From Candidatus Altimarinota bacterium (GTDB lineage Bacteria > Patescibacteriota > Gracilibacteria > BD1-5 > UBA6164), in the NCBI GenBank assembly GCA_943356435.1, contig CALREY010000005.1, forward strand, positions 1 to 64,000: 64,000 bases of DNA, in the 5' to 3' direction. Position numbers and translations under genes: made by a program. Positions 1-64,000 of the stretch are shown here, piece after piece (within the stretch, counting starts at the first letter, position 1; the number at the start of each line of letters is the position of its first letter). The notes beneath the pieces were generated by a model. It had not been told where the DNA came from. It did no database searches and saw only the letters and a program-made list of their open reading frames with translations.

Positions 1-48
1 GGCGCACCGCTAGCGTTCACCCTGAGCTAGGATCAAACTCTTTTAAAC
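1..48 (-). rRNA. rrs: 16S rRNA, 5' end only (partial)
   Basis: The reverse complement of the first bases carries the universal 16S start (AGAGTTTGATC, at 31-41) followed by a GCTCAG and AACGCTAGCGG block, the classic 27F region. Only about 45 nt of the gene lie inside the window; the rest continues to the left. The exact mature 5' end is estimated from the E. coli distance. It is transcribed leftwards from the promoter near 365-392. Confidence 0.97.
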
Positions 49-430
49 GTAATTGATACATTATTAAAATGCATCTTAAGATTTATATTTGTTTCCCTAG
101 TAAAACTCAAAGTTTTTTCTTCTAATTTCTGTTTATTTTAATGAACAATTCATTTCTTACTTTTTAAGTAAAAGGATTTTATTTTTTAATGTAGTTTTGT
201 CAAAAGTTTTTTTATTTTTTTAATAGAATTATTTTTACTTATTTTTTTATCAAAATCTTAAAGTATTTTTAATTCTATTAATTGTATAAATAAAGATTAC
301 TTTTTATATTGTACATTTATATATTTTATTGCAAAATATATACTTAATATCTTAAGCGCGACCGATATTATATAATAATTAATATAAGTCAAAACTTTTT
401 ATATTTTTTCTTATTAATATAAATAAGAAA
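49..430. other. 16S rRNA leader region, no gene
   Basis: About 380 bases between the 16S 5' end and the first tRNA hold no ORF I can support. The sequence is extremely AT-rich, apart from a short GC-containing patch at 355-364 that belongs to the promoter. On the minus strand it is the transcribed leader of the rRNA operon. I could not define processing stems by eye. Confidence 0.7.
365..392 (-). promoter_or_regulatory. rRNA promoter
   Basis: On the minus strand there is a -35 TTGACT (387-392), a 16-bp spacer and a -10 TAATAT (365-370). An 18-base segment running from the -10 into the initially transcribed region (355-372) matches the tRNA-cluster promoter at 882-899 in 16 of 18 positions. 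Position and strength fit the 16S operon. Confidence 0.8.
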
Positions 431-506
431 TGGTGGGCCTGGTTGGAATTGAACCAACGACCAATTGGTTATGAGCCAACTGCTCTAACCCCTGAGCTAC
501 AGGCCC
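431..506 (-). tRNA. tRNA with CAT anticodon, probably tRNA-Ile2 (lysidine type)
   Basis: A 76-nt cloverleaf with encoded CCA; the acceptor stem pairs GGGCCTG with CAGGCCC. The anticodon loop CTCATAA gives CAT. It is not the initiator (no C1-A72 mismatch, no GGG/CCC anticodon stem; that tRNA is at 35393). The anticodon arm GTTGG-CTCATAA-CCAAT resembles bacterial tRNA-Ile2, whose C34 becomes lysidine to read AUA. Another CAT tRNA at 11488 looks more like elongator Met. The identity is inferred from that comparison. Confidence 0.85.
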
Positions 507-528
507 TTATTAATATTTCCCATTTAAA

Positions 529-618
529 TGGCGGAAAGAGAGGGAGTCGAACCCTCGGAACCCGTAAAGGTTCACACCCTTAGCAGGGGTGCGCGATAAG
601 CCACTCTGCCACCTTTCC
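529..618 (-). tRNA. tRNA-Ser(GCT)
   Basis: A 90-nt type II tRNA with a long variable arm and encoded CCA. The anticodon loop CTGCTAA gives GCT, reading AGC/AGU serine codons. The acceptor GGAAAGG pairs with TCTTTCC (one G-T). It is part of a four-tRNA minus-strand cluster. Confidence 0.95.
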
Positions 619-653
619 TAATTGAAATATTAAGCTTATTAAACAAAAAAAAA

Positions 654-741
654 TGGCGGAGAAACAGAGATTCGAACTCTGGGTGCCTTGCGACACGACG
701 GTTTTCAAGACCGTTGCTTTAAACCACTCAGCCATCTCTCC
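654..741 (-). tRNA. tRNA-Ser(TGA)
   Basis: An 88-nt type II tRNA with a long variable arm and encoded CCA. The loop CTTGAAA gives anticodon TGA, reading UCA/UCN serine codons. This TGA is the anticodon, so it has nothing to do with the UGA recoding, which would need a UCA anticodon. Confidence 0.95.
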
Positions 742-789
742 ACGCAAATTTTACAATATGTGCTTTTATTATAAAGAACAAATTATATA

Positions 790-864
790 TGGCTCCCCAG
801 ACTGGATTCGAACCAGTGACCAAACGGTTAACAGCCGTCTACTCTACCGCTGAGCTACTGAGGA
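790..864 (-). tRNA. tRNA-Asn(GTT)
   Basis: A 75-nt cloverleaf with encoded CCA. The anticodon loop CTGTTAA gives GTT. First gene of the tRNA cluster after its promoter. A GUN anticodon makes it a substrate for queuosine modification; queA lies at 52428. Confidence 0.95.
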
Positions 865-891
865 ATATATTTATTTAATTTAGCGAGACAG

Positions 892-919
892 ATATTATAG
901 ATTTTTACATATTTGTCAA
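892..919 (-). promoter_or_regulatory. tRNA-cluster promoter
   Basis: Minus-strand -35 TTGACA (914-919), 16-bp spacer, -10 TAATAT (892-897), followed by the same initially transcribed motif (K-GTC-K-CGCT) as the rRNA promoter. It lies about 28 bases upstream of tRNA-Asn. Confidence 0.8.
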
Positions 920-1018
920 AATTTTTTTGAACTTTTTTGTAACTTAATGTTAAAAAGTAGTTTAATGGCTTAATATAAATAAAATATGGATGTTTTTTTT
1001 ATTTTTAAATATGATTTT

Positions 1019-1189
1019 TTACAGTTTTTCTATTTTTTCCAAAATAAGTTGTAGTTTCTTTTTATTATAAATATAATTTTCTTCATTTATTTCTATTCTC
1101 TGAATAATTTGATTTTTAAAATTTTCCTTTCAATATTTATTAATATATTTTAATAATGTTTTATCAGTAAATAATCTTAATTCTTTCAT
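1019..1189 (-). CDS. small hypothetical protein, possibly a nuclease-like remnant
   Basis: A 56-aa ORF starting at ATG 1189 and ending in TAA, with one in-frame TGA read as Gly. It is rich in Lys, Ile and Asn. The segment KYGKENFKNQIIQ resembles a stretch seen in some GIY-YIG or homing-type nucleases, but no catalytic motif is present, so this may be a fragment or chance similarity. It lies alone between the tRNA cluster promoter and the gyrB terminator. Function unknown. Confidence 0.4.
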
Positions 1190-1254
1190 AAACTTATTTT
1201 TAATGTTAATAATTTTAAATTATAAAAAAATTATATAATAATCAAGCATTTACT

Positions 1255-1287
1255 AAAAAAAGCTTAGAAAAATTTCTAAGCCTTTTT

Positions 1288-1290
<3 letters not shown>
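1255..1290 (-). terminator. gyrB terminator
   Basis: Hairpin GCTTAGAAA/TTTCTAAGC with a minus-strand T-tract directly downstream of the gyrB stop codon. Confidence 0.8.
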
Positions 1291-3189
<1,899 letters not shown>

Positions 3190-3545
3190 ATATAAGTAAC
3201 TTATTATAATATATAAATTATAAATGTATATTAATCATCAAATTAATAAAATCAAGTTTTAGCTATTTCTAGACTTTATTTTTTTTAAAATAGCTTAAAT
3301 CGCAAATTTTTATGGAAAAAACATATATTTTGCAAAATATTGATTTTTATTGATTTTTTAAACAGACGAAATCAATATAAATAATGCTTAAATCGCAAAT
3401 TTTTGAGTTTTTACAGAATTTTGTGTAATATTAAATAAATTACTTAAAATAATTATATTTGATTATTAATCCATTTTTTAATGTTTTTGCAAAATAATAT
3501 TTTTATGATATAATTAGTAATATAATTTTATAAATCAGAATATAT
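3190..3545. other. divergent intergenic region, gyrB/permease
   Basis: About 356 bases between divergently transcribed gyrB and the permease gene. No ORF is supportable. It contains a 19-bp direct repeat (see the repeat entry) and is otherwise nearly pure A/T. Promoters for both genes must lie here, but I cannot assign them confidently. Confidence 0.6.
3293..3404. repeat. 19-bp direct repeat pair upstream of gyrB
   Basis: GCTTAAATCGCAAATTTTT occurs exactly at 3293-3311 and again at 3386-3404, 93 bases apart. The only two CG dinucleotides of this kind in the gap sit at the same place in both copies. It could be a regulator binding site or a short duplication; nothing further can be said. Confidence 0.75.
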
Positions 3546-4658
3546 ATGGTAAGAAAAATATTAAATCTCAAAAAAAAGGAATATAGTTTTTTAACTAAGC
3601 TTTTCATTCTGACATTTTTCGCTATTTCATGCTTGTTAATTTATAATATACTAAATATTATTGTTATTTTGTTATTAGCCTTATTTTTAAACATATTATT
3701 TTCACCTTTATTAAACAAATTTAATAAATGGAAAATATCAGATTGAATAGGTATTACAATAATTTATTTTTCTATTTTGCTAATTATATTTGTATTAATA
3801 TTTGCCATTGCACCTATATTTATTAAGCAATTTGCATTATTATTAAATATATTAACTGAGTGAATAAATAATTATATAGATACATACAATGCTAAATGAA
3901 TAGATTGATTTCATTTTCCAAATTTTATAAAAAACCTACTTGTACATGTAGATATTAGCAATATTCTATTATCTATAAAAGAAAATATCTGACAAATATC
4001 TTTTTTCATAACAAATAATCTAAAAGATTTTCTAACTAGTTGAATTTGAATTATCTCAGGGATTACAAATTTTTTAACTAAATTCATTTTATTATTCATT
4101 TTCACATTTTTTATAGCTTTAGAAAGAAAAGGTATAAGACACTTTTTTTATAATATAATACCTAAAAATAGTTCTAAATATCTAAAGAAAAGAGAAGATA
4201 ATATATTAAAAGCGTTAAATGATTGGATAAAAAGTCAATTCATATTATCATTTAGTATATTTGCTATCACTTTTGTTTGATTACTTATTATTAGATTATT
4301 TTGAGTTTATATAGAAGAAATATTTGTGCTGTCTATAATAGCTTGAATGATGGAATTCATACCATATATATGACCATTTATAGCATTAATGCCTGCATTA
4401 GCTATATGATTATGATTATGATTTAAAGCATCTGTTATTATTTTTATCTTATACATATTTATACAACAATTTGAAAATAATATTCTAGTACCATTTGTAA
4501 TGTGAAAAAATTTATCTATATCTTCATTTTCAGTTTTAGTTGCTATGGTTATTGGAGCAAGTTTGTTCTGAGTTATATGAATCATAATATCTATCCCAAT
4601 AGTTGCAGTATGACAAATATTTGTAAATGACTATATAAAATATAAAAATAAAGACTAA
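3546..4658 (+). CDS. AI-2E family transporter (PerM-like permease)
   Basis: 370 aa, integral membrane protein. Hydrophobic segments lie near residues 17-65 (two), 70-95, 175-200, 235-260 and 265-345, the usual AI-2E/PerM arrangement with a long soluble stretch after the third helix. The C-terminal block has the family-typical pattern GMMEFIPYIGPFIA, then QQFENNILVPFVMGK, close to the signature PYIGP and E-P-VMG motifs. Some members export small molecules or ions; the substrate here cannot be inferred. Several motif glycines are TGA. The stop codon lies inside the downstream hairpin terminator. Confidence 0.9.
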
Positions 4659-4685
4659 GTAATTACTTAGTCTTTATTTTTATAT
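4648..4685. terminator. bidirectional terminator between permease and prfA
   Basis: Hairpin AAAGACTAAGT/ACTTAGTCTTT with an A-tract before and a T-tract after. It serves the plus-strand permease and possibly the minus-strand prfA. The permease TAA is inside the stem. Confidence 0.8.
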
Positions 4686-4766
4686 TAATACTCAAAACAA
4701 CAAAAGTAAGTGATTGAGCCAAAATTTATTCTGACGATGAAATTCGAAGTTTTTGATAGCTTTTGA

Positions 4767-5846
4767 CTATATTTGTCATTTTCATGCAGCTTCTAGCTTA
4801 GCTTGTTGGTCTGCAACAGCTAAAGCATCTATAATAGGAGTCAATCTACCCATCATAATATATGGTATTCATGAGAAATTTTGTCCTATTCTATGATCTG
4901 TAACTCTGTCTTGAGGAAAATTGTATGTTCTAATCTTTTCAGATCTATCTCATGATCATACTTGAGCTAGTCTAGCTTCTCATAATTCTTTTTGTCTTTT
5001 TTCTTCTTCATAAGTATACAATCTACTTCTCAATATATTCCGAGCCTTTTCTCTGTTTTTGTGTTGTGATCTACCATCTTGACAAAAAACCATTATTCAA
5101 GTAGGTTTATGTCTCAATTGTACAGCCGAATCTGTCTTGTTTACGTGTTGTCAACCAGCTCAACTAGCTCTACAGAAAGACATTTCCACATCTGCTTCAT
5201 TTACTTCTATATCTATTTCATCTACTTCTGGCATGATTGCAACAGTGATAGCACTAGTATGCACTCTTCATTTTGATTCTGTTTCTGGTATTCTTTGTAC
5301 TCTATGTACTCCTGATTCATATTTGAATCTAGAATATGCTCATTCTCATTTTACTTCAAAAATTACTTCTTTTACTCATCCTCACTCACTCAATGCTTGC
5401 TCAGTTATTTCTACAGCAAATCATTCTGCTTCTGCAAACATTATATAAGCCTTTGATAATTCTCATGCAAATAATGCTGCTTCATCTCATCCTGTACCTG
5501 CTCTCACTTCCACGATAATACTCTTTTCATCGTTTGGATCCTTTGGTAATAATGAAATCTTTAGATTTTCTTCCATTTCTGGTATTTTGATTTCTAGTTC
5601 TCTTATTTCTTCTTTTAATAATTCTCTCATTTCTTCATCTTTTTCTGCATCAAGCATTTCTTTATTATCAATTAATGCTTCATTTGCTGATTTGTATGTT
5701 TTGTACAAATTAACTGCTTCTTCTATACTTTTTTTTCTTGTAGCTACTTCTCTGACCTTTTTTTGGTCCTTAAAAATATCCGGATCAGAAAGTTTGTTCT
5801 CCAGCTCTTCGTATTCAGCAACTAAATTATCTAAATTAAATCTCAT
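4767..5846 (-). CDS. prfA: peptide chain release factor 1
   Basis: 359 aa, the usual RF1 length. It terminates translation at UAA and UAG, the only stops used in this genome. The order is the N-terminal helical domain, the codon-recognition region (tripeptide PET in [14 protein letters not shown]) and the catalytic motif [15 protein letters not shown] with GGQ at residues 231-233. The second Gly of GGQ is itself a TGA codon (5151-5153), so RF1 activity depends on the reassigned codon. No RF2 gene is in the window, as expected when UGA is sense. The start is ATG 5846 ([16 protein letters not shown]). It ends in TAG. Confidence 0.97.
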
Positions 5847-5984
5847 AAATGTTTATTATTGTTTTAAATTTCCAGTATAATAATTAAAAAACTTATAATA
5901 GCAAACTTTTAAATAATAAATATTGACTATTTTGTATTTTATTTTATTATCTATCAAATTAAAACTAATCATCATAAAATAGAT

Positions 5985-6614
5985 ATGAATAATATAAATG
6001 AAAACAGAATAGTATTAACTAAATGAAGGTACATAGATATTGTAGTCAAAGACATAGAAGACCATAGTACAAGTACAAATCTACAAGTACAAGATGTGCT
6101 TATTTGAAAAAATAGACTGAGTAGATTGTATGATTCTCAAATGGAAATAAAATTTAATAATTTAAATAGTGAAAGAGAATTTACTATATATTACTATGAT
6201 AAAAATGGAGAAAATCCAGAAAAGTTGAATCTAGATGAAACTATGATGAAAAATCTATCATCATACCTATGTAATAGAAAAGAAATAGAGCTAAAAAATA
6301 CAGGTTTCAATAATGAAAATAATACTGAGTTTGATTGCTGAGATTTCGTATATTTTATTAAATGATGGGAAAAATGAGCTAAATTGTATCCAGTTAAAAA
6401 TGAAAAATGACTAGATTGATTAATAGAATGAGATGTGATATGTATTCTCAATACAAAAATTGATTCAAATCATCACTTAGCTATATATATATGAAAATGA
6501 TTATTTATATCAAAATATTGAAAAATGAACATGATGATATCTAATTATAATCAAATGAAAATATTTTTTGATACAAATGCGTTTGTAAAAATCAGAAAAG
6601 AAGAAAATAACTAA
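5985..6614 (+). CDS. NlpC/P60-superfamily-like cysteine protein
   Basis: 209 aa, no signal peptide. The C-terminal half shows the order expected of a compact papain-like/NlpC fold: a Cys in FDCGDFVYF (Cys118), then GDVICIL, then HHLAIYIGKGLFISKYGK (His163-164). Cys near the helix start and His before a hydrophobic strand fit catalytic Cys/His of amidase- or transferase-type members. I assign the superfamily by pattern only; substrate unknown. It stands 18 bases upstream of a probable 2-oxoglutarate oxygenase and is probably cotranscribed. Most glycines are TGA. Confidence 0.55.
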
Positions 6615-6632
6615 TAATAATTATTTAAAAAT

Positions 6633-7451
6633 ATGTTGATACTGAAAGATTTCGAAACAGATTTAGATAAACTGTATGATTCAAAAAATTATGAATGTAG
6701 ATGGAGAATACCATGATTAATAATTCCTTGAGCAATTGGAGTAAATGTGAGTATTATTATACCGAAATACAAAGAAAAAGTAAGCAAAATATTAGGATTA
6801 AGCAAGGAAGTATGAGAAATAGATAATTTTTGACTTAGATTAAATTTCGAAAAAGAGACTGAAATAACTTTGATGAATGATGATAATATAGATCAAAGAA
6901 TAATAGAGTTATTAGAAATGTTTGAAGTAGTAATAATGGATAATGTAAAACTGGAAAATAATGCTATAAATAATCTAAAATATAAAACTCAATCAATGAG
7001 TGAATTCAAAAATATGTATTGGCATACAGAGTATCCTAGAATGGATGGAGAATATTGAGTTATTTATAAAGATATAAAAGATTCAGTAAGATGAAATAAT
7101 ATAACTACTTCATTTACTCCTACTCATATAATAAAAGATGAAATAGTAATGAATTTTAAAGAATTGTGAATTGAAAAATCCTTTCCTAATACAAGAAAAG
7201 ATATCTGAAATTATTTACAACAAGTATTTGCTACAAGTTGATACAACTATTATATAAAATGAGATGATAGAAGAATATGAGAAATGATGAATATAGCAGC
7301 TATGAAATTGGATGCATTAATGATAAATCATAAATTTAATACAAAAAAATGACAATTAATATTTTTTAATGATAAAAATATAGTACATGGCAGAAGATGT
7401 AAATCATTTGAATATATGGCAGATATACGTTATTTATCATGATTTATGTAA
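6633..7451 (+). CDS. TauD/clavaminate synthase-like Fe(II)/2-oxoglutarate oxygenase
   Basis: 272 aa. The iron-binding triad pattern is visible: HTE (His131, Glu133) in MYWHTEYP and a distal His in VHGRRCKSF (His252), where HGR with a following basic residue is the usual 2-oxoglutarate-anchoring end of TauD/TfdA-type enzymes. Spacing and total length fit the family. Reaction type (hydroxylation or related oxidation) follows from the family; the substrate is unknown. Translated from ATG 6633 after the Cys protein, probably one transcript, and followed by a strong hairpin terminator. An O2-dependent enzyme would be notable in this mostly fermentative lineage. Confidence 0.6.
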
Positions 7452-7485
7452 AAAAATAAGACTAAAATTTAGTCTTATTTTTGTA
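7449..7485 (+). terminator. terminator (AATAAGACTAAA-type hairpin)
   Basis: Perfect hairpin AATAAGACTAAA/TTTAGTCTTATT followed by T5. The same stem recurs at 8897. Confidence 0.85.
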
Positions 7486-7581
7486 ATAATTACAATCTAA
7501 AATATAATCAATTATATTTTTATATCTAAAACACTTGTATTTAAATATTAAATTTAACAAAATAAAAATTAAATAATAAAT

Positions 7582-8133
7582 ATGATAGACTATGAATTTT
7601 TATACATTATATCAATACCAATATATTTAATACTATTAAATGTATTAAGAGTTAAAAAAATAATGTTAAATAAAATAATGATATATTCTTTATTTTATTT
7701 TTACATTATTTCACTTTTAGCAGTAACTTTATTTCCAATACCTATTAAATGACTTAATGAAATTTGAAATTACAATAAAGATACAAATAATTATATACCA
7801 TTCATGTCTATAATCGACATTATGTCTAATAAACAATTAGATATTACTATAAAAATCAAACAAATTATATGAAATATAGTTCTATTTATTCCTATGTGAT
7901 TTTTTGTACCACTAGTCTGGGAAAATAAAAAATATTTTAAGAAAACTTTATTAATAGTTGTTTTAAGTACAATATGAATTGAACTAACTCAATTATTTAT
8001 TTCTTTTTTAATATGATTTAATTACAAAATTACAGACTTGGATGATATTTTATTAAATAGTTTGTGAGGTATAATTGGATACTTTCTATATAGAATGTTT
8101 CAATGAAGTGTATTAAATATATTTAAAAAATAG
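7582..8133 (+). CDS. VanZ-like family membrane protein
   Basis: 183 aa with four hydrophobic segments (about residues 5-20, 33-55, 95-115, 120-170). Family landmarks are VTLFPIP after the second helix, NIVLFIPMGFFVPLV in the middle and the acidic TDLDDILLNSLGGIIGYFLY near the end, matching the VanZ pattern of D-x-D-D-x-x-x-N. VanZ proteins are linked to teicoplanin resistance and envelope functions, but the biochemical role is not established. Single gene flanked by two near-identical terminators. Confidence 0.85.
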
Positions 8134-8165
8134 AAATAAGACTAATTATAGTCTTATTTTTGTTT
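8131..8165 (+). terminator. terminator after VanZ gene
   Basis: Hairpin AATAAGACTA/TAGTCTTATT and T5, starting right at the TAG stop; same stem as the terminators at 7449 and 8897. Confidence 0.8.
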
Positions 8166-8217
8166 AATATAATAATTAATGTTAAAATAAATAAAACTTA
8201 CATTTAAATTAAAATAC

Positions 8218-8901
8218 ATGGAATTAAGAAATGCAGCTCAACATTTGGAAGAAAAGAAAAATTATTTAATATATAATTTTTTAACCATCTTATTTATTAT
8301 TTCCTTAGTTATGTCATTTTTACTTTGATATTATTTTTGATATTTTGTAAAAATATGAATTTTAACAATTTTAATAATAATTTTAATAACATTAATAGTA
8401 TCAAATATAGTAATATATATTCAAAAAAATAAGACCTCAAAATCTATAAACAACATAGAAAAATGAATATGTTGAGAAAAAGAAGTAGCTTATCAACTAA
8501 ATTTATTACAAGCTGAATACAATAATTTCTACATATTAAATGATTTTCAATATGAAATAGTATGAAACATAGACCATATAATAATTTGTGAAAGATGAAT
8601 TTTTACAGTAGAAACTAAAAATTATAATAATATTAATTTAGATAAAAATAAAATTATATATCAAGCAAGACATGAAGCATGAGTACTCCATAAAGAATTA
8701 TCAGAACAAAAATTTTGAATAAGTTGGGTTACACCAATTTTATGCTTTGTATGACATAATATTGAAGAATATAACAAAATTGAAAAAATAGTACTACCAG
8801 AAAAAATAAAAAATGTAATTGATAAATCTACAAATAAAATAGAAACTGAAAAAATAAAAGATATATTTTTATATTTAAATTCATTACAACAACAAAAATA
8901 A
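8218..8901 (+). CDS. membrane-anchored NERD-domain protein
   Basis: 227 aa. Two N-terminal transmembrane segments (about residues 20-45 and 50-70) are followed by a NERD (nuclease-related) domain: GEKEVAYQL, then YEIVGNIDHIIICERGIFTVETKNYNN. The D...E-x-K arrangement (Asp in NIDHI, E-T-K) is the restriction-endonuclease-like core of NERD. Predicted to act on nucleic acid near the membrane, but cleavage has not been shown for most members. Single gene with its own terminator, convergent with obgE. Confidence 0.8.
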
Positions 8902-8929
8902 GACTAAAATTTAGTCTTATTTTTGTTTT
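8896..8929. terminator. terminator between NERD gene and obgE
   Basis: Hairpin AATAAGACTAAA/TTTAGTCTTATT identical in stem to the one at 7449, with T-tract; it lies between convergent stops and includes the NERD-gene TAA. Confidence 0.85.
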
Positions 8930-10287
8930 TACAGGTTATATTTCAATTTATCTAGAGATATTTCTCTTCATGCTATTACTATTTTTGGATTAATTGGTTC
9001 ATCATCATTTCATTCAAAGAAAAACGAATTATCTCTTCATGCTTCATCCAATACTTTTTGAAGTTCTGGTTCTACTATCTTCATTATTCATTGTTTATCT
9101 AGAACATCATATACTCTAAGTAATGCTTCTGGATTTTCGAAATTGGTCATTCTAATGATTTGTTCCAATCTTTCTCATTTAGCTTCAAAAGTGAAATCTC
9201 AAATATATTTAACACTTACTTCTCTAGGATCAGTATTTGATTTCAAATCATATACTTTTAATTCTTTTACATCATTTTCATCCTCATCGTCTTCTACTAT
9301 TTCTTTAGAATAATTATCTATCAAAAAGTCAATAAGTTCAGTTATTCATTCTCATGTTGCTGCAGATATTACAAATACAGCTTTATTAAATTTATTTTTG
9401 AATTCAGAAACGATATAATCTTTCATTTCTTTATCCAATAAATCAGCTTTTGAAAATACGACTATTTCTTCTTTATGAGCTAAATCTGCCGAAAACATCT
9501 CTAGTTCATGTCTAATATCAGTATAATCAGTAAATACTTTATCCATTCTATACATATCTAGTAAGTGTAATAATACACCTGTTCTTTCAATATGTTTCAA
9601 AAATTCTATTCATAATCATTTACCTTCATGTGCTCAAGGTATCAATCCTGGAACATCTTCTAGTACTAGTGATTTTCACTTATGATCTAGTACTCATAGA
9701 TTTGGAGTAAGAGTAGTAAATGGATAATCTCCTATTTTTGGTTTTACATTTGTAACATTTCATATTAGAGTCGATTTACCAGCAGATGGAATTCAGATAA
9801 TTCATATATCAGCTACTAGTTTCAATTCTAGATGTAAATCTCTTTCTTCAGCTTCATCACCTATTTCAGCAAATCATGGTGCTTGTCTAGTAGAAGACGT
9901 AAAATGGGCATTTCAAAAACCTCATCTACCTCATTTTGCAACAAGTAGTTTCACTTTATCTTCTGATAAATCAGCTAATAAATCACCCGTATTTGCATCT
10001 CTAACTATAGTTCAAACAGGCACTTTTAAAACTAAGTTTTCAGCATTTGCTCAATGCATCAACTTATCTCCTCATTTTTGTCATTTTTCTGCTCTTAAGA
10101 TTTTTTTATGTCTGTATTCTGATAGAGTATTTAGATTTGCATCTGTTTGTAAATAGACACTTCATCCATCTCATGCATCTCATCCCCGAGGTCCTCATTT
10201 TGGGATATATTTTTCCCTTCTCCAAGACACTAAACCATCACCTCACTTCCCTGCAACTACTTTAATTTTGACTTCATCTATGAACAC
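8929..10287 (-). CDS. obgE: Obg-family GTPase (ObgE/CgtA)
   Basis: 452 aa. Ribosome-associated GTPase in large-subunit maturation and stress control. The N-terminal glycine-rich Obg fold (VVAGKGGDGLVSWRREKY, PKGGPRGGDAGDGG) is followed by the G domain with P-loop GIPSAGKSTL, switch region DYPFTTLTPNLG, DVPGLI and SKADLLD, then a short C-terminal domain. The only in-frame start is GTG at 10287, giving VFIDEVKIKV, the normal Obg beginning. Many glycines are TGA. It ends in TAA next to the convergent NERD terminator. Confidence 0.95.
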
Positions 10288-10343
10288 TTTTTTATTAATT
10301 AGAAAATAATTTTATAAATTTTCAAGTATTATATAGAAACATT

Positions 10344-10380
10344 AAAAAAAAGCAATTTCATTTTTGTAATTGCTTTTTTT
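10344..10380 (-). terminator. terminator
   Basis: Hairpin AGCAATT/AATTGCT-type stem flanked by A7 and T7; on the minus strand it follows the gene ending at 10384. Confidence 0.8.
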
Positions 10381-10383
10381 ATA

Positions 10384-10872
10384 CTACTTCCGAGCTAAAA
10401 CTCTAATATATCATGTTTCACTTGAATTTACTCAAACAGGACAAGGATTATTACTATCACAGTATAAAAATCAATCTCAAGAATAATAATTTATTTGTAT
10501 ATTATTTGATGTTAATACTGTATTTTCAGTTGGTCAATAAGTTAATCCCATAGAATTAGGATTTACAAGTCTAGCCCAAGAATTATCATTCGTGTACGAA
10601 GCATATACTATTAAATTACTTGGTAAACTACCAAAACTATGTGTAAATGTATCAGTATGACTACTACTAGAATTTGCAGCAACCCACCCAGAATCATAGT
10701 CTGGAGCATTTCTATTGTTCCACATAGAAGTAGTCAATACATCTCATGAATTAGCAGCTGTATAAGATGCATAAGTAACACCTACTAATCACACAACCAA
10801 GAAAAATCCTATTGCTTGAAGTAATCATTTTTTTAGATTTTCTAATACTTTTATATTTTCAAATAATTTCAT
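10384..10872 (-). CDS. exported hypothetical protein with one N-terminal membrane helix
   Basis: 162 aa. A basic start (MKLFENIKVLENLKKG) leads into one hydrophobic helix (about residues 18-36), then YASYTAANSG, resembling an uncleaved anchor or a prepilin-like leader. The outer part is rich in Ser, Asn, Thr, Tyr and Trp. The pattern DSGWVAANSSS, then FTHSFGSLPSNLIVYASY resembles a domain of phage tail-fibre and H-type-lectin-like surface proteins. Probably surface-exposed; an adhesin role is inference. Ends in TAG; no clear operon partner. Confidence 0.6.
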
Positions 10873-10979
10873 ATTTTTGTATTTAAATTTTTAAATTTAT
10901 AATAACTCATTTTATTAACATTTAATAAAAAATAAAATATATTTATTTTTTTGAATTGACTATAGATATTTTTATTACA

Positions 10980-11013
10980 TAAAAAAACAATTACGATATG
11001 TAATTGCTTTTTT
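10980..11013 (-). terminator. terminator
   Basis: Hairpin CAATTAC/GTAATTG with minus-strand T-tract (A7 at 10981-10987) just after the gene ending at 11019. Confidence 0.8.
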
Positions 11014-11018
11014 AGAAA

Positions 11019-11354
11019 TTATTTTACTATTTTTAATATATCAGATATTCAAATACTACTTTTTTCTATTTCTTTAAATATTTCATTATTATTCCTAATA
11101 ATTAGAAGTAATTTAGCAGATATTTGCTGTAATATTAAACTTTTGTTATAAAAATCAGGTAATGAATTTAAAACTTGAGTAGAAAAAGACATCAAATCTT
11201 CAGGTTTATATGTATTAATAAGATTAAAAACTTCTGAAAGATTATCATTTAACAAATCATTAAACTCATCTGTAGTTTTTCATTTTCACGAATTACATAA
11301 ACTAACAATTATTGGATGATAACTACTAAGATCTATTTCAATATTATTTTTCAT
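11019..11354 (-). CDS. small hypothetical protein
   Basis: 111 aa, soluble, probably helical (NLSEVFNLINTYKPEDLMSF and onward). Three in-frame TGA codons are read as Gly. I recognise no domain. It has a consensus promoter (11383-11410) and its own terminator, so it is likely an independently expressed gene. Confidence 0.65.
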
Positions 11355-11382
11355 GAAAAAATATATTAAATTTTAAAAGCAT

Positions 11383-11410
11383 ATTATAAGATAATATTTA
11401 TATTTGTCAA
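11383..11410 (-). promoter_or_regulatory. promoter of the 111-aa gene
   Basis: Minus-strand TTGACA (11405-11410), 16-bp spacer, TATAAT (11383-11388): a perfect consensus sigma-70-type promoter about 30 bases upstream of the start codon. Confidence 0.8.
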
Positions 11411-11437
11411 ATATATAATTTTTTATACATATAATAA

Positions 11438-11475
11438 AAAAAGTAACTACTAATTTTAGTAATTACTTAATTTTT
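11438..11475 (-). terminator. tRNA-Met terminator
   Basis: Hairpin AAGTAATTACTAA/TTAGTAGTTACTT (one mismatch) and minus-strand T7, directly downstream of the tRNA. Confidence 0.7.
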
Positions 11476-11487
11476 TAATCTTTTTAT

Positions 11488-11564
11488 TGGTGTCAGTAGG
11501 TGGAGTTGAACCACCGACCTCAGGGATATGAATCCTGCGCTCTAACCAACTGAGCTACACTGAC
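11488..11564 (-). tRNA. tRNA-Met(CAT), elongator
   Basis: A 77-nt cloverleaf with encoded CCA; acceptor GTCAGTG/TACTGAC. The anticodon loop TTCATAT gives CAT. The arm CAGGA-TTCATAT-CCCTG and the GAGGTCGG variable region follow the pattern of bacterial elongator tRNA-Met. Single-gene transcript with its own promoter and terminator. Confidence 0.88.
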
Positions 11565-11595
11565 ATATTATGTATTTTTTTATGTATGCTTGCAA

Positions 11596-11623
11596 TTTAT
11601 ATTTAAATTTTATTTTAAGTCAA
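11596..11623 (-). promoter_or_regulatory. tRNA-Met promoter
   Basis: Minus-strand TTGACT (11618-11623), 16-bp spacer, TATAAA (11596-11601). Confidence 0.65.
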
Positions 11624-11641
11624 ATTTTTATACTCTTTTTT

Positions 11642-11669
11642 TTGACTTTAGCTAATAAATAAATAGAAT
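11642..11669 (+). promoter_or_regulatory. rpsF operon promoter
   Basis: TTGACT (11642-11647), 16-bp spacer, TAGAAT (11664-11669), about 75 bases before the rpsF start. The leader between may hold an S6:S18-binding structure as in other bacteria, but I could not confirm one. Confidence 0.6.
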
Positions 11670-11746
11670 ACGGCTACTTTTTGTTTAAAAAGTAATATAT
11701 TATATCCTTCCAGAATAAAAAACTGGATAATAACCATAGGAATAAC

Positions 11747-12034
11747 ATGGCAAACTATGAATTAATGGCTATTGTCGACCCTACAATTTCTGAATCTGAA
11801 AGAAACGAATCTATCGCTGAATTAAAAGCTGCATTAGAAAAAAGTTCTGCTAAAATTGAAAAAGAAGATGTTTGGGGAGATAAGAAAATGGCTTATAAGA
11901 TTAATAAATCTGATAGATGATTTTACATATTATATGATTTAGATATGGATGGTAAACAAATCAAAGATTTATCTAAAACTATAAACTTAAATAAAAACAT
12001 ATGGAGATATATGTTTGTTAAAAAAGAAGCTTAA
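11747..12034 (+). CDS. rpsF: 30S ribosomal protein S6
   Basis: 95 aa. S6 binds the central domain of 16S rRNA with S18. It begins MANYELMAIVDPT and ends WRYMFVKKEA, with the family pattern of YELM, DKKMAYKI and GFYILYDL (Gly as TGA). A weak Shine-Dalgarno (AGGA) lies 8 bases upstream. First gene of rpsF-ssb-rpsR, the classical bacterial order. Confidence 0.95.
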
Positions 12035-12084
12035 TTATAAAACAAAACTTCTAACTATTTATACTTTATAATTCTTGAAAAAAG

Positions 12085-12474
12085 ATGAGAACAGTTAACA
12101 AAGTTATCTTAATAGGTAATATTACTAGAGATCCTTCTATTAAAAACACTGAAAATAATAAAAAAATTGCATTGTTTACTATTGCTACTAATAGATATTA
12201 TAAAACTGCTGAAGGTGAACAAAAATCAGAATCAGAATTTACAAACTGTATAACTTGGGGTAGTTTAGCTGAAAGATGCGAACAATTCTTAACAAAAGGT
12301 AAATTGGTTTATGCAGAAGGAAGACTAAAAACTAGAGTAATAGATAAAGAAGATTGAACTAAAACGTATAAAACAGAAGTTGTTGTATCAAATATAATTT
12401 TCTTGAATAAAAAATCAGATTTTGAAGATAATCAAATAGATGAAGCTGATTTTATTGAAGAAGATAAATTTTAA
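12085..12474 (+). CDS. ssb: single-stranded DNA-binding protein
   Basis: 129 aa. OB-fold SSB: RTVNKVILIGNITRDP, then FTIATNRYY, EFTNCITWGSLAERC and GKLVYAEGRLKTR. The acidic tail ends in EADFIEEDKF, a divergent form of the usual DDDIPF tip with acidic residues and a terminal Phe kept for partner binding. One TGA as Gly (after KED). Between rpsF and rpsR in one operon. Confidence 0.95.
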
Positions 12475-12575
12475 TTAAAATTCTCCCTATATTAATTTAA
12501 TTATTATAGGTAATAAATTATCAAGTTTTTATAAACTTGGTTATAATCCAAAATTTATTAATAACATAAAATATT

Positions 12576-12794
12576 ATGTCAAAAACTACTTGCCCATTAG
12601 ATGGTCAAAACATTGATTATAAAAATGTTGAACTATTAAAAAAATATATCACTAAATTTGGTAAAATTACTCCTAGATACTATTCATGAGTATCTTTGAA
12701 AAACCAAAAAAAATTAGCTAACGCAATCAAAAAAGCTAGAATTATGGCTTTGATACCATTCGTTAAAAGATTTGATCCAAATTTTGAAGGATAA
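12576..12794 (+). CDS. rpsR: 30S ribosomal protein S18
   Basis: 72 aa. It contains the S18 core: IDYKNVELLKKYITKFGKI, then PRYYSGVSLKNQKKLANAIKKAR, where the invariant Gly is TGA. Partner of S6 on the 30S platform. Last gene of the operon, followed by a strong terminator. Confidence 0.95.
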
Positions 12795-12796
12795 TT

Positions 12797-12842
12797 ATAA
12801 AAAAAAGATTAAGCAAGTAATACTTGTTTAATCTTTTTTTTA
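12797..12842. terminator. terminator after rpsR
   Basis: Hairpin AAAGATTAA-GCAAGT/ACTTG-TTTAATCTTT with flanking A- and T-tracts; also suitable for the convergent minus-strand gene. Confidence 0.85.
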
Positions 12843-12895
12843 TAAAAATTATATTATTAATGATGGTAATAAATATCAATTTAATCAAAAATCAA

Positions 12896-14632
12896 CTATA
12901 ACAATTCAGTAGGACAAATTCAATAATTTATAAAATATTTTTTTAATAATCACTCTCAAATATTATTAGTTCACCTACTTCAATGCTTAGCAAAAACATA
13001 TCTCTTTCAAGTTCTAGGACTGTGAAATGTAAAATGCGATCAATTCGACTTCCTAACTGGTTCTCAAAGTATTTTGACAAATTTATTAAATATCTTATCA
13101 ACAGGAAATGCTTTAACTGTTAAAAATGCTTCTCTTATTCTATTTTTATTCTTCTCATCTATATTTTCATATTCATTATCTAAATTTCTTATTTCTTCAT
13201 TTTGATCAATATCTAAAACTTCCACCATATTAGTATCAATATCTTCAGTATCATCTAAATCATCAATTTCTACTGATTCATTATTTATATATTTTTTAAA
13301 ATCTGAATCATTCAAGAAAAATGATTCCAAAAATTCTTCCTGGTTTTTTAAATATTCTAAAACAACATACAAAATAATTTTTCTCAATTTCAAATCATAT
13401 CATTTTAAAAAATCTAAAGATTTTTTAGATCATCAAATAGATACTTCTCAAAATGAATTTATAGTTACAAATAAAGAATTAGTTAATGATTGAATATTTG
13501 AAAGTAAATTACTATTAACATCAGTAGCTCTAAACAGTCCAAATTTATTTTCTCATTCAAAATTAATTCAAACTGTAAATATATGTGAATAATTATCTTT
13601 TACATTATTTCAATCATGAGCTATAATTTTAAATGACATTTCTCAAAGATTTATTATTTGCGGTTTTATTTTTTTTATAATTCATTGTTCTCTTACTTTT
13701 TTCTCCAAATCATAAATATTAATATTTTCCAAATCTGGAATTTTTGCATACTGTTTATCTACATTTACCCTAAATTCCTCATATTTAAATACATAATCAT
13801 ATAAAGATTCAGTTAAATTAATATATTTATTGCTATTATTAGCAATAATAACATCAAACATTTTTCCCATATCATTATCAAGTAATCACTTTAATATGAA
13901 AAAATAATACAATATATACAATGAATCATATAATTTTGTCAAAAATCAATTCAAATAAGAAAATGTAGTTTTTTTTGTAACTGATGATCAAGATTCTCAT
14001 AAATTGAACAAAAATTCATTTATGATTTTTTGTGAACCTTTTGGATTCTTTTTTATTCTATTAATAATAATAGGAATTTTTTTCGATAAATTTTTTACAA
14101 ATAAATCTTCTAATTTTTTAAAATTAAAATTTATTTCATCTATAGAATCCATAAACATTACAAACTCATCTAATTCTTCAATTCACATATCACAATCAAA
14201 AGCCATATTATCAACTTCGTGAAAAAATTTATGATTACAAAAATTAATTAAAGAATTTACAAAATCTTCTCACAATAATCACTTATACATTAATAATTTA
14301 TCTGACTTTACAGCCAAATAATACTTCTTCATACTTTCATACAACTCTATTTTTTCTTCTGTATCAATAGAATCATCTAAAGATTTTCAAGATTCAAGTG
14401 CAAAAATTATTTCTCTTGATATATTGTAATTCATATTATTTTTTCATACCTTTTGATTTAATATATTAATTAAAATTTTATTAGTATCTAAATTGATTGA
14501 ATTGTTATTATTTTTTATTAAAATTGAATTTAACCTACTATTAAAAATCTTATTAAAATAAGAAACATCTAAATTTTCTGGAATTACTTCAATATCGTTA
14601 TTATTTTCTATAATTTCTGCTATATTTAACAT
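12896..14632 (-). CDS. unknown 578-aa protein with C-terminal HicA-like domain
   Basis: Starts at ATG 14632 (MLNIAEIIENN), 36 bases after the stop of the 991-aa gene; probably cotranscribed. The first ~450 residues are mostly helical, with an acidic linker at about 400-440 (DDLDDTEDID). The last ~60 residues look like a HicA mRNA-interferase fold: LGEPVRKSNGSHFTFHSP, then TGKRYVFAKHGS and IGEGLLKKYFINYGI. The Gly-Ser-His (His533) matches the HicA catalytic site, and the tail matches the 'L-x-x-I-L-x-x-x-G' helix. About ten TGA codons interrupt the tail, so standard-code annotation would lose it. Function unknown; the HicA assignment is by motif only. Ends in TAG. Confidence 0.65.
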
Positions 14633-14668
14633 TCTTTTACAATTAGAATTAAAATTTTACAAATTTTT

Positions 14669-17644
14669 CTAAACTCTTTTCCACAAAAAACTCAAATTAT
14701 CTTTATAATCATATGAAACACCAGCTCATATTCACAAATGATGATTTTCTTTCAAACATATTTTTTCTACTTCTCACTCATCATTTTTTAGTTGAGATCT
14801 AACTAATGCATTATAAAATTCACCAGACCTGTTTGTTGATCTTCAATGTGATGAATCAAATAAAACTCAGTCATAATTATTATCTTTTGCAAAATTTGTA
14901 ACTATTTTTGATATCTGCTCATATAACTTTTTCGACGACACTTTATCATCAAATTCTACAGATGGATTTGGTCAAAATAATAAATACTTGTTTCAGTGTC
15001 ATTCATCCATATTTAATAGCATAACAGTTCAAATATTTTTTAGTCTTTCAGTATCAAACATTACAAATTCAAAATAATTTACATTTTTCCACATTTTATT
15101 ATCATCTCATAAACATACATCTCAAACTCATCTAGCGTATGCATCAAACTTAGTTTTTCAAAAACGAGCAAAAACTTTACGTTCCTTATTTTTACCATCT
15201 TTATCTGTAATAGATTCAAATTTATTACTTTCACTTTGAAGACTATTATAAATTCATTCTTGTATAAATGCTATTTTTTTAATATTTAATCAAAGCTGAT
15301 CAGGATTTCAAAAATGTTTTTTTACTTTTTCTTTCCATTTATTTTCAAATTTCTTTTGTAACTCATCATCATTACCAAACATAAAATCTTGGTCAGAAAA
15401 TTCTTCAATAAAATTATTTCTATCTAACTCTAATATATCAGTAGTCTGCAAAATTGATTTTAGTTTTGTGTCTATAGATTTCTTTACAATTTCTAAAGTA
15501 ATGGTCTCAAATGGTCTACTTGAAAAAGAACGAATAATGCTATTTATAGTTTTTGTTTTTACTAAATCACTTACTTCTTTTGGTGTTTTTACAAAAAACT
15601 GTTCAAAATATTCTCTATCACTTGATCTCAAAGTTATTCTTTCAAGTTTACGTATACTATCTTTCAATACATCTCAATATTCTCTACTTAGTGCCTGAAT
15701 TTGTATCATATATTTACTTTGTTCATCACTATACAAAGCTAATACATCATTTGATGCTTGTGAAAATTCATCATATTTTCACATTAACTGATAAGCAATT
15801 AATAAATCAAAATCTTCTATATCCAAATCTTTTCACTTTAATTCCTTTTTTAATAAGTATTCTAATATTTTAGATTCTAAATTTTTTGATTCTAGTTCAA
15901 TTCATTCAATTTTACAATAATCTAATACTCAATTTACAAGAGTTTCTTTATCTTTTGAAATAATGGAAATATGTTTTACATTATTCTTAAATTTTTCTAA
16001 TAAATCAGAATCAATTTTTTGTCAATCTATCAATCTATACCCCAATAAATTACTTAAAGTAAAATTATATCATTGTCTATCAAACACATAATTTTCTATA
16101 TGACTTGTTTTATCTCCACAATTATCAATATTTTTTGATGAATAATCTCTTTGAGGGTAAACAAGTCTTGAAATCGAATTTAAATCAAACATTTCATCTA
16201 ATCATTCACTTAAATTATTATTTCATAAAATTATCTCCTTTTTTATTGGTAATAATTTCTCTTCTATAGAACTAATCTCAGCTAATATTACAGAACCTTT
16301 ATCAATATAAAATGAATCAATATTTTCCATTAAATAAACGCATCATTTTCATTTAAGTAATATTTGTGCAAATTCTTCATCCAAGTTAAATCATTTTATA
16401 TCTCTTATTTCATTGCAAAGAAAATCAACTTTTCATTCTTCTATTAACTCACTTGCCAACTTATCAAATGGATAATTTCAAACAATAGAATCATAGTTAT
16501 CTAATATTAATGTTTCTCAACTTCAATCCATACTATCAGAAGAAGAATAATCTAATATACATGAAATTAATTCTCATTTATTCAAAAAATTAAACAAGTT
16601 CAAATTATACAAAAAAACATCAAGATAAAAACCTGAATTATCATGCAAATTTTGCACTAATTCTTTTCATTTTATTTTTCTAAACTTTGAAACATTTTTC
16701 AATACATTTTTAGCAGAAATATTTTTTATTAAATACTCTTCTAAATTAAATAAATCCTCATCATTTAAATTAATTATATCCAAATTATTAACAACAACAT
16801 CTTCGTTTCTTGTTTTTATTAATTTAAAAATTAAATCTAAATCTCAAACATATTTTAAATATTTAGGACTAGTAATAAGAAAATCAATTCAATTATCTTC
16901 TATAATCTCTAAAACAATTATTTCTTTTTGATCTTCAGATAATTTAAAATAATCAAAGTAATTCCACACAGTACTTTTTGGTAAATACAAAGCTCACTCA
17001 AAAGTATCCAATCAATCAAATTTACTAAAAAATTCAGATAAATCATCCATGCTAGAAATGTATTCTGAATCAAGAAGTATAGAAGCTACATCAAAATACA
17101 ATCAAACAAAATTATCAAAATTTATATATATAAGTTCTTCAAAATCTTCATATTCGTGTAGTAAAGTAAGGGCAGTATAGTTTGTCAATCATTTAAATAG
17201 ACTAAAATTTTCTTTTACAAAATCAATATAATATGATTCAAGCAATTCAGAAATAATTTCATTATAATCTAATCATTCAATACTAACAAATACTGATTTT
17301 AAATTTTCTATATATCAATATCAAATTAACTCCAAAATTATATTTGTATAATTTGAATGTTTAAATCAAGTAAGTTTTTTATAAATTAATTCTCACTTTC
17401 AAGCATCCATAAGCTTACAAGCAATTATTTCATGATATTTTGTATCAAAATTTTCAAGTTTAGAAATTAATCAATCAAAATTTTTATTTTGAATATAATG
17501 TTCTATTTCATTTAATGCATCTTGCTCACTAAGTATATTAGTAACATCATCTTTCACTTCTACAAGTTCCGACAATCACCCAATTGTATCGTTTATAATA
17601 GTTTCATTGCTTAAATCATCAAGTGAATTAACAAAATTAGTCAT
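14669..17644 (-). CDS. unknown 991-aa protein with helical repeats
   Basis: Soluble, no signal peptide. The N-terminal ~450 residues look like degenerate alpha-helical repeats rich in Leu, Asn, Glu and Tyr, with recurring LDxxxxISxLLESY and LNDEDLFNLEEYL-type units. The middle (about 630-790) is highly charged and helical. The C-terminal ~190 residues form a more conserved-looking globular part: KVFARFGKTKFDAYARGVGD, WKNVNYFEFVMFDTERL, GTVMLLNMDEGHGNKYLLFG, DGVLFDSSHGRS and a terminal ENHHLGIGAG. No family is recognised, although the strand-rich 'GxVMLxxx' layout recalls acetyltransferase-like folds. Upstream partner of the HicA-tailed gene. Ends in TAG. Confidence 0.65.
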
Positions 17645-17708
17645 AAATAATTCTTATAATATAATTATTTATATTTTATCATATATATAATTCATTTGCA
17701 AAAAAGCA

Positions 17709-17752
17709 CAAAAAAAAGATTAATACAGCTAAAGCTGTATTAATCTTTTTTT
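17709..17752 (-). terminator. terminator overlapping a stop codon
   Basis: Long perfect stem AAGATTAATACAGCT/AGCTGTATTAATCTT with A- and T-tracts. It overlaps the last codons and TAA of the gene ending at 17740. Confidence 0.85.
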
Positions 17753-18069
17753 GTGTCATTATTCATATCAGGTAGAAATCATGATATTAAATTTAAAACT
17801 TGATCTTGTATTTCTTCCTTTAAAATAACTATATCATTTAATTGTAAATTTGCCTCAATATTATCTAACATTATCTCTGTTAAAAATGGTCTAAAATGAA
17901 ATACTCAATCCAGAAATGATCATAAAAAATGTATTTTATCATCTATTAATACAGTTAAATATCCAGTATCATTTACTCATTTATATAAACAAGGATACTT
18001 TGTTTCAAATACATCTTTTGATAATGTTTTACCTCTATTTCATTCTAAAGATATCAATTCTTTTTCCAT
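17740..18069 (-). CDS. small hypothetical protein
   Basis: 109 aa, soluble and acidic (MEKELISLEGNRGKTLSKDV ... DMNNDTKKD). Five TGA glycines. The middle alternates hydrophobic strands (YLTVLIDDKIHFLGSFLDGV). No domain recognised. Its stop lies in the terminator stem, so translation end and termination are tightly packed. Divergent from typA. Confidence 0.6.
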
Positions 18070-18285
18070 AATACATATAATTTAATAATATTTTCAAAAG
18101 ATATTATTAATACTTTATAAGATATGTCAATGTTTTTTATAAAAAACTTTACTTTTAGCTTTTTATTCATATACTCCCTGCATCTGAAAATGTTATTAAT
18201 AAATAAAATATAAAATTTAATTATTTTATATTTATTTTAATTTATTCATTATTCATTTATTTTTTATTAATTATTAATTATTTTT

Positions 18286-20088
18286 ATGTCATTTAGAAAT
18301 ATAGCGATTATTGCCCATGTTGACCACGGTAAAACTACATTAGTTGATGAATTATTAAAAGCTGATGATAATTTTGATGCTAGAGTAGGACTAGAAGTTT
18401 GTGCAATGGACTCTAATGCTCAAGAAAAAGAAAGAGGTATTACAATTTATTCAAAAAATACTGGTATTAATTACAAAGGTAATAAAATAAATATAGTAGA
18501 TACTCCTTGACATGCTGACTTTGGTTCAGAAGTAGAAAGAGTACTTAGAACTGTTGATAGTGTTTGTTTAGTTGTTGATGCTTATGAAGGTCCAATGCCT
18601 CAAACTAAATTCGTACTAAAAAAATCACTTGAATTAGGTTTACATCCAGTTATTGTTATTAATAAAATGGATAAACCTTCTGCTAGAGCTGATTGGGTAA
18701 TAGATCAATTATTTGATTTATTCGTACAATTAGGTGCTACTGATGAACAATTAGAACACTTACATGAACCAATTTATGCTATAGCAAGAGAATGATTAGC
18801 TTGGACAGATGAACATCCAGAAAGAAAAGACATCACTCCTCTACTAGATTTCGTTATGGAAAAAGTAGCAGAAGCTCCTAATAATTCAGAAGCTCCATTT
18901 AAAATGCAAATTGCAAACTTAGGTTTTGATAATTTCTTATGAAGACTAGGTATTGGTAGAATATATGAATGAGTGGTAAAAATTGGTCAAGAAGTATTTG
19001 TTACTTCAAATGATTGAAAGAAAAGAAAAGGTAAAATTACAGAAATACTTACTAATGAATGATTAGTAAAAGTAAAAGCTAAAGAAGCATCTGCTTGAGA
19101 TATTATTACTTTAGCAGGTATACCAGATATATTCGTAGGTGAAACTGTTTCATCTATAGAAAATGCTGAACCAATGCCAGCTATAACAATTGATGAACCT
19201 ACTCTAAAAATGGAATTTTTAGTAAATAATTCTCCATTTGCTGGTAGAGAAGGTAAATTTGTAACTTCTAGACAAATCAGAGATAGATTAGAAAAAGAAT
19301 TAGAAACAAATGTATGATTAAAAATAGATTTTGATTCAGGTGATAACTATGAAGTAGCAGGTAGATGAGAACTTCACTTATCAGTTTTGATAGAAACTAT
19401 GAGAAGAGAATGATTTGAATTACAAGTTTGAGCTCCAGTAGTAATCATGCATGAAGAAAATGGTAAAAAAATGGAACCAATTGAAAATGTATCAGTTTCA
19501 GTTCCTGCAGGTAATGAATGAGTAGTTATTGCAGAATTAGGTAAAAGAAAAGGTTTAATGAGTAATATGATTGAAAATAATGGTATTGTAAGTCTAGAAT
19601 TTAGAGTACCTACTAGATGATTATTAGGTTTCAAATCAGAATTTACTACTATGACTAAATGAGAAGGTTTATTATCAAGCTCATTTGATTGTTTTGAAGA
19701 ATATAAAGGACCAATTGAAAAAAGATCAGTATGATCAATGATATCTATGGAAAATGGTAAAACTATGGCATACTCTTTATTTAACTTACAAGATAGAGGT
19801 ACTATATTTGTTCTACCAGCTACTGAGATATATGAAGGTATGATTATATGAGAATCAAATAAAGGACAAGATTTAACAGTAAATGCTACTAAAAACAAAA
19901 AACTTACAAATGTAAGAGCATCTGGTACAGATGAAGCATTAAAACTTACTCCACAAAAAATAATGTCTCTAGAAGAAGCTATTGATTACATATCAGATGA
20001 TGAATATGTAGAAGTAACTCCTCTAACAATCAGATTAAGAAAAAAATTCTTAACTGAATGAGAAAGAAAAAGAAATAAAAAAGACTAA
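18286..20088 (+). CDS. typA: translational GTPase TypA/BipA
   Basis: 600 aa, full length. Ribosome-binding GTPase for stress and low-temperature ribosome assembly. Order: G domain ([11 protein letters not shown]-loop, RGITI switch I, DTPGHADFG with TGA as Gly, [13 protein letters not shown]), a beta-barrel domain, EF-G-like domains III and V, and the TypA-specific C-terminal domain ([20 protein letters not shown], then NKGQDL). Many later glycines are TGA. A ~215-base AT-rich gap precedes the start. Confidence 0.97.
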
Positions 20089-20122
20089 TAAAAATGATTG
20101 CATAAGCAATCATTTTTATATA
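20089..20122 (+). terminator. typA terminator
   Basis: Hairpin AAAAATGATTGC/GCAATCATTTTT immediately after the stop. Confidence 0.8.
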
Positions 20123-20293
20123 TATGAAAATATATTAAAATTCTTATAATATTCTTACAAACTAACATTACAATAATAATGTTTATAGAAAACTCAATTT
20201 TTAATATATTAAATATTATTTTTGATTTAGTTTAAAAAATGTATATTATAGTTACTTAATATAAGTTATATTTATTTATTAATACATTAAGAT

Positions 20294-21265
20294 ATGTTAA
20301 AAAATATATTTGTATTTATTCTGTTACTATCAATTAGTTGATTCGCTTTTGCAGAATTAACAGATTCAGCTAAAGATAAATTGGATACTGCTACTGAGAA
20401 TCTATTTTCTACTCTTGAAAAAAAATACACTAAACAAGAAGAAAAAGATATACTTGTAAAATTAAACAAAAAACTTTTTGCTTTAAAAATAAAAAATAAA
20501 GATAATACTGCAAAATATGAATCATTATCATATTTACAAAAAAATGTTATGAATGAATTGTATAAAATAAATAGTACAAGTAAAAAAACTACACATACTC
20601 CTAAAAAAACAATAGTAGTGCAAAATCCAGTAATAATAGAACAACCACCTGTTGTTATTAAACAGCCTGTAGTTACTCAACCTCCTGTTGTAAATGTAAA
20701 AACTCCTGTTGTTGATAATTCTTCTTGTCCAACTTACTATATACATAAAGATATAAATGCTTCTACATTTTGGGTTTGAGAATGAGCAGATGCATCTAAT
20801 TGATATATCTCAAATGTACAAAGTGCTTGGGATGGATTATGGTATGAACATTTCAAAAATTGAACTGAAAACAAATTTTATATAGCCCTTCCATATAATG
20901 ATTTTGATGCAAACTGAAATAGAAGAAAAGATGTTGTAAATATACCTTGGTATAATAGTAATATTAAATCTACTGAATCAGTAGTAAAAAATAAATGGGT
21001 TAAGGTAGAATATAACTGAAAAGTTGCTTATGGACAATGGGAGGATGTATGACCATTTCACGAAGATGATTTTAATTATGTATTTGGTACAAGTAAACCA
21101 AAAAATAAAACATTATTAAATGCATGAATAGACCTATCACCTGATTTAGCTAATTTTATCTGATTTAACTGAAGTTGAAAAGTAAATTGGAACTTTATAG
21201 CAGATAATTGTGTGCCAAAATGAGATTGGACAAAAACAATTACTAAAAATGGTATATATTGGTAA
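20294..21265 (+). CDS. secreted double-psi beta-barrel (RlpA/barwin-like) protein with PPVV linker
   Basis: 323 aa. Signal peptide with cleavage near FAFA-EL (residue 20). A charged helical part (about 20-95) is followed by a Pro/Val-rich linker with repeated QPPVV/QPVV units (about 110-145). The C-terminal domain has FYIALPYNDFDANGN, NKWVKVEY, VAYGQWEDVGPF, YVFGT and AGIDLSPDLANFIG. The 'D-V-G-P' and 'G-x-D-L-S' motifs are hallmarks of double-psi barrel domains acting on or binding cell-wall glycans. The fold is assigned from motifs; enzymatic activity is uncertain. Convergent with the deacetylase gene. Confidence 0.7.
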
Positions 21266-21302
21266 AACAAAAAAACTCTAGCTAAGCTAGAGTTTTTTTA
21301 TG
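21266..21302. terminator. bidirectional terminator
   Basis: Perfect stem AAAAAAACTCTAGCT/AGCTAGAGTTTTTTT between two convergent genes. Confidence 0.85.
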
Positions 21303-21306
21303 AGTA

Positions 21307-22281
21307 TTATCATTTTCTATTATTAACAATTTCAATATTAAGATTATTAAATTTATCTGCATTAATAGTCCTATCAAAAAAATCTATTTTTGATCATTCT
21401 GACTTTAAATGATTATAATAATCTTTCATCGTAGTAAAAGTATATCATTCTTGTTCTAATTTTTCTATAAGTTCAATATATTTAGCATATTTAACTTCAT
21501 CCAATACTCATATATCGTTAACATAATCTTGAGGATGCAACATGATAATTGCAAATCATTTTTCAATTACACTCTTACTTGTTAAATCAAGTATAGTATT
21601 CATATCATTTACTTTTTTCTTATCAAACAAGTAAGTAGAAACAGTATAATCAAAATATGATTTTCATTCTCAAGATATTATTTTGAAATTCTTTGATTTA
21701 GTTGCATCTATAGTACCAGTAGAATAAACATTATCAGGTGGTATAAAAGTAGTGATATTATCATCAGTAATACTTTTTATTTGCTCTAATCATGCATCTA
21801 ATTTTATTGATGCTTCACTAGCTGATAAATCTTTGAACTCAGGAAAATCTTGTCTATTATTAAATCAGTGCAATGCAATCTCTAAATTACATTTATTTGA
21901 TTTCAAATAATCAATAATAATATTATCGGTATCCAAATTCATAGGAATTAATCCAAGAGTAAAAGGTATTTTTCTCTTAAATCAGTCATCCATCATTTTT
22001 ATTCAAACATCCCTTAAATATGAAGCTTGAATATCATCAATTCTTAATATAACATATTTTTTATTTGGATTTATTTTTCAGTCATTAAAACACATATGTA
22101 TTTTTTTCAATACTGAAAAATTATTTTCTTTTACACTATTTTTTGCTAATAAAGTTATTTGACTAGCAAAAAACACAATAACAAGTAATATAATTAAAGC
22201 ATGTATAGGTTTTTTAATTATCCGATTTACTATAATTACTATTACATGAAAAATGAAAGTCCCTCATCAATTCGGCATCAT
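21307..22281 (-). CDS. membrane-anchored polysaccharide deacetylase-like protein
   Basis: 324 aa. One N-terminal hydrophobic helix (about residues 9-45) then an extracytoplasmic domain. Deacetylase (CE4-like) landmarks: YVILRIDDIQAS with the Asp pair, LEIALHGFNNRQ with a metal-type His, FIPPDNVYS, and HPQDY near the end. DUF2334-type or CE4 are both possible. It lies 9 bases downstream of a family 2 glycosyltransferase, so likely modifies the polysaccharide made by that enzyme, much as PgaB acts with PgaC. Start at the first ATG of a tandem ATGATG. Confidence 0.75.
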
Positions 22282-22290
22282 AGCTATCTC

Positions 22291-23319
22291 TTAAATATTA
22301 ATATTTCTCCTTTCAGGCTTAAACCATACTAAACTTTTATTATTTTTTATAATTTGTTTATAAAATTCTGTTACGAAAACATAAGAATTTATAAATGTAA
22401 AAATTATCATAAAAAATGAATAAAAAAACAAATCAATTCTTTTTCTCTTGATAGCTCAATAAAGTCACAACAATGTTGAATATGTATAAAAAAGAATTAA
22501 TCAATTAAGATACATTTTCAAATTTATAAATGGTAATATTAATACCATAAAAGAAAAAACAAGCCCCTCAATGTATGATATAGATAATTCAAAAATGAAG
22601 AAAAACTTATTTACATCAGCAAAATGTTTTTTTAGACATTGCCAACCTCATCATTGCCATCTTTTTAATTGATAAATATATGCTTTAAGTGTATCTGGAT
22701 CTTGTGTATATACAAATGCTTTATTATTAAAAAGTATATGTCTTGATTTTTTATAATTATTTATTTTATATGAAAAATCTAAATCCTCTGCAATTGTATC
22801 ATGATCAAAAGTTACATGATTTTTAAAAAAATTTGTTTTAAATCAAGTTGCACAACCTGGCATTACTAAAATGGAATTAATAATAGCTTGAGCTTTTTTA
22901 TGTATATCTTGTCATATAATATACTCTAATTCCCTGCAAGCTGTAACCCAATTTCCTCTCATACTTACAACATAACCACATACAGCAACTGAATGTTTTG
23001 AATTTTTAAATGATTTTTCAATTTCTTCAATAAAATGTTTATCTAGTATAGTATCTGCATCAGTAGCTATAAATATATCATCAGTTACATGACTAATAGC
23101 AATTTGTTGAGCATGACTTTTATTTCAAGTATTCTTTGTTAAATGAACTCATTTTACTTTTTTTCAAAATGAATCAATAATTTCTCAAGTTCTGTCTTTG
23201 CTACCGTCATTCACAACTATTATATGATCTGCAGGTCTTGTTTGATTAAGACAAGATTTTAAGCACGATCAAATAGTTTCTTCTTCATTATACGCTGGTA
23301 TAATAATAGATATTTTCAT
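22291..23319 (-). CDS. processive family 2 glycosyltransferase
   Basis: 342 aa. GT-A domain: SIIIPAYNEEETI, DHIIVVNDGSKD, FIATDADTIL (DxD), EDLDFSYKI (ED base) and QLKRWQWGGW, the Q-x-x-R-W motif of processive synthases (hyaluronan, chitin, PNAG, cellulose). At least two to three C-terminal membrane helices follow (about 240-310). Substrate not determinable; a GlcNAc-type polymer is suggested by the adjacent deacetylase. First gene of the two-gene unit. Confidence 0.85.
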
Positions 23320-23516
23320 AAATTAATATTGTTTAAGTTGCATAATAATTTCTAATTTACAATATTTTTTATTAAATTCTTTAATTATTAAGTAATAATT
23401 TGTTCTATGTAATTCGAATAAATTTAATCTTATATATAATATAAAATTTTAATAAATATAATGACTATATAATATAACATTTTTTAAAAAGTCAACTATA
23501 TATATTATTATATGTC

Positions 23517-23551
23517 AAAAAAAAACATTAATTTAGTATTAATGTTTTTTT
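23517..23551 (-). terminator. dnaE terminator
   Basis: Stem ACATTAAT/ATTAATGT with minus-strand T9, just beyond the dnaE stop. Confidence 0.8.
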
Positions 23552-23554
23552 GAT

Positions 23555-26500
23555 TTAATTCCATTTATCATTACACCAATTTTTAATTAAGTCTATGTCT
23601 TTTAAACTCATCTTTGTATCTATTTCTTGTCCTCTAAGATTTAGAAATATTTTTATATATCATTCTGATAAACTTTGCATAAATGATTTCAATTCCAATA
23701 AATTTTCTTTCTTTGCATGACTAGGAATAATTATAATATATTTATCATCCATTATTTCATCTAATTGTTCTGATTTGTTCTCTCGGATTTTTTCTTCTAG
23801 TTTTTCTTCGAAATTTTCTGGCATAATAGAACAATTATCATTTGTTTCATCTATTATACAATCTTTATCTATTGAAGAAGTTTCAAGCGGAATAAATTCT
23901 CATACTTCTTCGATTTCAGTTTTATTTAATGTACTATTTATATATCTCTTAGAACTATCAAATAATCATAAATCTTTAGCTTGTTCACGAACCATAGAAA
24001 TTGTTGCTACTTTTATATCACGAGCCTGTATAGACTTTCTTCCATATTCAAAATTTATACTAAGTGATCAGTTAACAATTATGATTTTGTCTATGTCCAA
24101 CTTGTCTTTATAAGTGTCTACATCTTTTGGGAATATTACTACTTCGAAATCATAATCATATCACTCACACTTCAAAAAAATCATTTGTTTACCTGTCTTT
24201 GTCACTATTTTTCTCATGTCTACAATTACTCAAACAGCTTGAACTATTTCCTCTTTTCTTTCTTTTTTTTCTGTCTTTTCTGCTTTCTTTTTTTGCTCTT
24301 CTCATTCTATTCACATCTCTAGTTCTTTCTTTAAATCCTCTTCAGAAATATATTTTTCAGGGTTTTCTTTTTTGTCTAATTCTAATAATTCTAGCATGTC
24401 CATTTTTAACTTATTTGTATTGTTACTTCTTCTTACACAATACCTTTTTAGTCAATCTAGTGCATGTCCAGAAACAGCAAATCAAATCATATCTTTTTCT
24501 CCTTTTAGCATTTCTTCATATGAGAATTCTGGCACATCTACCAATTCCAATTTTTCTTCGAAATCAGTACTATTATCAAACAATCATATCTGACTTGTTT
24601 CTTTCTTTTTTTCATCTTTTCTACAAAATCTAATCAAATCTTCAATACTTTTAAACATTCTATTTCTTACTCAAAATTGATCCATAGATCAAGACATAAT
24701 CAATGCTTCAAGCGATTTCTTATTTATTACTTCTTTCCCTGATATTTCTACGAAATTCTCAAGAGTATCAAATCTACCACCAGCTTCTTCTCTAGCATTT
24801 ATGATCCTATCAATTGGTCAATCTCATATTCACTTGATAGCTTTTAATCAGAATCTAATATTTTTATCATCAATATAAGTGAACTGTTTCATTGACTCAT
24901 TTACACTTGGTGGTAAAACTGAGATTCATTTAGATTCACATTCACCTACTTCTAATACAATTCTCTCCATACTTTCTGAATCAGATACCATCAAACTAGT
25001 CAAAAATTCAGTAGGAAAATATGCTTTTAAATAAGCCGTTTGATAAGCTATAAATGCATAACATGCTGCATGCGATTTATTAAATGAATAATTAGCAGCA
25101 GGCATTATCATTTCAGTATATATATAGTTTGTAGTTTCAGGTTTGTACTGTCTATATGCTTTTCATTTATCTATAAATTCTTTTTTAAGAGCTTCGATTA
25201 CATCCAATTTCTTCTTTCAAACTCATCTTCTTAGCAAATCTGCTTCTCATAGAGAAAATCAAGCCATATATTGAACTATAAACATCAATTGTTCTTGATA
25301 TACTGCGATTCAATAACTTACATCTAGTATAGGAGCTAAGTCTTCATCTAGTTTTCTTTTTTCTTCTAATATATCTTCCTCAGGATATCAAGCATCTTCT
25401 AATATTTTTCTCAAATCATCTGTTAGATATTTCAATTCTTTTCTTTTGTATTTTACATCGATATATGTAGGAATATATGCAAGTGGACCTGGTCTATACA
25501 ATGATACCATCGCTATCAAATCTTCGAAGCTATCTGGAGCTAAGTCTTTTAAGTACTTTCTCATACCATCAGATTCAAATTGGAATACTCATGTAGTATC
25601 ACCATTTGCAAAGATTTTAAATACTTTTGGGTCATTTAAATCTATGTCCAATATGTCTACATCTATAGTCTTATTTGCCTTTATTATGCCTTGAGCTCTC
25701 TTTATAACTGTCAAATTTCTTAGTCACAGGAAGTCCATTTTAAGAAGTCATAAATCTTCTAATGGATATGCTGAATATTGAGTTACAACTGCTTCTGCAT
25801 CTTTTGGTGGATGTTGTAGAGCTGTAAACTTCGTCATAGACTCAGGAGCGATGATAACCGCACAGGCATGCACTCACAATTGTCTAACATTTCATTCAAT
25901 CTTTAATGCATTGTCAATTATTTCTTTATATTTTGGATTTGTTTCATAGGCTTCTCTGAACTCTATACTATCTTCTAATGCTCATCTCAATTTTGTACCT
26001 GGTTTTTCGGGTATTAACTTCGCTAGGTTGTTCATTTCTGCAAAAGGTATACCAAATACCCTTCATACATCTTTCACTGCTGCACGGGCCGCAAAAGTAC
26101 CAAAGGTACATATATTTACTACTCTGTCAGCTCAGTATTTTTCACTACAGTACTTTATAACTCTATCTCTTTCAGTATCAGCGAAGTCTGTATCGATATC
26201 AGGCATCGATACTCTGGCAGGATTCAAAAATCTCTCAAAAAGTAATTTATATGGTAATGGGTCTATATCTGTAATACCCGACAAAAATGCCATCAGTGAT
26301 CAAGCAGCTGATCATCTACCTGGTCAAACTGGAATATCTTGGGATCTTGCCCAGTTGATATAATCTGCAACAATCAAGAAATAAGCATCAAATCACATCT
26401 CATGTACTACTACCAATTCGTACTCAAGTCTCTCAATCTTGTCTTGAATATCTTGAGTGAATGTAGACAATATTTGTTTCTTTTCTTCTGAATAATATGT

Positions 26501-27634
26501 TATAGAAAGGGCTTTTAGCTCCTCTGGAGAGGTTTCTGTCAATTGTTTTGTCAAACTTGGTTTGTCCAACTTCTGTACTAGTTTGAATATAATATCTCTT
26601 GGTATTTTTTCTTTGTATCTCCAATTTAATCATGCAAAAGAAAGATATCTCAAATACCATTCATCACTAGTAAGTTTTTTTATATAATTTTCTTTATCTC
26701 ATCATTTTGCTTCATTATAATATTGGTCTTTTTCTACTTCTAATGATTCTTCATATATTTTTTGATGTTCATCTGGTAACTCAAAAGTAGGTATTAAGAT
26801 TCATCCTGTTTCTATCTTGATATTTACCATTTCTGCTATCTTCACAGTATTTTCTAATGCTTGAGGTATAAACCCAAACATTACTTGCATTTCATATTCA
26901 TCTAGAAAAGAATAATCACCATTTATAAGTGTTGGTCTATCTGGATTATCTAGTTCATGTCATGTACCTAATGCTTTAATAACATCCTGGGTTTTCTTAT
27001 CTTCTTTATCTATATAGAAACAATTATTTGTAGCAACTACTGGGATATCATAATTATTATGTATTTCTATCAATTTATCTGTTACCAATCTTTGTTTCGG
27101 TATATCATCATGATACATCAATTCTAAATAATAATTCTCTATTCAAAACAAGTCTTGATATTCTCTTATTTTTGATACTACTACTTCATCTGGCTTACCA
27201 GAAAGTATATAATAAGGTATTTCTCATGATATTGGTCATGATAAACAAACAATTTCCAAGTCTTGTTGCTCGTTTTTTAGATCTACTATATCATTGAAAT
27301 CTATTTTTGCAGTTTTTCCTGCATTATCCAAACTAGCTTTTGATGTCAGAGTAAGTATATTATGATATCATTTTAGGTTTTTTGCTAACAATACCAATTT
27401 ATGATTAATTTTTTCATCAAGTGAAGAAGTAACATAAATCTCTGTTCACATTATTGGCTTTATTCAAGCATATTTACACTCTTTATACAGTTCATGACAA
27501 CCGTGAACATTTGAAGTATCAGTTATTGCTACTGCTGTCATTCATAGTTCTACGGCTTTTTTTACATAATCTTTTGGTTTAGGTAGTCACTCCAAAATAG
27601 TATAATGCGAATGGTTATGTAAATGTATAAACAT
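23555..27634 (-). CDS. dnaE: DNA polymerase III alpha subunit
   Basis: 1359 aa. Replicative polymerase. N-terminal PHP domain ([15 protein letters not shown] with intact His residues), polymerase core with [15 protein letters not shown] (catalytic Asp residues), [40 protein letters not shown] and [24 protein letters not shown]-terminal OB-type region ([26 protein letters not shown]) follows. Longer than E. coli DnaE by about 200 residues, mainly in the charged C-terminal part. Dozens of TGA glycines. Monocistronic. Confidence 0.96.
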
Positions 27635-27710
27635 AAATAAAGGTTATAATTAATAAAATTCTAATGCATTGTAATAATTTTTTGTAATTATTCTAGTTTT
27701 TTATTTAAAA

Positions 27711-27739
27711 ACAAAAACTAGACAATTGTCTAGTTTTTA
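27711..27739 (-). terminator. lysS terminator
   Basis: Perfect palindrome AAAAACTAGACAA/TTGTCTAGTTTTT covering the lysS stop codon. Confidence 0.8.
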
Positions 27740-29323
27740 TATTTTTTCCTCATTTTTATCACTTTTCATAAGTGGGAATAATACTACATCTCTCAGATTT
27801 TCTTGTTCTGTTAATAGTGAAACTATTCTATCTATTCACATTCACCAACCAGATTGGCAAGGCATAGCGTATTCCATAGCAAGTACGAAATCATCATCTC
27901 CTGAAGTAGCTTCTTCATCTCATTTTTCTATTGCTCATGATTGTGCATCGAAATTATCTTGTTGTACTTTTGGGTCAACAAGCTCACTATAAGCTTTTAA
28001 TACTTCCCATCCATTAACAACTAGTTGAAATTGTTCTACCATATTTTCATCCATATCTGATTGACGTGCCAACGGTTGCATTAATTTAGGATAGTTATAT
28101 ACAAAAGCAGGTCAAGTAATACTTGGTCTAAGTACTTTTTTATACAAATAATCTATAAGAGTTGGTACTACCATTTTATCCATTCATTCAAATTGGATTC
28201 ATTTAGATTTTATATCTTTTATTAGTTTTTCCTCATCTCAGCTTTTATAAGTACTTACATCTAGTCCTGAAGCTTTTTTCACTCACTCTATATAGTCTAT
28301 TCTTTGCCAAGGAGTAGTGAAATTTACCATTCTAGGATTTCAATCTTTATCTTTGATTTCTACTTCTTTATTTATATCCAATTTATTAAATATATAGTCA
28401 AACATATCCTCTGTGAACTTCATATTGTCTTCATAATTCCACCATGCAGCATAATGTTCTACAGCAGTGAATTCTTGCATATGAGAAGGATCTGATCATT
28501 CATTTCTATAATTTTTCCCTATTTCAAATACTCTTTCGAATCTACCTACAGTAGCTTTTTTCAGACCTGTTTCAGGAGCAATTCTCAAGAAATAATCTTC
28601 ATCGAAATCATTATGATGTGTAATAAATGGCTTAGCTGCTGCTCATGAAGCACTATTACCTAATACAGGAGTTTCTATTTCTAGGAAATCATTTTGCCAA
28701 TAAAATTCTCTAATAGCCTTTACGAAATTACTTCTAAATCTAAATCTATCATATGATTCTTCATTTGTAATCAAATCTAGGTATCTTTGTCTATAAATAG
28801 TCTCTTTATCATGTAATCAGTGGAATTTTTCAGGTAAAGGTCTAACTGCTTTACTAAGTATTTGAAATTCTTTTACAAATATAGTTAGTTCACCATGTTT
28901 AGTTAAAAACAAATCTCAAATAACACCTATAATATCTCATACTTGGCAAAATTTTTCAGCTATTTTGTAAGCAGTTTTTTCTTCTCCTGCTAATTCTATA
29001 CTATCTACTACTTTTCTACCAGTATTGAAATGCACTTTATCTTTTTGAAAACATATTTGAATATCTCAAGTATTATCTCTAAGTTTAGCAAATACCAGTT
29101 TTCACATACCTCTACTTTGCATTATTCTACCTGCTGTTTTGAATTCTCCTACTGATCAATGTTCCATCAAAAAATCCACTTCTTTCAAGTGTTTTTCTGA
29201 TACTTCTCTGATATTTTCTACATTTTGTTTACCTCTATAATTATTAGCATAACAAATAACTCATGCATCCTTTAAATCTTGTATCTTTTGTTGTCTATCA
29301 ATAGACTCCTTTGAGTAATCCAT
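27737..29323 (-). CDS. lysS: lysyl-tRNA synthetase, class II
   Basis: 528 aa. Charges tRNA-Lys. N-terminal OB anticodon-binding domain ([20 protein letters not shown]), then class II core: [21 protein letters not shown] (motif 1), [32 protein letters not shown] (motif 2) and [22 protein letters not shown] (motif 3). Several motif 3 glycines are TGA. Start at ATG 29323 ([19 protein letters not shown]). Ends in TAA within the terminator. Confidence 0.96.
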
Positions 29324-29407
29324 TTTATTTTTAGTTAATTATGTAATCTATAGTATTTTATAATGAAAAATACTTCAAAAGCAAGAAATAATAGGTATAA
29401 ATTAACA

Positions 29408-29455
29408 AAAAAATAAAAAATAAAAGACTAAGTAAATTATTACAAAGTCTTTTAG
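29408..29455 (-). terminator. terminator of the small alien gene
   Basis: Stem AAAAGACT/AGTCTTTT with a wide loop and a minus-strand T-rich tail. Confidence 0.6.
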
Positions 29456-29472
29456 TTTAATTTGAGGAAAAT

Positions 29473-29667
29473 TTAAGCAGTAACTACTTCATCAGTATTA
29501 TCAATAATTTGAAATAGTTCGCCACGTTTTCCATTTTTGGGCTTATCCAATAATGTTAATTTGCCATACTTATTAGTTAACTCGTAATTTTCAGTTGGCG
29601 TTGGTACACCATCTGATAAATAAATAGTTGGCTTTCCATCAACATTATATACGTTACGTTTGTTCAT
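29473..29667 (-). CDS. small hypothetical protein with foreign-looking codon use
   Basis: 64 aa (MNKRNVYNVDGKPTIYLSDG onward). Unlike its neighbours it uses no TGA glycine: all five Gly are GGN (GGA, GGT, GGC), and Arg appears as CGT, a codon almost absent elsewhere in the window. It has a clear Shine-Dalgarno (GGAG, 9 bases upstream) and a near-perfect promoter. It reads identically under the standard code. No domain recognised. Either recently acquired or a highly expressed gene with optimised codons. Confidence 0.7.
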   Translation of the reverse strand: MNKRNVYNVDGKPTIYLSDGVPTPTENYELTNKYGKLTLLDKPKNGKRGELFQIIDNTDEVVTA

Positions 29668-29712
29668 AATTATTACTCCATTTTTTGGTTTTTGTTTTTT
29701 TGTTGGACGAGA

Positions 29713-29740
29713 ATTATAGAAAAAATATAAATTAAGTCAA
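29713..29740 (-). promoter_or_regulatory. strong promoter of the 64-aa gene
   Basis: Minus-strand TTGACT (29735-29740), 16-bp spacer, TATAAT (29713-29718). The start codon is about 45 bases downstream and the leader includes GGAG. Confidence 0.8.
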
Positions 29741-29895
29741 ATTATATTTTACTAATTCAAAAACTTAACTACTTATGATAAAATATTATACTTTTTATTA
29801 TTAGAAATCAAGTTTATAATTCTGTCAATACATATATTTTCCATAATATTGAAATTTATGATAATATTATTTTGTTATAATTAAAACAAAAACAA

Positions 29896-32667
29896 ATGAG
29901 AAAGATATATATTGCAATGATTTGTTATTATTCACAAGTAAGACTTAGTTTTGCTTGATTAGTTAATAGTGGAAATACTGCAACAGCAACTAAAAATGTA
30001 CAATCATGACCATGAATCATTGATTCCATTATAGATTTAATCATGAATATTTGATACTATATATTGATATGATTATTAATAATAGTGTGAATATATGTAT
30101 TAATAAAAACTATTAGATTTTTATTTGAAATATATTATGCTAAAAACTTAAGATATCTAAAAATATCACTACCAAGAGCAGATTCTAAACTAGATAAAGA
30201 AAGAGAAACAAAAAAAGACTTCAAAGAAAAAATATGAATGATGAGTATGTTTTACAAAGCAGTACACAAACTAGCAGAAGCATGACTTAGAGATACTTTT
30301 TTAAATAAAATATTCAAACACTCAAAAATATCACTTGAATTAGTATATGAAAACAATGAAGTAACATTTTACATTGTTACTTATAAAACATATGTAAATC
30401 TAGTATCTCAACATTTAACATCTATATATAATGATGCTGAAATTATTATAGTAGATAAAAAAGACTATATAAACATCAAACCTGAATGATATTCTATGAG
30501 ATGAGCATCACTTAGTAAAGAACATGATGATGTATTCCCAATTAGAACTTTCAAATACCTAGAAGATGATCCAATAAACAACTTTACAAATGTATTTGGA
30601 TGATTAGGAAAAGAGGATAAAGCTGTTTACCAAGTAGTTATCAAACCAGATACAAATTTCAACAAATTAGCTAAAAAAGCTGCATGATTGGTATCAAAAT
30701 GAAAATACAAAAAAAATAAAAAACAATCATTTTCTATTCTAGGATGGTTATGGAATCCAATAGTAGCAGTGATTCAAGGACCAGACAAAATGGTAAAATC
30801 TTCAAATACTGCACCTTGAGCATCAGAATGAGATGCATATAAAATATTCAACCAAGCTGAAACTGAAGCACAAAAAATAATGTGAGAAGCTGCTGGACAA
30901 CCATTTTTTACTGCATCTATTAGAATACTAGTAAGTAGTAAAGACCACCAAAGTGCAAAAGATTGAGTACATGCTATAGTTGCTGCTGCATCTATATTTA
31001 CAGATGAATACAACAATGCATTAGATAATCCTCAAGTGAGAGAAGATGCTCTACAATTCATCTTTACTCCACTTAGATATTTCTGATTTAAATATAAATT
31101 GGTATGATTTTTTCAAGATGTGTCTTATTTTTCTATAGACGAGATATCGACACTATATCATATGCCAGATATAAACTACAACAAATCACCGATTATTAAA
31201 TGGTTAGAATACAAAAAATTACCAGTTCCTCATAATCTAAGATTTCCAAAAGAACCAACAATTTTAGAAGAAAAAGATGCAAATGGTAACAGTATACAAG
31301 TTCATAGACAATTAGGATGATTCCCTGTCTATAAAGACTGAGTATTATTAGGATGGAATGAATATAGAAACAAAAAAACACCTGTCTACTTTTCTAGAAA
31401 AGACAGAGGTAGACATCACTATGTTATCTGAAAATCATGAGGTTGAAAATCAGTATTTATATGATATTTAGCTAGACAAGATTTACGGAATGGTGACTGA
31501 GTTTGTGTTATTGATCCACATGGAGACTTGGTGGAAGATGTACTTGATTTCGCACCAAAAGAAAGAGCAAAAGATATAATCGTTTTTGACCCAGCAGATA
31601 CAGAAAGACCAATGTGACTAAATATGTTGGAAGTAGTTTCAACTGATCCAGAAGCAAGAAAAAGAGAAATGGATAGAGCTGCAATGGATGCAACTGAAAT
31701 ATTTATCAAAATATTTGGTGATGAAATATTTGGTCCTAGAATACAACACTATTTCCGTAATGGATGTTTGACACTGATGGAAGATGTAGAAGACGGATGA
31801 ACACTTATAGATGTACCTAGACTTTTCGTAGATGATGCATTTATGAAATATAAAACATCAAAAGTAAAAAATCCAGTAGTTAAATCTTTCTGGGATCATG
31901 AATATGCAAATACTTGAGACAGAGAAAAACAAGAAATGATTCCTTATTTCAGTTCGAAATTTGGTCCATTTATTACAAATACAACTATTAGAAATATTAT
32001 AGGACAACCAAAATCTGCTTTTAACATAAGAGAGATAATGGACAACCAAAAAGTATTATTAGTAAACCTATCAAAAGGTAAAATCTGAGCATTAAATGCA
32101 CAATTATTATGATTGATATTCGTATCAAAAGTAAATATGGCTGCGATGAGTAGAGCTGATATACCTCAAGAAGAAAGAAAAGATTTCTTCATGTATGTAG
32201 ATGAGTTCCAAAACTTCGCAACAGAAACATTCTGAGAAATATTATCAGAAGCGAGAAAATACCACTTAGCACTTATTATGGCTCACCAATTCATCGCACA
32301 AATAGGATGAAGCTGAGCTAAAAAATGAGACAAACCAAGTATCAAAGAAGCAGTATTCGGTAATGCCTGAACAATTATGAGTTTCAAGGTAGGTGCTGAA
32401 GATGCAGAATACATGGAAAAAGAATATGCACCACTATTATCACAACAAGATATTATATGAATAGCCAACTTTACAGCGTATTGTAAACTAAACATAGATA
32501 ATGCAACTACTAGACCATTTGATCTAAAAACAATATGGGATAATAATTATCAAAACAAAAAAATATCTGAAATAATAAAAGAGTATTCTAGAAAGAAATA
32601 TGGTAGAAAAAAGAAATATGTAGATATGGAAATAGAGGCAAGACTAGGAATAAGTCCTACAGAATAA
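29896..32667 (+). CDS. VirD4/TraG-like type IV secretion coupling ATPase
   Basis: 923 aa. Signal-like start and one strong transmembrane helix (about residues 50-75), then a large cytoplasmic region. The ATPase domain has a P-loop GKSGGGKS (residues 512-519, three of its glycines TGA), VCVIDPHGDLVEDV (Walker B-like), PMGLNMLE, KVLLVNLSKGKIG, DFFMYVDEFQNFATE and LIMAHQFIAQIG. This is the HerA/VirD4 family fold used to feed substrates to type IV secretion or conjugation. It heads a cluster with multi-pass membrane and pilin-like genes. No relaxase in the window, so protein secretion or DNA uptake is as likely as conjugation. Confidence 0.85.
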
Positions 32668-32705
32668 AAACACATAAAAACACACTAAAAATAGTGTGTT
32701 TTTTT
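32668..32705 (+). terminator. terminator after the coupling ATPase gene
   Basis: Stem AAAACACACTA/TAGTGTGTTTT with T7. Confidence 0.8.
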
Positions 32706-32763
32706 GCATTAGATATTTTAATATGCTAAAATAATAGTACATATTAATTAACAACCCCATATT

Positions 32764-32898
32764 ATGAACTCCATATTGAAACTAATTGTTGTACTATCTC
32801 TTATTTTTACTCATTATACAGCTACTACTTATGCTGATTATGATACAGATGGTACTGAAGTAATTACTTTTAATTATATAATTCAAGATACAATTTAG
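32764..32898 (+). CDS. small secreted peptide, paralogous leader
   Basis: 44 aa. Its leader (ILKLIVVLSLIFTHYTATTYA) is nearly the same as that of the 329-aa gene downstream (IFTHYTATTYA shared exactly), with predicted cleavage after TYA. The mature part would be only about 20 acidic residues (DYDTDGTEVITFNYIIQDTI). It ends in TAG and has its own terminator. Either a truncated duplicate of the downstream gene or a real short secreted peptide of the T4SS-like cluster. Confidence 0.6.
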   Translation: MNSILKLIVVLSLIFTHYTATTYADYDTDGTEVITFNYIIQDTI

Positions 32899-32928
32899 AA
32901 AAAAACACTCATTAAAGAGTGTTTTTTT
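32897..32928 (+). terminator. terminator after the 44-aa gene
   Basis: Stem AAAACACTC/GAGTGTTTT with T7. Confidence 0.8.
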
Positions 32929-32986
32929 GTATTTATAAAAAAGATATGATAAAATAAAAATATATATTAATTAATAAATCTGATTA

Positions 32987-33976
32987 ATGAAAACATTAAT
33001 AAAAATATTTATACTATTATCAATAATATTTACGCATTACACTGCTACTACCTATGCAATAGATATAGGTATTAATATTGGTGTGGAAACAGGTATAAAC
33101 AGTAGTAGAGGTACCAATCTAGATACAGGTACTGATAACTGAGTTAATTCTGCTGTTAATAGAAATGTGCATCTAAATGAGATAAAAGATCCTAATACTG
33201 ATTTTACAGTTTGAGTATGAGGTGAAACATGAATATATAACACTATTTTAAGAGTTGCTCGTGATTTAAAAAACTTGTTTTTTATAGTATCATGATTATT
33301 TTTCTTGATAATAGTAATTAGACTAATTGTATCAGACAAAACGGAATCAGAAGTAACAAATTTCAAAAAATGACTTATATGGATATCTGTATGAGTAGTA
33401 GTAACTCAATTAGCATATTATATAGTATTTAACTTATTTGATAGATGAGTAAATATAAACTTAGCTGAGAGATTCTTATCTACAATAATGAATCCTCTTA
33501 TCAATATGCTTGAAACAGCAGCATCATTTGTATTCTTAGCTATCATGATATATGCATTTTTTAGAATTATTACTGCTGGATGAGATGATGCTAAAGCAAA
33601 AACATGAAAAATGGCAGTATTATATGCAGCAGTATGATTTATAGTAGTAAAAATAGCTAAAGCAATAGTATATACTACATACTGAAAAAGTAATTGTAGA
33701 AATAATATATTACAAGTTAACTGTGTGAATCAAACTGATTTGAAATGATTTGCTCAAATAATAGTGAGAATAATAGATTGGATGAATAGTTTCGTATGAA
33801 TAGTCGTAATATTATTTATTATCTATGCATGATTCTTGGTACTTACTTCTGCATGAGATGAATGAAAATTGAAAAAAGCAAAAAATATAATTATCTATAT
33901 AATCATCTGATTAACTATACTTGTATTTAACTACCTTATACTTACTTTCTTTATTATTCCAGAGTCTAAAATATAA
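32987..33976 (+). CDS. T4SS-like polytopic membrane protein with signal peptide
   Basis: 329 aa. Cleavable leader ending THYTATTYA (residue ~24), an extracellular Gly/Asn/Thr-rich stretch, then about six hydrophobic segments (near 95-115, 128-150, 180-205, 210-235, 268-290, 300-325). The 'IITAGGDDAKAKTGKMAVLYAAVGFIVVKI' and 'LTSAGDEGKLKKAKNIIIYIIIGL' units are two copies of the TrbC/VirB2-pilin-like hairpin: small helix, charged turn, helix. So it looks like two pilin-type hairpins in one polypeptide. Downstream of the coupling ATPase. Role inferred as secretion-channel or pilin-like. Confidence 0.7.
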
Positions 33977-33999
33977 TAAAATACTTATTTTAAAAATTT

Positions 34000-34908
34000 A
34001 TGAAAAATATAGCTAAAATTATTGCAACAATATTTCTAATATTATGAATTTATTCAATCGCAACTGTAAATGCAGCTGTGAATTTTGATGAGGTTGATTG
34101 ATTAAATAATATCACAGGACACTCTATACAAACTATAGGAGCATCTGGAGATTTGACTAATGATTTAGGAAATTTATGATTAACTATACTTACTATTATC
34201 AAATATATTGTTTCATGATTATTAGTGTTATTTTTAGTATATGTAGGTATTCAAATGATGATATCTATGTGAAATGATGAAAGTCAACTAAGTAGTGCAA
34301 AAAGACAATTACGGTATACAATTGTTGCAATTATATTCATAAACATACCTGGTACATTATTTGAAATGTTCCAAACTACAAATAAATGACAAATAGATTG
34401 AAATCTATTATGAACATGGTCATCTCGTTTAACTAATAACATATTTATAAGTAGATTTTTTGATAGAACTCTAAATTGACAAATAATTTTATTCTTAGAA
34501 AGTCTAATATTTGGTATAGCTTTATTTATTATTGTACTTGCAGGTATCAAAATAATAGCTTCTAGATGAAGAGACCAAGAAATAACAGAATCAAAAAACA
34601 AAATCGTATGGTCAGTTATATGACTTATGTTTATATGATTTATAGAAAGTTGGAAGTATTTTATCTACAGTTGAAATGTTTCAGACTGAGCGAATCTATT
34701 TGCTACAATTGAAGAATTAGTATTATTCTTTGCTGGACCTATTGCTATTTTCTTCTTGACTTTAGCTTGATGGTACTATATAACATCAAACTGAGAAGAA
34801 GACAAAGTAAAAAAAGCAAAAAGTATTATTGTAAATACAATAATTGCAACTATAATACTATTGGCAGCACATACATTCTTAAAAGACTTAATAACTCTAA
34901 ATATATAA
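34000..34908 (+). CDS. T4SS-like polytopic membrane protein
   Basis: 302 aa. Signal peptide ending ATVNA-AV (residue ~25), then six hydrophobic segments in three hairpins, each with the pattern helix-Gly/charged turn-helix (FLVYVGIQMMISMGNDESQL, IVLAGIKIIASRGRDQEITE, FFLTLAGWYYITSNGEEDKV). This repeats the pilin-type hairpin three times. Begins 23 bases after the previous gene and ends 2 bases before the next start: one operon. Confidence 0.7.
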
Positions 34909-34910
34909 AT

Positions 34911-35345
34911 ATGAGAAAAATATTAATAAAAATACTAATTATTATTTGAATGATTTCATTCATAAATACAAATAATATCACTAATACTTACGCTGAAGAA
35001 ACGTGAATAAAAATAGAAGTAACAGAAAAAATTCCATGAGGAAAATGTACTCCAAAAGGTACTCCAAAAGAATGACAACCTCAAATGTATGAGTGTAATA
35101 TTGCAAAATGATTTTGAGCTGTTACAGTGATGCTTGGTAATATGATTAAATATTTTACATATATTGCAGCACTAGCATGAGTACTATATATAATAATAAA
35201 TGGTATACTATACTCTATGTGATGAGCAGAACAATCATTTAAAGATGAATCAAAAAAGAGAATAAAAGCAACACTTACATGATTAGTATTATTATTCTTA
35301 AGTTGAATAATATTGAATCTAATCGCACCATGGATATATAAATAA
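34911..35345 (+). CDS. TrbC/VirB2-like pilin candidate
   Basis: 144 aa. Signal peptide ending NTYA-EE (residue ~28), a short extracellular segment with two Cys (GGKCTPKG, MYECNI), and one two-helix hairpin (YFTYIAALAGVLYIIINGIL, then charged SMGGAEQSFKDESKKRIK, then LTGLVLLFLSGIILNLIA). This is the TrbC/VirB2 layout in its minimal form. Start codon 2 bases after the preceding stop. Last gene of the cluster. Confidence 0.7.
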
Positions 35346-35384
35346 AAAATAGCCTTACTTGTAATAAGTAAGACTATTTTTTTG
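35346..35384 (+). terminator. terminator of the T4SS-like operon
   Basis: Imperfect stem AATAG-CTTACTT/AAGTAAG-CTATT with T7. Confidence 0.75.
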
Positions 35385-35392
35385 ATTTCAAT

Positions 35393-35467
35393 TGGTTGCG
35401 GAGACTGGAATCGAACCAGTGATCTTCGGGTTATGAGCCCGACGAGATACCACTTCTCTACCCCGCG
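35393..35467 (-). tRNA. initiator tRNA-fMet(CAT)
   Basis: Starts CGCGGGG with the diagnostic C1-A72 mismatch (3' end CCGCAACCA) and the anticodon stem TCGGG/CCCGA around CTCATAA, three G-C pairs at its base. Both features define bacterial initiators. CCA is encoded. The D-loop is slightly short (75 nt total). Confidence 0.95.
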
Positions 35468-35491
35468 ATAAAAAAAAATTGCAATAAACAA

Positions 35492-35566
35492 TGGTACGGC
35501 CACGGGGAATCGAACCCCGGCTGCCTGGATGAAAACCAGGAGTCCTAACCTCTAGACGATGGCCGC
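35492..35566 (-). tRNA. tRNA-Glu(TTC)
   Basis: 75 nt with encoded CCA. The anticodon loop TTTTCAT gives TTC; stem CCTGG/CCAGG. The acceptor has a G1-T72 wobble. Cotranscribed with tRNA-fMet. Confidence 0.93.
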
Positions 35567-35586
35567 GTATCTGTTATTGCGTGTTT

Positions 35587-35613
35587 ATTATATATAAAAA
35601 TAAAAATAGTCAA
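35587..35613 (-). promoter_or_regulatory. tRNA-Glu/fMet promoter
   Basis: Minus-strand TTGACT (35608-35613), 15-bp spacer, TATAAT (35587-35592). The -35 box is part of the hairpin that terminates the cyclase gene. Confidence 0.65.
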
Positions 35614-35634
35614 ATTTTTTTTGACTATTTTTAT
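35602..35634 (-). terminator. terminator of the cyclase operon
   Basis: Stem AAAAATAGTCAAA/TTTGACTATTTTT between the cyclase stop and the tRNA promoter, overlapping the promoter -35. Confidence 0.7.
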
Positions 35635-35644
35635 AACATAATTT

Positions 35645-37723
35645 TTACTTGCTTAACATTTCAGAAACTCAGTCCCAATCTGCTGGTGGTGGTGTTTTCA
35701 AATATATTTCACACATATCCAAATAAAGCCTTGGAGCATTATCTCAATTGGATAATAAATTTTGAAATATTTCTTTTGCACTGCTAAATTCTCTATTCAA
35801 ATACAGTCTTGTCGCTTCTTCGAATTCTTGTTTCATTTTGATTTTATCTTCTGATACTTCTCATTTTATTCACAATAATTCATATATTTTTATAGGAATA
35901 GCTTTTCACTTAACTCTTATTTTATCCAAATATCTGAATTCGAAATTTTCTTTTTGTAAATCAAAAATTGCTTCACTTGCACAGATAAATGTACCATAAA
36001 ATTTATTTACTCATTCTAGACGAGAAGCTAGATTTACATTATCTCAAAGTGCAGTAAAGTTTTTCTTTCATCATTCACTTCATATATCTCACACAACTGC
36101 TGATCAATAATGCATTCATATCCTAGCTTTTATTTCAGGTAATCATCTATCTTTCCATAAATTATTTAGCTCTATAAGCTTCTTTTGTTGTAATAATGCA
36201 GATTTACATATAGAATATGTAGATAATTCATCTACTCAAAATACTCACCATAAAGCCATGATTGCATCTCATTCATATTTATCTATATATCATTTATCAC
36301 TCATTATAATATTAGACATTTCACCTAAATATTCTCTTAGAAATGATACTAATTCTTCAGGTGATAGTTTTTCTGATATACTAGTAAATCATTGAATATC
36401 AGAGAAAAATATTGCTATTTCTTTCTTTTCTCAGTTTAGATTTACCAATCATGCTCAAGACAATATTTCATTTGCTACATCTTCAGATACATACTCTGAT
36501 AATGCTTTATTTAGCTTTGTTTTATGCTTGTTTTCTATGTAATATTTTACTATGTTTGAAAAAGCAAGAGATATAAACACAGCTAATATAAACTCAACAA
36601 AATAGTGGAAAATAAAATTAGTAAATCATGTTATATAGTATATTAGTATGATAAACAATCCTATAATAGAAATATTACTAAATATTAATACATAAGAAGA
36701 CCTACTTACATTAAAATAAACAGACATTAATATAAATAAATATAATAACAACAACTCTAAATAAATATTAATATATACAATTCAATTATCTGTAATAACT
36801 GTATTTATTAAATTAGCATGTAGATATACTCAATACAAGCTTCAAATTGGTGTTTCAAATACATCTTTTATTCATTCAGCAGTAGCTCAAATAATTACTA
36901 TCTTATCTTTTATTTCAGCTTTATTGAAATCTCAATTATAAATATCAAGAAATGATTTTTTATAAAACCTATGACTTGGAGCATAATTTATTAATACATC
37001 ATTAGAATTATAACTTGATCTAAATAATTTTACTTTATCATTTAGTATGATTTTATCTTTAGTAAAAACAAAATTTTTAGATAAATAATCATCATCATTA
37101 TAGATTTTTGAATAAAATCATCTTAAAATCGCAATAGAAAAATGATTAAATAATAATTCACTATTTTGAAATTTTCTAAATGGGATAATTGAATATACTA
37201 TATTACTTGCTTCTTCTATATTTACTGAATAAAATCATTTAGATAATGTATAATCTCAGAATTTACTATATGGAAATTGTACATATCATGATGAATCAGA
37301 CCAAACTCACAAAATTACATTTCATGCATTTTTTATAGATTCCGAAAGAATATTATCTGACTGCTCATTACTTTCTTCTCAGAAAATTACATCGAGTGCT
37401 ATAACAGTAGCTCAAGCATTATTTAAATTATCTATAACTTTTGCAAAATATTTTCTATCAAAAGGAAATCTACCCAATCATTTTTCTGTGATTGTTCAAT
37501 TTGGCAACTTTCTTCATGCAACTGTGTCTTCATCTATTTCTACAATCATTATATTGTTAGAAATAGGTTTAGATTTGTCAAAATACAAAGATAATACTCT
37601 TTTATTTACAATATTTAGAAAATCTAATCAACTAATAGAAAAAACAAAAGCAAAAATCAATAAAGATATAAATATAGATAATGTGTTCCTATTGTTTATA
37701 ATTTTCATTTTATCTTTAAACAT
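35645..37723 (-). CDS. CHASE2-domain class III adenylate/guanylate cyclase
   Basis: 692 aa. N-terminal membrane helix (about 12-30), extracellular CHASE2 sensor (about 45-330, with VEIDEDTVAGRKLPNG, VIALDVIFGEES, KIVIIGATAEGIKDVFETP), three helices (about 345-430), then a class III cyclase (about 470-640): EIAIFFSDIQGFTSISEKL with metal Asp, DKGYIDKYEGDAIMALWG with the second Asp, and NFTALGDNVNLASRLEGVN. Makes a cyclic nucleotide (cAMP more likely given the Lys/Asp pattern) in response to an envelope signal. 5 bases downstream of a FecR-domain gene: an established pairing. Confidence 0.92.
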
Positions 37724-37728
37724 AGTGT

Positions 37729-38946
37729 TTATTTATTAATTATTTTATTAGATATTCCGTCCAGAATCCCCTTTACCTTTGTATCTGCTTTTTGTTGTAA
37801 ATCTTTTATATCATCTATACCTACATTTGAATTCTTTATTGTATCAAAACTTGATTGAAAAAATACTTTTAAATCAGCAAATTTTGATGTGATTTTAGCT
37901 TTTATTTCTTCTGGTACTACTCTATCTTTTATATAATCATTTAGATTAAAATTTATAAGAGAAGCTTTATTTGTAGACAATATTTGCAATAATTGATCTA
38001 TATTTTCATATTTTTTTGAATCAATCATTTCTTTGAAATCATTAAGAGTACTATTGATTAATTTATTCTTATTTTCTGGTGTAGATAATTGTAACAATTT
38101 ATCTTTTAATTCTAGTTTGATTTTAAATAATTCCGCATCATCTGGTTTAATAAAATTTAGTTTTTGATAATCGCTTAGCATTTTATTATACAATTCAGTT
38201 TTCTTTACTTCATCTCATAATGCATCATTTAAATCTATTTCATTTAATTTTTTTATATTTGCTAAATCACTAGCTAGTCTTTTTCTAAGTATTACAAGTA
38301 ATTCATTATCTAATTGAATATTCATTTGCTCAAAAGTCTTATCTTTGAACCTTTGTATAAATTCTTCTAAATCTATAAAAGTAAATGTTTTTAAATCTAA
38401 AGGATTTTGTTCATTAACAGTGATAATATCTCAACTATTTGTAGTTAAATCTACTTTATGATCAGTAACATACATATAATCATTATCTAAATCTACATTG
38501 AATACTGTTCATCTTACAGCTGCCTCTGAATCTCTGAAATATTCTTTGAAATAAGATCATTCTCAGAAAAAGGAAACTAGATTTGTCCAACTTTTACCAC
38601 TTAACAAACTAAACTTAATATTTATTTTTGATAAGTCATTAGAAACGTTCAATTCTGAGATTTCTACGCTAGTATTTCACCCTAGCCTAGTTACACTACC
38701 ATCTCACCATTCCAACACTGCTAGTGACTCATTTCATATGGTTTTTACATTATCTCAGATAGTTAGTTTAGATTTTTGTTTTAATACTAATGGGTTTTTA
38801 TTTAATTCTGCATCTCAACTTACAAGTACAACATAAGAGTCAAAATTCTTATTTTTATCTAAATATGCGGATACAAATATACTTATTACTATTCATAATA
38901 TTATAAGTATAATAAAAATAATAAATTTATTTTTTATTTTAAGCAT
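37729..38946 (-). CDS. FecR-domain membrane protein
   Basis: 405 aa. One N-terminal transmembrane anchor (about 8-27). The following region has FecR-type beta repeats: YVVLVSGDAELNKN, LKQKSKLTIGDNVKTIG, VLEWGDGSVTRLGGNTSVEI, SGKSWTNLV and DSEAAVRGTVFNV (the A-x-R-G-T-x-F motif). The C-terminal half (about 210-395) is a charged, helical region with a likely coiled coil. Probably an envelope sensor or scaffold for the CHASE2 cyclase next in the operon. Confidence 0.8.
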
Positions 38947-39032
38947 TTTAATTATTATATAAACAAATAAATTAAGTGAACGAAATAATTATTGATATTA
39001 TTTTATATAAAATTTCTAAATATACAAAAAAT

Positions 39033-39458
39033 ATGAAAAAACAATACATTTTCCTAATAATTATATCTATTATTCTATATATATGATATTTAATATTAAG
39101 TTTTACATATAAAGAATATAAGATAAACGAGAATATAGAGTATATAAAATGACTCAATGCTACAATAAAGGAAAAAATAGAAATTTCAGAGAAAATTATA
39201 AAGTATAAAAGTTCTCTATCATATAAAAATAAAATATTAAAAGAACAACAATCATTTAAAAATAAATGAGAAAATGTAGTATATTTAACTACAGAAAACA
39301 TCTATAATAAATTTACAACAGTTGCACCAAAAAAAGAAGAAATAGTGGAATCAACAAAAGATATAGAAGAAAAAAAGGAAAAGATTAAAGTAGAGGAAAT
39401 GAGTATATATGAAAAATGGAAAAATTTAATCTACAAAAAAAATACTTACAAAAAGTAA
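39033..39458 (+). CDS. single-pass membrane protein with coiled coil
   Basis: 141 aa. One N-terminal helix (about residues 5-24), then a Lys/Glu-rich heptad-like region (about 30-85) and a charged tail. Resembles FtsL/FtsB-type bitopic proteins in layout only (MKKQYIFLIIISIILYIGYL; coiled coil directly after); no specific motif supports that. Its last codons form the left arm of a shared terminator with the convergent gene. Confidence 0.5.
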
Positions 39459-39472
39459 GTATTTTTTTTTAT
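39437..39472. terminator. shared terminator overlapping a CDS end
   Basis: Stem AAAAAATACTTAC/GTAAGTATTTTTT. The left arm codes for the last residues of the plus-strand gene, whose TAA lies in the stem; the right arm's T-tract reaches the stop of the minus-strand gene. Confidence 0.8.
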
Positions 39473-39894
39473 AAATCTGAAAAATCCGAAGGTATTGCAT
39501 CTATATTATCTATTCATCAATCAATATTACCAGAAGTTCAAAATAACTTGTTTCCTATTTCTTCTATTTTTTCAAAAATTCTTTTTGGTTCAGCGTATTT
39601 TTCTACATCAAGTCACAATAATCTACCTAATATAGGAAATATAAATATAGTTAAAACAGTTATAACTATACCTATTACAGCATATCTAATAGTATTAATA
39701 GCTGGTTTGATTTTATCATCACTTCCTCCAGAAAGAATAAGTAACAAACCTCACCGTAAAATAAATACGATAGAAAAAATTCATGAAAATAATACAAATA
39801 GAGATATCGCTAACAATACAAAATCTCCAAAACTAATAGTTGTTCAAAATATAGAACTACTTTCATTTAAAGCATAAACAGTATCTATAATCAT
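39469..39894 (-). CDS. TrbC/VirB2-like two-helix membrane protein
   Basis: 141 aa, visible only with code 25 (TGA glycines). A leader-like start (MIIDTVYALNESSSIFG) is followed by two helices: FVLLAISLFVLFSGIFSIVFILRG-type segment and YAVIGIVITVLTIFIFPILG, separated by LLILSGGSDDKIKPAINTIR. This is the same helix-GG-charged-helix pattern as the T4SS-like subunits at 32987-35345, with which it may work. The C-terminal 45 residues are polar. A 153-aa plus-strand ORF over the same DNA is a shadow. Confidence 0.65.
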
Positions 39895-39912
39895 AACTAT
39901 ATATTTAAAAAA

Positions 39913-40149
39913 CTAATCTAAAACCTTTAAATTTACTCTTTTATCTATTTTCATTCAATACAATCTTAATAATGATCTGATTGAATTTATAGTATTTCAT
40001 CCTTTTCATATGATAATTCACATATCATCTTTATTAACTTTTAGAGTTAATAATACTCACATTTCATCCTCTGTTCTATTTATAACTATTTCAGATTTAT
40101 TTTCAACTAAATTTTCAACAATAAATTGTAAAAATTCAACTTCTTTCAT
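39913..40149 (-). CDS. khpA: KH-domain RNA-binding protein KhpA
   Basis: 78 aa, the normal KhpA size. A single type II KH domain with GIIIGKGGNTINSIRSLLRLYG; GKGG is the RNA-gripping GxxG loop. KhpA (with KhpB) binds many transcripts and affects cell division and length in Gram-positives. It follows rpsP, the conserved rpsP-khpA order. Ends in TAG. Confidence 0.9.
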
Positions 40150-40162
40150 AATAAGTATATTA

Positions 40163-40207
40163 AAAAAATAATATCCCTCAACATTAAATAATTGAAGGAT
40201 TTTAATA
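40163..40207 (-). terminator. possible attenuator/terminator between rpsP and khpA
   Basis: Minus-strand hairpin CCTTCAA/TTGAGGG (one bulge) followed by a T-rich tract (T7). It could reduce readthrough from rpsP into khpA. Confidence 0.55.
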
Positions 40208-40447
40208 TTATATAGAAATATTATTTACTTTTAAAAGTTTTTCAACTCTTGGAGAGAATTGTACTCAGTTTGAAACATAAGCTTTTACTTTATCTAAATC
40301 ATTGATTTTAAAATCTTTAGATAATGGATTATAAAAACCTAATACTTCTTTATAACCATGTTTTGCTGCTGCAGTATGTTCAGTAACAACTACTCTAAAA
40401 AATGGCATATTTCTTTTTCCAGCTCTAGATAATCTTATTTTTAACAT
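40208..40447 (-). CDS. rpsP: 30S ribosomal protein S16
   Basis: 79 aa. LKIRLSRAGKRNMPFFRVVVT, then GYKEVLGFYNPLSKDFKINDL and GVQFSPRVEKLLKV: the complete S16 fold. The usual start MLKIRL is ATG 40447; an in-frame ATG two codons earlier (40453) would add Met-Lys. Only one TGA glycine, as in other ribosomal genes here. Confidence 0.95.
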
Positions 40448-40559
40448 TTTCAAATTATTTATAATATATATTTTTTAGTTTTTAAACCATAAATTTAAAA
40501 TCAAAAATGATTAATTTTTAACTCTAATTTAAGGTTTAAATATTTTTTGCTTTATTTAA

Positions 40560-40644
40560 TGGTGCCCAGGGCGGGAATCGAACCCGCACTTCCGAGGAAA
40601 CGGGATTTTAAGTCCCGCGTGTCTACCAATTCCACCACCTGGGC
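40560..40644 (-). tRNA. tRNA-Leu(TAA)
   Basis: 85-nt type II tRNA with a long variable arm and encoded CCA. The anticodon loop CTTAAAA gives TAA, reading UUA, the dominant Leu codon in this genome. Acceptor GCCCAGG/CCTGGGC. Confidence 0.95.
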
Positions 40645-40687
40645 AAAATAGTAGTGATGTTCAAAAGAATCATCAATACATTTTATT

Positions 40688-40885
40688 TTACAAAACTCCG
40701 TGTTTTCTCAAAGTTCTAAGTCATTTAGCTGATACTCTTATTTTGTATACTAGACCAGTTTCTGGATCTTTTATATTTTTATAAAATAAGTTTGGGTAAA
40801 ATTTTCTCTTAGTAGCTCTTAATGAGTGAGATCTATTATTACCAACAGCTGTTCTTTTTCAAGTTATTTCACAAACTCTTGCCAT
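40688..40885 (-). CDS. rpmB: 50S ribosomal protein L28
   Basis: 65 aa. Begins MARVCEITGKRTAVGNNRSH, where the invariant Gly of ITGKR is TGA; then RATKRKFYPNLFYK and VSAKGLRTLRKHG. Fits L28 throughout. Between rpsJ and tRNA-Leu in a leftward ribosomal gene run. Confidence 0.95.
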
Positions 40886-40980
40886 AACAGTTTAATTAAC
40901 AAATAATAATTATAACGAACAATCATAAATAATAATATTATTTACAATAATCATTGTTTAAAGAAATCGTATGATTTCAA

Positions 40981-41301
40981 TTATGCTTTAATTTCAATAC
41001 CAACACCATTTGGGATAGATATATCTTGTAATAATTCCATTGTTTTAGCAGATGGTTCCAATATATCAATCATTCTTCTGTGTCTTCTTATTTCAAATTG
41101 TTCTCTAGCATCTTTATTAACAAAAGTTGATCTGTTTACAGTAACTTTTTGTATTTTAGTTGGAAGAGGAATTGGTCAAACAACTTGAGCTCCAGAATCA
41201 GAAGCTATAGTAACGATTTTTTTCACAGCTTCATCAAGCAATCTATGGTCAAAAGATTTAACACTTATTCTAATCTTTGTAGTAGTTTTTTTTGCAGACA
41301 T
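40981..41301 (-). CDS. rpsJ: 30S ribosomal protein S10
   Basis: 106 aa. KIRISVKSFDHRLLDEAVKKIV, then [44 protein letters not shown]: classic S10. Next to tuf as in many bacteria, where S10 starts the S10 operon; here L28 follows instead of L3, so the operon has been split. Confidence 0.97.
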
Positions 41302-41411
41302 TATAAATATATAAATATAGTAATAAATATAAATTATTTAATATAATCTAATTGCTTAGTACTATCATATTTCAGATAATACTAAGTTTATTAATTTACA
41401 TTAAGTATGAA

Positions 41412-42608
41412 TTATGCTATAACTTTAGCAACAACTCCAGAACCAACAGTTCTACCACCTTCTCTGATCGCGAATCTTAATCATTCAGTCATCGCAATAG
41501 GAGATTGTAATTTAACAGTCATTTGAACGTTATCACCAGGCATAACCATTTCTACTCAAGCAGGTAATTCAATATCACCAGTTACATCAGTAGTTCTGAA
41601 GTAGAATTGAGGTTTATAACCTTTGAAGAATGGAGTATGTCTACCACCTTCGTCTTTAGTAAGGATATATACTTCTGATTCGAATTCAGTATGAGGTTTA
41701 ATTGATCCTGGTTTAGATAAAACTTGACCTCTTTCAACATCATCTCTTTGGATACCTCTTAATAAGATACCTGCATTATCTCAAGCTTGTCCTTGATCTA
41801 ATAATTTATGGAACATTTCAACTCATGTAACAGTAGATTTTTGAGTATCTCTAATACCTACTATTTCAACTTCTTGTCCAACTTTGATTATACCAGTTTC
41901 AATTTTACCAGTAACTACAGTACCTCTACCTTTAATAGAGAATACATCTTCAATAGGCATCAAGAAATCTTTATCAGTTGGTCTATCAGGAACTGGAACG
42001 AATTGTTCAACAGCTTCAAATAATTCAATAATAGTTTTAGCTCCGTAAGCTTTATCCATATCAGTAGGATTTTCTAAAGCTACAAGTCATGAACCTCTAA
42101 TTACTGGAGTATCATCACCTGGGAAATTATATTTAGATAATAAATCTCTAATTTCCATTTCAACTAATTCTAACATTTCTTCATCATCAACCATATCACA
42201 TTTATTCATGAAAACAACGATGTAAGGTACACCTACTTGTCTTGATAATAATATATGTTCTCTAGTTTGAGCCATAGGACCGTCAGTAGCAGCAACTATA
42301 AGTATAGCAGCGTCCATTTGAGCAGCACCAGTAATCATGTTTTTAACGTAGTCAGCATGCCCTGGACAATCAACGTGAGCGTAGTGTCTAGTAGCAGTTT
42401 CATATTCAACGTGTGAAGTGTTGATTGTGATACCTCTTGCTCTTTCTTCTGGAGCATTATCAATAGAAGCAAAATCTCTTAAACCTTCACCTCCACCATA
42501 TTTATGATATAAAACAGCAGAAATTGCAGCAGTAGTAGTAGTTTTACCGTGGTCAACGTGACCAATAGTACCAATATTAATATGTGGTTTAGATCTATCA
42601 AAAGCCAT
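41412..42608 (-). CDS. tuf: elongation factor Tu
   Basis: 398 aa. GTPase delivering aminoacyl-t[12 protein letters not shown]-loop, [43 protein letters not shown] and three-domain layout, ending [10 protein letters not shown]. Gly codon use is striking: about 35 GGN against 5 TGA, the reverse of accessory genes. It is thus readable over long stretches even in the standard code. Downstream of two tiny basic ORFs and upstream of rpsJ. Confidence 0.98.
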
Positions 42609-42683
42609 AATAATTATGTTTATAATAAATAAAATATAAAGTAATAAAACTTTAACGATTTAATAAAAAAAATCAACTTGTTT

Positions 42684-42770
42684 TTATTTTCTAGTTTTTT
42701 TAACTTTTTTCTCAATCAAAGATAATACTCTTCTTAATTTTCTATGTGCGTGTCCTGTTAATCTAGGCAT
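42684..42770 (-). CDS. tiny basic ORF (28 aa)
   Basis: MPRLTGHAHRKLRRVLSLIEKKVKKTRK, about half basic residues, starting one base after the stop of the 69-aa ORF. Size and composition recall small ribosomal proteins, but no family is recognised. Position just before tuf in a translation-gene run supports a real, ribosome-related product. Confidence 0.45.
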   Translation of the reverse strand: MPRLTGHAHRKLRRVLSLIEKKVKKTRK

Positions 42771-42771
42771 A

Positions 42772-42981
42772 CTATATTTTGTTAAGATTTATTTGGTATT
42801 TTTTTAATTTTACTGTAACTATTTTTACAGCATTCACTAGCCATTTAGTTTCTCATTCGAATTTAATTCTTTGTTGCAGTTTTTGGTAATGACTCACAGC
42901 CTTAACAACTTTTCATCATGTTTTAGGTCCCTTTTTATTAACTGCATAGTTTAATCTTCTAGGTCTTTTATTAGCAGGCAT
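42772..42981 (-). CDS. small basic protein (69 aa), possibly ribosome-associated
   Basis: MPANKRPRRLNYAVNKKGPK start, then GGKVVKAVSHYQKLQQRIKFEG and VKIVTVKLKKYQINLNKI. Strongly basic, three TGA glycines (two adjacent). Ends in TAG, one base before the next start, so translationally coupled. First gene of the run 69aa-28aa-tuf-rpsJ-rpmB. No family recognised; a divergent or lineage-specific ribosomal protein is a reasonable guess. Confidence 0.55.
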
Positions 42982-43078
42982 ATTATAAAATTACGTTATA
43001 ATTTGATTTCAATTAGAACTCAAAATCGAATTACTAACTGTAATTCTTAATTTCCTAATTGTAGTCATTTAGATAAAA

Positions 43079-43155
43079 TGGTGGAGACTAGGAGGGTCGA
43101 ACTCCTGACCTCCTGCGTGCAAGGCAGGCGCTCTAGCCAACTGAGCTAAGTCCCC
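43079..43155 (-). tRNA. tRNA-Ala(TGC)
   Basis: 77 nt with encoded CCA. The anticodon loop CTTGCAC gives TGC; acceptor GGGGACT/AGTCTCC lacks the typical G3-T70 identity pair in the first positions I can align (G3-C70), so alanine identity rests on the anticodon. Cotranscribed with tRNA-Asp. Confidence 0.88.
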
Positions 43156-43261
43156 ATACAAATATTTACATACTTATACATTAGTACAGATGCATTTTTT
43201 ATAAAACGCTTTAATCTCTACTTGTTAAGCAAAATATTATGCTGGTATAATTTGTTTTTAA

Positions 43262-43338
43262 TGGCGGACGCGACGGGACTCGAACCCGCGGCCTCTGCAG
43301 TGACAGTGCAGCGCTCTAACCAACTGAGCTACGCATCC
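43262..43338 (-). tRNA. tRNA-Asp(GTC)
   Basis: 77 nt with encoded CCA. Anticodon stem CTGCA/TGCAG with loop CTGTCAC gives GTC; discriminator G73 as expected for Asp. A QueA-pathway target (GUN anticodon). Confidence 0.95.
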
Positions 43339-43359
43339 AATTTTGTGAATTGCTCAGGG

Positions 43360-43387
43360 AGTATATTAAAAATTTTTATATATGCAA
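43360..43387 (-). promoter_or_regulatory. tRNA-Asp/Ala promoter
   Basis: Minus-strand TTGCAT (43382-43387), 16-bp spacer, TATACT (43360-43365), about 22 bases from tRNA-Asp. Confidence 0.55.
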
Positions 43388-43451
43388 ATTTTTTTTTAAC
43401 TTTTTTTTATTTTTTGTAAAGTTACTAATATATTCCCTTTATTTAAGCAAA

Positions 43452-44336
43452 TTACTTTAGATATTTTTTTGAAGATAAGTATCAAGCAAATCATCATATA
43501 ATAACAAATAAGAACATTTCTACTATAAATATCATAAATGAAAAATCAAAATAGTAAATATCAGCAAACACCACATTTACATTATTAAGAATCAATACAA
43601 ATATGAATAAACTAAGTATAAATGCTACAAATGAATACAATCATCATTGTAGTACAAATGGTCAATATATGAATTCCCTACTTCATCATACCAATCTAGT
43701 AATATAAATCTCATCTCTATAATAGTAGATAAAGTTTCAAATAACTGAATATATAATTACAGAAATAGATACTACAAATATAGCAATAATTACATAAAGT
43801 CATAATTGTAATATATCTAATATATTTATAATATTTGTTATCTTGTTATACTGAGAACTATAGTTTGCAAAATACTCTTTGTCAGAATCAGATTTTGACA
43901 ATATAAACATTTTATTCTCAATAACAGAATTCAGTGAAGCATATTGGTTCAAGTCTATATTTGATAAGACTATGGTATCTGGTAATGGATTATTTCTCTC
44001 AAGTATTTTTACTAGTCATGGTTCTTTTTTCCTCATCTCTTCCAAAATAGTATCTTTTCATTTATATTCTGCTAATATTTGTCATCAAGCAAGTTTTTTT
44101 ATATCATCTAATAAATCAATAACTTCTACAGATGTATTAGTATAATCTTCATTTAAATACAAAGAAATAGTTAATTTAGAATTGATACTATCAATCAATT
44201 TGAAACTAACATCATGCAAAATAACTAATATGTTTATGAAAAACATCAAAAGAGTCAAAACAAGCACAGAAGAAAAACTCAAAAACTTGTTTCTAAGTAT
44301 ATTTTTAACTGAATATTTAGCAATACGACTCAACAT
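43452..44336 (-). CDS. ftsX: cell division protein FtsX
   Basis: 294 aa. Membrane partner of FtsE, controlling septal peptidoglycan hydrolases. Helix 1 at about 22-42, an extracellular domain (SKLTISLYLNEDYTNTSVEV onward; the FtsX ECD strand-helix layout), then three helices after about residue 175 in the FtsX fold (LGLYVIIAIFVVSISVIIYS, RDEIYITRLVGGSREFIYGPF, final helices). 'RLVG' after the third helix is the typical FtsX coupling segment. ftsE is not adjacent. Many TGA glycines. Confidence 0.85.
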
Positions 44337-44451
44337 AATTAAACGATTTTAAATTAATATTATTATGAGTTTAATTAAAAGGAGAGTTTTTGCAAATGGA
44401 AGTTTAAAAGATTACAATGCAATATAATCCAGTATTGTCAATCTATTTTTA

Positions 44452-44481
44452 TTGACCAAGTATTAATAAATATGGTATTAT
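44452..44481 (+). promoter_or_regulatory. promoter of the 1488-aa gene
   Basis: TTGACC (44452-44457), 18-bp spacer, TATTAT (44476-44481), about 30 bases before the ATG. Confidence 0.55.
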
Positions 44482-44512
44482 AACAAGGAATTTAAAATAT
44501 AATACAAAATTT

Positions 44513-47500
44513 ATGGCATTTGAAAAGCTAAATTATACTACAGAGGAAAAAATAGATGAAGAATCTATACAGGATAAAATAGACAAATGAGAATTGGATA
44601 TTAGATATTTAACAAAAGATAAACTACAAAAAATAAAAGTAGATATTCTAGAATCTAATTCATATCTAAAAGTTAGAGATCATGAATGAAATATAATATC
44701 AGATATGAAATTGAAAGATAATAAAGTAATTGATTTTAATGGTGACAATATAACTCATGAAGTAAATTGAAAAGTAAAAGTATTTCTATGAGTTACTTTT
44801 GAAGACTGAAAAAAATGATATGTTTCAGCAGATTATTTAAAATGAGAAAAAATAGACTCGACTTCACAAATATCAAATAAAAATGGATGAAAATTAGCTA
44901 CTGCAGATAAACCAAGTAAAGATAATAAAGATTGAAATAAAAAACAAGAAACTGTTAATAGTTGAGCAAAAGTAGATACTAAAGAATCAAATAACAAACT
45001 AGCAACAACAAAAAATTATATTTTTGAAAAATGAACTATTTATTTAATAGGTAAAGATTGACAAAAAGTAGTACAAAATACAGAACTAACTCCTGAAATA
45101 AAAGAAATACTTAAAAAATATGAAAAAGCTGCTATTTTAAGAGAAGTAATAGATATATGGGAAAATGCTGCAAATAAAACTATTGATGGATTACATTGGA
45201 AAGGAGCTAGACAAGATGATGAAATTATTACAAAACAAATATGAGAAATAGAATGATTATTTGCCTCTATTTTTGAGGATGCTCAAAAATGAAAAGATAT
45301 TAATTCAAAAGTTGATGAAATTTTTAATAAAATACTAATTGCAGAAAACGAAGAAAGTATAATATGAGATGATGATGTAAATGCTGTTAAAGCTATATTA
45401 TTATGAGAATGAAATAAAGATAAAAAACTAGTAGCAATATATAATAAAATGAGATATGGTTGAGCATCTGGAAATAGTGAAACAGTTAAAGAAAAAGTAG
45501 CACAACAACTGATAAGTAGTGATGATTTCAAAAAAGAAAGAGATATATTAAATAATGAATCTCTATATTGATATATAAAAAATAATAAAAGATGAGCTTT
45601 AGAACAATTAATTTGAAGAGAATTATCTGAGGCTATACTAGAAGCATATACAAAAATAAAAATAGAACAACAAAAACATAGAGATGAATACGCTCAAAAA
45701 CTAGAAGCAGTAAATGCAGAAAAAAGAAAAAATAATCAAAAAGAAATAGAATTGGATGATTTTATTGAATTAAATATAAATCTAACTATTGAAAATTTAC
45801 TTAAACATAGTTTAATAGAACAAAATCTAGATAATACAGAAAAAAGATGATCTGAAAATGATAGTTATAAATGAGTTTATTCTAATATGATATGATTAGG
45901 AGAGAATAAATGATTTTTTAGTGATAAGATTTTTACTATATCAGATGAAAATATTGACACTGCAATAGATGTATCATCTACTCTAGCAATATCACTTGTA
46001 AGTATGTGAGTATGAGCATTAGCAGCTAAATGAGCATTAGCTGGTATTTCATGGGCAGCAAAAGCTACATGAGTAGCAGAATCAGTAGATGCCGCATGAA
46101 AAGTATGAACTATAGCTAAATACTCAGGTACAGCTGCTGTAGAATGAGTGGCATTTTATGAAGGTACAACAATCACAAATAACTTAATATATTGAAACAA
46201 TTGATTATTATATGAAACAACAAATTGAAAAGAAATAGTAAAATCTATAGCATTTATGTGAGTACTAAGATGAGCTAATAAAATTATGCTAGATGCAAAA
46301 TTTGCAAATGAAATTAGAAGCACAGATTATATAAAAGATTGAGTAAATTTATGAAAATTAGATTTATGAATTGCTGGAAATACATCAGCATATATCTGAA
46401 AATTATCTGACATAGTACCTCCACTTATGTTTAAAAATACTTCTATTACATGAGTATTAGCTGAAGCATGATTATTAGTATGAACATCTCAATGATTAGA
46501 AATCGCATTTGGATGAGAAACTAACTGGACATGGTGAGAATATTTACAAGCACTTGTAATGGTATGAGTTATGAGAGGTGCTTGAAAAATAAATTTTAAC
46601 AAAAAAGACTGAAATATAACTGCTGAAGTTAAAGAAGAAGTATCAACTGGAGAAAACAATACTCAATGAGAAAATAGTTCACCAAACATGGCTGATGCTT
46701 TATGAATCTGAAATTGAGAATACCCATATTCTTGAAAATGAAGCCCAAACAAAATAAGAAAAAATGGTGGTGAAACTAAAGGTGAAACAAAAGAATGAAA
46801 AATCGAAGCTAAATCTATAAATAAAGTAAACTATCCTAAAAATGCTGAATTTACAGTAAAAAGAGAAGATTGAGTTGATTTTAACTTCAAAACGTGAGAC
46901 AATTGAGAAATATTAGAAATTTCACAATGAAATTGAAAAATGAAAGTAAAAAAAGAAAACTACAATGAAATACTAGAAAATTGTAACTCAAAAAATCTTA
47001 AATTTTATACAAACTGAAGTGGACAATTAGTATATGAAATAGATGGAAAATTATATAAAAGTGATTGAACAAAATCATATAGTAAAAAAGAAAACTTAAA
47101 AGAAGTAAAGACTGAAGAAGAAGTAAAAACTGAAGAAGAAAATGTTAAAAATGAATCAAAAGTAGAAGAATTAGAAGACTTGATATTACCAAAAAATATT
47201 GAATTTACAATAGTTAAGGATAACTTAAAATGGGTAATTAAAACAAATGAAAATTGAATAATTGAAGATGTAGGTATATATAATGGATGAAGTGTAGCCC
47301 CATTGACTTATCATTCTGTATTAAAGTATTTAACAGATAACAAAATAAAATTTTTCAGAGATTGAAATGGTAATATAACTTATGAATTTAATTGAGAATT
47401 ATTTACAAAATCAGGTGAGAAAATAAATAAAGATTATACTCCAAGAAGTGAAGAAAAAGTAGCTGAAAAAGTATCTGAAGAAAACAAAGTAGATTTTGAA

Positions 47501-48979
47501 AACAGTATTGAAATATGATCAAAAATAGAAGTTACTACTGAAAATTGAACATTTACATTTGAAAAATTAGTAAGTGGTGATTACAAATGTACCTGAGAAA
47601 TAATTAGCTCTGGTAAATATGTATTTAATGATAAAGTATGAAAATTAAGTCTTAACAAAGACTGAAAACTTGAGATGACTACTAGTGATTGAAACAAATT
47701 AGTATCTGGTGAAGTAAAAAATATTGACTTAATTGAAGAAGTAAAAGTAGCTGAAGAAAAAGTTAAAGATGAAAATAGTGAAAATACTTGAGAAAATAGA
47801 GAAGATTATATTGAGACTGAAGAGTTAAATTGAGATACTCAGGCATCGCTTGAAACTCTTTCAAAAAGTAGTGATAAAACAATAAATAAATTGTTTAAAA
47901 AAGATTTTAAAAAAATATTTAAAGATTCTAAAGAAATAGAAATTTGATGAAATAAATACAAAAAAAGATCTGACTGAAAATATGAAATAGAATGAGATAA
48001 TAATATATATAGTGAAAAAGATATATTAAATAAAATAGATACAGTAACAAAAAGAAAATATTTAGAAGAAAAAGCTAAAAAAAATTTGGAATGAATAAAA
48101 GAATGAGAAAAAATTAAAATTAAAGATTGATTTTTAAATATTTGATGAAAATATAAAGTCTGAAAAGATGAGATAATTGTAAAAGAAAATTGAAAAGAGA
48201 GAAAACTAACTCCAGATGAAGAAAAAGCATTTTTTGATGAACATTGAGTTGAATTATTTGAAAAAACAACATGATTAGATACAAATAAAATGTCATCTGA
48301 TATTGCAAAAAATATTAGTTGATCATTAAGTGAGTCATGAAAAAATAAATTAAAATTTTTGTGATGAGAAAATTGATTACTAAATACAATTAGAGAGAAA
48401 TTATGGTGAACAATAAAAAAAGATTATGCATGATGGAGATTTATAACATGAACTATTAAATTACCATTTAGAACAACTATTTTTACTGGGGAACAAATAT
48501 GACAAAGAATGTTATCACCTGCATGGGAAGTAACATCTGCATATAACTTAAAAAATATGCATAGTAAATTAAATTTTATGCAAAAAATAATCTGATGATT
48601 AACTGCTTCAAGCATTTTTGAAGTAATTTCAATGAATGATAATGAATCAATAACTGATGCTAAACATTTAGCTAATATTTGATTCAATTGAGCTAATCTA
48701 GCAGTGTTTTGATTATATACAATTTTTACAGAACCATTAATAAATACATTGTATTGAAAATTTAAATGATTTGAACAAAGAGATTTTTTACCATCTTATA
48801 TTGATAATTCTTTTCGTACACTTAATTTAAGCTGATCTGAAATGCCATATGAATTAGGTGAATCAATTAATTTATCTGATAGAGAAATATTACTAAAAAC
48901 TCTAAAATCATATAAAGAAGCTTGATACAAATGAGAAATAATAGAAAGATTAGAAAAAAAATTAAATGAAACTAAATAA
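44513..48979 (+). CDS. giant protein (1488 aa): SH3-like domain, internal repeats, hydrophobic segments
   Basis: No signal peptide. An SH3b-like region lies near 35-115 (SYLKVRDHEGNIISDMK, GYVSADYL), then a linker and helical part. A hydrophobic Gly/Ala-rich zone follows (about 485-530: LVSMGVGALAAKGALAGISWA) and another near 630-690. Two ~85-residue tandem repeats start near 773 (YPKNAEFTVKREDGVDFNFK) and 891 (LPKNIEFTIVKDNLKWVIK), each ending in a YEFNGELF-type strand; two weaker copies follow. A last hydrophobic zone is at about 1355-1415. Nearly every Gly is TGA, so no ORF over 60 aa exists in the standard code. It shares its hydrophobic-GLEIAFGG segment with the 940-aa gene. Function unknown; a large surface or effector protein is inference. 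Confidence 0.7.
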
Positions 48980-48982
48980 AAT

Positions 48983-49008
48983 ATAAAAAGCCCCAAGGGG
49001 CTTTTTAT
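48983..49008. terminator. GC-rich terminator
   Basis: AAAAAGCCCC-AA-GGGGCTTTTT, a perfect compact hairpin serving both converging genes; unusual GC content for this genome. Confidence 0.9.
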
Positions 49009-49032
49009 TAATTCATTTCAATAAAATAGATA

Positions 49033-49374
49033 TTATGAAACTCTAGATTCATTTTTAAGTAACATATAAATAAATATTGAAACAGAAGCAATCCATAATA
49101 AAACTGTATGAGTAGTAGTATCTGAATAGCTCAAAAATGAAATATCAGAACTAACTATTTTGTCAAACATTTTATCTAAAAACATAGACCTAGTATAACC
49201 GAAAAGCAAAGTAAAAGTTGGAATAAAAATCTTCCATTCCCTAGTAAATAATCCAGCTATACATACAAGTATATAACTTGCATAAGCGAACCAAACAAAA
49301 TAATCCGGAAAGAAATCCATAACAAAGAATACTACGTCTCCAGGAAAACAAATAATTGTAAATAAGATATCCAT
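49033..49374 (-). CDS. small polytopic membrane protein
   Basis: 113 aa from ATG 49374 (MDILFTIICFPGDVVFFVMD). Four hydrophobic segments (about 2-20, 25-45, 50-68, 92-110). No TGA codons in frame (three Gly, all GGN) and a GGAG Shine-Dalgarno 8 bases upstream, features shared with the 64-aa gene at 29473. It lies on the opposite strand between two giant genes. No family recognised. Confidence 0.65.
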   Translation of the reverse strand: MDILFTIICFPGDVVFFVMDFFPDYFVWFAYASYILVCIAGLFTREWKIFIPTFTLLFGYTRSMFLDKMFDKIVSSDISFLSYSDTTTHTVLLWIASVSIFIYMLLKNESRVS

Positions 49375-49405
49375 TTTTGTACTCCAAAACAATGAAAGTA
49401 ATGTA

Positions 49406-49433
49406 AGTTTACATAATATTTATTAATTGTCAA
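49406..49433 (-). promoter_or_regulatory. promoter of the 113-aa membrane protein gene
   Basis: Minus-strand TTGACA (49428-49433), 16-bp spacer, TAAACT (49406-49411), about 32 bases upstream of the ATG. Confidence 0.6.
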
Positions 49434-49534
49434 GTATTTTTATCATTTCATTCACTTTATATACTTATTTTTTTGGCTAAAACAAAATAATATGATAAAA
49501 TAATATTAAATATTATATATATAAGTACAAAAAC

Positions 49535-52357
49535 ATGGCAAATCCAGAAGTATTAACTTGATTACCAGATGAATTGATAAAAATTAAATCAGCTGAAGAA
49601 CTAAAAAACTTACTTAAAATAGATGAATTACCATCAATAGACTTCAGTGAACCTATCGAAACAAGTAAAAGTGAATTGCTTAAATTGAAGCAAGATTATT
49701 TAAGTGGTGGTCAAAAACAAGAAACTATCAGTAATTTCGTGATAGAAAGCAAAAACAAAATGCTACAAAAATGAAAAGAAATAGTTGTTAAAGGTCAAGA
49801 ATGATTAAAAAAAGTAACATGAGATTTAGAACAATATGCTGTTATTGAAAAAAAGAAATTAGAAGACTGAAAATTAGAATGACAAAAAGCTGATGTATAT
49901 TTAAAAGAAAAATTAGAAGGTGGATTAGAAGAAGTTAAAAAAATATGATGAGAGACACTACAAAATGCACCTCAAGATGTAAAAAATTTATGAGACAAAG
50001 CTAAAGATGCAATTGAAAAATGAGCAGAAGCAGTAAAAGAAGTATGATTTGTAGAATTACTAAAAAAGATGAAAGATGAATGAGGTTTTTTAGGTTTTTT
50101 TGCATGAATATTATTGTTTTTAGTTAATTTAGCTTGATTTGGTGATAAAGAAGAAAAATTAAAAGAAGCAAAGGAAACTGTAAAAGAAAAACTAAGTCCA
50201 GAGTCTATAGCACAAACAAAAGAAGAAATAAAAAAAGTAATAATTAGAAATTTTCCTGGAAAAGAAGCATATGTGAAAAGTATCATAGATAATCCTAAGG
50301 TATTAACAGAAGAAAAAATCAGAAATCTATATGAAAAAAGCAAAAATAGTAAATGATTAACATTAGAAGAGTTAAAAGAAGAATTTAAAGATTTAGATAT
50401 AGAATGATTCTTAAAAGAACAAAAAGATAAAGCAATTTGAATAGTATACTCTAGAATACAAGAAGAAATTCAAAAAAAATATCATAAAAATTTGGATGAA
50501 TGACAAATAGCAAAACTTAAAGAACTTGTATGAACAAAATTAAATATTGATGGTAGTAATGTACAAGAATTATTTGAAAAAATAGGATTAGAAAGTAAAG
50601 TTCAAGTAAAAGATATATCTCCAATATTAACTGATATATGAGCTAATACTATATCATTTATGTTATGATTAGTTACAGAAAATATAATTTCAGCAAGTGA
50701 TATAGCTCTAGAAGTAGCAGATAAATGATTAGATGTAGTTAAATTATCTGTTTGAGCACTATGATTATGAAAACTAATAAATCTAGAAGATATATATAAA
50801 GACTTTGAATGATTATGAGATACTGAGAAAGCTGTTCTAATATGATTATTATATAGAAAAGGTGGGATATTTTTAAGTTTATGTTGAAATATTACATCAT
50901 GAGTAAGTAGATTAACGCTTGAAACACTATTACCTACTAATTCATGAGTAGATTGATTCAAAATACTTAAAGACTGATTTACAGTAGATGCTAATACTAA
51001 ACAAGTAGAAAACTTCGAAAAAATAGAAAAAGCATTAGCCTGAACATCTGAAATACCAGAATGAACAAGTATTTTAAAAGAAGCAATTCAAAATGTTAAT
51101 GAAGTAAAGAAAAATTTTATTACACTGGAATTATTAGAGAAATCAAATTGAGATGTAAATAAATTTTATGAATTAGTTTCTGATTTTGAAAATAAAACTA
51201 ACATAAAATTATCAATATGAACTGAAAAATTTAATACTTTTGATGAATTAAGAACTTGATTGAAAAATATAATTTCTGTTTCAACCGATAGTTTTGATTA
51301 CTCAGTAAGAGCATTAAAAAACAAACATTTGTGATTTTGAATGGAAAGTGCAATACATGATTTAAATAAACAAATAGAAATAATAAAAAACAACCAAGCT
51401 AGAATAGTATTATGAAAAATAAATTTTGCACCACTAAAAAAACTTACAGATGTAATTGATTTATCAAAAGTGTCTAGATTATGAGATAGATTATTATTTG
51501 AACTTAGAAGCAAAGATGATGCTAAAGCATTTATAAAACAAATAAATGAGTTAGCAAAACAATCACCTGATTTAATAAAATGAATATTTGATAAATTACC
51601 TATCATTGCAGTATGATGATTAGCTGCAACTTGAGATGAACCATTTCTAGAAAATTTACAAAAAGAAATGCCATACTTATTGCCTATTGTATGACCAGTA
51701 TTGATGATAGCTGATTCATGAGTAGAATGGTCAGGATTTAATCCTAAATTTATTAAACCAGAACAAACATTAGTAGCATGAGCATTATTAACTCTAGATT
51801 GATACTTTTTACTAAATGAAAAATGATTAGTTAACAAATGAAAATATTTAGTAAAACCAATAAAAGATATTTACGAAATCTGAAAATGAACAGTTGAAGT
51901 ATGACAAAAATTGTATAGATGATGAAGTGTACTAAATAAAGAATTAATAGTAAAAGCCGTAGAAAAAACTAAAGCAGTTAAATGAAAAGCTAGATTATTC
52001 GCTATTATATGAATGATTTGATACTGAGCATTTGAAGTAGCTTTTGGAGAAGATTCAAAATTACAATCATATTTCAAAGACTGAAAATTGGATAGAGAAA
52101 AAATAAAACAAGAATCAAAAGACTTAACAAATGAAGAAAGAGCAGAAATAGTAAAAATGGCATTCTTAGAAGAATTATGAGAAGAAACAATAACATGATT
52201 AGAATTCAAAATGAATTCAGATAAAAGTCTAGAAATCACTTCAAATAATGAAAAAATCCAATCTGATTGGATAATAAATAGTGATATTAAAGAAAATTTA
52301 AATGAATTATTATGAATAGATAAATTTGATTTTATTTATAAACAAAAAACTGCATAA
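49535..52357 (+). CDS. large protein (940 aa) with coiled-coil and hydrophobic hairpins
   Basis: No signal peptide. The N-terminal ~190 residues are charged and helical (long coiled-coil-like stretch, KKMLQKGKEIVVKGQEGLKK), then a membrane helix (about 185-205: FLGFFAGILLFLVNLAGFG), a charged helical region, hydrophobic zones near 400-450 and 690-770 (LLPIVGPVLMIADSG; AGALLTLDGYFLL), and a final hairpin with GMIGYGAFEVAFGEDSKLQ. The last motif resembles GLEIAFGGETN in the 1488-aa protein, so the two may be related in part. The stop codon is in the terminator stem. Function unknown. Confidence 0.65.
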
Positions 52358-52372
52358 ATGCAGTTTTTTTGA
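52342..52372 (+). terminator. terminator overlapping the 940-aa gene stop
   Basis: Stem AAAAAACTGCAT/ATGCAGTTTTTT; the TAA forms part of the loop. Confidence 0.85.
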
Positions 52373-52427
52373 CTATATAGCAAAATTCATATAATAATGC
52401 AAATTTTATATATTTTATTTGTTATAT

Positions 52428-53468
52428 ATGCTACTATCAGACTTCGACTACGAATTACCAAATGAATTAATTGCACAAACCCCAATTGAGCCTAGAGACC
52501 ATTCTAGATTATTAAATATAAATTTGTCTAACTCAAGTATTACAGAAACTAAGTTTTATGATATAATTAATGAATTATGAGACAATGATGTATTAGTATT
52601 AAACAAAACTAGAGTAATAAATGCTAGACTTCATTGAACAATTGATAGTGGTAAAACTGTAGAAATATTTCTTCACAAACAAATATCTGACAATACTTGG
52701 GATTGTCTTGTTTTTCCGTGAAAAAAACTAAAACCATGAAAAGTAATTAATTTTAATCTTCCTAACCAAGGTGATGTGGGGATGTCCGCTACAATAAAAG
52801 ATATTTCTGATTCTGGAAGAATAGTTGAATTTGATAAATGATGAATAGAATTCTTGGAAATAGTAGAAAAACTATGAAGTATTCCCCTACCTCCATACAT
52901 AAAAGAAAAACTGGATAACAATGAGAGATATCAAACAGTATTTAATGAAATAGAGTGAAGTGTAGCAGCTCCTACAGCATGATTACACTTTACTAAAGAA
53001 TTAATCCAAAAATTAGAAGATAAATGAGTAAAATTCGAAAAAGTATTACTACATGTATGATTATGAACTTTTAAATGAGTAGAAACAGATAATATATTAG
53101 ATCACAAAATGCATCATGAGTATATAGAATTGGAACAAGATGTGGCAGAAAGACTAAACAAATACAAAAATCAATGAAAGAGAATAATATCAGTATGAAC
53201 TACTTCTATTAGAGTATTAGAGAGTTTCGCACTAGATAATTGAGAATTAGCATTTGGCTCTAAAGATACAAATATATTTATTTATCCTTGATATAAGTGG
53301 AAATTCGTAGACTGAATAATAACAAATTTTCATTTACCTAAATCAACTCTATTAATGCTAGTATCAAGTTTCGCCTGAAAAGAACTAATAAAAAAAGCAT
53401 ATAAATATGCTGTAGATAATAAATTTAGATTCTTTTCTTTTTGAGATGCTATGTTTATAAAGAAGTAA
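52428..53468 (+). CDS. queA: tRNA preQ1(34) S-adenosylmethionine ribosyltransferase-isomerase
   Basis: 346 aa. Transfers the ribosyl part of SAM to 7-aminomethyl-7-deazaguanine in tRNA, the penultimate queuosine step. DFDYELPNELIAQTPIEPRD, LVLNKTRVINARLHG, SIPLPPYI, YQTVFNEIEGSVAAPTAGLHF, VLLHVGLGTF, GTTSIRVLES and NFHLPKSTLLMLVSSFAG are all intact. tRNA-Asn and tRNA-Asp in this window carry the GUN anticodons it acts on. Start ATG 52428. Confidence 0.97.
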
Positions 53469-53512
53469 AATTTGACATAAAATAATATTGTGTTAAATTA
53501 GCCAATATTATT

Positions 53513-54376
53513 ATGCAAAAATATAAAATGAAAAATCAAACAAAACAAAGTATTCCAGAAATATCCTGAGAATTCTCTTTAGTTCATTCTTTTATTGATT
53601 TTAAAAATCTAGATCATATAACTAGTAATAAATTAAGCTTTATTAATAATTTTAGTTATGAAGATGTAAATATTGATACATATTATGCAATAAACTTCAT
53701 AATTCAAAAAATAGAAAATATATATGATAAAGAAATTGATAATATAAATATATCAGTAAAAAAAGCTGTAAATCTAGTAGTACAAAAATTAAGAAAATCT
53801 TTGAATATATGAGATAAATTACTATATCAAAAATTAGAAATACACCAATTAGAGAAAAAAATTGATATACTTAAACAAGAAACTATTACAGATCCTCTTA
53901 CATGAATATTAAATAGAAGATGAATATGTGATGAATTCAAAAAAATAATAGCATTAAAAAATCGAAACCATGTAGATTCTTCTATTTTGATTATAGATAT
54001 TGATCATTTTAAAAAAATTAATGATACATATTGACACGATGTATGAGATATAGTTCTAATAGAAATATGTAAAATGTTTAAAAACGAACTTAGATGAAGT
54101 GATGTAGTGTGAAGATTATGAGGAGAGGAATTTATCATTATAATGTACTGAGCAAATATAGAGTGAGCTTTTGATAAAGCTAATGATATTAGAAAAAAAG
54201 TACAAGAACATCTATATAAAAATATTAATAATATTAAAAATGAGATAACAATTAGTATATGAGTTTCCCAAACAAAAATAGAAGATGAAACATATTTAGA
54301 TATCATAAAAAAAGCGGATAATGCCCTACTTGATGCAAAACAAAGTGGTAGAAATTGTGTACATTTTGAAATATAA
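53513..54376 (+). CDS. GGDEF-domain diguanylate cyclase
   Basis: 287 aa, soluble. An N-terminal helical region (1-125) with no recognised sensor domain ends in a coiled coil (HQLEKKIDILKQE). The GGDEF domain follows: TDPLTGILNRRG, LIIDIDHFKKINDTYGHDVGD, VVGRLGGEEFIIIM with GGEEF at 203-207 (first Gly is TGA), and KADNALLDAKQSGRN. The catalytic loop is intact, so it should make c-di-GMP. An alternative start is ATG 53528. An RxxD inhibitory site is not obvious. Confidence 0.93.
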
Positions 54377-54412
54377 AAAGAGCTTGTCTATAATAGACGA
54401 GCTCTTTTTATG
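54377..54412. terminator. terminator between GGDEF and immunophilin genes
   Basis: Stem AAAGAGCTTGTCTAT/ATAGACGAGCTCTTT with T5, between convergent genes. Confidence 0.85.
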
Positions 54413-54417
54413 AAGTC

Positions 54418-55584
54418 TTACTTGATATCTGATATCTCTATATCAAAATTAAGTTTTTTTCAAGCCATAGGACTATTTCAATCAATAGTTACATTTTTAT
54501 CATCTACAGCTAATATTTTTAATTTTCACATTTGTGTAGGTAATTCTGCTCATACTTCTAACTTTATTCAAGCGTCAGTAAATGATTTTAATTGATCTTT
54601 TGGAACTACTTGAGTATTTGTTTTATCATATTCTCAATAAGCATCTTTTGGAGCTAATTTCAATGTCTTTTTTTCTCAGATTTTCATTCATACTACTCAG
54701 GCATCAAATCATTTAATCATTTTACCTGCTCATACTACAAATGATATAGGTGCTCATCTATCATAACTACTATCAAATTTCTCTCAATTCTCAAATGTAC
54801 CAGTATAGTGAACATCTACATTATCTCAAGCTTTTACTACTAAGTTTTTCTTAGCTTCTTTTTTAGATGCTTTAGATGCTTCTATTTCTTTTAATTTTGA
54901 ATCCAAATCGAAATTATAATCTTTAAAAGTACCATTATTATATTCTTTTATTTCTAATGATATTATTTTTACTTCTTTTTCTGGTTTATCAGAAGAATTA
55001 GTTTTTACTTTTGCTATTTTGTCTACATTTTCCATTCATTCAACAACTTGTCCAAATACAGAATGTTTATTATCTAATCATCTACTATTATCTACTTGAT
55101 TAATAAAAAATTGGCTTCAGTTAGTATTAGCTCAAGCATTAGCCATAGAAATAGAATAAGGAATATTGTGTAAATCCTTAGAAAACTCATCTTCAAATTC
55201 TTTTCCATATATACTTTCTCATCACATACCAGTAGCTGTAGGATCTCCTCATTGAATCATAAAATTATTTATAACTCTATGAAAAACTATATTATTATAG
55301 TACCCTTTCTTAGATAGTCATATGAAATTAGTAGTTGTAAGAGGTACCAAGTCTGTAAATAATTTAATAGTCATTGTTCCATTTGTAGTTTTCATTATTG
55401 CTACAACATCTCCATTTTGTAATGCTTTAGTCTGTATATTTGTCATATCTGCTGTATTATTATTAGTAGTTAAATTTTCTATACTTCAAGTAGCTTGTGA
55501 ACCTGTTTGAGTATTTCAAACATCTTTAGTTGTGTTACAAGATACTAAAAAAACAATTAAAAGTAATAAACCTAGTTTTTTCAT
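54418..55584 (-). CDS. lipoprotein with cyclophilin plus FKBP domains (dual prolyl isomerase)
   Basis: 388 aa. Lipobox near residue 16 (LLLLIVFLVSCN). Cyclophilin domain about 55-215 (TTNGTMTIKLF, NFIGLSKKGYYNNIVFHRVI, MIQGGDP, NGSQFFINQ, HSVFGQVVEGMENVDKIAKV) with the catalytic Arg in FHR. After a Lys-rich linker comes a SlyD/SlpA-type FKBP domain about 270-385 (NVDVHYTGTFENGEKFDSSYD, GKMIKGFDAGVVGMKIGEKK, NSPMAGKKLNFDIEI). Two unrelated prolyl-isomerase folds in one exported protein. Probably an envelope folding catalyst. Confidence 0.9.
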
Positions 55585-55605
55585 AAATTATTATTAATAA
55601 ATATA

Positions 55606-58600
55606 TTATTTTTTCAATTTTAACTTGATTTTATTCACGCTACTTTTCTTTGAAAAAAGTTGCAGGACATATTGTAAGAATTTTTCATCATTTTCAAAAT
55701 TCTTATTCAAACTTCTCAATCTATGTACTGTTACAACACTAAATTTTACTTGTGTATCCAAATCCAAAAATTCTCTTAGCTTTTCAATAGATATATTTTC
55801 TATGAAATCAATTTGATAATTAATTCATACTTTTTTAATAGATGTGATTCAATATTCTCATGCTTTTAACTTCAATTTAAGTAAATCAAAGAAATTATTA
55901 GTAGCAATAGGTGTAGCTCTATTTATATCTCTGAAATCACTTATAATATTTTCTAAATCATCCATACTATCTAGACTCTCTATTTCTCTATAAAAATTGA
56001 TTTTATCAAGCTCAGATCAGAAATACATATCATCAATATATGCAGGTAGATTTAAATCAATAGTAGTATTGATTTTTTTATTATTTAATCTATTATTTTT
56101 TATATCAGAAGAAGAAAAATCTTGTTCTTCTCCTTTCTCCCTTTTAGGGAAAGGTTGGGATAGGAGGATGTTATTATCCTTTAATTCTTCTATCTTGTCT
56201 TCAAGCATTTCCAAGAATAAATTTACTCATATTTCATGTGATTGTCCACTTTGTCTAATACCTAGAATATCTCATCATCATCTGATTTCTAGGTCCTTTA
56301 TTGCCAATTCAAATCACGCTCACAGGTGACTATAATCGACAATAGTTTTCAGTCTTTTTGCTGCGTCTTCTTTGATTTTATCTTTTTTGAACAACAAATA
56401 ACAATATCATTTTCTATCAGATCTTCACACTCTTCATCTCAATTGATGTATCTGACTAATACCGAAATTTTGTGCTTCGTTTATAAATATTGTATTTACA
56501 TTAGCAAAGTCAATTCAATTTTCTACTACAGTTGTAGCAAGTAATATATCATATTGTCTTCTTTTGAATTCTATTATTCTTTTTTCAAGCATATCTCATC
56601 ATAATTGTCCATGTGCTATTGCTATCTTTTTTCATGGAAATATTTTACTTAAATGATTTGAAACAGCAGTAATAGTTTCTACTCTATTATGTATAAAAAA
56701 TAATTGTCCTCATCTATCAAATTCTCTCTTACCAGCATCTATTATTATTTGGTCATCAAATGGTACAACTACTGTCTGAATTGACTGTCTACCTACTGGT
56801 GGAGTTGTCAACATTGACACTGATTTTATTCAATTTAAAGCCATATTTAGACTTCTAGGAATAGGTGTTGCAGACATAGACAATATGTCTATATTACCTT
56901 TATACATTTTGATTTTTTCTTTGTCTTTTACTCCAAACTTATGCTCTTCATCTACTACTAATAATCATAAATCTTTGAAATGGACATCTTCACTCAGTAG
57001 TCTATGTGTTCATATTATCAAATCAATTTTTCAATCTTTTAGTTTTTCTAGTGTTGCTTTTACCACAGATGCTTTTTCAAATCTAGTTATTATTCATATA
57101 TTTATTGGGAAATCTGCAAATCTTTCTAATGCTTTTTCATAATGCTCATATGCTAATACAACTAAAGGTGAAATTAATGCTGCTTGTTTTCAGTTAATTA
57201 TTGACTTATATATACTTGCAAATGCTATTTCTGTTTTACCAAATCATACATCTCCAGATAATAATCTATCCATTGGATTTTGTGATTCCATATCCTTGTA
57301 TATTTCTGAAATCACATTTAATTGGTCATCTGTATAAATATAGTTAAACGAATTTGCAAAAATAGTTTCATCTTTTGGAAATGATTTAAAACTATATCAT
57401 TTTATTAATTTCCTTTTTGCATACACCTCAAGTAATTCACGTGCTATTATTTCTACATCTTCAGATGCTTTTTGTAATTTTTTCTCCCATTCTTTGGTAT
57501 TTAATCATGTAAGTTTAGGATTATCTATTCAAACATATTTAGATACTCTTCATACTTCAGTAATAGGTACAAATAACTTATCATTATTTTTATATTCTAT
57601 AGTAATATATTCCTTTTTAATAGGCTCTTTTCATACAGAAATTGGTAATTCTTTTGTTACTATTTCACGAAAAATTCATATTCAATGATCAATATGTACA
57701 ATATAATCTCAAGGAGTTATTTGCATCATCAAATCTAGATTTTTAGACAAACTTCTCTTGATTCTTTTTTTTACAAATATACGAGATATATTATCATCAC
57801 ATACTACAATTACTCAATCCTGTAGCTTCCCCCCGCCTTGATAAGGAGGGGGTAGGGGGTGGTTACTTATTCTAAAACTTTTTAAATTATTTAAATTAGT
57901 ATCTATTATTTCTACTAAGTCCAAATTATTTAAGTCAATAAAGTTTTTAATTGTATTTCTATTTTTTGTAAATATGTACTTTTTAGTATTCTTTTCTTCC
58001 AATAATATTTTGAAATCCTCAATTTTTTCTATATATAGTTCATCAATACCTAGATTTTTATAACTACTATCTTCTCATAATGAGTTAAAAATAATATAAT
58101 TAGATAGATTTTTAGATAATTCATCATAACTAGAATAAAAATCTAGTGAATCTAATATAACTAATGAATCACTATTATGAATTTTATTTTTTAGGTCAAT
58201 ATTCACTTTTCACACAATATTGTAGAAGTCTATTAATACATTTCTTCAAAAAACATATGATTTATTACTTATATTTGTAGAAATTATATCTTCTATATTA
58301 TCTCACCAAAAACTTATTTTTGTTGTATTTCCAGATAAATCTGTAAAACTTAATATATCTCCAGATACTCTAAAAGTTCATTCATTTTCAAATTCTGAGA
58401 AATGATATCAGAAATCATTTAATTTCTTTGTTATTTCATCTACCTTTATTTCATCTCACACATTTAATTTGAAGATATTTTGGTACTCAAACTGTGTAAA
58501 ATCTCATAAATTCAAATTAAAAAAATCTTTAGTAACTATGTATTTTCATTTATTATTATAAAAAAAATCTACTAAACAAGCATAGTTATTTAAATTATTT

Positions 58601-58782
58601 ATCGTAATACCAAGGTAAGAAGCAATATTTATATATGTATTTAATTGTTTTTCACTTTCTACTACTATTAAAAAAGTATCATTTTTCTTCAAATGATTAC
58701 TAAGTAGTAACAATCTAGAAAATATACTTCAATAATTTATATAATGTTTATTTATCTCTATTTTTAGTTTTAAATCTATCAT
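55606..58782 (-). CDS. mfd: transcription-repair coupling factor
   Basis: 1058 aa. Removes stalled RNA polymerase and recruits UvrA. Divergent N-terminal region (about 1-330), RNA-polymerase-interacting domain ([13 protein letters not shown] and [17 protein letters not shown]), then RecG-like helicase: [34 protein letters not shown] (DEEH box), [61 protein letters not shown]. Two short GC-rich palindromic elements are translated in frame (about 305-318 and 871-883); both sit in variable linker regions. C-terminal TRCF domain present. Confidence 0.95.
56131..56168 (-). repeat. GC-rich palindromic element A (inside mfd)
   Basis: On the mfd strand: CCTATCCCAACC, TTTCCCT-AAAA-GGGAGAAAGG. It stands out from the surrounding AT-rich coding DNA and translates as [12 protein letters not shown] in the mfd frame. 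Similar in plan to elements at 57826, 59987 and 63502. Confidence 0.7.
57826..57865 (-). repeat. GC-rich palindromic element B (inside mfd)
   Basis: On the mfd strand: TAACCACCCCCTACCCCCTCC then TT-ATC-AAGG-CGGGGGGAAGC. It translates in frame as [14 protein letters not shown]. Shares the TAACC-ACCC-TA-CCC-TCC order with element C at 59987. Confidence 0.75.
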
Positions 58783-58879
58783 GGTGTAATAATTTTAATA
58801 ATCCATCAGTTTTTTCCTTTTTATTTGCAAATTATATAAAAAAATTAGAATATATAAAGTTAAATAATAAAAAATAAAA

Positions 58880-59449
58880 ATGAATATATTTATAGATACG
58901 ATTTCAAACATAGCTAAAATCATAATATTTAATTGAAATAGAGAAATAATAGACGAGATTGAATGGTTTGTAAAGTGAAATGAATCTTCTACATTGATAC
59001 CAAAAATTGATGAAATACTTAATAACAACAGTATAAAATATAATGATTTAGAAAACTTAGTTGTAGTAAATTGACCTGGTAGTTTCACATGAATAAGGAC
59101 TACAGTTTTGGCTATAAATTCTATAAATTATATAATAAATAAAAATATTACTGCTATTAGTTATTTTGATATGTTTGATAAATACCCTATTCTCAAATCA
59201 TCATCAAAAAGAGATTATTTTGTGATGATAAATAAGGATTCAAAAATTGAAATTATAGAAAATGATATATTAGTAAATAATATAAAAGAATTAAATATAA
59301 ATACTGTTTATTGAGAAGTTGATAGTGAATTATTTAAAGAAGTTAAAATAGTTGATAAAATTGATTATTTAAGTATAATAAAGATGATTAATTTTAGTAA
59401 AGAAAAACAAATACAAGCTCTATATATAAAAAAACCTAATATTTCTTAG
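58880..59449 (+). CDS. tsaB: tRNA threonylcarbamoyladenosine biosynthesis protein TsaB
   Basis: 189 aa. Regulatory partner of TsaD in t6A formation on ANN-decoding tRNAs. NIFIDTISNIAKIIIFNGNR start, then LVVVNGPGSFTGIRTTVLAINSI, the family signature (GPGSFTGIR). Shorter than E. coli TsaB (231 aa), with a reduced C-terminal part. Divergent from mfd, upstream of the bPH gene. Ends in TAG. Confidence 0.9.
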
Positions 59450-59458
59450 CAAAAAACT

Positions 59459-59971
59459 ATGTTAAATTTAGAAAATTTAAGACCATGAGAAACTGTTTTA
59501 GCAGTAATAAAAAGACACTGGATAGTTTATGTAGTACTATGAATCTATTTATTACTAGCTTTTGTTATTTCTATTAGTATCTATTTGATATTATGAAATA
59601 CTTTGATATGAAACCTTACAAACATAATATTTTGGTTATATTTCACTGTATTTATATTCATAGAATGGTTAAATCATGAATTGGATATGTATGTAGTTAC
59701 AAATAACAGAGTTATTTGAATAGAACAAATTTCATTTTTGAATAGAACTGTATCAGAATGTAATTTATGACAAATACAAGAAGTAAACTCAAAGACTTCA
59801 TGACTTTTTGCTAATATACTAAACTACTGAACATTATCTATACAAACAGCTTGAAATATGACTACTTTAAAAATGGATTTTTGTCCAGATTCTATGCAAG
59901 AAGCTAGAAAATTACTAAATATAGTAGATGATTATAGAGATAAGCATACTACTAAAAGTGTTGAAGTATAA
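59459..59971 (+). CDS. bacterial PH-domain (YdbS/DUF304-like) membrane protein
   Basis: 170 aa. N-terminal PGETVLAVIKRHW motif (typical start of bPH2 proteins), two helices (about 25-50 and 55-70), then the PH-like domain: MYVVTNNRVIGIEQISFLNRTVSECNLGQIQEVNSKTSGLFANILNYG pattern, i.e. 'T-N-x-R' and 'I-x-x-V' marks. Role probably at the membrane; unknown. Starts 9 bases after the tsaB stop. Confidence 0.8.
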
Positions 59972-59986
59972 GAAATTTTAAACACT

Positions 59987-60026
59987 TAACCCACCCTAGC
60001 CCTCCCTAATATTAGGGAGGGAATAA
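59987..60026. repeat. GC-rich palindromic element C (intergenic)
   Basis: TTAACCCACCCTAGC then the perfect 22-bp palindrome CCCTCCCTAAT/ATTAGGGAGGG (60000-60021). Between the bPH gene and era. Closest relative of element B. It may also act as a weak terminator. Confidence 0.8.
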
Positions 60027-60041
60027 CTACAAGAAAAAATA

Positions 60042-60941
60042 ATGATAGAATTAAACCTGCAAGATATATTAGATAATACAAGTGATTTAACTAAAGAAAA
60101 AAAAGTATGATATGTAGCTATTATTGGTAGACCAAATGCTTGAAAATCAACATTTGTGAACTCGCTTATATGAGAAAAAATATCAATAACTACAAATATA
60201 CCTCAAACTACTAGAAAAAAAGTATTAGCAATATACAATGATGAAGAATCACAAATCATATTTTTTGACACTCCATGAATACACAAATCTGAAAGAAAAT
60301 TCAATGAACAGATAAATAATGTTGCTATTTCTAGCTTCAAAGATGCTGAAGTAATTCTTTATTTTATTGATTCTAGTAGAGATTGATGAGAAGAAGAAAA
60401 ATACATTAGAAGTATTATGGAAATGGTAAATAAACCAATAATAAAGGTATATACAAAAACTGACTTACAATCAAAAATCAATATTCCAGATAATGATAAT
60501 GTAGTAAAAATATCATCTTTACTAAAGCAGTGATTTGATGAATTACTTAATAAAGTAAAATCACATCTTAAAACTTGACCAATTTACTTTCCTGAAGAAT
60601 ATTATACTAAGCAAGACATATATTTCAGAATCAGTGAAATAATCAGGGAAAAAGCCTTTTTAAACACAAAAGAGGAGCTTCCGCATAGTGTATATGTCTG
60701 AGTAGAAGAAATAGAAGATACAGACGAATTATTGAGGATTATAGCATATATTTATACAGAAACAGATTCTCAAAAATATATAATAATATGAAAATGATGA
60801 AGTTTAATCCAAACTATATGAAAAGAAGCAAGAATAGAATTAGAAAAAATATTTTGAAAAAAAGTCTTTTTAGCTCTTAGGGCTAAAGCGAATAAAAACT
60901 GGAGAAAAGATGAGAAATTATTAAAAGAATTACTAAATTAA
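60042..60941 (+). CDS. era: GTPase Era
   Basis: 299 aa. 16S rRNA maturation GTPase. P-loop GRPNAGKS at 29-36 with Gly as TGA, TTNIPQTTRK switch, FFDTPGIHKSERKFNE, YTKTDL, and the C-terminal KH domain with IIIGKGGSLIQTIGKEARIELEKIFGKKVFLAL. A short N-terminal extension precedes the G domain. Ends immediately before a terminator. Confidence 0.96.
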
Positions 60942-60976
60942 AAAAACTACAATTTTAATAAATTGTAGTTTTTTAT
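60940..60976. terminator. terminator between era and dsbA-like gene
   Basis: Stem AAAAAACTACAATTT/AAATTGTAGTTTTTT between convergent stops. Confidence 0.85.
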
Positions 60977-60977
60977 A

Positions 60978-62138
60978 TTATTTCAAGAATTCATCAATAA
61001 TAGCTTCAAATGCACTTGTTGGATATGCTCCAGATATAACTTCATATTCTCAAGTAGTGTTATTTATAAGAATATTTCCAGGAGTACCAGTAACTCCGAA
61101 AGTTGAAGCTCAAGTATCTGTTTGAGTTTTGATTTTATCTTTATATTTAGCAGAATCAACACATTTAGTTAATTCAGCTTCATTAGCTCAAAGAGCAACT
61201 GCTTTTTCAATTAAATATTTTTTAGAACTAGTAGTGCTTGTATCGATATTTCCAGTGTCAGTAGTTTTTGCATCAGCAAAACTAGTATGTATCAATGAAT
61301 AATATGCATCAGCTCATTTTTGTTCTCATAAACATTCTAATACTTCTGCAGCAGGTTCTGCATTAGCATGAAATTGTAATGGAAAACTATTAAATACAAT
61401 ATTTAATTTATCAGCATATTTTTTAGTTAAATCATCAACTGTTCATGCTTTATGTAATTTTGCACAAAATGGACATTCTAAATCAGAATATTCAATCCAT
61501 GTTACTTTTGCATCTTTATTACCTTTTACATATGAATTAGCTTTAATTGCTTCTAATTTTGCTTTATCTAGTAATAAGTGACCTTTTTCACTTCTTTTTT
61601 CAAATGGATTAAAAGTAGCTCCAATAGCTAAAGAATAAGCTCCTTTAGGTAATGCTTGTAAAAATGTATTTACTTTTGGTGCTGCTTTACCACTTTGATC
61701 TAATTGTTCTGGATCTTTTGATACATCAAAATTATTTGTAGAGAAAACAATTAAAGGTAATGCTTTAACTTCATTTTCTTTTAAATATTCTGATACTCAT
61801 TTTTCTGAAAAATCTTTTCTTACTATTTCTACTCAAGAAACTGATGGTAATAGTTTCAATTGTTTTATTACTTCGTCTGTAGGACAATCTTTACATCTTT
61901 TATCTTCATATACAGTAATATCCAATTTTTCATAATTTCATTTAGTTACTTCTCATGAAGCAGTGTTAGTATTTGTATTAGTAGATTCACCACCTGATTT
62001 TTTTCATAAAAAAAATCACATAACAGCTATAACAACTAATAAAACTACTATAACACCTATTTGTAAATAATTTTTGTTATCCATTGTAGTCACTTGTTCA
62101 ACATTATTTTCTTGTTCAATGTTTTTTTCTTGTTCCAT
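60978..62138 (-). CDS. DsbA-family thiol:disulfide protein, membrane-anchored
   Basis: 386 aa. One membrane anchor (about residues 26-44), a Ser/Thr/Asn linker, then a first thioredoxin-like half with CKDC (Cys82/Cys85 in DKRCKDCPTDEV) and a second DsbA-like domain with CPFC (222-225) in WIEYSDLECPFCAKLHK, plus GVTGTPG with the cis-Pro loop. Oxidises or isomerises disulfides outside the membrane. Two redox sites in one protein is uncommon; the first has a non-standard spacing before Pro. Ends in TAA. Confidence 0.85.
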
Positions 62139-62227
62139 ATTTATTAATAATAAAATATATAATTAAAATTGTAGAGTTATTATATGAAAGTATTGCTAAA
62201 AGTAAAATTTTAATGTAAAAAACTTGT

Positions 62228-62268
62228 TAAAAAATCCTTTACAATCTAAATTATAAAGGATTTTATTT
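62228..62268 (-). terminator. terminator
   Basis: Stem AAAATCCTTTA/TAAAGGATTTT with minus-strand T-tract, just after the gene ending at 62271. Confidence 0.75.
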
Positions 62269-62270
62269 CA

Positions 62271-63374
62271 TTATCTTAAATAAGTTGATAATTCTTTAAA
62301 ATATGACTTAATATTTAATAATATATTAGATTTTTCTTCTTTAGTAGCTGTATCAAGTAATTCTAATTCAATTACTATTTTATTTCTAGCTATAAGAGCT
62401 GAACTTTCGTTATTATTATGATTTGATGCCAATTTTTTAGCTACATAATCATCTATAAATTTAACTACTTTATTTAATAATCTTGCTTGATTTTTAAATA
62501 CTGGTTCATATTTTTCAACTATATCTACTACTACCTCAGGTTCTTGTAAAATCGGATCTTCAATCACAACAGGGATAGTTGTACCAGTATTAGTTTCAAT
62601 TATAGTAGGTTTTAATGATTCTATAGTATAAACTACTCAAGTAGAATAATTAGCTCTTATATCAACAGTTTTTATTCTAATTGATGAATAAGTAGATTGT
62701 AAATCATAAGTAAATTTATCTATATTTGGTTTGAAAAAACTAGATAATACTTTTCATGTTGTATCAAGATTTTCAATTACTATTCATTGGAAATCTACAT
62801 CTCCTGGCATATCTGCTGATATAGTTATCTTATTATCAGCTATTGATCATGAGAAGTTAAATATTTCACTAGGAGCTAATAAATCAGAATAAGAAATAGC
62901 ATCTAGTACTCTATAACCATTTGAACTAATTGCTTCAGTAATACTGTCTCATGTTAAATCTATTCATAAATATCTATCTCATTGAGCTTTGCTATATACT
63001 TTTAACTTTAATCATGTAATATCAAATGAATTACCATTTGATAATTTTTCTGATAAATCAAATCTTATTTCTCTTAGATTTGATAAAATAGTTGCTCATG
63101 ATAATATTTTCTCAGATCCACTTCATGTAATCTTCAAAGATGATAAATCTTCACTAAATCTAATATTTGCATCTTCTGGTAATATAAGTTTAAATGATTT
63201 ATTATCTGTTGTATCACTATAATTACTTATTGTTACTTTTATAGGTCTTGATTCAACTATTCATTGACTTAGATAAAATGATTGAGTGCTATCAAGTATT
63301 ATATCACTAGCATTTACAGAAAATGTATAAGTAGATATAAATAAAAATGTAATAAACAAAAATATTTTTTTCAT
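62271..63374 (-). CDS. secreted hypothetical protein
   Basis: 367 aa. Signal peptide (MKKIFLFITFLFISTYTFSVNA-SD). About 230 residues of alternating beta-strand-like sequence (ILDSTQSFYLSQGIVESRPIKV, FDITGLKLKVYS, ITISADMPGDVDFQG) that suggest two Ig-like or cohesin-like folds; a Thr/Pro/Val linker (NTGTTIPVVIEDPILQEPEV); then a helical C-terminal domain (NQARLLNKVVKFIDDYVAKK). Probably surface-exposed. The promoter region holds tandem TGTGAAGAT repeats. Confidence 0.7.
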
Positions 63375-63438
63375 ATTTTATAATATTAATAATAAAGTAT
63401 TGCATAATTATATAAAATAACGATACAATTGCAAAAAA

Positions 63439-63495
63439 GTGACAAATAATTCACAAATCTTCACACAATCTTCACATAAAACATATCTTCACACA
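63439..63495 (-). promoter_or_regulatory. tandem TGTGAAGAT-like direct repeats
   Basis: On the minus strand TGTGAAGAT occurs three times (starts 17 and 11 bases apart), followed by TGTGAATTATT and TGTCACTTTTT in a near 11-bp register. A period of about 11 bp is typical of PhoB/OmpR-family binding sites. It lies about 65-120 bases upstream of the secreted-protein gene. Confidence 0.5.
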
Positions 63496-63499
63496 AAAA

Positions 63500-63540
63500 A
63501 ATACCCTTCCCCGACTTTAGTGGGGAAAGGTATTTTTATT
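63500..63540 (-). terminator. terminator / GC-rich palindromic element D
   Basis: Stem TACCTTTCCCC/GGGGAAGGGTA with A-rich and T-rich flanks, directly after the toxin-like gene. The GC-rich core (63502-63533) resembles elements A-C. Confidence 0.75.
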
Positions 63541-63871
63541 ATTTTTTAAAGAACTCTATATTATCTACATATCTTGATTTTAGAATTATATCTTCAGTAT
63601 AGTAAATAAATAATCTAAAATTATTTAGTCTTAAAGAAACAAATTTTTTTGTTTTATTTCTTCATAGTATAATATTATTACTTAATGTATAATCTACTTT
63701 ATCTATGATACTTTTATACAAATTATTTCATATATGTATATAATCTTCAATTATCTCATCTTCAACCTCTAATCATGAATCTTTTATTAATTTTATAAAA
63801 CTATTCTTATAAGAATCAATAAAATATTTTAATGAATATATAGATTTTTCTTTATATGATACTCTATACAT
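63539..63871 (-). CDS. RelE/ParE-like toxin candidate
   Basis: 110 aa. MYRVSYKEKSIYSLKYFIDS start, a helical region, then strand-rich ILGRNKTKKFVSLRLNNFRLFIYYTED and ending KSRYVDNIEFFKK. Size, helix-then-sheet order and the C-terminal 'R-x-x-x-I-E-F' resemble RelE/ParE toxins; I cannot prove it by motif. It overlaps the preceding small gene by 8 bases, as antitoxin-toxin pairs often do. Confidence 0.5.
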
Positions 63872-63998
63872 ATATTAATTCATTATTTTTAGTATTTTTA
63901 TTATAATCAGATAATTCATTTTTTAATTGAATAGCAGATTCTTTTATATAATCATACATTATTTTATCTAACTCTTCTCTTGTATATAATTTTTCCAT
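63864..63998 (-). CDS. antitoxin candidate, small charged protein
   Basis: 44 aa, MEKLYTREELDKIMYDYIKES onward, helical and charged; ends ELIYV in TAG. Its last 8 bases overlap the start of the toxin-like gene (ATG within ATATATGTATAG). Short antitoxins of this kind usually bind the toxin C-terminal groove. The start ATG is 2 bases from the window edge, so an upstream start cannot be excluded. Confidence 0.5.
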   Translation of the reverse strand: MEKLYTREELDKIMYDYIKESAIQLKNELSDYNKNTKNNELIYV

Positions 63999-64000
63999 AA

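What the first reader, a model, noticed from the sequence alone, without database searches (positions are those of the whole stretch)
12896..17644. Two-gene unit of unknown large proteins, the second with a HicA-like toxin tail
A 991-aa repeat-rich protein and a 578-aa protein are separated by 36 bases. The 578-aa protein ends in a HicA-like domain with the GSH catalytic pattern (His533). HicA is normally a free ~60-aa toxin, not a C-terminal module of a large protein. The layout (large helical-repeat partner plus long protein carrying a nuclease-like tail) recalls polymorphic toxin or defence architecture. The tail is invisible under the standard code because of many TGA codons.
Basis: partly seen in the sequence, partly recalled or inferred. 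Interest (0 to 1): 0.8.

Follow-up and report, generated by a model that had tools for sequence, protein, structure and literature searches.

The report
HicA-tailed large protein in inserted cassette
Two large proteins of a tiny Gracilibacteria-type bacterium sit together on a 4.9-kb inserted cassette; the second ends in a real HicA RNA-cutting-type domain and belongs to a small, undescribed family of fused HicA proteins, while the first ends in an acetyltransferase-like fold and is usually found without it.

Summary
The ORFs, the 36-nt gap, the TGA-rich reading (TGA=Gly) and the HicA-like tail with G531-S532-H533 are all real. The tail folds as HicA (1whz Z 8.2; Burkholderia HicA Z 7.2). His533 is invariant in the 11 relatives aligned and matches the His needed for toxicity in Burkholderia HicA. 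Gene B (578 aa) belongs to a sparse family of roughly 490-580-aa proteins in the class (10 full-length members found): an unknown, largely helical body, a linker, then HicA. Gene A (991 aa) belongs to another family, with a variable N-terminal half and a conserved C-terminal half that ends in a divergent GNAT (acetyltransferase) fold. The pair is not conserved: every other B genome lacks A, and every other A genome lacks full-length B. In two same-genus genomes the site is empty (rpsR - hairpin - 109-aa gene - typA). So A+B lie on one ~4.9-kb insertion between two hairpins, here only. HicA at the end of a large protein has precedent (Gerdes 2024, classes 13 and 14), so this is a new variant, not a new kind. 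Most likely mechanism (inferred): a self-restrained single-chain HicA RNase freed by a signal sensed by its body. A polymorphic-toxin reading is not supported. No activity has been shown.

The parts
12896..14632 (-). gene B, 578 aa, fused HicA protein
   Evidence: open under table 25; ten full-length family members incl. this one
12899..13123 (-). HicA-like domain, residues 504-578 (H-H-E-E-H by AlphaFold2/DSSP; third strand not called in the window model)
13034..13036 (-). His533 codon (GSH motif), equals His24 of B. pseudomallei HicA; invariant in 11 of 11 tails
13124..13321 (-). acidic, low-confidence linker (residues 438-503, net charge -15, 33% D/E) before the basic HicA domain (net +9)
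13322..14632 (-). body of B (residues 1-437): helical part (91-319) and small mixed alpha/beta part (about 325-430); no known family
14669..17644 (-). gene A, 991 aa
16193..17644 (-). N-terminal half of A (1-484): degenerate ~28-aa helical repeats; first ~233 residues homologous to the repeat protein of G356
15182..16192 (-). conserved helical core of A (485-821)
14672..15181 (-). divergent GNAT-fold domain of A (822-991), invariant Cys844 and Asn938, canonical acyl-CoA loop motif absent
12841..17711 (.). insert (A+B) absent from the same site in two same-genus genomes
   Evidence: for the flanking genes in five relatives
12795..12845 (.). hairpin, terminator-like, left edge of insert (between rpsR and B)
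17711..17752 (.). hairpin, terminator-like, right edge of insert

Best explanation
Gene B encodes a single-chain fused HicA protein. A large, mostly helical body carries, through a flexible acidic linker, a C-terminal HicA (dsRBD-fold) RNase-type domain that keeps the residues needed for toxicity in HicA toxins. Shown: the HicA fold and motif, the B family, the lack of a detectable HicB partner, and the insertion. Inferred: in the resting cell the body and/or acidic linker shields the basic RNA-binding face in cis, taking HicB's place; a signal sensed by the body frees the domain, which cleaves RNA and stops translation, as proposed for fused HicAB proteins and shown for CapRel (as cited in PMC10865869). 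Gene A is an independent module (variable N-terminal half, conserved helical core, divergent GNAT fold) that shares the same inserted cassette and probably the same transcript. Its role with B is open.
For: HicA fold of residues 501-578: 1whz Z 8.2 (2.1 A, 68 aligned), 6g26 Z 7.2, 6hpb Z 6.3, 4p78 Z 5.2; tail profile vs PDB E 2e-10 for 1whz, 3.5e-5 and 2.8e-4 for HicA toxins. His533 and His550 invariant in 11 tails, Gly531 in 9 of 11 by inspection. In B. pseudomallei HicA the aligned Gly22 and His24 are needed for toxicity (PMC3969222). Architecture kept across ten full-length, very divergent members (12-20% identity to the window) from several families of the class. No HicB by PF15919/PF05534 anywhere in the genome assembly. 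In all ten full-length members the body is net negative (-5 to -22) and the HicA domain net positive (+2 to +9); the linker is neutral to negative. A+B inserted as one block.
Against: No toxicity or RNase activity has been shown for any member. The linker is strongly acidic only in some members, near neutral in others. The B body was modelled poorly (mean pLDDT 58.8), so no cis contact with the tail can be read. None of the neighbourhoods looked at had an obvious defence island, and PADLOC gives no match.
Confidence: 0.42

Rival explanations
1. The tail is a HicA-derived double-stranded-RNA-binding module without toxin function: B is a housekeeping or regulatory RNA-binding protein, and the His is kept for RNA binding or for a non-toxic RNA-processing role.
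For: No HicB or other antitoxin found; B members are orphan chromosomal genes in varied contexts; HicA shares the dsRBD fold (PMC3969222).
Against: His533 is invariant while almost everything else has diverged, which fits catalysis better than binding alone; patchy presence (about 10 of 341 genomes) and an insertion at this locus do not look like housekeeping.
Confidence: 0.3
2. A and B form one dedicated two-component system (A as antitoxin, sensor or co-effector of B); both carry folds known from translation-targeting toxins (GNAT and HicA).
For: 36-nt gap, same strand, joint presence in one 4.9-kb insertion bounded by hairpins; GNAT and HicA folds.
Against: No other B genome has an A homologue and no other A genome has full-length B; A's GNAT lacks the canonical acyl-CoA loop (by inspection) and does not match any Pfam GNAT model.
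Confidence: 0.15
3. B (or A) is a toxin delivered into another cell (polymorphic or contact-dependent toxin of an episymbiont or predator).
For: C-terminal nuclease-type domain on a long protein; predation or episymbiosis is reported for related bacteria (PMC8080830, abstract seen).
Against: No recognised trafficking domain in any Pfam, NCBIfam or PHROGs scan; no N-terminal hydrophobic stretch seen by eye in the window proteins; no immunity gene found; the C-terminal domain is constant across the B family instead of variable.
Confidence: 0.08
4. The cassette is decaying cargo with no present function.
For: Truncated or split relatives exist in G527 and G387; sparse distribution.
Against: Both window ORFs are intact over 991 and 578 codons with conserved motifs; ten full-length members keep His533.
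Confidence: 0.05

Closest known systems
Class 13 fused HicBA (Gerdes 2024, PMC10865869)
   Same: HicA at the C-terminus of a large, mostly helical protein; single-gene arrangement (true of B outside this genome).
   Different: Class 13 is 340-440 aa and described as a HicB-HicA fusion; B members are about 490-580 aa, have an extra mixed alpha/beta part and a linker, and no HicB family model matches. Class 13 sequences could not be compared here.
Class 14 SMC-HicA fusion (Gerdes 2024)
   Same: Canonical HicA domain fused to the C-terminus of a very large protein.
   Different: No SMC/ATPase domain in B by Pfam or NCBIfam.
HicAB type II toxin-antitoxin modules
   Same: HicA fold and G-S-H site.
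   Different: Not a free ~60-aa protein; no HicB.
GNAT toxins (AtaT, TacT, GmvT)
   Same: GNAT fold of A's C-terminal domain; GmvT and AtaT appear among the Foldseek matches.
   Different: A is 991 aa, lacks the R/Q-x-x-G-x-G/A loop, has an invariant Cys and shows no sequence-level match; best structural match is NatD (Z 10.5).
CapRel-type fused toxin-antitoxins (as cited in PMC10865869)
   Same: Proposed logic: one chain holds toxin and its own restraint/sensor.
   Different: Different toxin fold and domain order; no phage trigger known for B.

Membership tests
HicA toxin domain (PF07927) | dsRBD-like HicA fold | tested here: met
   Z 8.2-5.2 to four HicA structures at residues 501-578; tail pLDDT mostly 75-92
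HicA toxin domain (PF07927) | G-S-H active-site motif | tested here: met
   G531 S532 H533 aligned to G22 S23 H24 of B. pseudomallei HicA, where G22 and H24 are needed for toxicity
HicA toxin domain (PF07927) | score at or above Pfam's curated cut-off (relatives) | tested here: met
   G533 homologue 27.1 bits whole, 31.5 tail, cut-off 27; 8 of 11 members match at E <= 0.05
HicA toxin domain (PF07927) | window protein itself above Pfam's cut-off | tested here: not met
   14.4 bits for the isolated tail, no hit for the whole protein; the domain assignment rests on the family profile and the fold
HicAB toxin-antitoxin module | small free HicA with adjacent HicB | tested here: not met
   tail is fused; no HicB match in the genome; so B is not filed as a HicAB module
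Gerdes class 13 fused HicBA | C-terminal canonical HicA | tested here: met
Gerdes class 13 fused HicBA | length 340-440 aa | tested here: not met
   578 aa here; full-length relatives about 490-580 aa
Gerdes class 13 fused HicBA | fused HicB domain | tested here: inconclusive
   no HicB family match in Pfam or NCBIfam; class 13 sequences not available for comparison
GNAT superfamily (A, residues 822-991) | GNAT fold | tested here: met
   dozens of GNAT matches, probability up to 1.00; Z up to 10.5
GNAT superfamily (A, residues 822-991) | R/Q-x-x-G-x-G/A acyl-CoA loop | tested here: not met
   loop reads NP-x(7)-V in the family (by inspection of the alignment); hence 'GNAT-fold', not an assigned acetyltransferase
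Polymorphic toxin system | constant N-terminal trafficking module, variable C-terminal toxin | tested here: not met
   in B the C-terminal HicA is constant; no trafficking family found
Polymorphic toxin system | adjacent immunity gene | tested here: inconclusive
   downstream neighbour of B is rpsR, upstream is A; A as immunity protein not testable here

The most novel reading that the evidence does not exclude
B represents a further, undescribed class of HicA fusion, a single-chain sensor-RNase so far seen only in this bacterial class. In this genome it is packaged with a GNAT-fold protein into a mobile two-effector cassette in which two folds known from translation-targeting toxins act together.
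Probability: 0.15. Interest if true: 0.75.

Novelty: new variant of a known kind. Interest (0 to 1): 0.5.

Why it matters
Anti-phage and toxin functions of Patescibacteria are poorly known, and the recoded genomes among them hide such genes from standard annotation. The B family gives a testable case of a HicA toxin domain that lives without HicB, so its restraint, if it is a toxin, must lie in its own chain or elsewhere. The A family adds a set of uncharacterised large proteins with variable N-terminal halves and a conserved, unusual GNAT-fold end.

Tried and rejected
Pfam, NCBIfam, PHROGs and PADLOC gave nothing for A or for B's body (A was run on Pfam and NCBIfam only). Viral contigs: no A relative; A and B relatives not found in phages; plasmids gave only a HicA/HicB locus matching the tail. 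Viral-contig scan with the B alignment was impossible (too divergent). Foldseek on the whole B model gave no significant match; HicA appeared only in the VIA-align second look. Weak Polo-box and p32-like matches to B residues 320-450 (Z about 4) are not trusted. A 28-aa repeat model from the G356 and G556 proteins does not hit A significantly. L002 and L004, first taken as B relatives, were dropped as chance or partial matches. The HicA family listing was cut off before weak matches, so fused HicA could not be counted from it. Promoter scan: not above shuffles. No Rfam match.

Full report
What is there. On the minus strand, under genetic code 25, A (17644-14669, 991 aa) precedes B (14632-12896, 578 aa) with 36 nt between them. 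TGA as Gly is supported by homologues with the standard code: in the columns where the window uses TGA they carry Gly in 33% (B) and 37% (A) of cells and Trp in none, against 6-7% Gly in the background. Under the standard code A has 48 and B 26 in-frame stops.

The B tail is HicA. The isolated window tail gives only a weak Pfam hit (E 0.042, 14.4 bits, cut-off 27), the only one reported. A homologous 523-aa protein in another genome (G533) passes the HicA cut-off (27.1 bits whole, 31.5 tail). A two-sequence profile found more proteins of about 500-580 aa with HicA at the end, and an eight-sequence profile added G455, G480 and G536 (E-values of sequences used to build a profile are inflated by construction). 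In all, ten full-length members are known here: the window, G533, G367, G490, G121, G517, G534 (assembly gap inside), G455, G480 and G536, from several families of the class. Eight of 11 aligned members match PF07927. A profile of the 11 tails matches 1whz at 2e-10 and HicA toxins of known structure. AlphaFold2 gave a poor overall model (mean pLDDT 58.8) but a good tail, and residues 501-578 superpose on 1whz (Z 8.2, 2.1 A, 68 residues), Burkholderia HicA (Z 7.2), E. coli HicA (Z 6.3) and HicA3 of 4p78 (Z 5.2). The only residues invariant in all 11 sequences are His533 and His550. By the profile alignment to the H24A structure sequences, His533 is His24 and Gly531 is Gly22 of B. pseudomallei HicA, both required for toxicity (PMC3969222).

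The rest of B. No family is recognised. The model suggests helices to about residue 319, a small mixed alpha/beta part to about 430, then a low-confidence linker. In all ten full-length members the body is net negative and the HicA domain net positive; the linker is neutral to negative, strongly acidic in the window (-15) but not in all members. No HicB was found in the genome assembly, which is 90% complete.

Gene A. Its C-terminal half (about 490-990) has relatives in about ten genomes of the class, at 50% identity in G293 and about 30% elsewhere, as the end of large ORFs whose N-terminal half differs. The N-terminal 233 residues instead match a different protein of a same-genus genome (G356) that has about ten clear 28-aa repeats and another C-terminus. 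So A looks modular: variable N-terminal half, conserved C-terminal half. AlphaFold2 of the C-terminal 507 residues (pLDDT 80.9) gives a helical core and a final domain of GNAT topology; Foldseek lists many GNATs with probability up to 1.00 and VIA-align gives Z up to 10.5 with human NatD. By inspection of the alignment the canonical acyl-CoA loop motif is absent; Cys844, Trp852, Pro894 and Asn938 are invariant and Arg939 nearly so. I therefore call it GNAT-fold and do not assign acetyltransferase activity.

Is it a two-gene system? Not a conserved one. None of the other nine B genomes has a detectable A homologue, and none of the other genomes with A's C-terminal half has a full-length B; the B neighbourhoods read hold other genes. 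With about ten carriers of each among roughly 345 genomes, chance overlap would be 0.3 genome; the observed overlap is one, the window itself. Yet in this genome the two came as a block. In same-genus G358 and G359 the site reads rpsR - one hairpin - 109-aa gene - typA, and the window differs by 4.87 kb (12841-17711) lying between two similar terminator-like hairpins. In G357 and G343 the rpsR-typA gap is only about 190 bp. Gain is the simpler reading; loss in the relatives is not excluded. No transposon ends were recognised.

How it most likely works (inferred). A HicA domain that has lost HicB but kept its active-site residues must be controlled, if it is active, by its own chain or by something not seen here. 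The body, with its acid surplus and flexible linker, is the obvious candidate, and release on a trigger would give RNA cleavage and growth arrest. Fused HicA proteins, including C-terminal HicA on large proteins, were catalogued in 2024 and a similar logic was proposed (PMC10865869). B differs from class 13 in length and in lacking a detectable HicB. The main rival is a non-toxic RNA-binding role.

Verdict. Observation confirmed, interpretation partly supported, new variant of a known kind. The specialist interest is a further HicA fusion family in recoded or little-studied bacteria, plus an A family worth its own study.

Noticed in passing
window 17740-18069 (-): 109-aa gene of unknown function between the insert and typA, conserved in G358 and G359 but absent from the short rpsR-typA gap of G357 and G343.
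   Followed up: partly
L088 7159-7503 (G527): 114-aa protein joining a stretch like the N-terminal motif of the B family directly to the HicA tail; looks like a natural deletion of the body.
   Followed up: partly
L130 8177-8750 (G387): B N-terminal module (142 aa) and a HicA match lie next to each other in different frames; probably a frameshifted or decayed B.
   Followed up: no
L033 7893-11786 (G356): 1297-aa repeat protein in a same-genus genome shares A's N-terminus but has another C-terminus with a Cys-rich motif (CGDYTNCCMP); followed by a separate 992-aa ORF.
   Followed up: partly
L125: An A-type C-terminal domain in a record named Candidatus Microgenomatus auricola, outside the expected group by name; may be a naming, binning or transfer matter.
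   Followed up: no
class-wide: HicA family matches occur in 148 of 341 genomes of the class (top-scoring ones in short ORFs), often several per genome, so free HicA is plausibly a local source for the fused tail.
   Followed up: partly
window 12795-12845 and 17711-17752: Terminator-like hairpins flank the insert, and one such hairpin sits at the empty site; terminators may be integration or recombination spots in these genomes.
   Followed up: partly
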